NCBI GenBank assembly: GCA_025936825.1
Contig: JAICSO010000026.1
Location: 1-54,124, forward strand
Length of the DNA: 54,124 nucleotides
DNA from: Terriglobales bacterium
GTDB taxonomy: Bacteria; Acidobacteriota; Terriglobia; Terriglobales; Acidobacteriaceae
Direction of reading: 5' to 3'
Shown here piece by piece: positions 1 to 54,124 of this stretch. Below the pieces are notes generated by a model. That model was not told the origin of the DNA and made no database searches. It was given only the letters and a program-made list of their open reading frames with translations. Within the stretch, counting starts at the first letter, position 1; each line of letters begins with the position of its first letter. A program made the position numbers and the translations under genes.

Positions 1-1
1 C

Positions 2-1585
2 ACTGCCGCACTGGCCGCATCTTCTACTGGTTTGTTCGGCCGCCTCCTCTCGGCGCAGGCTGCCGCAAAATCAGATCAGACTGCCCGCATCTACATCGAC
101 AGCCGGCGTATTATCTCTCCCCTCGATCGCAATTTATTCGGTTCATTCCTGGAACAACTGGGCCGCGCTATCTACGACGGCATTTACGATCCCGGTTCCA
201 AGTTGTCAGACTCAAACGGCTTCCGAAAAGACGTCATGCAGGAAATCCGCACCATGGGCGTTCCCATCATTCGTTATCCAGGGGGAAATTTTGTTTCCGG
301 GTATAACTGGCTCGACGGCGTAGGGCCGAAACAAGACCGCCCCAAGGTGCTCGATAAAGCTTGGGACTCAATGAACACCAATCAATTCGGGACCAACGAG
401 TACATGACGTGGTGCAAGGCGGTCGGAACGTTGCCGTTGATGGGGCTGAACCTTGGCACAGGGACTCCTGAGCAAGCTGCCGCCCTCCTGGAGTATTGCA
501 ACATCTACAAGGGCACCGAATGGAGCGATCTGCGCCGCAAGCATGGCTATCCCGAACCCTACAACGTGAAGCACTGGTGCATGGGGAACGAAATGGACGG
601 CCCCTGGCAAATCGGTCACATGACAGCGACCGAATACGGCATGAAGGCGCAGGACACGGCGCGCCAAATGCGTTATGTTGCGCAAGATCCGGAGTTGCAG
701 CTGATCGCTTGCGGTTCCAGTGCTCCGTTCATGCCAACTTACCTGGAATGGGACCGCGAAGTCCTGGAGCAGTGCTATGACTATGTGGATGGTCTATCGC
801 TGCACCGCTACCTCGGCAATACCGAGGAAGAAACCGGCGGCGATAGCGCGAAATATTTGGCTCTCAATCTCACTATGGACAAGCAGATTGCGGAGTCGCT
901 GGCGGTCTGCGATCTGGTGCGCGGGCACAAGCGATCCAAAAAGAAGTTGTGGCTTTCGTTCGACGAATGGAACGTCTGGTACCGCGCGCGAGGGAAACAA
1001 TTTGATGACGGGCACCGCCAAGAAGCTCCGCATCTTCTCGAAGAAATCTATAATTTCGAGGACGCGTTGCTGGTCGGGGGCATGCTGAACACGCTGATTC
1101 GCAATGCGGATCGCGTCAAGATTGCCTGCCTCGCACAACTGATCAATGTGATCGCGCCAATCATGACCAACGAGAATGGCCTGTTCCGCCAGACCATCTA
1201 CTATCCCTACGTCTGGGCGCTGCAAAATGCTCGCGGCAATGTGCTGAATGTTCTCGTGGAGTCGCCAACTTATGACGTGAAGGGGCTGGACGCGGTTCCC
1301 TACTTAGACGCGGTTGCCACCAATGACAATGGTAAGACCTCACTGTTCGTGTTGAACCGCGACCTGACGAAATCTCATGCGGTCGAACTGGTATGGGAAG
1401 ATCAGGCACCTTCGCAGGTGCTCACTTCGCAAGTCCTGACTGGCACGGATTTGAGAGCCGTCAATGGCTTCGATGCACCCGAACGGGTCAAGCCGCAGGC
1501 CTTCAGCAAGCCGAACACGTCGAATGGGCGCACACGCTTCGAACTTCCTGCGCGCTCATACACCATGATTCAGTGGGGCGCCTAG
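2..1585 (+). CDS. alpha-L-arabinofuranosidase, GH51 (5' end cut by window edge)
   Basis: Secreted glycoside hydrolase family 51 enzyme, expected to release terminal alpha-L-arabinofuranosyl residues from arabinan or arabinoxylan. Counting from the TTG at 32, the protein has the family N-terminus (LFGSFLEQLGRAIYDGIYDP), the acid/base Glu in WCMGNEMDGPW near residue 187, the nucleophile Glu in SFDEWNVWY near residue 312, and a C-terminal beta domain. The frame stays open to the left edge and reads TAALAASSTGLFGRLLSAQA just before the mature sequence, which looks like the end of a signal peptide, so the true start lies outside the window and the TTG at 32 is only an internal codon. It is followed after a gap by a CRTAC1 protein and a TonB receptor, suggesting one polysaccharide-use locus. 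The family is certain; the exact substrate is inferred. Confidence 0.93.
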   Translation, partial: TAALAASSTGLFGRLLSAQAAAKSDQTARIYIDSRRIISPLDRNLFGSFLEQLGRAIYDGIYDPGSKLSDSNGFRKDVMQEIRTMGVPIIRYPGGNFVSGYNWLDGVGPKQDRPKVLDKAWDSMNTNQFGTNEYMTWCKAVGTLPLMGLNLGTGTPEQAAALLEYCNIYKGTEWSDLRRKHGYPEPYNVKHWCMGNEMDGPWQIGHMTATEYGMKAQDTARQMRYVAQDPELQLIACGSSAPFMPTYLEWDREVLEQCYDYVDGLSLHRYLGNTEEETGGDSAKYLALNLTMDKQIAESLAVCDLVRGHKRSKKKLWLSFDEWNVWYRARGKQFDDGHRQEAPHLLEEIYNFEDALLVGGMLNTLIRNADRVKIACLAQLINVIAPIMTNENGLFRQTIYYPYVWALQNARGNVLNVLVESPTYDVKGLDAVPYLDAVATNDNGKTSLFVLNRDLTKSHAVELVWEDQAPSQVLTSQVLTGTDLRAVNGFDAPERVKPQAFSKPNTSNGRTRFELPARSYTMIQWGA

Positions 1586-1762
1586 GATGCACATGTACGA
1601 AGCGGCCATGTAGCATCGCCTCCAAAGCACCCAAACGTTACGATATTTGCATCTGCTGATATTAGGGCGTTGCGATCACGTGGATGCAAAGAAATCTTGT
1701 CTCCACAAAGCATCAATCGCCAAACTGCAGTGGATAGACGTCGAAGACGGCGAAAGCACTGG
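1586..1762. other. Intergenic, one LacI-like half palindrome
   Basis: No gene is seen. At 1631-1642 the sequence CCAAACGTTACG carries the AAACGTT core that is also found in two sites upstream of the TonB receptor. No convincing -35/-10 pair was recognised. Confidence 0.4.
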
Positions 1763-3637
1763 ATGAACTATACCAACCGCGTCGGATTCACCTCCATGGT
1801 TCATCGTCCACAGAAACCCATCCCCCGAACCGTAGCTGTTCATCCGCACTTACGAGGAGACGAGATTGCTCGACTGGTGAGTTACGCAACTCTGTCGGTT
1901 ATCTTCATTTTGGGTACCCTAGCGGGGCAGACGAGCGGTACGGGTGCAAGACCGACACAATTGGCAACACACCCGCACACTTCGCCGGTGTCAAAGCCAT
2001 ATCCGCAGTTGATCGACATTACAGCGTCAACAGGCATCAGCTTCGAACACGTTTCCAGTCCAGAACAGAAGTACATCGTGGAATCGATGAGTGGCGGCGT
2101 GGCGTTGATCGACTATGACCGCGATGGCTGGCCCGACATCTATTTCACGAATTCGTACACGGTTGAGATGGCCCTCCATGGCCAGAAAGCGCGCAGTGCT
2201 CTCTACCACAACAATCATGATGGGACATTCACGGATGTCACCGACAGAGCGGGAGTCGGTTATCCGTGCTGGGCCATGGGCGCGGTCGTCGGCGACTACA
2301 ACAATGACGGTTGGCCCGACATGCTCGTGACCTGCTACGGCGGAGTCGTTCTTTATAAGAATAATGGCGATGGAACTTTCTCCGATGTCACGAAAAATGC
2401 TGGGCTGAGCGGTGATCACCTGTTCGCGACAGGCGCGGCATTCGGCGACTACGATCGGGACGGATGGGCGGATCTCTTTGTTTCTCACTATGTCGACTTC
2501 GACATTGGCCGTATGCAGGCTTTTGGCTCGGCCGACACCTGCAAATACATCGGCATTGACGTGCAGTGCGGCCCTCGCGGAATGAAAGGATCGCCCGATT
2601 CGCTTTACCACAACAACCGCGATGGTACTTTCAGCGACGTTTCGAAAGCCTCCGGCGTTGATGATCCTGAGATGCGTTATGGGCTTACCGCCATCTGGTC
2701 GGACTTCGACAACGATGGCAAACTCGACCTTCTCGTAACCAATGATGGCCAAGCCAACTATCTTTACCGCGGGGACGGTCGTGGAAAGTTTGTTGACGAC
2801 GGGTTTCTTTCTGGCGTCGCGCTGAACCAGGATGGCGTTGCTCAAGCCAACATGGGAATTGCGGTCGGCGATTTTCTGCACAGCGGCCGAATGTCTCTGC
2901 TGCTTTCGCATTTCGACAACGAGTACGCTGCGCTCTATCGCAATGACGGCGACATGAAGTTCACAGAAACATCGTATCCATCGGGCATTGCGCAGGGCAC
3001 GAGAGGATATGTCGGCTGGGGTGACGCATTCGTGGACTTCGACAACGATGGGTGGCCCGATGTATTCATCGTCAATGGACATGTCTACCCGCAAGTCGAC
3101 AGTTCCCACGGTAACGCAGTTTACCGGCAACCGAAGTTGCTGTTCCGGAATGAAGGCAACGGAAAGTTCCAAGATCTCAGCAAGTCCGTGGGAGATGCCG
3201 TACAGGTGCCGCAAGTGAGTCGAGGCATGGCAATCGGCGATCTCTTCAATGAAGGCAAACTCGTAGTCGTGGTGGAAAACCTGGTGGGAAAGCCTATGCT
3301 TCTCCGCCCAGAAGGTGGGTCCAAGAATCACTCGGTAAGCTTTAAGTTGGAGGGTGTCAATTGCAATCGGCTGGCACTCAACGCCCGGGTTCGTGTGACC
3401 AGCGGGAATATGGTTCAAGTGGGCGAGGTCAGGAGCGGCGGAAGCTACTTATCGCAAAACGACCTGCGCCTGCACTTCGGTCTCGGCACGCACGAGCGTG
3501 TGGGCGAACTCCGGGTTGATTGGCCCGATGGGAAAGTGGAGACTCTTAGGAATCTGGCGGCCGACCGAGTCTACACCATCAAGGAGGGCCAAGGCCCCAT
3601 CTCTTCAATGCCGTTCCGCCCTCTCGGTAGCCACTAG
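1763..3637 (+). CDS. CRTAC1-like FG-GAP/VCBS protein with UnbV_ASPIC domain
   Basis: Extracytoplasmic repeat protein. After a hydrophobic stretch (SYATLSVIFILGTLAGQ) it carries at least six FG-GAP/VCBS-type repeats of the form 'GDYDRDGWADLFV' or 'DFDNDGKLDLLV', whose Asp/Asn loops bind calcium in known relatives. It ends with an ASPIC/UnbV domain (HFGLGTHERVGELRVDWPDG). Such proteins accompany SusCD-like or TonB systems in Acidobacteria and Bacteroidota; their biochemical role is poorly known. The start is uncertain: the frame is open from a TTG at 1670, with ATG at 1763 and 1796 and a GTG at 1877. The only strong Shine-Dalgarno (GAGGAG, 1854-1859) lies 17 nt before the GTG, which would give a protein beginning directly with the signal peptide. 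The ATG at 1763 is a compromise. Confidence 0.85.
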   Translation: MNYTNRVGFTSMVHRPQKPIPRTVAVHPHLRGDEIARLVSYATLSVIFILGTLAGQTSGTGARPTQLATHPHTSPVSKPYPQLIDITASTGISFEHVSSPEQKYIVESMSGGVALIDYDRDGWPDIYFTNSYTVEMALHGQKARSALYHNNHDGTFTDVTDRAGVGYPCWAMGAVVGDYNNDGWPDMLVTCYGGVVLYKNNGDGTFSDVTKNAGLSGDHLFATGAAFGDYDRDGWADLFVSHYVDFDIGRMQAFGSADTCKYIGIDVQCGPRGMKGSPDSLYHNNRDGTFSDVSKASGVDDPEMRYGLTAIWSDFDNDGKLDLLVTNDGQANYLYRGDGRGKFVDDGFLSGVALNQDGVAQANMGIAVGDFLHSGRMSLLLSHFDNEYAALYRNDGDMKFTETSYPSGIAQGTRGYVGWGDAFVDFDNDGWPDVFIVNGHVYPQVDSSHGNAVYRQPKLLFRNEGNGKFQDLSKSVGDAVQVPQVSRGMAIGDLFNEGKLVVVVENLVGKPMLLRPEGGSKNHSVSFKLEGVNCNRLALNARVRVTSGNMVQVGEVRSGGSYLSQNDLRLHFGLGTHERVGELRVDWPDGKVETLRNLAADRVYTIKEGQGPISSMPFRPLGSH

Positions 3638-3651
3638 GCAAGCTAAATCCA

Positions 3652-3663
3652 GCAAACGTTTCG
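3652..3663. promoter_or_regulatory. LacI-family-type operator candidate O1
   Basis: GCAAACGTTTCG, a near-perfect dyad around a central CG, which is the hallmark of LacI/GalR-family operators. It lies about 70 nt upstream of the TTGACA box of the TonB receptor gene. No LacI regulator is in the window, so the assignment rests on pattern only. Confidence 0.4.
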
Positions 3664-3733
3664 CGGACGGTCGTCGAAGGATTGCAAAAATTATCTAAAT
3701 CAAGACTAAATCGATTCCAACCGGTGAATAGTC

Positions 3734-3763
3734 TTGACAACCAATTATGCAGAGGTGTAGAAA
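3734..3763 (+). promoter_or_regulatory. Sigma-70-type promoter for the TonB receptor
   Basis: TTGACA at 3734-3739 is followed after 18 nt by TAGAAA at 3758-3763. This is the clearest -35/-10 pair in the left part of the window. It predicts a transcript start near 3770, just before the O2 palindrome. Confidence 0.5.
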
Positions 3764-3776
3764 AACGAGTCTGCAG

Positions 3777-3788
3777 GTAAACGCTTAC
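3777..3788. promoter_or_regulatory. LacI-family-type operator candidate O2
   Basis: GTAAACGCTTAC: arms GTAA and TTAC around a central CG, close to the GTAARCGNTTAC pattern of LacI-family operators. Its position at about +8 to +19 relative to the predicted start would let a bound repressor block the TonB receptor promoter. Confidence 0.5.
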
Positions 3789-3879
3789 TCGGGGGAGAGT
3801 TATTACCGCAGCTCTCGTTCTCTCAAGTCCATGAGAACGAGCAATGCCAATCGCGCGTAATGGGGCCGGAGGAAGACGT

Positions 3880-6800
3880 ATGTTCGACCCATGTACGCGT
3901 GTAGACTGCCTTTCCGCTGACACACAACGAAAAGCTTTTCGCTCCCTGTGGCTTGCACTGTCGGCTGCCGCAGTGCTGCTTGTGCTTGCCCTGCCTCTTT
4001 CTGCCCAAGACAACGCCACCATAACGGGTACTGTGCTGGATCCTTCCGGCGCGTCCGTCTCAAACGCCGCCATCAAAATCACCAACGTGGCAACCGGACA
4101 AATCCGGCAGGTCACGTCGAACTCGGCTGGGGTTTACGTGTTCCCAAACGTCGGCGTCGGCACCTACAATCTATCGGCAACGGCATCCGGCTTTCAGGAA
4201 TACAAGAAAACCGGAATCGTGGTGAACGTGGCTCAGAACTTGTCCGCCGATATCTCGCTGGCGGTCGGCAGTTCCGAACAGTCCATTACCGTGGAAGCAC
4301 AAGCACTGCAGGTGCAAAGCGAAAGCAATGAGGTGAGTAGTCTCATCAGCGGCCAGCAAGTGACCCAGTTGGCGACCAATGGTCGCAACGTTACTCAATT
4401 GGCCACTCTGGGCATGGGCAAGTCGAACAATATGCCGAGTTTCGGCGGCGTGAACGCTCTCACCAGCGCGAACGGCATCAGTTTTAATGGGACCCGCTCA
4501 ACACACAATATCTACTTGCTGGACGGTGGCGAACTCAACGATCGCGGCTGCGGCGGCTGTTTCAGTTCTTTGCCGTCGATCGATGCACTTTCCGAATTTC
4601 AGACGCTCGACAGCAATTACGGGCCGGACTATGGTATCGGCTCGGGCGGAACGATTGCCATGGTGATCAAATCCGGAACCAAGCAGTTCCACGGCTCGGT
4701 CTGGGAATTCAACCGCAACGAGGCGTACGCAGCCAACAACTACTTCCTGAACAAAGCCGGCAAGCGCAAGCCAGAGTTCCGGCTCAACATACCCGGATTC
4801 AACTTCGGTGGCCCTCTCGGCCACAAAACGTTCTTCTTTGTGAATGAAGAATGGCGAAGGCTCATTCAGGGGAGCGTGCCCACGGTGCAGAATGCTATCG
4901 AGGCAAGCAACTTCCCAACTCTCGGACAGCCCTTCGTGTATGACTGGCAAGGGCAGGGGGACACGACTGCTCCGTTGGTTCCAGTCACTCCTTTGAACAC
5001 ATCCAAGAATGCGGTCTATGCCGCCGACGGATTGGTTCCTGGATCTCCCTTCCCTCAAGGGCCCACGCCAGGAACCGTGTTGATTCCAGCGAACCTGATC
5101 GATCAAAACGCGGTACTCCTTCTAAACCAAGGGGGCTTTCCGCCAGCGAACTTTGGAACCAAACAGTACATTGCGTCGCCATCGCAACCCACGAACGTAC
5201 GTGAGGATGTGGTGCGCATCGACCACCACATCAACGACAAGTTCCAGTTGATGGGGCACTACTTGCATGATGCGATGACGCAAACCTACTTCCCGCCACT
5301 CTGGGGACCTGGTGGCAATTACCCAACGGTCGGCTCGGCCATGGTGAACCCGTCCTGGTCGTCCGCCATCAAGTTAACGCAAACCTACTCGCCGTCACTG
5401 CTGAACGAAACCAGTTTCCTGTTCAGCGGCAATACCATCCACCTGAGTCCCGTGAAAGGTCCAGGGCTCGTGAGTTTCACACAACCGAGCGGCTGGAGCG
5501 CTACCTCTTTCTTCCCCGTGGGCTTCAACAGAGAAGCGCGCTTGCCACAAATCAATCTGGGTGGTCCACTGAACACGGTTTGGAGTACGACTTATTTTCC
5601 ATGGAAGAACTCGTATTTCGGATATGAGCCGCGGGACGACGTTTCGTGGACACGGGGACGGCATCAGATGAAGTTCGGGTTCAGCTGGCTGCATGCAGTC
5701 AAGAACCAGGAACTGCAGGCAAATACCAACGGCACGGCCGCCTTTGGCAATAGCTCCTTCTCCAAGGATTCTTATGTCAACTTCCTGCTGGGCAATGCGG
5801 ACAGCTTTACCCAGTTGGAGTTCCTGGCTGGCAAGCATTGGGTCAACGACAACTACGCTTTCTACGGAAACGATAATTGGCATGTGACTCCACGTCTCAC
5901 CCTCAACCTTGGTCTTAGGTACGACATCTTGCCGCACGCTTGGGAACGGTACGACCAGTTCTCAAATTTCGTGCCAGCAGACTACGATCGATCTCAAGGG
6001 AATCCCGTTGATCCCGCAACCGGCGCGATTTTGCCAACCGCTTTGACCACATTCCAAGGGAAGCAGTTTTACCTGAATGGCATTCGTCTCGCTGGCAAGA
6101 GCGGATTCCCTCGAGGGAATGTAAAGAACTACTACAACACCGTGGAGCCGCGAGTCGGATTTGCATATAGCCTCGACTCTACCGGTACAACGGTCTTGCG
6201 AGCCGGGGCCGGCTTGTTCTACGAGCGCGTCCAGGGCAATGACGTTTATAATGCCGCCCTGAATCCCCCGTTTGCTTATCAGCCGTCGGCCAACAACGTC
6301 TATTTCTCCGATCCTACGATAGACGCAAACACAGGGGTAAGCGCCGGGCAGTCTTTCTTTCCCTCAACTCTTACCAACCTGCAGTACAACTATAAGAATC
6401 CGGGCACATTGATGTTCAGTATGGGCATCCAACGCCAACTGGCGCATTCTGTGGTTGCAATCGTCCAGTACGTCGGAACTAGGGGATGGGACCAGAGCAT
6501 TGACATTCCTATCAATACCCTGCCCCTAACGGACCCGAATAATTCGGCGAATCCGGTTCCAGGCGACCCATACGCTATTCGGCAAGGGGTTGCGGGCGGA
6601 ACCTTGAAAGCAAACTACTTCCGGCAGTTCCCCGGCTTCAGCTCTATCACGCAAGAGACAAATGAAGGCAACTTCACTTACGACTCGCTGCAGGCTGGAA
6701 TCCGAATGGAAAACCGGCATGGCCTAACCGTGCAACTAGCCTATACCTACTCGCATGAGATCGATACGAACGCGAACGATCTCAACTCTGCATCGAACCC

Positions 6801-7395
6801 ATTCAACCTGGCTTACGATCGCGGTTCAGGAGCATTTGACCGTCGGCACATCTTCAATGCGAACTACGTCTACACGCTGCCGTTTTTCGCAAACACCTCA
6901 AACCATATTCTCCACGGTGTGCTGGGAGGCTGGGAGTTCTCCGGCATAACGGTCGCCCAATCGGGTTCTCCTGTGAACGGTGGCAATGGGGTGATCTACA
7001 CCGGCCCCGACACCCTGGGTTTGGGTGGCGGAACACGGAATCGGCCTGAACAGATCGCACCGATTTCGTATCCCCATACAGTCGACCATTGGTTCAGCGC
7101 TAGTTCATTTGCTGCGCCAATCGCGCCGTGGGCTGGTGGCACAAACCAGGGTTTCGGTAATACCAGAAAAGATGCAGTTGTCGGCCCTGGCTTGTTCAAC
7201 TTCAACCTGTCGCTGTTCAAGACGTTCTCATTTACTGAGCGTGTGAAGTTCGAACTGCGATTCGAATCCTTCAATACCTTTAACCACACCGAATTTCTTG
7301 GCGTCGACACCAACTCCGGTGACGGGAACTTCGGCGCGGTGACCACCACCTACGATCCTCGCGTGCTTCAACTCGGAGCAAAGTTGAGTTTCTGA
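3880..7395 (+). CDS. TonB-dependent receptor, Oar-like, with carboxypeptidase-regulatory domain
   Basis: Large outer-membrane receptor (about 1171 aa) for energised uptake of a ligand, probably an oligosaccharide given the GH51 neighbour. In order it has a signal peptide ending LALPLSAQ, a CarboxypepD_reg/CnaB-like domain (ATITGTVLDPSGASVSNAAI), a plug domain (NGRNVTQLATL, YLLDGGELND, near residues 145-230), and a long barrel with aromatic strands that ends in the short C-terminal motif LQLGAKLSF, typical of outer-membrane barrels. The start is ATG 3880, because GGAGGA at 3868-3873 sits 6 nt before it. The in-frame ATG at 3844 has no ribosome site and would put charged residues in front. The gene follows a TTGACA promoter with a LacI-type operator and ends at a strong terminator. 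Family call is secure; the ligand is inferred from context. Confidence 0.93.
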   Translation: MFDPCTRVDCLSADTQRKAFRSLWLALSAAAVLLVLALPLSAQDNATITGTVLDPSGASVSNAAIKITNVATGQIRQVTSNSAGVYVFPNVGVGTYNLSATASGFQEYKKTGIVVNVAQNLSADISLAVGSSEQSITVEAQALQVQSESNEVSSLISGQQVTQLATNGRNVTQLATLGMGKSNNMPSFGGVNALTSANGISFNGTRSTHNIYLLDGGELNDRGCGGCFSSLPSIDALSEFQTLDSNYGPDYGIGSGGTIAMVIKSGTKQFHGSVWEFNRNEAYAANNYFLNKAGKRKPEFRLNIPGFNFGGPLGHKTFFFVNEEWRRLIQGSVPTVQNAIEASNFPTLGQPFVYDWQGQGDTTAPLVPVTPLNTSKNAVYAADGLVPGSPFPQGPTPGTVLIPANLIDQNAVLLLNQGGFPPANFGTKQYIASPSQPTNVREDVVRIDHHINDKFQLMGHYLHDAMTQTYFPPLWGPGGNYPTVGSAMVNPSWSSAIKLTQTYSPSLLNETSFLFSGNTIHLSPVKGPGLVSFTQPSGWSATSFFPVGFNREARLPQINLGGPLNTVWSTTYFPWKNSYFGYEPRDDVSWTRGRHQMKFGFSWLHAVKNQELQANTNGTAAFGNSSFSKDSYVNFLLGNADSFTQLEFLAGKHWVNDNYAFYGNDNWHVTPRLTLNLGLRYDILPHAWERYDQFSNFVPADYDRSQGNPVDPATGAILPTALTTFQGKQFYLNGIRLAGKSGFPRGNVKNYYNTVEPRVGFAYSLDSTGTTVLRAGAGLFYERVQGNDVYNAALNPPFAYQPSANNVYFSDPTIDANTGVSAGQSFFPSTLTNLQYNYKNPGTLMFSMGIQRQLAHSVVAIVQYVGTRGWDQSIDIPINTLPLTDPNNSANPVPGDPYAIRQGVAGGTLKANYFRQFPGFSSITQETNEGNFTYDSLQAGIRMENRHGLTVQLAYTYSHEIDTNANDLNSASNPFNLAYDRGSGAFDRRHIFNANYVYTLPFFANTSNHILHGVLGGWEFSGITVAQSGSPVNGGNGVIYTGPDTLGLGGGTRNRPEQIAPISYPHTVDHWFSASSFAAPIAPWAGGTNQGFGNTRKDAVVGPGLFNFNLSLFKTFSFTERVKFELRFESFNTFNHTEFLGVDTNSGDGNFGAVTTTYDPRVLQLGAKLSF

Positions 7396-7414
7396 GACAA
7401 GCATTGCGTAGCAT

Positions 7415-7450
7415 ACGGGCGCGAAGCAACTTCGCGCCCGTCCTTTTTTT
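7415..7450 (+). terminator. Intrinsic terminator after the TonB receptor
   Basis: A perfect 12-bp stem (7415-7426 with 7430-7441, loop CAA) is followed by a run of seven T. It separates the receptor gene from the TPR gene, which starts only 19 nt later and so probably has its own or read-through transcription. Confidence 0.92.
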
Positions 7451-7468
7451 GAGCGTCGCATTCAATGC

Positions 7469-8710
7469 GTGAGCAACCAGATGCGCTTAAACTGGGTATC
7501 AACACAAGTGAAAGCTGTTCTTCATTCCCGTGTGGTACCCGTCCTGCTACTTTCACTAATGCTGGCCACGGTACCTCTCATGGGCCAGTCTCCGTCAGCC
7601 GATGATCAACGACAAACTGCAATCGCGCTGGAGCAGCAAGGCAAGACCGCCGAATCGGAAGCGGCCTGGCGCGCCGTCTTGAAAGCTGAGCCCAACAGCG
7701 CTGAGGCCTATGCTCATTTGGGTTTTCTCGAGGCTCGGCAGGAACACTACAAGGAAGCGATCATTTTCTATCGCAAGGCGAAGGCCTTGAGTCCATCGAT
7801 GCCCGCGCTGGACATGAATCTAGGTCTCGCATTGTTTAAAGCCGGCGATTTAAAGGAAGCAGTGCAGATATTTAGCCGGATCTTGAAGACCCAGCCTGCC
7901 GGATCCAACGAAGCGCTACGACTCAAGACCCTGATTGGAATGGCCGACTATGGTCTGGAAGAGTACACCGCGGCGGTTCCATACCTGGAGGAAGCGACCG
8001 CAGCCGATCCCCAAAACCTGTCTTTCCGTTTGATGCTCGCCCACAGTTGTTTGGCCGCGAAGCAATACCAATGCGTTCTGGACACCTACCATCAGATTCT
8101 GGACCTGAACGCGGAATCGGCTGAGGCTGACATGCTGGCGGGCGAAGCCCTAGATGAAATGCAGGACCACGCGGGCGCTACGCAGCAGTTTCGCGCCGCG
8201 GTCAAAGCCAATCCTAAAGAGCCCAATGTCCACTTTGGCCTCGGCTATCTGCTGTGGCGGCAAGGACAATTCGCCGACGCTGCCACCGAATTCCAAGCAG
8301 AATTAACAAACGTGCCGGACCATGCGAAGGCGATGGTGTACTTGGCGGATTCCAACATCAAGTTGAATCGGACCGATGTTGCGTTGCCCTTGCTGCGGAA
8401 AGCGGTCCGGCTCAACCCCAACTTGGACATGGCTCACCTGGATCTGGGCATCGTTTACAGCGACACCGGGCATAAAGCCGAGGCACTACGCGAACTGAAA
8501 CTAGCCGAAAAGATAAATCCCGAAAATGTCAATGTACATTGGCGCCTGGCGCAGCTTTATCGCGCGATGGATAGAAAAGAGGAAGCGGCTGCGGAATTCA
8601 AAAAGACCAAGGCGCTCACCAAAGCAGCGGATGAATCCGTTTCCAGCAGGCTTAAAACTTCTGCCCCGCGAAAGACAACCTCTTCATCTGGCTCTCCCAA
8701 CGTTGACTGA
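7469..8710 (+). CDS. Secreted tetratricopeptide-repeat protein
   Basis: 413 aa. A signal peptide (VVPVLLLSLMLATVPLMGQ) is followed by about eight to nine TPR units with the usual spacing (for example AEAYAHLGFLEARQEHYKEA, ALDMNLGLALFKAGDLKEA, PNVHFGLGYLLWRQGQFADA, DMAHLDLGIVYSDTGHKAEA). The tail is Ser/Thr/Lys-rich and disordered. TPRs are protein-interaction scaffolds; in acidobacterial TonB loci such proteins recur after the receptor, and a role in the cell envelope is inferred. Start is either GTG 7469 or ATG 7481; no clear Shine-Dalgarno separates them. The predicted promoter region is squeezed between the terminator and the start. Confidence 0.85.
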   Translation: MSNQMRLNWVSTQVKAVLHSRVVPVLLLSLMLATVPLMGQSPSADDQRQTAIALEQQGKTAESEAAWRAVLKAEPNSAEAYAHLGFLEARQEHYKEAIIFYRKAKALSPSMPALDMNLGLALFKAGDLKEAVQIFSRILKTQPAGSNEALRLKTLIGMADYGLEEYTAAVPYLEEATAADPQNLSFRLMLAHSCLAAKQYQCVLDTYHQILDLNAESAEADMLAGEALDEMQDHAGATQQFRAAVKANPKEPNVHFGLGYLLWRQGQFADAATEFQAELTNVPDHAKAMVYLADSNIKLNRTDVALPLLRKAVRLNPNLDMAHLDLGIVYSDTGHKAEALRELKLAEKINPENVNVHWRLAQLYRAMDRKEEAAAEFKKTKALTKAADESVSSRLKTSAPRKTTSSSGSPNVD

Positions 8711-8769
8711 CATGATGTCGTGTTTTCCACTCCTTAGCCTGACAACGCGCAACACCATTGAACACACTC

Positions 8770-9095
8770 CTACTGCATCGGAAACGAATAGATGCTGACG
8801 CTGAATGGCGGAAGAGACAAGGCGTCGGCAAAAGACGTGAGTCCCTGCTCCTGGATGTCAACCTCGCGCTTGCTTCCTACCGTTATGGTGGCATCGACAC
8901 TTGAGGGAGCCATTCGCCAGAGACGTCCCTCCTCAAAAGCCTTGCGTCGGCGATCGATGAGTTCATGCGTTGTTCGGAATCAGACGGGTTCAGCACAGCA
9001 AAGGTCAGCGACATTCCAACATACACAACCATGGGGACGCGGCAACCGAGGACATGCGCGAGGCGCACAACAAAATTGTGGGGCTTGCGCTGCAC
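8770..9095 (-). pseudogene. Decayed C-terminus of a second GH51 arabinofuranosidase
   Basis: Read on the minus strand, two frames together give the C-terminal end typical of GH51 enzymes. The upstream frame holds MSLTFAVLNPSDSEQRM and SIADARL; the next frame continues FEEGRLWRMAPSS, REVDIQEQGL and ends PPFSVSIYSFPMQ with a TAG at 8770-8772. The frame change falls near 8930-8940, and a stop (TGA at 9096-9098) precedes the first frame, so nothing N-terminal survives here. It lies beside a tRNA gene and in the same locus as an intact GH51 gene, so it may be the scar of a lost paralogue. The GH51 assignment is from motif memory and not from a search. Confidence 0.6.
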
Positions 9096-9152
9096 TCAGC
9101 ATGAACGGCACGGAAAGCGGCACGGAGAGGGATTCGTAAACTACTGAAAGAA

Positions 9153-9491
<339 letters not shown>

Positions 9492-11630
9492 ATGCTGAAA
9501 GGAATGTTCTTGTTTACGTTACTGTTCGTTTCCCTGTCTCTCAGTGCCATGGTCCTGGCGGACGACGCTACCGCTTCTTCGTCTGCTCCGCCGGTCGCTC
9601 CGCGCAAGCCCGTTGAGGACACGATTCACGGCCGTCGTATCGTCGATCCCTATCGCTGGCTGGAAAATGCGAGGAGCCCGGAGACCCAGAAGTGGGTGGA
9701 GGAAGAATCTGCTTACACGCGCAGCCTGCTGGATCCTCTCTCTGGCCGCGAACAATTGCGAAAGCGCCTGGACCAACTGATGTCGATCGGGAGCCTTTCA
9801 GCGCCGCAAGTCGGCGGCAAATACTACTTCTATACGAAGCGTGAAGGCACCCAGAACCAGCCAGTGCTGTTCGTCCGGGAAGGCGTGCATGGTGCCAACA
9901 GAATCCTGGTGGACGTCAATAAGTTCGCTGCGGACGGAACGCTAGCGCTCGACTGGTGGGCACCGTCGGAGGATGGAAAGTACGTCGCTTACGGGACCTC
10001 GCCCAGCGGGTCCGAACTGAGCACGCTGCATATTATTGAGACAGCCACCGCCAAGCTTCTGCCGGACACGATAGAACGCACGCGCGCGGCGAGCATCGCG
10101 TGGAAGCTAGACGACTCAGGCTTTTTCTATACTCGCTATCCCCAAAAAGGGGAGGTGCCCGAAGGTGAGGAGGTTTATCATCGCCGAGTTTTTTACCACA
10201 CGCTTAGCGCTGATCCTGCGAATGATCCTCTCGTTTTCGGCAAAGACCTTGAACCCGAAGACTGGCCGGGTGTCGATCTTTCCAATGACGGACGTTGGCT
10301 CCTGATCAGCGTCGATCATGGCTGGACCAAATCGGAGCTCTACCTCCAGGATCTGCAGGGCAATGCTCCGCCCGTGCGAATCACAGATGGGAAGAACTTC
10401 CTTTACGGCGGTCAGATCTATAACGGCAAGATCTTTATCACTACCAATGAGGATGCGCCGCGATACCGCATGTTCGTCGCGGATGTCTCAGCCCCGGCCC
10501 GGGCCAATTGGCGCGAACTGATTCCGCAGAGCGATGCAATCCTGCAAGGAGCGGCGATCGTAAGCGGTCTTCTGCTGGCGCAGTACGAAAAAAATGCCAG
10601 CTCCCAACTGAAGTTGCTCGACATCGACGGTCATGAGCGCGGGGACGTGCAACTGCCGCAGATTGGAACTGTCGGTGGAATTGGCGGCAAATGGAACCGC
10701 AAGGAAGTGTTTTTCCAATTCAATTCGTTCACCATGCCGGACACGGTTTTACAAATCGATCTTGCCACCCGCGGGACGAGTCTTTGGAGCAAGGTCGACG
10801 CCGCGGGAGTTGATCCTTCACAGTACGAGGTCAAGCAACTGTGGTTCAATTCGAAAGATGGGACGCGCGTCCCGATGTTCGTCTTCTACAGGAAAGGATT
10901 GAAGCTCGATGGCAAGAACCCGACCCAACTCACAGGGTACGGAGGCTTCAATGTTAGTTTGACGCCGGAGTTTCGCGGAGACCGCTTCGCTTGGCTCGAG
11001 CACGGAGGAGTGTTCGCCGTCGCGAACCTGCGCGGCGGTGCTGAATTCGGCGAAGACTGGCATCGCGCGGGCATGCTCGATAAGAAGCAGAACGTGTTCG
11101 ACGATTTCATCGCAGCGGCTGAGTTTCTAATTTCGCAGAAGTACACAGATAAAGAACATCTTGCTATTCGCGGCGGTTCCAATGGAGGCTTGCTGATGGG
11201 TGCGGCGCTGACGCAGCGCCCCGATCTCTTCCGCGCAGTCGTATGCCAGGTTCCGCTGCTCGACATGTTGCGCTACCAGAATTTTCAAATTGCGAAGCTC
11301 TGGATCCCGGAATATGGCTCGTCCGATGATCCCAAACAGTTTGAGTGGTTATACGCGTATTCGCCGTACCACCACGTAAAGGATGGGGCAGAGTATCCGG
11401 CAATTCTCTTCATGACCGCTGATACTGATACTCGTGTTGACCCGATGCATGCGAAAAAGATGGCCGCTCTGATGCAAGCGGAAGCGGAGAATGGGAAAAG
11501 CCCCGAGAGGCCAATTCTTTTGCGGATCGATACGAAAGCTGGTCATGGCGCTGGGAAACCCATCGCCAAGCAGATCGACGACCTCGTAGATATCTACTCG
11601 TTCTTGTTGTGGCAGGTCGGAACTAAATAG
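9492..11630 (+). CDS. Prolyl oligopeptidase, family S9A, exported
   Basis: 712-aa serine peptidase that cleaves short peptides after proline. A signal peptide (FLFTLLFVSLSLSAMVLA) is followed by the S9A N-terminal signature (DPYRWLEN), a seven-bladed propeller domain and the alpha/beta hydrolase domain. The catalytic triad is visible: Ser in RGGSNGGLLMG (near residue 560), Asp in TADTDTRVDP and His in KAGHGAG near the C-terminus. Length matches the family (about 700 aa). A GGAG site precedes the ATG. It is monocistronic and converges with the small gene at 11650 across 19 nt. It probably works in the periplasm on peptide nutrients; that location is inferred from the signal peptide. Confidence 0.95.
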   Translation: MLKGMFLFTLLFVSLSLSAMVLADDATASSSAPPVAPRKPVEDTIHGRRIVDPYRWLENARSPETQKWVEEESAYTRSLLDPLSGREQLRKRLDQLMSIGSLSAPQVGGKYYFYTKREGTQNQPVLFVREGVHGANRILVDVNKFAADGTLALDWWAPSEDGKYVAYGTSPSGSELSTLHIIETATAKLLPDTIERTRAASIAWKLDDSGFFYTRYPQKGEVPEGEEVYHRRVFYHTLSADPANDPLVFGKDLEPEDWPGVDLSNDGRWLLISVDHGWTKSELYLQDLQGNAPPVRITDGKNFLYGGQIYNGKIFITTNEDAPRYRMFVADVSAPARANWRELIPQSDAILQGAAIVSGLLLAQYEKNASSQLKLLDIDGHERGDVQLPQIGTVGGIGGKWNRKEVFFQFNSFTMPDTVLQIDLATRGTSLWSKVDAAGVDPSQYEVKQLWFNSKDGTRVPMFVFYRKGLKLDGKNPTQLTGYGGFNVSLTPEFRGDRFAWLEHGGVFAVANLRGGAEFGEDWHRAGMLDKKQNVFDDFIAAAEFLISQKYTDKEHLAIRGGSNGGLLMGAALTQRPDLFRAVVCQVPLLDMLRYQNFQIAKLWIPEYGSSDDPKQFEWLYAYSPYHHVKDGAEYPAILFMTADTDTRVDPMHAKKMAALMQAEAENGKSPERPILLRIDTKAGHGAGKPIAKQIDDLVDIYSFLLWQVGTK

Positions 11631-11649
11631 CGCAGACGGATGCTCGGGT

Positions 11650-11937
11650 TCACCCTAGCGGCTCGAACAAGTGGCCTTCGATCCTATCGGCAATCTTCGG
11701 CAGGTCCTTCTTCGCGTACTGCATGAAGTGCGGGGTGGTGCGATGTGCCTCAAGAGCGGCATCATCTTGATATTGTTCGTAGATGAAGAATCGCCGTGGT
11801 TCAGTGCGATGCTTGTGCACCTGATACACAGAGCAGCCAGGTTCCTTGCGTGATTCTTCGGTGAGTTTGGAAAACAGGGCTGCGACTTCCGCTTCGCGGC
11901 CGGCCTTTGCCATCCAGGTGACTGCCAGTACGACCAT
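11650..11937 (-). CDS. Antibiotic biosynthesis monooxygenase (ABM)-fold protein
   Basis: 95-aa dimeric alpha/beta-barrel type protein of the YgiN/quinol-monooxygenase group: VVLAVTWMAKAGREAEVAALFSKL, then EPGCSVYQVHKH, then FFIYEQYQDDAALEAHRTTPHF with the usual His. In relatives such proteins oxidise quinols or act in stress responses; here the substrate is unknown. The ATG at 11937 has AGGAG about 10 nt upstream; the longer open frame upstream would overlap purA and has no support. It starts 13 nt after the purA stop, so it is most likely co-transcribed with purA. Confidence 0.85.
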   Translation of the reverse strand: MVVLAVTWMAKAGREAEVAALFSKLTEESRKEPGCSVYQVHKHRTEPRRFFIYEQYQDDAALEAHRTTPHFMQYAKKDLPKIADRIEGHLFEPLG

Positions 11938-11950
11938 TCTCGATCCGCTC

Positions 11951-13297
11951 CTATCGCTTGGCTTGTGCCTGCGACTTGCCGTCCTCCATAGATTGCAGTT
12001 CGGCGAGGAACTCGTCAACAAAAATGGTTTCTTCGCGGCCTGGGCCGGTCGAGACCATGCCGATCCGCGCACCGGTTTCACGCGCCATGAACTCCAGATA
12101 TTCGCGCGCAACCTTTGGCAGTTTGGCGTACTCGGTAATGCCTTTGGTTGGGGTATTCCAACCGGGCAAGGTGCGGTAGACGCATTCGATCTTCTCCCAG
12201 TCGCTGGCTTCGGCAGGGATTTCGTCGGTGGCTTTCCCGTTCACTTTGTAACCCACGCAGACCGGGATCTCCTTCAATTCGTCCAGCACATCGAGTTTTG
12301 TGATCACCAGCCACGAGGTCCCATTGACCATGCCGGAGTAGCGCAACAGAGGGAGATCCACCCAACCGCAGCGTCGCGGACGCCCTGTAACTGCGCCAAA
12401 TTCGTTTCCCTTCTTTCGAATCTCGTCGCCAACCGAATCAAACAGTTCCGTCGGGAACGGACCCTCGCCAACGCGCGTGCAATAAGCTTTTGTCACGCCA
12501 ATCACACGATCAATCGCAGTGGGCGCCACACCGGTACCGATCACGGCTCCGCCCGAGGTCGCACTCGAAGAGGTCACGAACGGATACGTTCCGTGGTCAA
12601 TGTCGAGCATGGTTCCTTGCGCGCCTTCGAACATTACCGATTGTCCCTCGTTGATGGCGCGGTTTAGCAGTACCGCCGTATCGCAGACGAACGGCGCGAT
12701 CTTTTTCGCCACCTCGGCGTACTCCGTGTACATCTTGTCGGGATCGAGCGGTTCGCTATTGAATAGCGCATGCGCGATCATGTTCTTCTCGCGGCAGGCG
12801 TTCTCGATATGTTTTTTGAGGAGGTCCAGATCACAGAGATCAACCACGCGCAGACCACGGCGCCCGGCCTTGTCTTCGTAGGTGGGGCCGATTCCGCGCG
12901 AGGTGGTGCCAATTTTTACTCGGCCCGGGGCATTCTCCGACGCAAGCTCGATCATGCGGTGATAAGGCAGGATCACGTGGGCACGGTTGCTGACAAACAG
13001 GTTGCCGTCCACCTGAATCCCCGCATGGCGCAACGCCGCAACTTCCTTGAGAAAAGCCATGGGATCGAGCACCACGCCGTTTCCAATCACGGCGCGGCAG
13101 CCCTGGCGCAGAACGCCGCAAGGTACCAACTGCAGCACGAATCTTTTGCCATTGATGATTACGGTATGGCCGGCGTTGTGGCCTCCAGCGTAGCGGGCCA
13201 CGACGGAGAACCGCTCCGACAGGACATCGACGATTTTGCCTTTGCCCTCGTCACCCCACTGGGCGCCGATTACGACCGCAGTCTTTCCCTTCTGCAA
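11951..13297 (-). CDS. purA: Adenylosuccinate synthetase
   Basis: Catalyses GTP-dependent joining of IMP and aspartate, the first committed step to AMP, in the cytoplasm. 448 aa. The GTP loop GAQWGDEGKGK is at residues 11-21, with GGHNAGHTV near 40, the IMP-binding SRGIGPTYEDKAGR region, and TKLDVLDEL and SVGDEIRKKGNEFGAVTGRPRRCGW in the second half. The start is TTG 13297, with AGGAG about 8 nt before it. First gene of a two-gene unit with the ABM-fold gene. The C-terminal tail after FLAEL is a few charged residues longer than usual. Confidence 0.97.
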   Translation of the reverse strand: MQKGKTAVVIGAQWGDEGKGKIVDVLSERFSVVARYAGGHNAGHTVIINGKRFVLQLVPCGVLRQGCRAVIGNGVVLDPMAFLKEVAALRHAGIQVDGNLFVSNRAHVILPYHRMIELASENAPGRVKIGTTSRGIGPTYEDKAGRRGLRVVDLCDLDLLKKHIENACREKNMIAHALFNSEPLDPDKMYTEYAEVAKKIAPFVCDTAVLLNRAINEGQSVMFEGAQGTMLDIDHGTYPFVTSSSATSGGAVIGTGVAPTAIDRVIGVTKAYCTRVGEGPFPTELFDSVGDEIRKKGNEFGAVTGRPRRCGWVDLPLLRYSGMVNGTSWLVITKLDVLDELKEIPVCVGYKVNGKATDEIPAEASDWEKIECVYRTLPGWNTPTKGITEYAKLPKVAREYLEFMARETGARIGMVSTGPGREETIFVDEFLAELQSMEDGKSQAQAKR

Positions 13298-13515
13298 TGC
13301 ACAAACTCCTGTTCAGGATTGTCGGGTGGGATCCGAAACCGAGATCACCCGGCAGATGGAACTGGCACACGCTCCTTGCCTGTGCAACGTGGGAAATCTG
13401 GGAACTTAGCGGCAGCCGAGGTGTACTCAGAATGATAACCCGGCGAGTTCCCGGGCGCGAACACAATCTTGAATGTAGGTCACTTGCTTTTTTTCTAGGC
13501 TGGATTGTAGGTCGC

Positions 13516-13545
13516 TTTACCGTTTCCCCGCTTCTTCTGTAGAAT
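13516..13545 (+). promoter_or_regulatory. Possible promoter for sucCD
   Basis: TTTACC (13516-13521), 18 nt, then TAGAAT (13540-13545), about 75 nt before the sucC ATG. The region 13298-13619 separates divergent purA and sucC and holds no other gene. Confidence 0.35.
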
Positions 13546-13619
13546 CATTAGTTTGCTGATGCGCTTCCGTTAGCCGCAAGCAGGTTCCCACCCTATACAG
13601 CCGGGAATTCGATAGCTAG

Positions 13620-14795
13620 ATGAAAATTCACGAGTATCAGGCGAAAGCAGTTCTGAAGAAGTATGGTGTCGCGGTGCCCCGCGGCGAGATGGTCGAGAAC
13701 CGCGAGCAGGCCGAAGCCGCGGCCAAGTCCTTATTTGACCAGGGCGCAAGCGGCGTCGTGGTCAAGGCCCAGATTCATGCTGGCGGACGCGGTAAAGGCG
13801 GCGGGGTCAAGATCGCGAAATCGGTTGCCGAAGCCGGCGAACTTGCCGGGAAGATGCTCGGCATGACGTTGGTGACGCATCAGACCGGCCCCGAAGGCCG
13901 CGTCGTACGCCGTCTGCTGATTGAGGAGACGTTGCCCATCGAACGCGAACTCTACCTTGGCATTGTGCTCGATCGCGCCGAAGCCAAGCCCGTGTTCATG
14001 GCGTCACAAGCGGGCGGCATGGAAATCGAGCAGGTCGCAGAGGAGAATCCCGACGCCATCGTCAAGGAGTACATCGCGCCCGGTATGGGGCTGGAGCCAT
14101 TTCAAGCCCGCAAGCTCGCCTTTCGACTGGGACTCAAGCCCGAGCAGATCAGCCAGGCCGTGAAGTTCATGACCGGCCTGTACAAAGCGTTCGAGGAGAC
14201 CGACTCGTCTCTGATGGAAATCAATCCCTTCATCACCTGCAGCGACGGCCGCTTGTTCGCGCTCGACGCCAAGATGAACTTTGACGACAACGCGTTGTTC
14301 CGCCATCCGGAATTGAAGGAATTGCGCGATGTCACCGAAGAAGACCCGCTCGAAGTCGAAGCGTCAAAGTACAGCCTGAATTACATCAAGCTCGACGGAA
14401 ACGTCGGCTGCATGGTCAATGGCGCTGGGCTGGCAATGGCGACCATGGACATTATTAAGTATGCCGGTGGCATGCCGGCCAACTTTCTCGATGTCGGCGG
14501 CGGCGCTAATGCCGAGCAGGTAGCCCACGCCTTCGAAATCCTGCTGAGCGACAAGAACGTGAAGGCCGTGCTGATCAATATTTTTGGCGGCATCCTGCGG
14601 GTGGATACGCTGGCGAAGGGTGTGGTAGAGGCAGCGAACAAAACCAAAATCCAGCTTCCGGTTGTGCTACGCCTCGAAGGCACGAACGTTGAGCAAGGCC
14701 GAGAAATTCTGCAGCAGTCAGGACTGAACTTCATCGTGGCAGAGACCATGAAAGACGCGGCCGAGAAGGTCGTCGCAGCGGCGGGCAAGGCCTAG
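13620..14795 (+). CDS. sucC: Succinyl-CoA synthetase (ADP-forming), beta subunit
   Basis: Beta subunit of the TCA-cycle enzyme that makes ATP or GTP from succinyl-CoA. 391 aa. An N-terminal ATP-grasp domain begins [16 protein letters not shown] and carries [14 protein letters not shown], followed by METAL-binding MEINPF near residue 200. The C-terminal CoA-ligase domain has [18 protein letters not shown] and [10 protein letters not shown] near residue 320. Length and ends match the family exactly. The partner sucD follows after an unusually long 174-nt spacer filled with palindromes. Confidence 0.97.
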
Positions 14796-14807
14796 GTTTT
14801 GGATGGA

Positions 14808-14902
14808 GCAGCGCTTCAAGCGCTGCAGTTTGCGATTAGAAACAGAGTGGCTTTAGCCGCTGCGGTGGGTTCCTGGTTCAGATTGACGTAGGGCTAAAGC
14901 CC
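14808..14902. repeat. Palindromes in the sucC-sucD spacer
   Basis: Between the two subunit genes lie a perfect 9-bp hairpin (14808-14826, one-base centre) and a second stem in which GGCTTTAGCC (14849-14858) pairs with its complement inside 14891-14902. They resemble the intergenic palindromic units seen elsewhere in the window and may adjust sucC/sucD transcript stability. No T-run follows, so they are not classical terminators. Confidence 0.7.
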
Positions 14903-14969
14903 GAAAGAGTGGGTGAGCATTTGCAGGCCTGAAGGCCGCTACACCCAAGACGGTTCGGAAAGATCTCCA

Positions 14970-15845
14970 ATGAGCATTCTGGTCGATAAATCAACGAAGG
15001 TGATTGTTCAGGGCCTCACCGGCCGCGAGGGCACGTTTCACGCGAAAGCTTGCGCTGAATACGGCACGAAGATCGTTGGAGGCGTCACTCCCGGCAAGGG
15101 TGGCACGACTCACGAAGGCTGGCCGGTGTTCAACACCGTGCAGGAAGCCGTCGACAAGACCGGCGCAGACGCTTCGGTGATCTTTGTTCCACCGCCATTC
15201 GCAGCCGATGCGATCATGGAAGCCGCCGACGCCGAGATCGAACTGATTATCTGCATCACGGAAGGGATCCCGACGCTCGACATGGTTAAAGCATGGGAGT
15301 TCCTGCAGACGCGCCGCGCGCGCCTGATCGGGCCGAATTGCCCGGGGATCATCTCACCCGGCAAATGCAAAATCGGAATTATGCCCGGACGCATTCACAA
15401 AGAAGGCAACGTCGGCATCGTTTCCCGCTCGGGCACGCTGACTTATGAGGCGGTGCATCAGTTAACGACGCGCGGAATCGGGCAGTCCACCGCGATCGGC
15501 ATTGGCGGGGATCCGATTATCGGAACAAATTTTGTGGATGCGCTGGACCTGTTTAATCGTGACCCGCAGACCGAAGCTGTGATCATGATTGGCGAAATTG
15601 GCGGCAACGCGGAAGAGACCGCGGCCGAGTTTGTGAAAGCACGCATGAAGAAGCCGGTAGTCGGCTTTATCGCCGGACAGGCGGCGCCTCCAGGACGACG
15701 CATGGGCCACGCCGGCGCTATCATTTCAGGGGGGCACGGAACCGCGTCCGAAAAGATCAAGGCCATGCAAGCTGCGGGCATTCGTGTGTGCCCCACGCCC
15801 GCCGAGATCGGCGAAACGGTGGCAGCAGCTTTGGGCGGAAAATAG
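14970..15845 (+). CDS. sucD: Succinyl-CoA synthetase, alpha subunit
   Basis: 291-aa alpha subunit, which carries the phospho-histidine intermediate and binds CoA. The CoA-binding Rossmann domain begins with [33 protein letters not shown] is near residue 125; and the active-site His is in [12 protein letters not shown] near residue 247. ATG 14970 fits the family start; an in-frame upstream extension to 14913 lies in repeat-derived sequence and is rejected. Works with sucC. Confidence 0.97.
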
Positions 15846-15885
15846 TCCCTCAGCTAGTCATGACCGGAGAATCGAAGTGCATAGG

Positions 15886-15945
15886 TCCTTCGACTCCGCA
15901 GGACGATTCGCGAGCGAACCATCCTGCTCCGCTCGAGGATGACAG
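15886..15945. repeat. Palindromic unit (TCCTTCG...GAGGATGAC type)
   Basis: The spacer between sucD and ndk holds a unit framed by TCCTTCGACTCC and CTCGAGGATGAC, with a central inverted stretch GATTCGCGAGCGAA. It shares framing and core with units at 33518, 34091, 47966 and 51647. Confidence 0.65.
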
Positions 15946-15958
15946 GTTTTGGGTTTTT

Positions 15959-15991
15959 GCTAAAGGCTAAGAGCTAGGAGCTAAGAGCTGC
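15959..15991. repeat. Heptamer tandem array (GCTAAGA)
   Basis: Four full units plus a partial one with exact 7-nt period: GCTAAAG, GCTAAGA, GCTAGGA, GCTAAGA, GCTGC. It ends 6 nt before the ndk ATG, and the GGAG that could serve as ribosome site lies inside the array. Confidence 0.8.
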
Positions 15992-15997
15992 TTTTTT

Positions 15998-16423
15998 ATG
16001 AAGACTCTTCAACGTACACTCACCATCGTGAAGCCTGACGCCGTGAAACGCAAAGCGGTCGGCGACATTATCGAGCAGTTCGAGAAGAATGGTTTCCACA
16101 TTCTTGCCATGAAGATGCTGGAGATATCCAAGCACCAGGCCGAGCAGTTCTATGCCGTCCATGCGCACCGGCCATTCTTCAACTCGCTGACGGACTTCAT
16201 GTCGAGCGGCCCGATCGTGGTTCTCGCGCTGGAGAAAGAGAACGCGATCGCCGATCTGCGCAAGCTAATGGGCGCGACCAACCCGGCGCAGGCGGAAGAA
16301 GGCACAATCCGAAAGAAGTGGGCGGCCACCATCGAATACAACGCCATTCATGGCTCCGATGCTGATGAAACCGCGCGCTTCGAGCTAAGCTTCTTCTTCG
16401 CGGGATACGAATTGGCGCAATAA
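15998..16423 (+). CDS. ndk: Nucleoside diphosphate kinase
   Basis: Exchanges the gamma phosphate between nucleoside di- and triphosphates through a phospho-histidine. 141 aa, the usual size. N-terminus [20 protein letters not shown] carries the family signature; the active-site His is about residue 117 in [12 protein letters not shown]. The ribosome site is weak, and the sequence before the ATG is a heptamer array, so the array may influence translation. Confidence 0.97.
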
Positions 16424-16503
16424 TTAATGTTGGTGAGACGGGCACCCTCGCTCGTCCAGTCGAGTGGCGTCCGACAGCGATCGAGTTCTAGCGGGAAATC
16501 CTT

Positions 16504-16689
16504 ATGCCGATGATCCAAATCACGATGCTCTCTGGCCGCACCGCGGAGCAAAAGCGCAAGATCGCACAGCGCATTACCGATGTCATGGTCGAAGAGACCG
16601 GCACTGTGCGCGAGGGTGTTGCCGTCGCTTTCTATGAAGTCTCCAAAGAAAGCTACGCGCGGGGTGGCGTTCTGATTTCAGACAAGTGA
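16504..16689 (+). CDS. 4-oxalocrotonate tautomerase-family enzyme
   Basis: 61-aa small tautomerase. It begins MPMIQITML, leaving Pro as the N-terminal residue once Met is removed; this Pro is the catalytic base in the family. The GRTAEQKRKIAQRITDVM helix and a conserved-like C-terminal strand follow. The physiological substrate cannot be told from sequence. It sits between ndk and fpg on the same strand, with GGGAAA about 8 nt before the ATG. Confidence 0.88.
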   Translation: MPMIQITMLSGRTAEQKRKIAQRITDVMVEETGTVREGVAVAFYEVSKESYARGGVLISDK

Positions 16690-16729
16690 TGTGCATGTCG
16701 GCGGGTGTACCTGCGCCGCAATTCTTCCT

Positions 16730-17545
16730 GTGCCGGAACTTCCCGAAGTCGAAACCATCGCGCGTGGACTAGCGAAGCGAGTCGTGGGCGATGTCATCGA
16801 GTCCGTTTGGCTCGGCTCGAAGCCGGAACCGCTGAAATCCCCTGCGGCCGAAATCGAAGCTGCCCTGGCTTCGAAGACGATCCTTAACGTCCGCCGTTCC
16901 GGCAAGCACATTGTGTTTGATCTTGCAGATCCAGTCAGAAAAGGCATGCCTGCCGCGCAGTGGATTGTTCATCTCGGGATGACTGGCCGTTTGCTGGTCT
17001 GTTCTGCGGAATCCGAGGTCGCCAAACATACTCACGCCATCCTGCGGCTGGCATCGGGCCGCGAACTACGGTTTGTGGATCCCCGCCGCTTTGGTCGACT
17101 TGCAGTCATTGAAAAGTTCGCTCCCCCCGGAGCAGAGCCGCTCTCAATCCCTCTGACAAAGTTCGTTGCTCTGTTTCGTGGGCGAAAGACTCCCATCAAA
17201 AGCGCACTGCTGAATCAAAAACTGCTCAGCGGCGTGGGGAACATTTATGCGGACGAAGGCCTGTACCGTGCGAAAGTGCGACCCAGACGACGCGCGGCAT
17301 CGCTCACTGCTGATGAACTGCGCCTCCTACACAAAGGCTTAAAGCAGGTTTTGCAAGAAGCTATCCGTCTCGGAGGGTCCAGCATCTCCGACTATGTCGA
17401 CTCGGAAGGTCAGGAAGGTTTTTTCCAATTGAAACACCGCGTGTATGGTCGTGAAGGAAAGCCCTGCCAGAAATGCGGAACGCCTATCAAGCGCGTCGTA
17501 ATTGCAGGGCGAAGCAGCCATTACTGCCCGACGTGCCAGAAGTGA
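16730..17545 (+). CDS. mutM: Formamidopyrimidine-DNA glycosylase
   Basis: Base-excision repair enzyme that removes 8-oxoguanine and cuts the strand by beta/delta elimination. The catalytic residue is the N-terminal Pro, so the start must be GTG 16730, giving (M)PELPEVETIARG; the in-frame ATG at 16691 would bury it behind 13 residues. This start gives 271 aa, close to the 269 aa of E. coli Fpg. Other marks are the Lys in RRSGKHIVFDL near residue 58, the GVGNIYADE H2TH region, and the C-terminal zinc finger CQKCG...YCPTCQK. The stop codon overlaps the first unit of a heptamer array. Confidence 0.96.
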   Translation: MPELPEVETIARGLAKRVVGDVIESVWLGSKPEPLKSPAAEIEAALASKTILNVRRSGKHIVFDLADPVRKGMPAAQWIVHLGMTGRLLVCSAESEVAKHTHAILRLASGRELRFVDPRRFGRLAVIEKFAPPGAEPLSIPLTKFVALFRGRKTPIKSALLNQKLLSGVGNIYADEGLYRAKVRPRRRAASLTADELRLLHKGLKQVLQEAIRLGGSSISDYVDSEGQEGFFQLKHRVYGREGKPCQKCGTPIKRVVIAGRSSHYCPTCQK

Positions 17546-17578
17546 AATCAGATTTCAGATTCGAAATTGCAGATTGGA
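17544..17578. repeat. Heptamer tandem array (GATTTCA)
   Basis: Five 7-nt units: GAAATCA, GATTTCA, GATTCGA, AATTGCA, GATTGGA. It begins inside the mutM stop codon. Together with the array at 17635 it can form a perfect 11-bp stem (17551-17561 with 17648-17658). Confidence 0.8.
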
Positions 17579-17634
17579 CTCCTGATCGCCTACAACGCAT
17601 CGGTTTGAGCAAAGAAGAAGCTTGAAATATACGT

Positions 17635-17662
17635 TCTGAAATTTACAATCTGAAATCTACAA
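17635..17662. repeat. Heptamer tandem array (TCTGAAA/TCTACAA)
   Basis: Four 7-nt units: TCTGAAA, TTTACAA, TCTGAAA, TCTACAA. It is the inverse partner of the array at 17544 and lies 17 nt beyond the 3' end of the MscS gene, between two converging genes. Confidence 0.8.
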
Positions 17663-17679
17663 TCCAATAATCAGCAATA

Positions 17680-18585
17680 TCACGACGCCTTCCCTGTGCC
17701 CGAGTCCATCACGTAGATCCGTCCCGGGCCTGCCGCCTGCACATTATTCTTCTCGAAGCATTCCTTGATTCGACGCCGCAATTCCCTGCTGACCGTGTAT
17801 TGCTTGTTCGGTCGAGTCTTGATCAGCATGAGATATTCCGCCTCTCCGTTGCCCACGCGATCGATTCCAGGGACCTGAATGTCGCTGACCACATCATCCG
17901 CGTAGGCGGGATCATGTCGCACCTCTTCGCCAACTTCCGTCAACAGCTTGACGATTCTGTCGCTGGGCTCGCTATAAGCAACCACCACTCGCATCGCAAG
18001 TTGCGACCAGTCCCGCGTGGTATTCGAGACGATCTGAATCGCACTGTTCGGAACGATGTGGAGTGTCCCATCCTCGTCGCGCAGCACCGTGTTCCGCAGA
18101 CTCATCCGCTCCACTGTTCCTTTAACCCCTGCAATCCTGACTGTATCGCCGATGTCGTATTGGTTCTCGAAGAGAATGAAGAAACCATTGATGAAATCAT
18201 GCACCAGCGTCTGCGCGCCAAAGCCGATCGCAAGACCTGCGATACCCGCGCTGGCCAACATCGGACCGAGGTTTAGACCTAACAGCGACAGAATCTCCAG
18301 CGCGGCGGTGAAAAAAATGGCGAAGACGCCTACGCTGGTAACCACACTCGTGACTGTGCGCACCTGCTGCACGCTTACGCCCGGGGGAAGTTTCCGGATG
18401 TGAAGGTCGGCACTCTTCCTCGCGATCGCACGCAAAATCTTGGTGAGGATATAAGCCCCGATCAGCACCAGGATGATCTTGGGTGCATCGTGGCGGAGGA
18501 AGGTCATGGTGTCCTCGCGCCAATCGCGCAGCAGAGCAGAGAGACTCGCCTCCGTAGGCAGTTTCATTTGCAAGGACAGGAGCAT
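17680..18585 (-). CDS. Small-conductance mechanosensitive channel, MscS family
   Basis: About 301-aa inner-membrane channel that releases solutes on hypo-osmotic shock. Three predicted membrane helices (IILVLIGAYILTKIL; TSVVTSVGVFAIFFTAALEIL; the Gly/Ala-rich pore helix MLASAGIAGLAIGFGAQTLVHDFINGF) are followed by the beta domain (NQYDIGDTVRIAGVKGTVE, LRNTVLRDEDGTLHIVPNS) and an alpha/beta C-terminus. ATG 18585 is preferred because a TATAAT (18598-18603 on this strand) lies 12 nt upstream; the longer frame to 18675 would run past that promoter and overlap the divergent gene. No partner gene. Confidence 0.92.
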   Translation of the reverse strand: MLLSLQMKLPTEASLSALLRDWREDTMTFLRHDAPKIILVLIGAYILTKILRAIARKSADLHIRKLPPGVSVQQVRTVTSVVTSVGVFAIFFTAALEILSLLGLNLGPMLASAGIAGLAIGFGAQTLVHDFINGFFILFENQYDIGDTVRIAGVKGTVERMSLRNTVLRDEDGTLHIVPNSAIQIVSNTTRDWSQLAMRVVVAYSEPSDRIVKLLTEVGEEVRHDPAYADDVVSDIQVPGIDRVGNGEAEYLMLIKTRPNKQYTVSRELRRRIKECFEKNNVQAAGPGRIYVMDSGTGKAS

Positions 18586-18597
18586 TGGAGTGGTTGA

Positions 18598-18603
18598 ATT
18601 ATA
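18598..18603 (-). promoter_or_regulatory. -10 box of the MscS gene
   Basis: TATAAT on the minus strand, 12 nt before the ATG at 18585, which predicts a leader of only about 5 nt. No good -35 was found. Confidence 0.5.
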
Positions 18604-18640
18604 GCAACCGAGTTTTGGGAACTGGCCTGCTGGAGGGGCA

Positions 18641-18646
18641 TATAAT
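18641..18646 (+). promoter_or_regulatory. -10 box of the hypothetical gene at 18658
   Basis: TATAAT 11 nt before the ATG, predicting a very short leader. The only nearby -35 candidate, TTGGGA at 18615-18620, has a long 20-nt spacer. Confidence 0.45.
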
Positions 18647-18657
18647 CTGAGTAATTT

Positions 18658-19047
18658 ATGAGGACCACCGTGCACCGCATAATCTCAGTTGCTTTTTTGG
18701 CTGTCGCACTCCTCTCATTCCCCCGAGTTGCAGTCCAGAGCCAGGATATCCCGCAGCTTGGGCAGAATGTTCCCCGCACATCGCCGGGAAACGACAACAC
18801 GATCCCCCCAGACATGCGCAAGAGCATGGAGAAAAAGGCGAACCAGCAGCGCCAGGCCGAGCTTAAGAGAGATACTGAGAGGTTAGTAAAACTGTCCACG
18901 GAACTAAAGCAGTACGTCGACAAAACGAACGAAAACATTCTTTCGCTTGATGTGATCAAGAAGGCCGACGAAATCGAGAAACTCGCGCACAGCGTAAAAA
19001 CGAAGATGCGCGGCGAACAATACGGAACAAACCCCGACATACCATAG
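18658..19047 (+). CDS. Exported hypothetical protein with coiled-coil
   Basis: 129 aa, function not recognised. A signal peptide (VAFLAVALLSFPRVAVQSQ) is followed by a Pro/Asn-rich linker and a strongly charged helix (MRKSMEKKANQQRQAELKRD to KTKMRGEQYG) that looks like a coiled coil. It probably resides in the periplasm. It is divergent from the MscS gene and lies 74 nt before the Fur-family gene on the same strand. Composition and codon use look like the neighbours, so it appears to be a real gene. Confidence 0.7.
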   Translation: MRTTVHRIISVAFLAVALLSFPRVAVQSQDIPQLGQNVPRTSPGNDNTIPPDMRKSMEKKANQQRQAELKRDTERLVKLSTELKQYVDKTNENILSLDVIKKADEIEKLAHSVKTKMRGEQYGTNPDIP

Positions 19048-19104
19048 ATTTCACACCGTATTGACCTTCTGTTTTGCTTGTCGCCGGCATTTGCGCTAGG
19101 CTTA

Positions 19105-19121
19105 TTGCAACTGAGTTTCAT
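19105..19121. promoter_or_regulatory. TTGCAA dyad site 1, abutting the Fur-like start codon
   Basis: TTGCAACTGAGTTTCAT, a 17-nt imperfect dyad ending at the base before the ATG of the Fur-family gene. The spacing resembles Fur-type boxes. Its position suggests autoregulation. Confidence 0.5.
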
Positions 19122-19580
19122 ATGCCTCTCCCGGAAACCGAAGCACCGGGTCGATTACAAGCTGCGCTGTCGTCGCGCGGGGTTCGACTGACCCACCAGA
19201 GACGCACGATTCTTAGCGTCGTGGAAACGGCAAAGCAACATCTCGACGCTGCACAGATTCTCCGTCACGCGCGCAAACTCGACCCCGGGATTGACCGCGT
19301 TACTGTCTACCGTACGCTCGGCCTTCTCAAGCGGCATGGTCTGATCGACGAACTCGATCTCATGCATATGCAGGGTGAGAAACATTTTTATGAGCGCCGT
19401 CCACAACGCGATCACATCCACATGGCCTGCGTGCGCTGCGGCAAGATCATGGAATTCGAGAGCGATCTTTTCGATCGCCTCAAAGGTCAGATCCAGCGCG
19501 ATTGCCGCTTCCACATTGTCGTGAGCCGTTTGGAAGTTGGCGGATACTGCGCTCAGTGCCGTGTTACTCCCTCCGAATAA
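19122..19580 (+). CDS. Fur-family metal-dependent transcriptional regulator
   Basis: 152 aa. An N-terminal winged helix (RLTHQRRTILSVVETAKQHLDAAQI; DRVTVYRTLGLLKRHGLI with the recognition helix) is followed by a dimerisation/metal domain with HFYERRPQRDHIHMACVRCGKIMEF and a final CAQC pair, matching the structural zinc site of Fur, Zur and PerR. Which metal it senses cannot be decided from sequence. ATG 19122 is chosen over the TTG at 19074. Three related TTGCAA dyads lie at its start, just after its stop and before the next gene, so it probably controls itself and the outer-membrane protein/cytochrome pair downstream. Confidence 0.92.
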   Translation: MPLPETEAPGRLQAALSSRGVRLTHQRRTILSVVETAKQHLDAAQILRHARKLDPGIDRVTVYRTLGLLKRHGLIDELDLMHMQGEKHFYERRPQRDHIHMACVRCGKIMEFESDLFDRLKGQIQRDCRFHIVVSRLEVGGYCAQCRVTPSE

Positions 19581-19583
19581 CCG

Positions 19584-19599
19584 TTGCAAATAGTTGCAA
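19584..19599. promoter_or_regulatory. TTGCAA dyad site 2
   Basis: TTGCAAATAGTTGCAA, with perfect TTGCAA half-sites, just after the Fur-like stop and upstream of the promoter at 19631. Confidence 0.5.
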
Positions 19600-19630
19600 A
19601 CTTCCTGACACAGAAAATACACGCCTGCTC

Positions 19631-19659
19631 TTGACCCGCTCTTTGTCACATCCTAAGAT
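19631..19659 (+). promoter_or_regulatory. Promoter of the outer-membrane protein/cytochrome c pair
   Basis: TTGACC (19631-19636), exactly 17 nt, then TAAGAT (19654-19659). The predicted start near 19666 lies between dyad sites 2 and 3. Confidence 0.6.
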
Positions 19660-19675
19660 GAACCTTGCCACTTTC

Positions 19676-19692
19676 ATGCAACCGAGTTGCAA
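19676..19692. promoter_or_regulatory. TTGCAA dyad site 3
   Basis: ATGCAACCGAGTTGCAA, a well-conserved dyad at about +10 to +26 of the predicted transcript and 4 nt before the ATG at 19697, a typical place for repression. Confidence 0.55.
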
Positions 19693-19696
19693 CTAG

Positions 19697-20572
19697 ATGC
19701 GGCCTAACGTATTTCAATTCGTCTTACTGGCGTTCTCGCTAGCGATTCCCTGTGCAGCCCAGGAGAGCCCGTTCGTCGTCACCTACACGCACCATATGGA
19801 AGAACCGGGGAACCTCGAATTAGAAACCTCCAGCACAGTTGGCATTCCGCGATCCGGACAGACATTCTATGCGGCTCCCTACATGGAACTCGAATACGGG
19901 GTCACGACGCAGTGGACCTCCGAACTGTATCTGGAGAGCAGTTCGGTTTGGGGTGACAGCACTGTTTTCACTGGCTGGAGATTCGAGAACCGTTACAAGC
20001 CGCTCAGGCGCGAGCACTGGATCAACCCGGTTCTCTATCTGGAGTACGAAAGCGTCAACGAGGCCAGCCGGATTCAGAAGGAGATCGAAGGCGGCGGTCC
20101 GGACCTGATCTCCAGCAACCGGGAACTTCGGGGCGAACATGCGCATGAACTGGAAACCAAGCTCATCCTGTCTAGCGATTTTCATGATTGGAATATTTCG
20201 GAGAACTTCATTGCTACGAAGAATCTGTCGGAGTCCGAGGGTGTGGAATTCGGGTACGCGTTTGGCGTTTCGCGTCCGTTAGCGCGACTTGCATCCGGGA
20301 GCAACTGCCGCTTCTGCAGCGAGAACTTTATCGCCGGGATTGAAATGTATGGCGGTCTTGGCAGTACGCTGGATGGTTTTACGCCGCGAGGCACAGCGCA
20401 CTACATCGCTCCGGTCGTTTCCTGGGCGGTCTTCGACAACGCCACATTGCGCCTTTCGACGGGATTCGGCCTGACAGACCAGAGCAACCCGGTGCTGTTG
20501 CGCGTCGGATACAGCTACGAATTGGCAGGCTTTGGCAGCAGGATTTCGAGGCTTTTCGGAGCGAAGCGATGA
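19697..20572 (+). CDS. Predicted outer-membrane beta-barrel protein, unknown function
   Basis: 291 aa, family not recognised. A signal peptide (FVLLAFSLAIPCAAQ) is followed by alternating aromatic strands (YAAPYMELEYGVTTQWTSEL, YLEYESVNEAS, ISENFIATKNL, HYIAPVVSWAVF, LLRVGYSYELAG), as in outer-membrane barrels. One CRFC pair lies in the middle. Its stop overlaps the start of the cytochrome c gene by 4 nt (ATGA), so the two are translationally coupled and likely work together. Preceded by a promoter and TTGCAA dyads, hence probably metal-regulated. Confidence 0.75.
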   Translation: MRPNVFQFVLLAFSLAIPCAAQESPFVVTYTHHMEEPGNLELETSSTVGIPRSGQTFYAAPYMELEYGVTTQWTSELYLESSSVWGDSTVFTGWRFENRYKPLRREHWINPVLYLEYESVNEASRIQKEIEGGGPDLISSNRELRGEHAHELETKLILSSDFHDWNISENFIATKNLSESEGVEFGYAFGVSRPLARLASGSNCRFCSENFIAGIEMYGGLGSTLDGFTPRGTAHYIAPVVSWAVFDNATLRLSTGFGLTDQSNPVLLRVGYSYELAGFGSRISRLFGAKR

Positions 20573-20988
20573 AAGCCCTGTGCACGGCGATGTTAATATT
20601 CGTCAGCTCCCTATCTGCAGCCGGACAGAATCCCTCCTACCAACAAGATCAGCAGTGGATTGCGCCTGCAGCGGCGAGCGGGAAGCCCAATCCACTTACC
20701 AACAAGCCGGAAACAGCGGCCGGGGGTAGGAAGTTGTTCCTGCGCAATTGTGCTGAATGCCACGGTCCGAATGGCGCCGGCATGGAGAAGAAGCACTCTG
20801 CAGATCTGCAATTGCCCGTCGTACAACAGCAATCAGACGGCGCTTTGTTCTGGAAGATTACGAATGGAAATGCTTCCAAAGGCATGCCATCGTTCAGCCG
20901 ATTGCCGGAGCTTCAGCGCTGGCAACTGATCCTGTTTCTCCGCACGTTAAAAGCAACGGGGCCGGCCGCAGCCGACCCCGCAAAATAG
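20569..20988 (+). CDS. Exported c-type cytochrome, single haem
   Basis: 139 aa. Signal peptide MLIFVSSLSAAGQ, then one haem-binding CAECH motif in FLRNCAECHGPNGAGM, and a likely distal Met in SKGMPSFSRL, which is the class I cytochrome c layout with a long N-terminal spacer. It probably transfers electrons in the periplasm. It overlaps the preceding barrel-protein gene by 4 nt. The last codons form a GC-rich hairpin (20958-20979) that could serve as a terminator for the converging pyrophosphatase gene. Confidence 0.88.
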   Translation: MKALCTAMLIFVSSLSAAGQNPSYQQDQQWIAPAAASGKPNPLTNKPETAAGGRKLFLRNCAECHGPNGAGMEKKHSADLQLPVVQQQSDGALFWKITNGNASKGMPSFSRLPELQRWQLILFLRTLKATGPAAADPAK

Positions 20989-21001
20989 AAGTGCACTTTC
21001 C

Positions 21002-23491
21002 TCAGTCCGCGGCCACTTTGGCTGCCGACCGCTCCACTTCCGCGCCGATCCGCATTCCATAGAACGAGCGGTACACAAATCCAAATGATACGAGGAAGAA
21101 AATCAGCGCGAGAATGCGAGTTAGTCCCTGATTTTTTGAGGCCAATTCGACTGCCAGTTCCACGGCCAGCAGTCCGAACAATGTCGTGAATTTGATTACG
21201 GGGTTCATGGCAACCGACGAGGTATCTTTAAATGGATCCCCGACCGTGTCTCCGATCACCGTTGCCGCGTGCAGTTCCGTGCCCTTCTGCTTCAGTTCCA
21301 CTTCGACGATCTTCTTTGCGTTGTCCCAGGCGCCGCCTGCGTTGGCCATAAAGATCGCCTGATATAAACCGAAGGCCGCAATCGAGATCAGGTAGCCGAT
21401 GAAGTAGAACGGCTCTACGAACGCGAATGCCAGGGTCGCGAAGAACACCGCCAGAAAGATGTTGAGCATGCCTTTCTGTGCATACTGGGTACAGATCTGT
21501 ACCACCTTCTTACTGTCTGACACCGAGGCTTTCTCCACCCCTTCGAGGCGAATGTTTGCTTTGATGAACTCGACAGCGCGGTACGCGCCGGTGGTCACGG
21601 CCTGCGTGGATGCGCCGGTAAACCAGTAGATGATGGCACCCCCACTGATTAAGCCGAGCACGAATGGCGCGTGCAGCAATGAAAGTTTATCTACATTTGC
21701 AGTTAGACCGTTGGTGAGCGCCATGATAATCGAAAAAATCATGGTGGTGGCGCCTACTACAGCCGTTCCGATCAACACCGGTTTCGCGGTTGCCTTGAAG
21801 GTATTCCCGGCGCCATCGTTGGCCTCCAACAAATGCTTCGCCCGATCGAAATTCACGTCGATATTGAAGTCCTTCTTCAGTTCCGATTCGACATTCGGTA
21901 CTTGCTCGATCAACGACAACTCGTAGATCGATTGGGCATTGTCGGTAACCGGCCCGTAGGAGTCGACTGCAATCGTAACCGGCCCCATTCCCAGGAAACC
22001 GAACGCCACCAGGCCGAACGCGAACACGGCGGGCGCAACCATGCTGGCAGCGGCGCCAAGATTGCCGACATCACTGACGTAGTAGCCAACGGCCATGAGG
22101 ATGACCATCGAGAAGCCGAGATAGTAACCCGAGAAGTTGCCGGCGACAAACCCAGAAAGGATTCCCAGTGATGCGCCGCCTTCCTGCGCGGAGGTGACAA
22201 CCTCTTTGGTATGACGCGATTCGACCGAAGTGAATACTTTCACTAGTTCCGGAATAATGGCCCCTGCCAGTGTTCCGCAGGAAATGATGGAAGCCAACTT
22301 CCACCACTGGCTGGCGTCACCGCCCAAGTCGGGAATCATGAGTTTCGAAATCAGGTAGGTGAGGCCGATGGAGACGAACGAAGTAATCCAGACCAGCGAT
22401 GTCAGCGGCGCTTCGAAGTTCATCTCAGCTTTGCCGTCATACTTAGCCTTGGCAATGGCGGCATTCAGGAAATATGCAGCCGCGCTGGAGATCAACATCA
22501 TGATGCGCATAACGAAGATCCACACCAGCAACTGGACCTGAATCGTCGGGCTCTTCACAGCGAGGAGGATGAAGGTGATCAGCGCGACGCCGGTCACGCC
22601 ATAGGTTTCGAAACCGTCAGCTGAGGGCCCAACCGAATCTCCGGCGTTGTCACCGGTGCAATCCGCGATAACGCCGGGATTGCGGGCATCATCTTCTTTG
22701 ATCTTGAACACGATCTTCATCAGGTCGGACCCGATGTCGGCGATCTTCGTGAAAATGCCGCCAGCAATACGCAGCGCTGCCGCTCCCAGCGACTCGCCAA
22801 TTGCGAATCCGATGAAGCAGGGACCAGCGTAGTCAGCTGGCACGAAGAGCAGGATGAAAAGCATGATCAGCAACTCGACGCTGATCAGCATCATGCCAAT
22901 GCTCATGCCGGCGGAAAGAGGAATGCGATAGATGGGATAGGGCTTGCCACCGAGACTCGCAAATGCAGTCCGTGAGTTGGCGAAGGTGTTCACTCGAATT
23001 CCGAACCACGCCACGCCGTAGCTGCCCGCGATTCCAACAATGCTGAACGCAAGAATAATGATGACCCGCGCAGCTTCATACTTCAGAAGAACGCCAAAAT
23101 AGAGCAGGATGATCACGGCTATGAATACCCACAGCAGCAGGAGGAATTTGCCCTGGGTTATAAGGTACGTCTTGCAGGTTTCATAGATCAGTTCCGACAT
23201 TTCCCGCATGGAGCGGTGCACCGGCAGGTTCTTCAGGCGCGAATAGATAGCCAAGCCAAAGCCGAGGCCGAGAATACAAAAGAGAATGCCGTACAAAAGC
23301 AGATTGTGGCCGTTGATGGCGTTATTGAAGAACGATACGGACGACAAGTCCGGCAGGTTCAGGTTGGCTTCGCCGCTCACTTGTTCTGGTTGAGCGAAGG
23401 CCGAGGCAGGAAACAGGGACAGCAAGAACAGCGGCAGGGCGACGAATGCCCGCGACCGAAAGGACGCGACACTGGCGGACCAGATGCGCAT
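21002..23491 (-). CDS. hppA: Membrane-bound ion-pumping pyrophosphatase
   Basis: Inner-membrane pump that couples PPi hydrolysis to H+ (or Na+) export. 829 aa, many membrane helices. Family motifs: ADIGSDLMKIVFKIKEDDA with DNAGDSVGPSADGFETYG, a DSYGPVTDNAQSIYE region, NDGAGNTFKATAKP, ANAGGAWDNAKK and HAATVIGDTVGDPFKDTSS. The Lys in GNTFKA is the residue linked to K+-independence, but the position three residues on is Ala rather than the usual Thr, so the subtype is not certain. An N-terminal signal-like segment (FVALPLFLLSLFPASAFA) precedes the first core helix. ATG 23491 is chosen because GGAGGA sits 6 nt before it; the longer start at 23515 lacks one. Confidence 0.95.
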   Translation of the reverse strand: MRIWSASVASFRSRAFVALPLFLLSLFPASAFAQPEQVSGEANLNLPDLSSVSFFNNAINGHNLLLYGILFCILGLGFGLAIYSRLKNLPVHRSMREMSELIYETCKTYLITQGKFLLLLWVFIAVIILLYFGVLLKYEAARVIIILAFSIVGIAGSYGVAWFGIRVNTFANSRTAFASLGGKPYPIYRIPLSAGMSIGMMLISVELLIMLFILLFVPADYAGPCFIGFAIGESLGAAALRIAGGIFTKIADIGSDLMKIVFKIKEDDARNPGVIADCTGDNAGDSVGPSADGFETYGVTGVALITFILLAVKSPTIQVQLLVWIFVMRIMMLISSAAAYFLNAAIAKAKYDGKAEMNFEAPLTSLVWITSFVSIGLTYLISKLMIPDLGGDASQWWKLASIISCGTLAGAIIPELVKVFTSVESRHTKEVVTSAQEGGASLGILSGFVAGNFSGYYLGFSMVILMAVGYYVSDVGNLGAAASMVAPAVFAFGLVAFGFLGMGPVTIAVDSYGPVTDNAQSIYELSLIEQVPNVESELKKDFNIDVNFDRAKHLLEANDGAGNTFKATAKPVLIGTAVVGATTMIFSIIMALTNGLTANVDKLSLLHAPFVLGLISGGAIIYWFTGASTQAVTTGAYRAVEFIKANIRLEGVEKASVSDSKKVVQICTQYAQKGMLNIFLAVFFATLAFAFVEPFYFIGYLISIAAFGLYQAIFMANAGGAWDNAKKIVEVELKQKGTELHAATVIGDTVGDPFKDTSSVAMNPVIKFTTLFGLLAVELAVELASKNQGLTRILALIFFLVSFGFVYRSFYGMRIGAEVERSAAKVAAD

Positions 23492-23515
23492 GCGAGTTCC
23501 TCCAATAGATTTCAT

Positions 23516-23881
23516 GATGGCGAATTAGACAGGCTAGAATTTCTCCGCGGAAGCGCTTCTTAACTTACGACAGCGCAGCCACATCCGAGCACGTCCCCCG
23601 GCCAGACGCAAAAGAAGTGCCGAGTTGGCGGCGTCGGACCTTGGATGCCGTCTGCCGACGTAGTGGGAGCTGGGGTTTCCGGCCCGGCAGACCTGCACAA
23701 AACTCATTTTTATAACATTTTAGGAAGAGGTGGTCAATCATGGTAGCACAGTGGTCCAGACCGTTTTTTGACGTCTTATTGAGTTGACGCGAATGGACCG
23801 TCAGAACAGCGATGCAGAATCAAGGAAAATAGCCTTTTTAGATCAGCACCTTAGGATCTAATTGCTGCGCTCTCGGGAGTT
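23516..23881. other. Gene-free stretch between alr and hppA
   Basis: About 365 nt with no supported gene, RNA or clear repeat. It must hold the hppA promoter; an AT-rich patch around 23700-23730 is a possible site, but no box pair stands out. Confidence 0.4.
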
Positions 23882-25054
23882 TTAGCTGCTGTACCTTCTC
23901 GGCACGCGCTTGGAGATCGCGCAGAGGATCTCGTACGGAATGGTGTTGGCCAGCTCCGCATGCTCGCGCGCATCGACGTTCAGGCCATCGGATGAACCGA
24001 GAAGCACGACTTCATCCCCAACTTCGATATCGGAAATTCCAGTCACGTCGACCAGAGTGAGATCCATCGAGATGCGGCCTACGATGGGCGCATAGCTTTC
24101 ACGGACAATTACCCGGCCGCCGGCGGACAGGCCGCGATTCAAGCCGTCGGCATAGCCCACCGGCAGAACCGCAATCCGAGAAGGCGCCTTGGTCACATAA
24201 GTGCCGCCGTATCCGAGAGCCTGCCCAGCCTTCATCTCGCGAAGGGAAAAGATTCGTGTCTTCCAGGTGAGTACCGGTTTCAACGGCATCTTCAATCCTC
24301 GACCGCTGACAACGCGTCCTGCGCGCTCGAAGGGCAGATGGTATCCGTAAAGCGCGAGTCCAGGACGCACCATGGTGTTCCAGCTCTCGTGATGTGAAAT
24401 GACTGCTGAGGTGTTCGCTGCGTGCACATGCGTTGGATTGAACCCGAATTCACGAAGCAAGCGACGTGCGGCTTCAAAGTTCTTCAATTGCTCAGCTACG
24501 GAAGGCGCGTCCAGCACTTCAGAGGAGGCTAAGTGAGTTGCCACACCTTCGAGCTTCAGATGCGACGCAGAACGAAGCGCCTGTAAAACCTGCGCCAATT
24601 CCTCAACGGTTGCGCCCAATCGGCCCATGCCGGTGTCGATCTTCAGATGGACGTGATGTTGCTGCACCCCGACACGGATTGCAGCCTTTTCCATCAATTC
24701 CACATGAGCGATTTCCCACAGCGTCGGCGTAAGGCCGAGGCGAACAACTTCTTCCTCCTCGCCGCGCCAGAAGCCGGTCATGAGGAGAATACGAGTGTCG
24801 ATACCTTCTTCACGCAGAGGGATGGCTTCGTCTAGAGAAGTGACCCCCAGCCAGGTTGCGCCCTCATCCTGCAGCGCCTTGGCGCATTCGACCGCACCGT
24901 GGCCGTATGCGTAGGCCTTCACCACCGCGCAGACGGTCACGCCTGGCCCTACGTAGTCGCGGATGGTGCGATAGTTCTCGCGCAGAGTCCGTAGCGAGAC
25001 CTCGGCCCATGTCGGTCGGGTCGCGGCGCGCTTCGCGATTTCGATGGTGGCCAC
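23882..25054 (-). CDS. alr: Alanine racemase
   Basis: PLP enzyme that makes D-alanine for peptidoglycan. About 390 aa. PLP Lys at about residue 46 in VVKAYAYGHGA; substrate-side motifs HLKIDTGMGRLG and HAANTSAVIS; MVRPGLALYGYHLP; the second catalytic Tyr in GYGGTYVTKAPS; and C-terminal PIVGRISMDLTLVDVT with DEVVLLG. GTG 25054 is preferred because a TATAAT lies just 6 nt upstream, which would make the message leaderless; the other candidate, GTG 25081, would place the promoter inside the gene. Confidence 0.94.
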   Translation of the reverse strand: MATIEIAKRAATRPTWAEVSLRTLRENYRTIRDYVGPGVTVCAVVKAYAYGHGAVECAKALQDEGATWLGVTSLDEAIPLREEGIDTRILLMTGFWRGEEEEVVRLGLTPTLWEIAHVELMEKAAIRVGVQQHHVHLKIDTGMGRLGATVEELAQVLQALRSASHLKLEGVATHLASSEVLDAPSVAEQLKNFEAARRLLREFGFNPTHVHAANTSAVISHHESWNTMVRPGLALYGYHLPFERAGRVVSGRGLKMPLKPVLTWKTRIFSLREMKAGQALGYGGTYVTKAPSRIAVLPVGYADGLNRGLSAGGRVIVRESYAPIVGRISMDLTLVDVTGISDIEVGDEVVLLGSSDGLNVDAREHAELANTIPYEILCAISKRVPRRYSS

Positions 25055-25060
25055 GTTGCG

Positions 25061-25066
25061 ATTATA
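25061..25066 (-). promoter_or_regulatory. -10 box of alr (leaderless layout)
   Basis: Perfect TATAAT on the minus strand with 6 nt between it and the GTG at 25054, so the transcript should begin at the start codon itself. Confidence 0.5.
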
Positions 25067-25122
25067 GTTCGCGCGGTGCACCGGGGCAGGTTACTGCGGT
25101 GCTGCCCCTAGATGCTCCGCAC

Positions 25123-25281
25123 CACGGAGACGCGGAGACGCCGAGATAAACAACTTCATCTCCACGGATTGAGACCGATAAACACGGATTTGAATGAATC
25201 CTCAGATCCGTGTTCATCCGCGTTCATTCGTGGAAAAGAATTTGCCTTTTTCTTTTTTCTCCGTGTCTCCGTGCTTCCGGG
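25123..25281. repeat. Inverted octamer repeats (CACGGAGA / TCTCCGTG)
   Basis: Three period-8 units (CACGGAGA, CGCGGAGA, CGCCGAGA; 25123-25146) face their complement about 110 nt away (TCTCCGTG twice and CTTCCGGG; 25258-25281). Between them lies a second inverted pair (AACACGGAT and ATCCGTGTT). The whole spacer could fold into a long hairpin. Similar CACGGAGAC-rich spacers are known from several unrelated bacterial genomes. Confidence 0.7.
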
Positions 25282-25291
25282 GTGAAAACGT

Positions 25292-25981
25292 TCAGCGAGT
25301 CAGGTTGAACATGACCGTGATCTCGGTCTCGACCTCCACCGGCCTGTCATTCAGGTAATACGGCCGATAGCGCCACTGCTGAATGGCATCCAGAGCCGCT
25401 TTCGACAGCCACGGAGAACCGCTGACCACCTGTGCCTGCTCAATTCTGCCTTCGGTACTGATTACCGCTTTGATCAGCACCTTGCCTTGTACTCCGGCGA
25501 TTTTCGCAATGTTCGGATAGGTCGGCTCCACTCGATGTATCAAATATCCCTGCATGGAACGGGAGATCCGGGGCGGCGGAGCTAACGTGGGATGGACAGT
25601 CGGCACAACGTTTCCAAGATTGACAGCAGTTATAAGGAGCCCTTCCCCCGTGTCAACTGGCCCTGCGGGAGGGTCACCGACCGGTTCAACCGGTCTGGCA
25701 TTGTTGAAATGGAAACCCGAGTCATGAACGACAAAGATTGTATTGTTAGGCGCACTAAAACCGGGACGTCCACCCCCTGGATGGGGATTGGGCCTAACGT
25801 CAGGCACGGCCGGCCCGGTGATCGGGACAAATAGTTGCCGATGTGCGAACGACAGAGCGTTGGGGTACAGCAAGGGGATGGTTAGCGCGGCCCCAACTGC
25901 TCCGGCCTGCAGTGTGAATGAAACCAGCGCGGTCCAACCGCGCCGCTGATCGGGGTGAACACTCTCGATTCCGTCGAACAT
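25292..25981 (-). CDS. TonB-family energy transducer
   Basis: 229 aa. One membrane helix (FTLQAGAVGAALTIPLLYP), a Pro/Gly-rich periplasmic linker, and a C-terminal TonB_C domain (VEPTYPNIAKIAGVQGKVLIKAVI, LDAIQQWRYRPYYLNDRPVEVETEITVMFN). It transmits proton-motive force to TonB receptors, such as the one at 3880. The ATG has GGAGGA 9 nt upstream. It follows skp and bamA on the same strand, but a terminator at 26052-26085 separates it from them. Confidence 0.88.
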   Translation of the reverse strand: MFDGIESVHPDQRRGWTALVSFTLQAGAVGAALTIPLLYPNALSFAHRQLFVPITGPAVPDVRPNPHPGGGRPGFSAPNNTIFVVHDSGFHFNNARPVEPVGDPPAGPVDTGEGLLITAVNLGNVVPTVHPTLAPPPRISRSMQGYLIHRVEPTYPNIAKIAGVQGKVLIKAVISTEGRIEQAQVVSGSPWLSKAALDAIQQWRYRPYYLNDRPVEVETEITVMFNLTR

Positions 25982-26051
25982 GGCGTCTTTTCCTCCGGCG
26001 AATCTGCTGGGGATAAAGACACCAGTAGGTTCCTATTTGCGCGATCACTCG

Positions 26052-26085
26052 CAAAAAATAAAAAGACCGCGATTGCTCGCGGTCT
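26052..26085 (-). terminator. Intrinsic terminator of the bamA-skp unit
   Basis: Read leftward: a perfect 9-bp stem (26077-26085 with 26064-26072, loop of 4) followed by TTTTTATTTTTT. It ends skp transcription before tonB. Confidence 0.9.
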
Positions 26086-26115
26086 CAGGAACTAACGGTG
26101 CTCGTCCGGTGTCGC

Positions 26116-26814
26116 TTACTTTGCCGGAGGTGTTGCGGGCCTGGTTGCAGGAGCGGTGGGCCGGGTGGTACCTAACGGCTTGCTTGTCGTACCAGGCGCG
26201 GGTGCGGGCACTCCCGACTGAGCGTTGTAGGCATCAACCACAGCTTTGGTGATATCGATTGATGCGGGATTGGCCCAGAGCACGGGGCCATTCGGCCACG
26301 GCGTCGACGTATCGATGATCATTCCCAAAGCATTTTCCTGGGCGTACTTCATAATCACCGGCCCCATCTTCTGGAAAATGCGCTGGCCGATCTCACTCTG
26401 TTGCCCCTGCGCGTCTTCTTGCACATCCTGCCGCTCGCGATCAAACACCTTTTTCTTTTGATCGATCTGACGGGTGATATCGTCTTTTTTGTCCTGGGTA
26501 ATGCCGGTGGCATTCAGCTGCTTGTTCAGCGCCTCAAGCTCATCGTTCTTGGTTTTCAGGTCGTTGAACTTGGGTTCGAACTTCTTTTGCAGCGCGCTCA
26601 TGTCGCGTTGCCCCTCATTGGTGGCGAAGATCGCCTGCTCAACGTTGATGGCAGCAATCTTGGTGGCATTCGGATTGAACGTCGGCGCGGGAGCGGGGTC
26701 AGCGGCCCCTGGTGCGGCTGGCAACGCAGCTGACGAAGAACCGCCGGCTTGGGCAAAGGCAGCAACACAAAGAACTACTGCGGCTGCGATGGAACATACA
26801 AACTTAAGTTTCAT
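26116..26814 (-). CDS. OmpH/Skp-like periplasmic chaperone
   Basis: 232 aa. Signal peptide MKLKFVCSIAAAVVLCVAAFAQ; then the Skp core: IAAINVEQAIFATNEGQRDM, a long charged coiled-coil arm (LQKKFEPKFNDLKTKNDELE to QQSEIGQRIFQKM), and the returning strand. Skp holds unfolded outer-membrane proteins on their way to the Bam complex. It is longer than E. coli Skp because of an Ala/Pro-rich linker after the signal peptide and a Pro/Thr/Ala-rich tail. ATG 26814 is used because the signal peptide begins there; GGAG lies 13 nt upstream. It is directly downstream of bamA, as is common. Confidence 0.9.
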   Translation of the reverse strand: MKLKFVCSIAAAVVLCVAAFAQAGGSSSAALPAAPGAADPAPAPTFNPNATKIAAINVEQAIFATNEGQRDMSALQKKFEPKFNDLKTKNDELEALNKQLNATGITQDKKDDITRQIDQKKKVFDRERQDVQEDAQGQQSEIGQRIFQKMGPVIMKYAQENALGMIIDTSTPWPNGPVLWANPASIDITKAVVDAYNAQSGVPAPAPGTTSKPLGTTRPTAPATRPATPPAK

Positions 26815-27031
26815 GGGATCTCTAAACTCCTTCAATACTCCTGTTGATTTCGAACCTGGTCTGACTCAGACACATGCCAGCCACCTGCCGCTTCTGCATT
26901 CGCGATGTACAGGGCTTCTGGCCGATCTTGTTTTCTCGCTCGCAAACCGCTGGCGATCACCGCCAAGCGCGACCGGCCACTCTGGTGTGGATAACTCATT
27001 ATAGGAAGACCCTGTCTCTACGGTCAAACAT

Positions 27032-29899
27032 TTAGAAGGTTGTACCTACCGTGAAGCGGAAGGTTTTGCGGGGTTCCCGGAGCAGGTACTGAGGCGAGAA
27101 CGTGTTCTTGGTCAGCTGATAGGTATAGTCGCCAGCTGCGCAGTTCGGGCCCGGACAACTCGGGAACATGCTCCGCGTAACCGGAATCGGGGCCTGTGAA
27201 GTTTGGTCCATTCGTAGAGGGTTATATGCCCAGTAAATGCGGAACGGCGCATTCACGATGGGAAGGAACACCTGAAATTCCAGGCCGGTAGATGCTCTTG
27301 GCGTCCAGTTGGAACCGCCCACAACACTTAGTTCCTGCGAGAACTTGAAGCTCTGTCCCCCGATGCACTGGCCGCTCACTGGATCGATGGAAGGGCAACC
27401 GAACGGCAACTGGTTCAAGGTGGCAAGCTGGCCGGAGTTAATGCGCAGCTGCGACCTCCTTATGACCGGTTCAAAGCCAAAATCAAAAAATGGAGCAATT
27501 GCCACCGGACCGGCGATAGTGATGCGATACTCCGCATTCGTAACCAGGCTTAAGTCACCGCCAGGAAACGAAATTTGATCGACTGGTACACGAATCGTGT
27601 ATGCCGGGCTCAACGGATTGGTGGGGTCCCTAGGCACGATCGTGCCATCCGGATTGCGCAGAGACACTGTCGTCGCGGTCGGAAGGAATGCCACGGGAGA
27701 GATCGAGCGGATATCAAATCCACGCAGGTCGTTTTCACCACCCATGTAGAAGCGTTGGAACGGCGGAGCCACCAGCCCTCCGTAACCCGACATGAAGGAT
27801 CCCAGGAAATGCAGGCCGATCGCGTTGCGCTTGTTCTGGACCGGAATGTAGTGTTTGTATTCCGCGATGGGACGAATCGAGCGCACCGTTCCACCGAGGC
27901 CTGATATCTCGCCTCCAAAGAACAGCTCGCTTCCCGAATGTGGATAGAGAGCGGCGTCCAGCGTGTTCTTGGTATAACTCAGCAACACCTTGCTGGTAAC
28001 GATGCCGTTCAGGGCATTCGGCCCGCTGATACCGCTGAAGGCTAAGAAGCTGAACAGATTCTTTGACGCGGTAGTCAACGCGACCAACGACGATACGTCG
28101 TAGGTGTAAGTGATTCCGACTCTCTTCCCATATCCGAAGCGGCGCGCCGGCAACGGGTAAGAAGCGCTGAGTGTAAACCCTTTGCTGGCCTGAGTGTAGT
28201 TCTGCAGGCTTTGTAACTGCGCCTGCGAAACATTCAACACCTGCCCGGTGAGAAGGGCGGTTTGCCGCGCCTGGTCATAACTTAACTTCGTGCCATAGAC
28301 GGTGAACCCGGCGGTCAAGGGCCGATCGAGAAAATATGGCTCGGTGAAGCCAAACATGATGCTGCGTTCCAAGCTTCCAATGTTGGCCTGAACACTCAGG
28401 GTCTCGCCCAAGCCGAGGAAGTTGTTTGTCGAATAGCTGAGGCCAATGAATGAACCTGCCAGTCCGCTGACGCCGCCAGTCAAGCCGATCTGGTTCTTGC
28501 CTTTCTCTTTCAACTTGAGCGTGAGGTCGACAGATCCATTCTTTTCGTCCAGATGGCGGTCGGTCGTATCGGGATCTTCGGGCTTGATCTGGTCGAAAAA
28601 CCCTAATTGATTGAGACGCTGGATGCCGAGCTTCCAGAGTTGCTCGTTGTAAAGCTGACCTTCTTCCAACACAATCTCACGGCGGATCACTTTGTCGCGC
28701 GTCGTCGTATTGCCCTGGAATTCGATTCGTCGCACATAGAACTGCTTACCCTCGTCAATTTCGATCTCCCAGGAAACCGTCTTCTTCTGCTCGTCAAATG
28801 TCGGCGTGGGAATCGGGCTGTAGTTGATGAAGCCCTGCGATGCGTAGGCGTTCTTAAGATTCTCGAGGCCCTTGGCGAACAACTTCCGATTGAAAACATC
28901 GCCATCTTTTATCGGGAAGACGCCACGCAGAGCCTTATTGTTGGTGAGCGTTTTGTTACCTTTGAAAGTTATGCTGCCGAGACGATATTGATCGCCTTCA
29001 TCGATGGACACCGTGATGTCCATCGACTTACCCGGGCCATGCTGCAACAGCGGGATGTGGAAGCCGGCGTGGCCAGTATCGCGGATCTTCGTGACTGGCT
29101 GGCCCACATTCGCTTTGAAATATCCGTGGTTCTGTTCCGCTTCGCGGACCAGCTCCATATCGTCTTCCAGTTTGCTGGCGTCGTACGTCTTGGCGAATAG
29201 GTTTTCCAAAAAGATCGAGTGCGGGACACCGACGGGCTTTAAGAAGTGCATCGCGGAGCGCAGTTCGCGCGTACTGACGTGGCGGTTGCCTTCAAATCGG
29301 ATTCGACCGACTTTGACCTTCGGCCCCTCGCGCACGACAAACGTGACGTCCACATTGGCGGGCGGCAATTGACGAATTTCAGTGCGGACGGTCGCGAACT
29401 GGTGGCCGTGCTCAGATTCCAGCGCTCTAATCACAACTTCAGCGTGCTTGACCTTAGTTGGGTCATATTGCGACTGCACCGACAATCCAACTTTGTCAGT
29501 CTTGAATCGCTCCAGAATGTCGCTCTTGGAAATGGCATTGATACCGGAATACGAGATCGTCTTGATCCGCGGCCGTTCTTTCACATAAATGTGCAGGATC
29601 CAGCCCTTCGAGGTCGCCTCACGTTCAAAGCGGATGTCTTCGAAAAACCCGGTGTTCCACAAGGAGTTGAAATCGCGCTCAATGGCCGCCTGATCGTAGA
29701 TGTCACCCGGCTTGGTGAACACGTGGGCGCGCACCACGTCAGCAGGAACCGAACGATTGCCGTGGATCTGAATCTCAGTAATGACATCTGACTGCTGTGC
29801 GTTCGCCAGACAGGCCAAGATCAGAACCAAAGCACAGATGAGCAGTCCAGTTCGCCCAAAACTAAAAGTCTTGAGAAATGAACGAGTTCCGCCGCCCAA
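27032..29899 (-). CDS. bamA: Outer-membrane assembly factor BamA
   Basis: Omp85-family core of the Bam complex, which inserts barrel proteins into the outer membrane. About 955 aa. Signal peptide (TGLLICALVLILACLANAQ), then five POTRA domains (first ITEIQIHGNRSVPADVV, last FYVRRIEFQGNTTTRDKVIRRE), then a 16-strand-type barrel with the lid-loop motif GGENDLRGFD and the terminal FRFTVGTTF. The start is uncertain: TTG 29899 sits just before the signal peptide, but the frame is open to 30085. A TATAAT promoter at 30011-30016 excludes starts upstream of about 30005. Skp follows 217 nt downstream. Confidence 0.93.
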   Translation of the reverse strand: MGGGTRSFLKTFSFGRTGLLICALVLILACLANAQQSDVITEIQIHGNRSVPADVVRAHVFTKPGDIYDQAAIERDFNSLWNTGFFEDIRFEREATSKGWILHIYVKERPRIKTISYSGINAISKSDILERFKTDKVGLSVQSQYDPTKVKHAEVVIRALESEHGHQFATVRTEIRQLPPANVDVTFVVREGPKVKVGRIRFEGNRHVSTRELRSAMHFLKPVGVPHSIFLENLFAKTYDASKLEDDMELVREAEQNHGYFKANVGQPVTKIRDTGHAGFHIPLLQHGPGKSMDITVSIDEGDQYRLGSITFKGNKTLTNNKALRGVFPIKDGDVFNRKLFAKGLENLKNAYASQGFINYSPIPTPTFDEQKKTVSWEIEIDEGKQFYVRRIEFQGNTTTRDKVIRREIVLEEGQLYNEQLWKLGIQRLNQLGFFDQIKPEDPDTTDRHLDEKNGSVDLTLKLKEKGKNQIGLTGGVSGLAGSFIGLSYSTNNFLGLGETLSVQANIGSLERSIMFGFTEPYFLDRPLTAGFTVYGTKLSYDQARQTALLTGQVLNVSQAQLQSLQNYTQASKGFTLSASYPLPARRFGYGKRVGITYTYDVSSLVALTTASKNLFSFLAFSGISGPNALNGIVTSKVLLSYTKNTLDAALYPHSGSELFFGGEISGLGGTVRSIRPIAEYKHYIPVQNKRNAIGLHFLGSFMSGYGGLVAPPFQRFYMGGENDLRGFDIRSISPVAFLPTATTVSLRNPDGTIVPRDPTNPLSPAYTIRVPVDQISFPGGDLSLVTNAEYRITIAGPVAIAPFFDFGFEPVIRRSQLRINSGQLATLNQLPFGCPSIDPVSGQCIGGQSFKFSQELSVVGGSNWTPRASTGLEFQVFLPIVNAPFRIYWAYNPLRMDQTSQAPIPVTRSMFPSCPGPNCAAGDYTYQLTKNTFSPQYLLREPRKTFRFTVGTTF

Positions 29900-30010
29900 A
29901 ATGGCTTCGTCGTAGCCCCTGCTAAGGTGTTGCCCCAAGTTTGCAGGCCTATCCTGATGATCGCGAAGAATCGCAACTACCTCATTCAGCTGGAAGTATG
30001 GAAAACGGCA

Positions 30011-30041
30011 ATTATACGGTAGAGCCGTGGATAGCGTCCAA
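30011..30041 (-). promoter_or_regulatory. Promoter of bamA
   Basis: On the minus strand, TTGGAC (30036-30041), 19 nt, then TATAAT (30011-30016). If TTG 29899 is the start, the leader is about 100 nt. Confidence 0.55.
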
Positions 30042-30044
30042 AGC

Positions 30045-30103
30045 CAGTTGTCAGTTCTCAGTTGCCAGCACACCACACTGGCCACTGCTCACCGGCCACT
30101 AGA
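30045..30103. repeat. Two heptamer arrays (CAGTTGT and CACTGGC)
   Basis: First array 30045-30068: CAGTTGT, CAGTTCT, CAGTTGC, CAG. Second array 30076-30103: CACTGGC, CACTGCT, CACCGGC, CACTAGA. Both have an exact 7-nt period. The stop codon of the oxidoreductase gene (30099-30101) is part of the last unit of the second array. Confidence 0.8.
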
Positions 30104-32213
30104 CTGGCCGAAAAAGCTCCACTTCAACCAAGACGGAATAAAACGTGGCAGAGTTGCCCATGTCGGACAGTTTTTCCGAGGTAAGCACGTTGATATTCCG
30201 GCCACCCGGTGTAAGTTTTGCCCAGTTCAGCTTCGCCGCCACTACGCCGGGCGAAACACTGCCATTTACTTTCGCCTTGAGCTGGATTTCGCCGCGTCTG
30301 TTGAAGGCCCGCACCCGGTCGCCATCGCGAATGCCACGTCTGGCGGCATCCTCGGTATGCATCTCCAGCAGACCCTGCGCCTCCAGTGGCTGAAGGACCG
30401 GCAAATTCGTAAACGTGGAATTCAAGAAGTTATCGGCCTTGCGGGCTAGCAACTCCAGAGGAAATCGCTTAGCGGTAGCGGTGTGGCGAGACTCATCCGG
30501 CGGGACAAATTCCGCCACAGGATCTAATCCTTGGGCCTTCAGCGCTTCACTGTACAACTCGGCCTTGCCGCTCGGGGTGCGAAATCCACCTGTGGCGTAA
30601 GGAAGAAACGGTTCTGAACCAGGATGGCCGTTTCCGCCGAAATTCAGGCGCACTTGGCCTTCCTCTTCGAGTCTTTCGCGACTGAGTCCCTTCAGCCAGG
30701 GATTTGGTGATTGCAGCGCCTGGTCCATCATTTGGTCGGCGGTGTCATGGAAACAATCTTCTTCAAAGCCCATCTTCTCAGCTAGCCCGCGAAATACTTC
30801 TATATTCGGTCGGCACTCGCCCATTGGATCAATCGCCTGGTTTGACATCTGGAGATAGTAATGCCCGTAGGCGGACTGCAGTTCTTTGTGCTCGAAGAAA
30901 GTTGTGGCCGGCAGGACGATGTCGGCGTAATCCACCGTATCGGTGAAGAACTGGTCATGAACAACGGTGAAAAGGTCGGGCCGTAGCAGCCCACGAATTA
31001 CTTCGTTGTGGTTCGGACAAACCGCAGCGGGATTCGAGTTGTAAACGAATAGCGCTTTCACCGGCGGGTTATTCACCTCATTCAGCGCCTTGCCTAGCTC
31101 GACCATGTTGATGGTGCGCGCCTCGCGTCCCAGGGACTTGTCCATCAGGTCGGGTCGTTCCAGGGCTGTGTTGTTCAATCCGTAAGCGCCGCTGGTTGAG
31201 AGCTGCAGGCCGCCGCCAATCTCCTTCCACGAGCCAATCACGCATGGAAGCATCGCAATCGCGCGCGTCGCCATTCCGCCGTTCTGCGAACGCTGAACGC
31301 CGTAATTCAGGCGAATGATCGAAGGACGCATCGTGGCATACTCGCGCGCTAGCTTTACGACATCATCGGCGGACATCCCCGTCCACTGCGACACCTTTTC
31401 AGGCGGATAGTCCTGGACCTTCTTGCGAAGTTCTTGGAAGCCGAGGGTGTAGCGCTCAAGGTAGTCCTGGTCGTGCAGGTTCTCGTTGAAGATGACGTGC
31501 ATCATTCCAAGTGCCAGGGCGACATCGGTGCCGGGATTGATTGGGATGTGCCAGTCGGCGCACGCCGCGGTGCGAGTGCGATAGGGATCAATCACAACCA
31601 GCTTCGCCCCGTTCCGGCGCGCTTCCTCAATGAATGGCCACAAGTGGATGTTGTTGCCGTGAATGTTTGCGGCCCAGGCAATGATGTATTTCGACTTGGC
31701 GAACTGCTCGGGCTCGGTGCCCATGTTCACGCCGTAAACCGACTTAATCCCCGTGGCGCCTGCCTCGGCGCAGATAGTGCGCGCCAGTTGGGACGCGCCC
31801 AAACGATGAAAAAAACGGCGGTCCATCGAGCCATAGCCCAGCTTGCCCAGCGTTCCGCCGTACGAGTACGGCAGGATGGATTCTGATCCGAACTCCGCCG
31901 CGACGCTGCGGAATTTTGCGGCTATGGTTTCGAGCGCCTCGTCCCAGGAAATGCGCTGCCATGGCTGTGTGGGTTGGACATTCTTGTCCGACACAGACCC
32001 CTTCGGCGCAACCCGCTTCATCGGATACAGCACACGATCGGGGGAGTACACGCGATCCAGGTACTTCGCCACTTTCGCGCAGAGGAACCCGCGTGTGACC
32101 GGATGTGCTGGATCGCCCTGGATTTTGGTCGCGCGGCCGTTTTCAACCGTGATCAGCACTCCGCAGGCGTCGGGACAGTCATGCGGACAGGCAGCATGAA
32201 CTACTTTTTTCAC
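30099..32213 (-). CDS. Molybdopterin-dependent oxidoreductase, DMSO-reductase superfamily
   Basis: 704 aa, cytoplasmic (no Tat or Sec signal). The N-terminal [4Fe-4S] site CPHDCPDACG with a fourth Cys in RGFLCAKVAKY is followed by the bis-MGD-binding domains (GKLGYGSMDRRFF, IIAWAANIHGNN, VVIDPYRTRTA, INPGTDVALALGM) and the C-terminal dinucleotide-binding domain (MHTEDAARRGIRDGDRVRAFN). It belongs with formate-dehydrogenase- or thiosulfate-reductase-like enzymes, but the reaction cannot be fixed. No electron-transfer subunit lies nearby. GTG start, with a TATAAT 8 nt upstream. The last codon and stop fall in a heptamer array. Confidence 0.9.
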   Translation of the reverse strand: MKKVVHAACPHDCPDACGVLITVENGRATKIQGDPAHPVTRGFLCAKVAKYLDRVYSPDRVLYPMKRVAPKGSVSDKNVQPTQPWQRISWDEALETIAAKFRSVAAEFGSESILPYSYGGTLGKLGYGSMDRRFFHRLGASQLARTICAEAGATGIKSVYGVNMGTEPEQFAKSKYIIAWAANIHGNNIHLWPFIEEARRNGAKLVVIDPYRTRTAACADWHIPINPGTDVALALGMMHVIFNENLHDQDYLERYTLGFQELRKKVQDYPPEKVSQWTGMSADDVVKLAREYATMRPSIIRLNYGVQRSQNGGMATRAIAMLPCVIGSWKEIGGGLQLSTSGAYGLNNTALERPDLMDKSLGREARTINMVELGKALNEVNNPPVKALFVYNSNPAAVCPNHNEVIRGLLRPDLFTVVHDQFFTDTVDYADIVLPATTFFEHKELQSAYGHYYLQMSNQAIDPMGECRPNIEVFRGLAEKMGFEEDCFHDTADQMMDQALQSPNPWLKGLSRERLEEEGQVRLNFGGNGHPGSEPFLPYATGGFRTPSGKAELYSEALKAQGLDPVAEFVPPDESRHTATAKRFPLELLARKADNFLNSTFTNLPVLQPLEAQGLLEMHTEDAARRGIRDGDRVRAFNRRGEIQLKAKVNGSVSPGVVAAKLNWAKLTPGGRNINVLTSEKLSDMGNSATFYSVLVEVELFRPV

Positions 32214-32221
32214 AATGCTTG

Positions 32222-32227
32222 ATTATA
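32222..32227 (-). promoter_or_regulatory. -10 box of the oxidoreductase gene (leaderless layout)
   Basis: Perfect TATAAT on the minus strand with 8 nt to the GTG at 32213. No convincing -35. Confidence 0.5.
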
Positions 32228-32373
32228 GCGGGGGGAAAGCGTTGTCGTGCGTCGTGCGAGGCTAAAGATCCTCATCAGGAGCGTGCAAGTGCTAAGACAA
32301 TGCCGCATCGACAGAAAACACAGTCACCACCGCGAGGAACATCGCGTTCAAACAAAATCCGCCCCGTCCCTGT

Positions 32374-32448
32374 TGCGCACGACCTGCGACGCCCGACGTG
32401 CGACCTTTATACGACGCGCCAACAGCCAACAACCAAGAGCCAACAGCC
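32374..32448. repeat. Two heptamer arrays after frr (GACGTGC and GCCAACA)
   Basis: 32374-32408: TGCGCAC, GACCTGC, GACGCCC, GACGTGC, GACCTTT. 32418-32448: GCCAACA, GCCAACA, ACCAAGA, GCCAACA, GCC. The second is nearly identical to the array after tuf and ends 4 nt from the frr stop codon. Confidence 0.85.
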
Positions 32449-32452
32449 GTTC

Positions 32453-33040
32453 TTATATTTCCATCACTTCCTTTTCCTTGGCCGCGCACATCTCTTCCAT
32501 CTTCTTGATCTCGGCGTCGGTGAGTTTCTGGATTTCGTCGGTGGACCGCTTGGACTCGTCTTCGGTGATCTTCTTGTCTTTCAGGGCCTTCTTGATGGCT
32601 TCGTTGCCATCGCGGCGGATGTTGCGGATGGCGGTGCGGTGCTCCTCGAGAACTTTGTGCAGGTGCTTCACCATGTCCTTGCGGCGCTCTTCGGTGAGCG
32701 GCGGAATCGGTACGCGGATGATCTTGCCGTCGTTCATGGGATTGAAGCCCAATTCCGCCGTGCGAATAGCCTTCTCAATCGCGCCCAGCTGTGAAGGATC
32801 GTAGGGCTGGACCGTAATCAACTGCGGCTCCGGCGAATGCACCGTGGCAACCTGGTTGAGCGCCATCTGCGAACCGTAGGCTTCGACCGTCACGCCATCG
32901 AGCATGTGGACCGACGCCCGGCCAGTGCGTGTGCCTACCAGCGCTTTGCGAAAGTCATCCACCGCCTTGTCCATGCGGGACTTTAATTGAGCATAACTAT
33001 CTTTGAGTGCGGGGACAGCAGCCATCGTTGGCTGGGCCAT
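32453..33040 (-). CDS. frr: Ribosome recycling factor
   Basis: 195 aa, splits post-termination ribosomes with EF-G. Typical sequence throughout: YAQLKSRMDKAVDDFRKALVGTRTGRAS, VEAYGSQMALNQVA, ITVQPYDPSQLGAIEKAI, RVPIPPLTEERRKDMVK, VRNIRRD-like AIRNIRRDGNEA, and the C-terminal three-helix charged end. AGGAG lies 7 nt before the ATG. Its usual partner pyrH is not adjacent here. The N-terminus is about 10 residues longer than in E. coli. Confidence 0.97.
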   Translation of the reverse strand: MAQPTMAAVPALKDSYAQLKSRMDKAVDDFRKALVGTRTGRASVHMLDGVTVEAYGSQMALNQVATVHSPEPQLITVQPYDPSQLGAIEKAIRTAELGFNPMNDGKIIRVPIPPLTEERRKDMVKHLHKVLEEHRTAIRNIRRDGNEAIKKALKDKKITEDESKRSTDEIQKLTDAEIKKMEEMCAAKEKEVMEI

Positions 33041-33205
33041 GTCTCAGCTCCTGGGAATAAGAATCGAAACGCTGAATTATAAACCGAAGCGAATTGCGTG
33101 AGTTAGGGGGCTGGCAATGGAGAGTAACGGGAAGGGCACGAGTTCACTCGTGCCGATCGGCATCCAGAAATGGCTCGGCTTTAGCCGGGGGTGACCTTCA
33201 TGATC
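33041..33205. other. Spacer with small palindromes
   Basis: Holds the hairpin GGCACGAGTTCACTCGTGCC (33135-33154) and a GGCTTTAGCC unit near 33178, both of the intergenic palindrome families seen elsewhere. No gene. Confidence 0.5.
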
Positions 33206-33952
33206 TTAGCCAAAGAACTCGACGAATTTCGCGAGGACGGAGGCGGGCAAGTCCTCCCGTCTTTTCTTTCCCGCGAACCCGAGATCGTGGCCGGCGCCTT
33301 CCACTGGAAGAAGTTCCGTTCTTGCGGGAACCAGTTTCCGGGCGCGTTCGATCTCCTCGATCGTTCCAAACGGGTCTTTCGTCCCCTGCACAAAAAGGGT
33401 GAGAACGTGAAGACCAGGGAGGTGCTGGGTTCGTTGCTGATCCGATCGCGCAGGTGGGTGCAAGGGATAAGACAACAGGAGCAGGCCATCAGCGAGACCA
33501 GTTGTTTCCTCAGAATTGTCATTCCGAGCGGTAGAAGCGGATTCGCTCGCGAATCGGTTTCCGAGTCGAGGAACCTGCTTTTCTCCGCGTTCAGCCAACA
33601 ACATGCTCGCTTGCCGTCCACCATAACTTTGGCCACCGAGAAAAAGGCGGCGCGGCGCAATCTTCCTCATCGCGGCAAGAGCATTCGCCAGCCCAGCACG
33701 ATCTCGGAATGCTTCGCTGGGCCGAGGCGGCCCAAACGGACGCACTTGCCGGAACGGCAGATCGCACCGCAACACCGTGAAACCCGCGCCAGCAAAGGCT
33801 TCCGCGAGGGCCACGAACATTGCCATTTTCACGTTGCCGCCGGCGCCATGAGTTAGAACCAGACCGTCGCCCGAGGGCGAGGCCGGACGGTGCAGAAAAC
33901 CTCGCACCGGTGGATCGCAAGAGGACTCTAAAAAGTCTCGATACTCGGACAC
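33206..33952 (-). CDS. Alpha/beta-hydrolase (KANL3/Tex30-like) with in-frame repeat insertion
   Basis: 248 aa. Fold signatures: LVLTHGAGGNVKMAMFVALAEAFAGAGFTVLRCDLPFR (oxyanion strand and helix A), nucleophile elbow RRLFLGGQSYGGRQASML, LADGLLLLSYPLHPP, LFVQGTKDPFG (Asp region) and VEGAGHDLGF (catalytic His). Substrate unknown. Between MLLAER and GLADG, where relatives run straight on, lie about 30 residues (EKQVPRLGNRFASESASTAR and following) that are encoded by a palindromic repeat unit at 33518-33583 of the same family as units in gaps. The frame is preserved, so the protein may still fold with an extra loop between strand beta-5's helix and the next strand. Whether it stays active is open. 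Confidence 0.85.
   Translation of the reverse strand: MSEYRDFLESSCDPPVRGFLHRPASPSGDGLVLTHGAGGNVKMAMFVALAEAFAGAGFTVLRCDLPFRQVRPFGPPRPSEAFRDRAGLANALAAMRKIAPRRLFLGGQSYGGRQASMLLAERGEKQVPRLGNRFASESASTARNDNSEETTGLADGLLLLSYPLHPPARSDQQRTQHLPGLHVLTLFVQGTKDPFGTIEEIERARKLVPARTELLPVEGAGHDLGFAGKKRREDLPASVLAKFVEFFG
33518..33583. repeat. Palindromic repeat unit inside the hydrolase gene
   Basis: Begins GTCATTCCGAGCGG and ends GAGGAACCTGCTTTT, the same frame as the intergenic units at 37294, 37350 (inverted), 49244 and 53462. A core inverted repeat GATTCGC/GCGAATC with a 2-nt loop sits in its middle. It encodes about residues 124-145 of the hydrolase. Confidence 0.8.
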
Positions 33953-34090
33953 GACGGAACTCCCAAACCCACTCAGCAGAATGTTTGTATCGGGTGAGTG
34001 AAATACGAACCTTTCAGTGCGTCATCCCAAAACCCGCGGTTTCACCAGCGGGACAAGGGATCTCGCGTGCAGCATAGATGCCCCACGCGA

Positions 34091-34132
34091 GATCCTTCGC
34101 TCCGCCTGAAGAGCGGCTTCGCTCAGGATGAC
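34091..34132. repeat. Palindromic unit (GATCCTTCGC...GCTCAGGATGAC)
   Basis: Lies in the gap between the hydrolase and the S2P-like gene. Framed by GATCCTTCGCTCC and GGCTTCGCTCAGGATGAC, as at 47966 and 51647. Confidence 0.7.
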
Positions 34133-34189
34133 GCCGCAAAAATGCGAAGCGAAGCTTACTACCCATTATGGTCCATGTTGCCTCTGTGC

Positions 34190-34195
34190 TATAAC
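34190..34195 (+). promoter_or_regulatory. -10 box of the S2P-like protease gene
   Basis: TATAAC with 9 nt to the GTG at 34205, giving a leaderless or nearly leaderless transcript. Confidence 0.4.
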
Positions 34196-34204
34196 TCTGC
34201 CACA

Positions 34205-35125
34205 GTGGCCACTTCCAACCAAGGCTCCGTGCGACTGTTCCGGTTCTCCGGCATCGACGTGTTTCTTCACTGGTCGTGGTTTGTCGTTGCCGTGTACGAG
34301 ATCCAGCAACGCGCGGGCCGGTATTCATCCATCAAGTGGAACATCATCGAATATCTCGGACTGTTCCTGATCGTCCTGCTGCACGAGTTTGGACACGCTT
34401 TGGCGTGTCGACAGGTTGGAGGAACTGCAAACCGCATCGTGCTCTGGCCGCTCGGAGGCGTCGCTTATGTTGATCCTCCCCCACGCCCTGGCGCCATGCT
34501 TTGGAGTATCGTCGCCGGGCCGCTGGTGAACGTGTTGTTAGTTCCGGTCATCTTTGGGATCGGATATTTCTGCCGGCACGCGGGCTTGTATCTCACAGTG
34601 CCCGACCTAAGTCCGCTCTTGCGGACGATCCTTGTCATCGATGTTGTCTTGTTCGTCTTCAACATTCTGCCGGTTTACCCCTTGGATGGCGGGAAAATCC
34701 TGTGGTCGCTTTTGTGGTTTATCTTTGGTCGCGCTCGCAGCCTGATGATCGCGGCAGTTCTCGGCTTCATCGGCGTAATTGGTTTTATCGGACTTGCGTT
34801 CTGGTCTCGAGATGTGTGGCTGGGCGCAGTGGCTGCCTACATGTTGCTGAATTGCTGGGGCGGCTTGAAACACGCTCAGGCGTTGCTCAAAATTGCGAAG
34901 CTGCCGCGCCGCGACGGCTTTGCGTGCCCGAGATGTAACTCCAAGCCTCCACTGGGAGTGTTCTGGAAATGCAGCAACTGCCAGCAGGCTTTCGACACTT
35001 TTCAGAGCGGGGCCGTATGCCCGACGTGCAGCACACGGTTTGATATGACGCGGTGTCTTGACTGCGGCTGGGGATATCCGATGGACCAGTGGGCGGCGGC
35101 GAATCTGATACCAGTGAACCTTTAA
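34205..35125 (+). CDS. Site-2-protease-like M50 metallopeptidase with zinc-ribbon tail
   Basis: About 306-aa membrane protease. Membrane helices surround the zinc site HEFGH (near residue 60, in IVLLHEFGHALACR) and the second metal motif, an LDG in LPVYPLDGGKILW (near residue 160), the layout of intramembrane S2P/SpoIVFB proteases. After a last helix, a cytoplasmic tail carries four CxxC pairs (CPRC, CSNC, CPTC, CLDC), a double zinc ribbon. GTG 34205 is taken as start because family homology begins right after it (VRLFRFSGIDVFLHWSWF) and a -10 box precedes it; the longer frame from 33998 translates repeat sequence. Substrate unknown; the ribbons may bind it or DNA. Confidence 0.85.
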   Translation: MATSNQGSVRLFRFSGIDVFLHWSWFVVAVYEIQQRAGRYSSIKWNIIEYLGLFLIVLLHEFGHALACRQVGGTANRIVLWPLGGVAYVDPPPRPGAMLWSIVAGPLVNVLLVPVIFGIGYFCRHAGLYLTVPDLSPLLRTILVIDVVLFVFNILPVYPLDGGKILWSLLWFIFGRARSLMIAAVLGFIGVIGFIGLAFWSRDVWLGAVAAYMLLNCWGGLKHAQALLKIAKLPRRDGFACPRCNSKPPLGVFWKCSNCQQAFDTFQSGAVCPTCSTRFDMTRCLDCGWGYPMDQWAAANLIPVNL

Positions 35126-35626
35126 GCCACTAGCATCCGCTGGTCTATTGCGGAGCGCATGAAATCACAGAGGGACGACGCTATGGGTCTGACCACTCGA
35201 ATCCGGCTTCGAATCAAGATTTCTTCGTGGTCTAGTTGAACGATGGGGGCGTCCTCACCATTGCGTTCCTTCATGTCGAAGCACACCGGATCGTAGTTGG
35301 CCTCATGCCGTAATCCAAATTGATACATCGTGGCCGGTATTTGCGAAGAACATCACTGGCCCTATTTCGAAGTTGCAGAACCTATAGCGATCCAAGATAG
35401 AACGGAACGCCTTTGGCCATGCTTGTGGAAGCTTCTGAAGAAGTCCCTCCAGTGACGGATTGGGGGATGCTGTTCGAATCTCCCAGTGCACCATCCCGTA
35501 ATCCGCATCTCCTTTGCGAAGTTCGATTAGAACCTCGTCGGGAAACTTGGGTTCAAGTCCTGACCGGTTTATGTAAAGGACGAACGCATCGACGAGTTCG
35601 TCCGTCTTCTCGTTTGCTTCAATCAC
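35122..35626 (-). pseudogene. Broken SMI1/KNR4 (SUKH)-like gene
   Basis: Two frames on the minus strand together resemble one SMI1/KNR4 protein. The first (35303-35626) begins with GTG overlapping the pyk stop and runs to FEIGPVMFFANTGHDV before an abnormal SIWITA end. The second (35122-35328) resumes with YQFGLRHEANYDPVCFDM and DAPIVQLDHEEILIRSRIRVV, typical of the C-terminal half. The middle seems to have been lost in a small deletion that also changed frame. SUKH proteins act as immunity or ligand-binding proteins. The GTGA overlap indicates it was once coupled to pyk. Family call rests on motif memory. Confidence 0.6.
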
Positions 35627-37101
35627 GCACCTTGCCCCTTCACCACCCGCAGCCGCATGAAGTTGGTCGAACCACTGGACATTTGAGTCCCAGCAACCAC
35701 GCCTAGCACGTGCCCTGGCTTCACGCGGCCGCTACGAAGCAATTCCTGCTCGGCGGTGGCGAGCATTTCCTCGGCATTGAGCGCGTGCTCGCGGCGGACT
35801 GACTGTACGCCCCAGAACATGTTCATGCGATTGCAGACCTCGGGCACGTGGCTGAAGGCGTAGATCCGCGCCTTCGGCCGGTACTTCGACAGCATTCGAG
35901 CGGTGTTACCGGTCTCCGTGAACACAGCAATTGCAGCCATGTCGGTATCGTCCGCCGCGTGAGCGATCGACTCGCAAATGGTTTCCGAAATCGATAGCAT
36001 GCGCCGATTCTCACGGCGACGACGCGGCATGGTGAACTCCGCCATGTTGTTCTCGGCCTCCACGATGATCTTGCCCATCATGCAGACTGCCTCGCGCGGG
36101 TACTTGCCGCTGGCGGTTTCGGCCGAGAGCATTACCGCATCGGTACCGTCAAAAATCGCGTTGGCCACGTCGCTGGCCTCGGCGCGCGTGGGACGCGGAT
36201 TATCGATCATTGACTCCAGCATCTGGGTTGCAATGATCACCGGCTTGCGCCACTCCGCCGCGCGACGAATCACATACTTCTGGATGACGGGAACCTTTTC
36301 CGGCGGCACCTCGACACCAAGATCGCCGCGTGCAACCATTACGCCGTCAGAAGCTTCGAGAATGTCTTCCAGTTGATCCAGCGCCTGCGGCTTTTCCAGC
36401 TTGGCAATCACCGGAACGGTCTGGTTGTGCTCCGCGATAATTTCCTTTACCTCGAGCACGTCAGCAGCAGATCGCACAAACGACAGCGCGACTGCGTCCA
36501 CCCCGCTCTCCAAGCCGAATTCCAGGTCTTGACGGTCTTTGTCGGTTAGCGCTGGGATCGAGAGCGCAGTACCGGGCAGGTTGATTCCCTGGCGTTCCCC
36601 CAAGGTTCCGCCATTGACGATCTGGCATTCGATATCAGCTGTTCCCGCCCGCGTAACGCGTAACTCGATCTTGCCGTCGGACAGGAGAATGCGTGCGCCG
36701 GTATGAACTTCGTTGGGCAAACTCTTGAATGACGTCGAAATAAGTTCGGAAGTGCCTTCAATTTCGCGCGTGGTGATGGTTACGGTGCCGCCAGCCTGTA
36801 AAATGATGGGACCGCTTCCTTTCAGTTTCCCGGTGCGGATCTTCGGTCCCTGCAGGTCTTGAAGAATGCAGATCGTCCGGCCTTCCGCAGCCGCGGCATG
36901 GCGGAGCATTTGAATAGAAGAGGCGTGGTCCTCGTGCTTGCCATGTGAGAAATTCAGGCGGGCAACATCCATACCGACATTTAGCAGTCCACGAATACTT
37001 GCCTCGGTATTGCAGGATGGCCCTAGCGTGCAGATGATCTTCGCCCGCCGCAACGGCGCAGTTTCAGGCGAGCAGAGGGATGGGGAGGAGTTGTCAGACA
37101 T
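35623..37101 (-). CDS. pyk: Pyruvate kinase
   Basis: Last step of glycolysis: PEP + ADP to pyruvate + ATP. 492 aa. Signature RRAKIICTLGPSCNTEASIRGLL, RLNFSHGKHEDH, the B-domain, the active-site strand VPVIAKLEKPQALD with catalytic Lys, MVARGDLGVEVPPEKVP, IIATQMLESM, RAEASDVANAIFDGTDAVMLSAETA, and the C-terminal allosteric domain. ATG 37101 matches the family start. Upstream lie 16 heptamer units (37126-37238), so its promoter must be within or beyond the array; TACAAT 16 nt before the ATG is a weak -10 candidate. The stop overlaps the SUKH-like remnant. Confidence 0.97.
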   Translation of the reverse strand: MSDNSSPSLCSPETAPLRRAKIICTLGPSCNTEASIRGLLNVGMDVARLNFSHGKHEDHASSIQMLRHAAAAEGRTICILQDLQGPKIRTGKLKGSGPIILQAGGTVTITTREIEGTSELISTSFKSLPNEVHTGARILLSDGKIELRVTRAGTADIECQIVNGGTLGERQGINLPGTALSIPALTDKDRQDLEFGLESGVDAVALSFVRSAADVLEVKEIIAEHNQTVPVIAKLEKPQALDQLEDILEASDGVMVARGDLGVEVPPEKVPVIQKYVIRRAAEWRKPVIIATQMLESMIDNPRPTRAEASDVANAIFDGTDAVMLSAETASGKYPREAVCMMGKIIVEAENNMAEFTMPRRRRENRRMLSISETICESIAHAADDTDMAAIAVFTETGNTARMLSKYRPKARIYAFSHVPEVCNRMNMFWGVQSVRREHALNAEEMLATAEQELLRSGRVKPGHVLGVVAGTQMSSGSTNFMRLRVVKGQGA

Positions 37102-37125
37102 GGTTGAGAGTAGGGATATTGTAAC

Positions 37126-37238
37126 CGTCGCACGTCGTCCGTCGCACGTCACGCGCTCTAGGTTTCAGGCTCTAGGCTCTAGGCTCTAGGCTCCAGGCTC
37201 TTGGCTCTTGGCTCTTGGCTCTTGGCTCTTGGCTCTTG
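37126..37238. repeat. Long heptamer array (CGTCGCA x4, then GCTCTAG/GCTCTTG x12)
   Basis: 37126-37153 holds CGTCGCA, CGTCGTC, CGTCGCA, CGTCACG. After one base, 37155-37238 holds 12 units: GCTCTAG, GTTTCAG, GCTCTAG three times, GCTCCAG, then GCTCTTG six times. Every unit is exactly 7 nt. It is the longest such array in the window and lies upstream of pyk. Confidence 0.95.
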
Positions 37239-37293
37239 GGAAGAAGCTAACTCAAGGCAGTGTCGGTCAAGTTCGTATCCTACTGACCAAGAT

Positions 37294-37386
37294 GTCATTC
37301 CGAGGATCTTTCAGATGCGAGGAACCTGCTTCTCTTCCCCGTGACGCAAGAGCAGGTTCCTCAGCGCTGAAGCGGTTCGGAATGAC
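37294..37386. repeat. Inverted pair of palindromic units
   Basis: GTCATTCCGAGGATC to GAGGAACCTGCTTCTC (37294-37334) faces an inverted copy starting GAGCAGGTTCCTC and ending GTTCGGAATGAC (37350-37386). The pair could fold into a long hairpin between pyk and yihY. Confidence 0.8.
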
Positions 37387-37449
37387 ATAGTGGAAAAGAG
37401 ATTTGCCGGGAGAAGTCCGTTCAGACATTTGCTTCGCGTGAGGATGCAT

Positions 37450-37512
37450 GCGACGCCCGACGTGCGACGCAAAACGATCTCGCGTACGACCTACGACGTA
37501 CGACGTACGACG
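37450..37512. repeat. Heptamer arrays (GCGACGC and TACGACG) over the yihY stop
   Basis: 37450-37470: GCGACGC, CCGACGT, GCGACGC. 37485-37512: TACGACC and TACGACG three times. The stop codon of the YihY gene (37491-37493) and its last residues VVRRTS are encoded by the second array. Confidence 0.85.
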
Positions 37513-38471
37513 GTCTGACCCACCACCGGCGACGACACTCCCAACTCATTTCCCAGCGTGGATCTCGGGAACAACATGGCGTTGAATTCCGCGCCGATCA
37601 GGATAACCAGACAGATCATGTACATCCACACCAGGATAGCAATGGCTACACCGAGGGAGCCATAGATCACACTGTAATCGGCGTAGTGCTGCAAGTACCA
37701 TCCGAAAACAATCGTAACCAGAAACCACATGCCCGTCGCCAGGGTGGCACCGGGCAAAACGCTGTGCCATGGCTGGGTTCGCGGAACCGCGTTGTGATAG
37801 ATGAGCGCGATAACCGCGACGCTCGTCGTTATCGCAATCAGCCACCGGATGAACATCCACATCAGGTAAACGTACGGGCTGAACTCGTGACCGATGCTGA
37901 TCATGATCCGCGTTTCGATGCGATTGCCGAAAGCGACGAGAATCGTCGAGCAGGTCAAAGGAATTCCCGCAAGAATCACCAGCGAGAGGGCGATGAATCG
38001 CTCTTTTACCAGTCCCCATATTTTGGGCAGTTCATAGGACCGCCGGAATCCTTCCATCCACGAAACCATAACGCCGGATGCCAGCCACAAAGTAAGTAGC
38101 GAGGTAGTGAAAATCAGGCCAAATGATCGTCCACTGCTTCCGCGCAAGTAAGCCTGCACAGTGGCCGCGCCGGCGGGCATGATCTTGGTTAACGCATCCG
38201 AAATTTCGCGCGACATCGCTTGCGTGTTCCGGCGAGTTGCCAGCACCGAGCCGATTACAAGTAATGTGGGGAAGAAAGTAAGAATGGAAGAGTAGGCCGA
38301 CGCTTTGGCGATGGCGAAGGCATCGTGCTGAAAGGCCCGCCAGACGGCCTTCCTGAGTAAGTTAAGAAAGCGGAATATCAACGATGCCAGACTAGTGTCC
38401 CCGGGCGCTTCAATCAAGCGCAGAGTGGGATAAGGTGCCTCATCCTGCAATCGTTGTGGGTTAGCGTGCAT
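37491..38471 (-). CDS. YihY/BrkB-family inner-membrane protein
   Basis: 326 aa. Six predicted membrane segments with the family landmarks AFQHDAFAIAKASAYSSILTFFPTLLVIGS near the first helix, LLTLWLASGVMVSWMEGFRRSY, and the end region FGWYLQHYADYSVIYGSLGVAIAILVWMYMICLVILIGAEFNA. The family was once called RNase BN in error; its function is unknown, possibly transport. ATG 38471 is chosen; the longer frame to 38567 translates the palindromic repeat before the gene. The C-terminal residues come from a heptamer array, suggesting the original stop was lost or replaced. Confidence 0.88.
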   Translation of the reverse strand: MHANPQRLQDEAPYPTLRLIEAPGDTSLASLIFRFLNLLRKAVWRAFQHDAFAIAKASAYSSILTFFPTLLVIGSVLATRRNTQAMSREISDALTKIMPAGAATVQAYLRGSSGRSFGLIFTTSLLTLWLASGVMVSWMEGFRRSYELPKIWGLVKERFIALSLVILAGIPLTCSTILVAFGNRIETRIMISIGHEFSPYVYLMWMFIRWLIAITTSVAVIALIYHNAVPRTQPWHSVLPGATLATGMWFLVTIVFGWYLQHYADYSVIYGSLGVAIAILVWMYMICLVILIGAEFNAMLFPRSTLGNELGVSSPVVGQTVVRRTS

Positions 38472-38525
38472 GGTTAAGTACGGAGCAGTTTCCCTCTGTG
38501 GCGTTCCTCCGTGTACCTCAGTGCA

Positions 38526-38562
38526 CTCTGTGGTAGAGGTTTTGAAAACCTTCACCACAGAG
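38526..38562. repeat. 37-nt near-perfect palindrome
   Basis: Arms CTCTGTGGT and ACCACAGAG frame a centre AGGTTTTGAAAACCT. It lies between yihY and rpoC within a CACAGAG-rich stretch that continues to 38595. Confidence 0.8.
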
Positions 38563-38596
38563 GACACAGAGTTTCACAAAGTAAAGACACAGAGTA

Positions 38597-38629
38597 AGAC
38601 AAACGAAAAGGGCGGATCGCTCCGCCCTT
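38597..38629 (-). terminator. Intrinsic terminator of the rpoBC operon
   Basis: Read leftward from rpoC: a perfect 9-bp stem (38621-38629 with 38608-38616, loop of 4) followed by TTCGTTTGTCTT. It starts 13 nt after the rpoC stop. Confidence 0.88.
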
Positions 38630-38641
38630 CTCGCTTCCAAA

Positions 38642-42844
<4,203 letters not shown>

Positions 42845-42880
42845 TTCCCGCGGCTTTACGCTGCCGCCAGCGGCTCCAGA

Positions 42881-43018
42881 AGTGGCTAGTGACTAGTGGT
42901 TAGTGGCTAGTCAAAACCACTGATTTCGGCGCAAGACTTTGGAGCTTCTGTCAGGCGCCATGTTCTACAAAACTCTTTGGCTGAGTGGCTAGTCACTCAT
43001 CACTAGCCACTAGCCACT
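42881..43018. repeat. Heptamer arrays between rpoB and rpoC
   Basis: 42881-42912: AGTGGCT, AGTGACT, AGTGGTT, AGTGGCT, AGTC. 42984-43018: AGTGGCT, AGTCACT, CATCACT, AGCCACT, AGCCACT. The two are partly inverse to each other (AGTGGCTAGT and ACTAGCCACT), so they can pair across the spacer. The second array ends 2 nt from the rpoB stop. Confidence 0.88.
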
Positions 43019-43020
43019 TC

Positions 43021-47487
<4,467 letters not shown>

Positions 47488-48030
47488 TCGTAAATACTCC
47501 CAATTTTTGCGCAGCTCAGGAGCTGCATCACAGCGGAACCCGGGCAGATTTACAGCAGCAGGCATCCAGCATTCACACGCGGCGAACGCTGGAAAAATTG
47601 GCCGTTAAAGAAGACGCACGTATGCGCCTGCAAGGACAGCATGTCCCCGAGGCGCCGTGCATAGCGCATGGCCAAATAAGTTTTGTCTGTTTCGCGCCAG
47701 TATGCCTGTTCCCGTCCCGCCGCCCGCAGGACAGTTGAAATCCGTGTCGTGCAACCCTCTATCCGCTTCCCTGGGTTCAGCAGAGGGCCGCTACCTGGAT
47801 GAAGTCGGAAGCGGTGCTGTTAGTGACTATAGTAGCACTTTTTCCAGAACTCCGCCAAGAGCTGGAATCAAAATTGCAAGTCACGCGACAACTACATTGG
47901 AATGTGGAGCTTATATGTAAGAGGAAAGTGGACGGGCGAGGACGCCCGTCCCTCCACAAACCAAAGATCCTTCGCTTCGCTCAGGATGACCACCGCGGAC
48001 TCCCGCTGCGCTCACGTGCGCGAAGCGCGG
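47488..48030. other. Long rplL-rpoB spacer
   Basis: 543 nt without a supported gene. It holds a GATCCTTCGCTTCGCTCAGGATGAC palindromic unit (47966-47990) near rplL and a strong hairpin at 47930-47951. In many bacteria this spacer carries the attenuator and RNase-processing site that sets the rplL:rpoB ratio. Confidence 0.6.
47930..47951 (-). terminator. Hairpin in the rplL-rpoB spacer, possible attenuator
   Basis: Perfect 9-bp stem GGACGGGCG with CGCCCGTCC, 4-nt loop, followed on the minus strand by ACTTTCCTCTT. The T-run is broken, so partial termination is more likely than full. Confidence 0.5.
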
Positions 48031-48417
48031 TCATTTCACTTCGACAGTTGCGCCAGCTTCCGAGAACTTCTTCTTAATGGTCTCGGCTTCTTCCTTCGAG
48101 ACGCCTTCCTTCACCGTTTTAGGCGCGCCGTCGACCAGGTCCTTGGCTTCTTTCAGACCGAGGCTGGTGACTTCCCGGACTGCTTTAATGACGTTGATCT
48201 TGTTGCTGCCGACTTCCTTGAGAACGACCGTGAACTCGGTCTTCTCTTCCGCCGGCGCTGCCGCCGCGCCCGCGCCGGCTCCGCCGCCAGCCACAACCAC
48301 CGGGGCCGCTGCTGCTGCAGAAACGCCAAGCTTCTCTTCAAGTCTCTTCACAAGCTGCGCTGCATCGAGCAACGACAGCCCTACGATCTGATCTTCTAAT
48401 TGCTGCAAGTCTGCCAT
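48031..48417 (-). CDS. rplL: 50S ribosomal protein L7/L12
   Basis: 128 aa, the stalk protein that recruits translation factors. N-terminal dimerisation helices ([32 protein letters not shown]), an Ala/Gly-rich hinge and the C-terminal domain ([46 protein letters not shown]). GGAG lies 10 nt before the ATG. Confidence 0.98.
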
Positions 48418-48555
48418 TTCAGTTTCTCCACTCTTTGAGTTATCAGTCTTCTACTTTGTTATCCGGAACAAGTTTCCAGTGCGAATTGTCTTCCCTGCCT
48501 CGCCAGACAACGTGGCCGATCAGACTCCGCACCCCTTGACCTGATAACCAAACCT

Positions 48556-48590
48556 AAGCTCTTAGTCGTTAGCTGTTAGCTCTTCGGCTC
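48556..48590. repeat. Heptamer array (TAGCTGT) in the rplJ-rplL spacer
   Basis: AAGCTCT, TAGTCGT, TAGCTGT, TAGCTCT, TCGGCTC. It is followed by three period-9 units of CTTTGCGNT type (48597-48623) that face an inverted partner near 48636-48669. The rplJ-rplL gap is thus 260 nt, longer than usual. Confidence 0.8.
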
Positions 48591-48677
48591 AAAGCCCTTT
48601 GCGATCTTTGCGTTCTTTGCGGTTAAGAACCTTGAATTCCTGAACCGCAAAGTTCGTTAAGTTCGCAAAGAAAATTT

Positions 48678-49229
48678 CTAAGCACCAGCGGGAGTAGCCT
48701 CTCCGCTAAACTTCTGCTTCTCGACGCCCTGATTGATCACGACGGCGATGTCGCGTCCTACGGCGTTCATCACAGTCACCAGACGCTGCGCCGGTGCATT
48801 GATCAGGAACAGGAGCTTCGAGTAAATCTCTTCCTTCGATGGCATCGTGGCCAGCGCGTCAATCTCTTTCACCGAGATCACGCGGCCTTCGACGACGCCG
48901 GCCTTGAAAGTGAATTCTGGGTTGTCCTTCGCATATTTCGACAACGCCTTCGCGAGCGCAACCGGATCGCCTTCGGTATAGGCAATCGAAGTGACGCCGG
49001 CGAGATCCTTCAGCGCCCCTTCCACCTTGGTGCCCTTCGCCGCGCGCTCCGCCAGCGTGTTCTTCACCACCGCATACCTCGCGCCAGAACTGCGCAGCGC
49101 CTTGCGAAGCTCGTAGTCCTGTGCCACCGTCAGCTTGGTATAGGTGGTGACAATGACTGTCGAAACCTTCTGCAGATCCTTCGTCAGCTTGTCGACCTGC
49201 TCAATCTTCTTTGCTCGAGTAACCGCCAT
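48678..49229 (-). CDS. rplJ: 50S ribosomal protein L10
   Basis: 183 aa, anchors the L7/L12 stalk. MAVTRAKKIEQVDKLTKDLQKVSTVIVTTYTKLTVAQDYELRKALR, KNTLAERAAKGT and the C-terminal L12-binding helix. AGGAAA precedes the ATG. Confidence 0.97.
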   Translation of the reverse strand: MAVTRAKKIEQVDKLTKDLQKVSTVIVTTYTKLTVAQDYELRKALRSSGARYAVVKNTLAERAAKGTKVEGALKDLAGVTSIAYTEGDPVALAKALSKYAKDNPEFTFKAGVVEGRVISVKEIDALATMPSKEEIYSKLLFLINAPAQRLVTVMNAVGRDIAVVINQGVEKQKFSGEATPAGA

Positions 49230-49243
49230 AATCTTTTTTCCTT

Positions 49244-49282
49244 GTCATTCCGAACCGCTTCAGCGGTGAGGAATCTGCTTTT
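49244..49282. repeat. Palindromic unit between rplA and rplJ
   Basis: GTCATTCCGAACCGC to GTGAGGAATCTGCTTTT, with the inner hairpin CCGCTTCAGCGG. Nearly identical to the unit at 53462. A second small hairpin, GGCGGGCGAGCTGCCCGCC, follows at 49295-49313. Confidence 0.85.
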
Positions 49283-49320
49283 CTTTCCAGAATGGCGGGC
49301 GAGCTGCCCGCCCCATGTCG

Positions 49321-50028
49321 CTATGCCTTTGCCGCCGTCTCAATCGGAGTCGTATCCAGCGCGATTCCTGGGCCCATCGAGGAGCTCAGATAGCATCCCT
49401 TGATGTACTTGCCCTTCGCCACTGCGGGCTTCGCCTTTACGATACTCGTGATCAGCACGGTCGCGTTCTCGACCAACTTCTCCGGCGGGAATGAAATCTT
49501 GCCCACTGGCACGTGAACCAGCGCTGTCTTGTCGGTGCGGAACTCGACCTTGCCGGCCTTCACTTCCTGCACCGCACGCGCAACATCCATCGTGACCGTG
49601 CCGGTCTTGGGGTTGGGCATCAAGCCTTTCGGGCCAAGCACCTTTCCGAGGCGGCCAACGGACTTCATCATGTCAGGCGTGGCGATCAGCGCGTCGAAGT
49701 CGGTCCAATTTTCTTTGGTGATCTTCTCGACCATGTCTTCGCCGCCTACGAAATCCGCGCCGGCATTTTGAGCTTCACGGACCTTTTCGCCGGAAGTGAT
49801 CACCAGGACCTTTTTTGACTTGCCCAGACCATGCGGCAGAACCACGGTTCCGCGCACCATCTGATCGGCGTGCTTGGGATCGACTCCCAGGCGCAGCGTG
49901 ACTTCAACGGTCTCGTCGAATTTTGCGTACTTCACCTTTTGCAGTAGAGGCACGGCGTCAGCCAGCACATAGGGACGCTGCTCGATCGCCTTCCTCGCCT
50001 CCTCAATATTCTTTCCTGCTTTTCTCAT
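49321..50028 (-). CDS. rplA: 50S ribosomal protein L1
   Basis: 235 aa, binds 23S rRNA at the exit side. [64 protein letters not shown] and [19 protein letters not shown] are all typical. ATG 50028 has GAGGA 8 nt upstream; the slightly longer frame to 50049 is rejected. In other bacteria L1 represses its own operon by binding the mRNA. Confidence 0.97.
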
Positions 50029-50094
50029 CTGTTTTTCCTCGTCTCCCACCGCTGAACGCTCTTCCGGTCAGCCGTGGTATTTGTGACTCAAAAC

Positions 50095-50526
50095 CTATCC
50101 AACTACTTCAATTCCCATCGATCGCGCCGTTCCCCGCACGCTCTTGATCGCCGCATCAACAGACGCCGCATTCAAGTCGGGCATCTTCTGCTTGGCAATG
50201 TCCTCGACCTGCTTCAGCGTGACCTTGCCGACCTTATCTTTATTCGGCGCACCGGAGCCCTTCGCGATCCCCGCGGCCCGCTTCAACAGAATGGAAGCCG
50301 GAGGCGTCTTGGTGATGAACGTAAATGAGCGGTCGTTGTAGACCGTGATCACCACCGGAATGATCAGCCCTTCCAGTTCCTTCTGGCTGGTGCGCGCGTT
50401 GAACTGCTTGCAGAATTCCATGATGTTGATCTGCGCCTGACCGAGCGCCGGACCAACCGGAGGCGCTGGCGTCGCCTTGCCCGCCGCGATCTGAAGCTTT
50501 ACTGAACCCGTAACTTTTTTCGCCAT
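50095..50526 (-). CDS. rplK: 50S ribosomal protein L11
   Basis: 143 aa, part of the GTPase-associated centre. [37 protein letters not shown] at the N-terminus with the proline pair that contacts thiostrepton, then [15 protein letters not shown] and the C-terminal RNA-binding domain. Follows nusG and precedes rplA. Confidence 0.98.
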
Positions 50527-50558
50527 AATTTTTCCCGAAACTTGAAACTATAAACTGC

Positions 50559-51185
50559 CTACGACGCCTGCTTCTCCACCTGCTTGAATTCCAACTCCAC
50601 CGGTGTCGAACGCCCGAAGATCGTCACCATCACCTTCAGCGTCTCGCGATCATCATTCACTTCATCCACAACGCCAGTAAATGTCGCGAACGGCCCTTCC
50701 GTGATGCGCACGGTCTCGTTCTTCTCGAATTTGACCTTGAGTTTCGGCTTCTCTTTCGACTCGCCGGACTTGTAAACGATCTGTTGAACTTCTTCTTCAG
50801 AAAGTGGGGTTGGTTGCTGACCGGTGCCTACGAAACCTGTGACACGCGGCGTGGCTTTAACCACGTGCCAGACGTGGTCATCCATGTCCATCTCAACCAG
50901 CACGTAGCCGGGATAGAACATGCGCTCGACGGTGTACTTCTTGCCGCTGCGAACTTCAGTGACCGATTCGGTGGGGATCAGCACGCGGCCAATCTTGTCT
51001 TCAAGGCCAAAGGCTTTAACGCGCGACTCCAGCGATTCTTTAACCTTGCGCTCGAATCCCGAATACGAGTGGATGATGTACCACTTCATGTTCGGATTGC
51101 GCGGCTTCTCGGCAACGGCTGCTGCCACATCTTGTGCGGCCGGCGTTGCGCTTTCGGTTTCGTTGTTGGTTTTCTCGTCCTGCAT
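50559..51185 (-). CDS. nusG: Transcription antitermination factor NusG
   Basis: 208 aa. An N-terminal acidic/Ala-rich extension of about 30 residues is followed by the NGN domain ([55 protein letters not shown]) and the C-terminal KOW domain ([42 protein letters not shown]). Couples RNA polymerase to Rho or to the ribosome. Confidence 0.97.
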
Positions 51186-51216
51186 AGTTATCTCAAAATT
51201 CCCGGCGCTCTAAACG

Positions 51217-51468
51217 TCAGCGCTTCGTCAAGTACTGAATCAGTTCTGTCACCGCGCGTCCGAGCGTGTTGTCCACGGCCCAGAAGTAAAACGCGAACAG
51301 AAATACGGTAATGATCACCACCGTCGTCGTGGCCTGAACTTCCTTCATCGACGGAGCGGTGACCTTGCGCATTTCGTTGCGCACGTCGTTGTAGAAGGCC
51401 TTGATCCGTTGCGGCCAGGACTTGACCGAACTGCCAAAGCTGTCGTCGGATGCGGCTGTGTTCGCCAT
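51217..51468 (-). CDS. secE: Preprotein translocase subunit SecE
   Basis: About 83 aa with one membrane helix (TTVVIITVFLFAFYFWAVDN) preceded by the conserved amphipathic helix (RIKAFYNDVRNEMRKVTAPSMKEVQ). Part of the SecYEG channel. ATG 51468 lies after an AGGAAC stretch; an upstream ATG pair at 51489/51492 is possible. Confidence 0.94.
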   Translation of the reverse strand: MANTAASDDSFGSSVKSWPQRIKAFYNDVRNEMRKVTAPSMKEVQATTTVVIITVFLFAFYFWAVDNTLGRAVTELIQYLTKR

Positions 51469-51536
51469 TTTTTTTGTTCCTACTGCCATCACATCACCTG
51501 GCCTTCTGCTTCGTCTCCAACTCTGCGTTCAAAATC

Positions 51537-51612
51537 TGGCAGGGGCGGAGGGATTCGAACCCCCAAGTTCGGTTTTGGAGACCGACAGTTTAACCGTTGA
51601 GCTTACGCCCCT
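51537..51612 (-). tRNA. tRNA-Trp (CCA)
   Basis: Minus strand: acceptor AGGGGCG pairs with CGCCCCT, anticodon loop CTCCAAA with anticodon CCA, T-arm GGGGGTTCGAATCCCTC, discriminator G and encoded CCA. Its place just upstream of secE is the classical one. Confidence 0.97.
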
Positions 51613-51646
51613 GTCTCTTTCTGGCGAGAGCGTCGGCTCCGTTCGG

Positions 51647-51672
51647 AGATCCTTCGCTTCGCTCAGGATGAC
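51647..51672. repeat. Palindromic unit (GATCCTTCGCTTCGCTCAGGATGAC)
   Basis: A 25-nt unit framed by GATCC and GGATGAC, matching the copy at 47966 in the rplL-rpoB spacer almost base for base. It lies between tRNA-Trp and rpmG. Confidence 0.8.
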
Positions 51673-51705
51673 GCCTGCGGGGCTCAGACGCCCCGCAAAA
51701 CGGCG

Positions 51706-51858
51706 TCACTTCACTTCTTTATGCGGCGTATGCTTGCGGCACCGGCGGCAGAACTTCTTCAGTTCGATCCTATCCGGAGTCGTTTTGCGGTTCTTCGTGG
51801 TCGAATAGTTCCGCTCTTTGCAATCACCGCACTGCATTGTAATGATCTCTCGGGGCAT
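51706..51858 (-). CDS. rpmG: 50S ribosomal protein L33
   Basis: 50 aa: [20 protein letters not shown], then [16 protein letters not shown] and [13 protein letters not shown]. The two CxxC pairs make it the zinc-binding form of L33. AGGAG lies 9 nt before the ATG. The gene sits between tuf and tRNA-Trp, as in many bacteria. Confidence 0.95.
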
Positions 51859-52255
51859 AAATCCCAGCTCCTAGCATGTCTTCCTGAGGCGGCTTCCGCC
51901 GCCGAAGGACCTATGTATTTCGTGTGGCGCAGGCGCCCTCGCCCGTGCTCATTCAAATCACATCTTGATGTGATTTGTACTTCTTGTTGCGTTCCTTCCC
52001 AAAGAAATCGTATATCGACGACCACGGCGCTGCTGCAATCGGCGATATCAAGAGAATTCCGAGAATCCAAAATGCGTCACGCATTCACGATCCCGTTTCC
52101 TCTGCCGTCCCTACGGGACTCTGTCCTTCTTGCTACCTTTCCTAGGGCTTCCGTCCTGGGCTAAGCTCGTTCGCCCCTTCGGGGCTACATGAGAAATCAG
52201 GCTACTTAGCTCTTTGCTTTTGCCAACAACCAACAACCAAGAGCCAACAGCCGCT
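51859..52255. repeat. Composite repeat spacer downstream of tuf
   Basis: 397 nt with no gene. It holds, in order, a CCTGAGGCGGCTTCCGCC unit (about 51885), a GTGTGGCGCAGGCG unit (51921), a perfect 11-bp hairpin at 51954-51977 (TT loop), a CCGTCCCTACGGGACTCTG unit (52105), a CTAGGGCTTCCGTCCTGGG unit (52141), a GCCCCTTCGGGGC hairpin (52171) and the heptamer array at 52222. Confidence 0.8.
52222..52252. repeat. Heptamer array (GCCAACA) after tuf
   Basis: GCCAACA, ACCAACA, ACCAAGA, GCCAACA, GCC. Differs from the array after frr by a single base over 31 nt and, like it, ends within 4 nt of the stop codon. Confidence 0.9.
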
Positions 52256-53443
<1,188 letters not shown>

Positions 53444-53461
53444 TTTTCTTCCTCAAAACCT

Positions 53462-53617
53462 GTCATTCCGAACCGCTTCAGCGGTGAGGAACCTGCTTTT
53501 CTGCCGTCCCTACGGGACTCTGTCGTTCACTTCGCCTACCCAGGGCTTACGCCCTGGGCTAATTATGTTCCGCCCCTGCGGGGCTGAGTTCGTGTGGCGC
53601 GGGCACTCTTGCCCACG
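53462..53617. repeat. Composite repeat spacer upstream of tuf
   Basis: Five palindromic units in a row: GTCATTCCGAACC to GAGGAACCTGCTTTT (53462-53500); CCGTCCCTACGGGACTCTG (53504-53522); CCCAGGGC/GCCCTGGG hairpin (53539-53558); GCCCCTGCGGGGC hairpin (about 53572-53584); GTGTGGCGCGGGCAC with TTGCCCAC (about 53592-53616). Four of the five unit types recur on the other side of tuf in another order. Confidence 0.85.
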
Positions 53618-53624
53618 AATTTTC

Positions 53625-53972
53625 TCAGTAGTACTGATAAATCTTCTGGAACTTCGCCCGAAGCTCCGGACTCACTTCTTCAATCTTGAAAAGGTAAAAC
53701 TCTTTCAGTTGCGCCTGATCGGTGACTGGCAGACTCGAATAAAGAGCCCGCGCCCTTTGTCCCTTTGCCAGTGCCCCTTCGATTTGCTCAAACAAGCCTT
53801 TCGCCAGGATCGAATCCAGATCGCGAACCCGAATACCAGCGGTCGAAACCCGCTTCAGAAATTTCTGAACGTTCTCCGGAGAGAAGGCCGTCACAATCGC
53901 GCTCTTCAGCTCGCCGAATTCTTTTTCCTTCTCGACCTTGATCGTTGCCTGTTCGAATGCCACCGGGAACAC
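53625..53972 (-). CDS. Conserved-looking small hypothetical protein
   Basis: Up to 115 aa, not recognised. Soluble and helical: FEQATIKVEKEKEFGELKSAIVTAFSP, KFLKRVSTAGIRVRDLDSIL, FEQIEGALAKGQRARALYSSL, QLKEFYLFKIEEVSPELRAKF. No signal peptide or membrane segment. Start is GTG 53972 or GTG 53963, both within 25 nt of the tRNA-Gly 3' end, so the gene is probably transcribed together with the tRNA. It lies between tRNA-Gly and tuf. Codon use is like its neighbours. Confidence 0.65.
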   Translation of the reverse strand: MFPVAFEQATIKVEKEKEFGELKSAIVTAFSPENVQKFLKRVSTAGIRVRDLDSILAKGLFEQIEGALAKGQRARALYSSLPVTDQAQLKEFYLFKIEEVSPELRAKFQKIYQYY

Positions 53973-53984
53973 CTGTTCAAATTC

Positions 53985-54059
53985 TGGAGCGGGAGACGGG
54001 AATCGAACCCGCGACCAACAGCTTGGAAGGCTGTGACTCTACCACTGAGTTACTCCCGC
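53985..54059 (-). tRNA. tRNA-Gly (TCC)
   Basis: Minus strand: acceptor GCGGGAG pairs with CTCCCGC, anticodon loop CTTCCAA with anticodon TCC, T-arm GCGGGTTCGATTCCCGT, discriminator T and encoded CCA. It heads the tuf/secE block as in many genomes. Confidence 0.97.
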
Positions 54060-54124
54060 ATTCCTACCTGCTGCTTTCCGCTTTGAGGTCCCTCGACTTC
54101 GCTCGGGATCTCGGCGGCGGGCTC
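54060..54124. other. Edge sequence with part of a palindromic unit
   Basis: Contains GAGGTCCCTCGACTTCGC and CTCGGGATC, a variant of the GATCCTTCGC family. Cut by the window end. Confidence 0.4.

Follow-up and report, generated by a model that had tools for sequence, protein, structure and literature searches.

The window analysed here, a stretch of 54,124 nucleotides from an acidobacterium of the order Terriglobales (contig JAICSO010000026.1, positions 1 to 54,124), carries an alpha/beta hydrolase gene on its minus strand (33206..33952; 248 aa; Abhydrolase_11, E 1.1e-27). Inside this gene, on the plus strand, lies a 67-nt palindromic unit of the long form (33517..33583; TGTCATTCCGAG ... GAGGAACCTGCTTTTC), which matches the covariance model of its repeat family with 74.3 bits and an E-value of 5.1e-17. 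An earlier note on this DNA had described a unit inserted in frame in the hydrolase; the frame is indeed open through it, with the correction that gene and unit run in opposite directions. A motif search of the window placed the two framing motifs at 33518-33528 and 33568-33582. Between them, on the plus strand, are the arms of an inner hairpin, at 33537..33546 (5' arm, columns 22-31 of the unit alignment) and 33549..33558 (3' arm, columns 37-46). The translated insert includes the peptide stretch QVPRLGNRFASESASTARNDN.

The hydrolase unit had also been likened to spacer units at 37294, 49244 and 53462. Units are present at all three places, but they are of a short form of about 41-42 nt, unlike the long form in the hydrolase. 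Those at 37293..37334 and 53461..53501, both on the plus strand, are model matches (E 3.1e-5 and 4.8e-6, respectively), the former with an inverted partner that ends near 37386 on the minus strand and was recognised by motif only. The one at 49243..49283 (plus strand) was likewise recognised by motif only and is absent from the covariance model list. A second long-form unit lies at 15874..15944 on the minus strand (model match, E 1.2e-11). In the window alone, the 11-mer framing motif occurs at chance level (23 found against 19.7 expected, allowing up to two mismatches), while GAGGAACCTGCTTTT with up to three mismatches was found six times against 1.4 expected, a number reached in none of 100 shuffles; genome-wide, GTCATTCCGAG occurs 67 times and the reversed pattern once. 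Two other features of the window were observed in passing. Immediately outside the hydrolase gene, on its 5' side, is a related-looking inverted repeat that ends in GTCATCCTGAG on the minus strand (34020-34132), and two Acido-Lenti-1 RNAs (RF01687), at 53539-53585 and 52141-52186, exceed the gathering score. Together with three named relatives, these RNAs point to an acidobacterium, perhaps near Candidatus Sulfotelmatobacter.

The hydrolase protein was searched in 61 genomes, 31 of which gave a match, and 24 orthologue loci were aligned, with weaker hits left out. The alignment to orthologues of the genus splits at residues 122/152 of the window protein, which is 29 residues longer, close to the 30 or so added residues that had been proposed. 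The insertion spans residues 123-151, approximately 33500..33586 on the minus strand, and is thus about 20 nt longer than the unit. Over residues 119-154, 22 of the 24 orthologues are shorter by 28-29 residues and one by 24; the last (L010) is shorter by nine and has some 20 unrelated residues there. The same residues in orthologues had been set in advance as the outcome that would count against an insertion; they were looked for and are found in none of the 24, and a covariance model scan of the orthologue loci found no unit at the insertion site. The longer loop of L010 was considered as a possible unit and rejected, the model finding none at the site; in this locus (genome G035) and in L022 (G012), the only matches are weak ones ahead of the homologous part, in a stretch over which the frame is still open.

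In an AlphaFold model, residues 125-151 form a disordered segment between a helix (109-124) and a strand (156-160); the model is a modest one (mean pLDDT 62, pTM 0.66, four sequences, best of five; the other four have mean pLDDT 40-45). The insert is thus predicted to follow the nucleophile helix and to precede the next strand. Ser109, Asp193 and His222, which we take from their position in the fold to be the catalytic triad, are constant in all 25 rows of the alignment, and the terminal branch of the window gene, at 0.284, has a length quite usual among those of the tree. The gene therefore looks functional.

A DNA search of the same genome (G000) with window positions 33490-33600 gave 48 matches. 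Of 30 returned loci, 29 were aligned, the window copy included, one (L054) being left out as not placeable. The ends of the units are nearly constant (TGTCATTCCGAG and GAGGAACCTGCTTTT), while the inner hairpin varies. The long form is predicted to form 16 pairs, in an interrupted outer helix of six and an inner stem of ten. Across the 29 units, 95.7% of 463 cells pair, and changes on both sides of a pair were found in 61 cells, compared with 15.5 in shuffles; none of 500 shuffles attained the observed values, and sliding the partners abolished the signal. This pairing with compensatory changes indicates that the unit is a maintained palindrome rather than a product of chance. It has no match in Rfam at the gathering threshold.

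A covariance model built on the 29 units retrieved 114 matches at E ≤0.1 in the 6.54-Mb genome, from which one overlapping another on the opposite strand was left out. The remaining 113 units comprise 68 of at least 60 nt and 45 shorter ones; 98 start with TGTC and two with CGTC, and in most the 3' end is CTGCTTTT. Nineteen pairs consist of units separated by at most 120 nt, and every one of them shows the same inverted order, its TGTC ends pointing outward. Among near relatives, the model has matches at E ≤0.01 in 21 out of 37 genomes, G000 being counted among them. They are 21 of the 23 genomes of the same family and none of the 14 of a second family; the two unit-free members of the first, G005 and G006, belong to the same genus as G000. 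In a class-level draw, 28 of 61 genomes match at E ≤0.001, with a best E-value of 5.6e-9 outside the family compared with 4.7e-21 in the own genome. At one locus of G001 (L196, contig C474), six units of the same orientation lie within 3.5 kb, with two groups of them about 126 nt apart, a clustering not seen among the units of G000.

The hydrolase is not the only gene that harbours such a unit. We scanned the frames around the 113 units and kept long frames with a coding signal on both sides, which yielded six further conserved genes with in-frame units: uvrA, mnmG, ispE and genes for a DegT aminotransferase, an S9 peptidase and an RlmI-like methyltransferase. The S9 peptidase was named from Pfam only, the other five products also through solved homologues. 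With the hydrolase, eight of the 113 units lie in seven genes, the uvrA insert being an inverted pair of short units, and 105 lie outside these seven; a home-made gene caller marked seven units as genic and missed the one in the hydrolase. Alignments of UvrA, MnmG, IspE, DegT and the methyltransferase to their solved homologues stop before the unit and resume after it. Relatives were compared at the unit site for the hydrolase, UvrA, MnmG, IspE, DegT and S9, and in those of UvrA, MnmG, IspE and DegT the residues of the unit are wholly or partly missing; these four loops vary in length generally, those of UvrA, DegT and IspE even in the unit-free G005 and G006. Frames of a NiFe hydrogenase (L170) and a cysteine dioxygenase (L163) were excluded, since their units lie at the N-terminal end and could be ahead of the start codon, and the remaining unit-containing frames were dropped for weak coding signal or lack of recognised homology.

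Some of these inserts are common to several species. The S9 peptidase could be aligned at the unit site in ten relatives (L288 falls short of the site). At this position the model also detects a unit in G003 (83.4 bits), G002 and G001, so that four species of the genus, G000 included, have the insert in common, while the aligned rows of G013, G011, G008, G009 and G012 have no unit. The site in G004 holds a different sequence; G006 lacks the insert residues, and a single weak match (E 0.017) falls in another part of its locus. Of the 23 codons of the insert, three show silent and five show replacement differences between G000 and G003, which does not suggest that the peptide is strongly constrained. 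For the uvrA pair, there is a model match in G003, and in G007 a degenerate copy without a model match is recognisable by eye only; this insert is thus common to two species and probably to a third. Judging from these comparisons, the S9 and uvrA inserts are evidently old and tolerated.

In mnmG, three of 19 relatives' loci carry an in-frame unit, which in G004 and G013 occupies the linker region that is also occupied in G000, and in G014 lies elsewhere. The element may be one of free-living acidobacteria that, tolerated in translation, repeatedly enters the linkers of the same core proteins, MnmG and UvrA, is inherited across species and provides a lasting source of new loops, a reading that we put forward tentatively, at somewhat less than even chances. 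In the MnmG linkers at L151 (G000) and L258 (G003), stretches such as QHSALS and YSALSIQ resemble translated CAGCACTCAGCA-type repeats, so that these linkers may also take up repeats of other families.

The unit in the hydrolase is a genuine insertion of the REP/RPE-like kind, and the explanation that we consider very probable is that a non-autonomous element of this kind has spread through the genome, leaving a few in-frame survivors within genes. The suggestion that the unit was, or is, mobile is supported by the occupied and empty sites and by more than 100 dispersed copies. The palindromic element would have spread by transposition, probably moved in trans by an enzyme. Most surviving copies are intergenic, an excess that purifying selection may account for; the genic survivors would be those that kept the frame, introduced no stop and landed in a loop or inter-domain linker, where the host protein would tolerate the extra hairpin-derived peptide as a nearly neutral addition. 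The hydrolase copy would be one tolerated insertion of this kind.

Maintained base pairing with compensatory changes, together with the high score still reached by the G003 copy in the S9 gene, could also be read as the mark of a control element, a transcript hairpin or protein-binding site whose genic copies were placed or retained for regulation. Both observations, however, are also expected of young copies of a mobile hairpin, the copies lie in unrelated genes, some in one orientation and some in the other, units are missing from two genomes of the genus, and the gene ends adjoining units (from home-made gene calls) show no one arrangement; we regard this reading as improbable. It is less probable still that the inserts are artefacts of assembly or binning: repeats do promote misassembly, but here the frame is kept, orthologous sequence stands on both sides, six further in-frame cases exist, and the same S9 and uvrA inserts recur in other genomes. 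That an ordinary length-variable loop resembles the repeat by chance, as the unrelated residues of L010 might suggest, is refuted by the family-model match, whose E-value applies to the whole genome, and its probability is negligible.

Among known systems, the spread of a palindromic, non-autonomous element into genes has its closest counterparts in the Rickettsia palindromic elements (RPEs) and the CGTC-type REPs. The analogy with RPEs, already drawn in the earlier note, holds in view of the six further conserved genes. Like RPEs, the acidobacterial units are palindromic and sit in frame in unrelated conserved genes whose orthologues lack them, as in the hydrolase and the S9 peptidase; the same applies to UvrA, MnmG, IspE and DegT, but in loops that are generally variable. 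The hosts differ in phylum, and the acidobacterium has a large genome. RPE-6 and RPE-4 of R. conorii have been identified with CGTC-1 and CGTC-4, respectively, in the passages of Di Nocera et al. 2013 (PMC3733652) on which we draw. The same passages report that in several species REPs sit in frame inside genes, one of which is uvrA, and describe CGTC REPs as having a terminal CGTC, TGTC or CCTC tag, an 8-9 bp stem closed by a loop of 4-5 nt, a short unpaired tail (mostly CCA) and no known dedicated transposase, and as occurring predominantly in head-to-head dimers (the 'head' end is not specified there). For Acidobacteria, they mention transposases and no CGTC family (PMC3733652).

Compared with these descriptions, and by description rather than letter by letter, the acidobacterial units agree in being dispersed hairpins with a TGTC end, a named variant of the tag borne by most of them, in their inverted pairs, in their in-frame genic copies, uvrA included, and, in G000, in having no transposase gene with units within 500 nt. 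They differ in that the unit is longer, with its interrupted outer helix and covarying inner stem of ten pairs in place of the short stem and loop, and in that the tail is CTGCTTTT instead of CCA. REPs of the GTAG type, with the BIMEs and REPINs mobilised by RAYTs, have in common with our units the dispersed hairpins, the fixed-order inverted pairs and the location mostly outside genes, but the acidobacterial unit has a TGTC end and no GTAG end, and no Y1 gene in G000 is flanked by a unit within 500 nt. The target-site duplication of a MITE of a DDE transposon was not found either, flank repeats being at chance. In the literature text covered, with most subscription journals outside its scope, we found neither this acidobacterial family nor its covarying long form nor genic inserts of it that are shared between species, and no evidently related paper came up for GTCATTCCGAG. 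The kind of phenomenon is therefore known from Rickettsia and some other bacteria, while the acidobacterial repeat family appears undescribed. It represents an RPE-like invasion of genes in an acidobacterium with a large genome. Related species differ in which sites are occupied and which are empty, and four of them have retained at least one insert in frame. An old question thus becomes testable outside Rickettsia, namely whether peptides of this sort are carried along neutrally or serve as raw material from which new parts of proteins arise. The published repair genes carrying REPs are joined by a further uvrA case.

As to the transposition itself, direct repeats of at least 4 nt flank 29 of 75 single units, compared with 30.2 in shuffles, and seven of the 19 pairs, compared with 7.2; the TCAG at 33510-33513 and 33591-33594, considered as a target duplication of the hydrolase unit, was dropped given this chance level. 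None of the seven Y1 places of G000 (eight Y1_Tnp rows) has a unit within 500 nt, the nearest unit to a Y1 match being about 770 nt away (C34). In G004, two of 12 Y1 matches were viewed with their flanks, and the nearest unit lies about 430 nt and 1.3 kb away. Transposition is therefore a putative step, and the two negative results, the latter for 500 nt around the Y1 places of G000, fit the CGTC-type REPs. Across the 23 genomes of the family, Y1_Tnp and units coincide throughout, with both present in 21 and neither in G005 (a genome 78% complete) and G006, whereas eight of the 14 genomes of the second family have Y1 and none has units, so that Y1 alone is insufficient. A Y1 enzyme acting in trans is possible, and the co-occurrence is a lead to the mobiliser.

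Translatability is no special property of the genic copies. On their own strand, 49, 41 and 46 of the 68 long units are open, compared with about 26-27 in shuffles; on the opposite strand the numbers are 26, 31 and 34, compared with about 27. Six of the eight genic units are translated from this opposite strand, on which openness is at the shuffle level, so poverty in stops does not explain the genic copies. Around the long units of G000, 68 in number, G makes up 6.9% of the 12 nt that precede the TGTC end and 26% of the 12 nt that follow the unit, the low value possibly reflecting a target preference.
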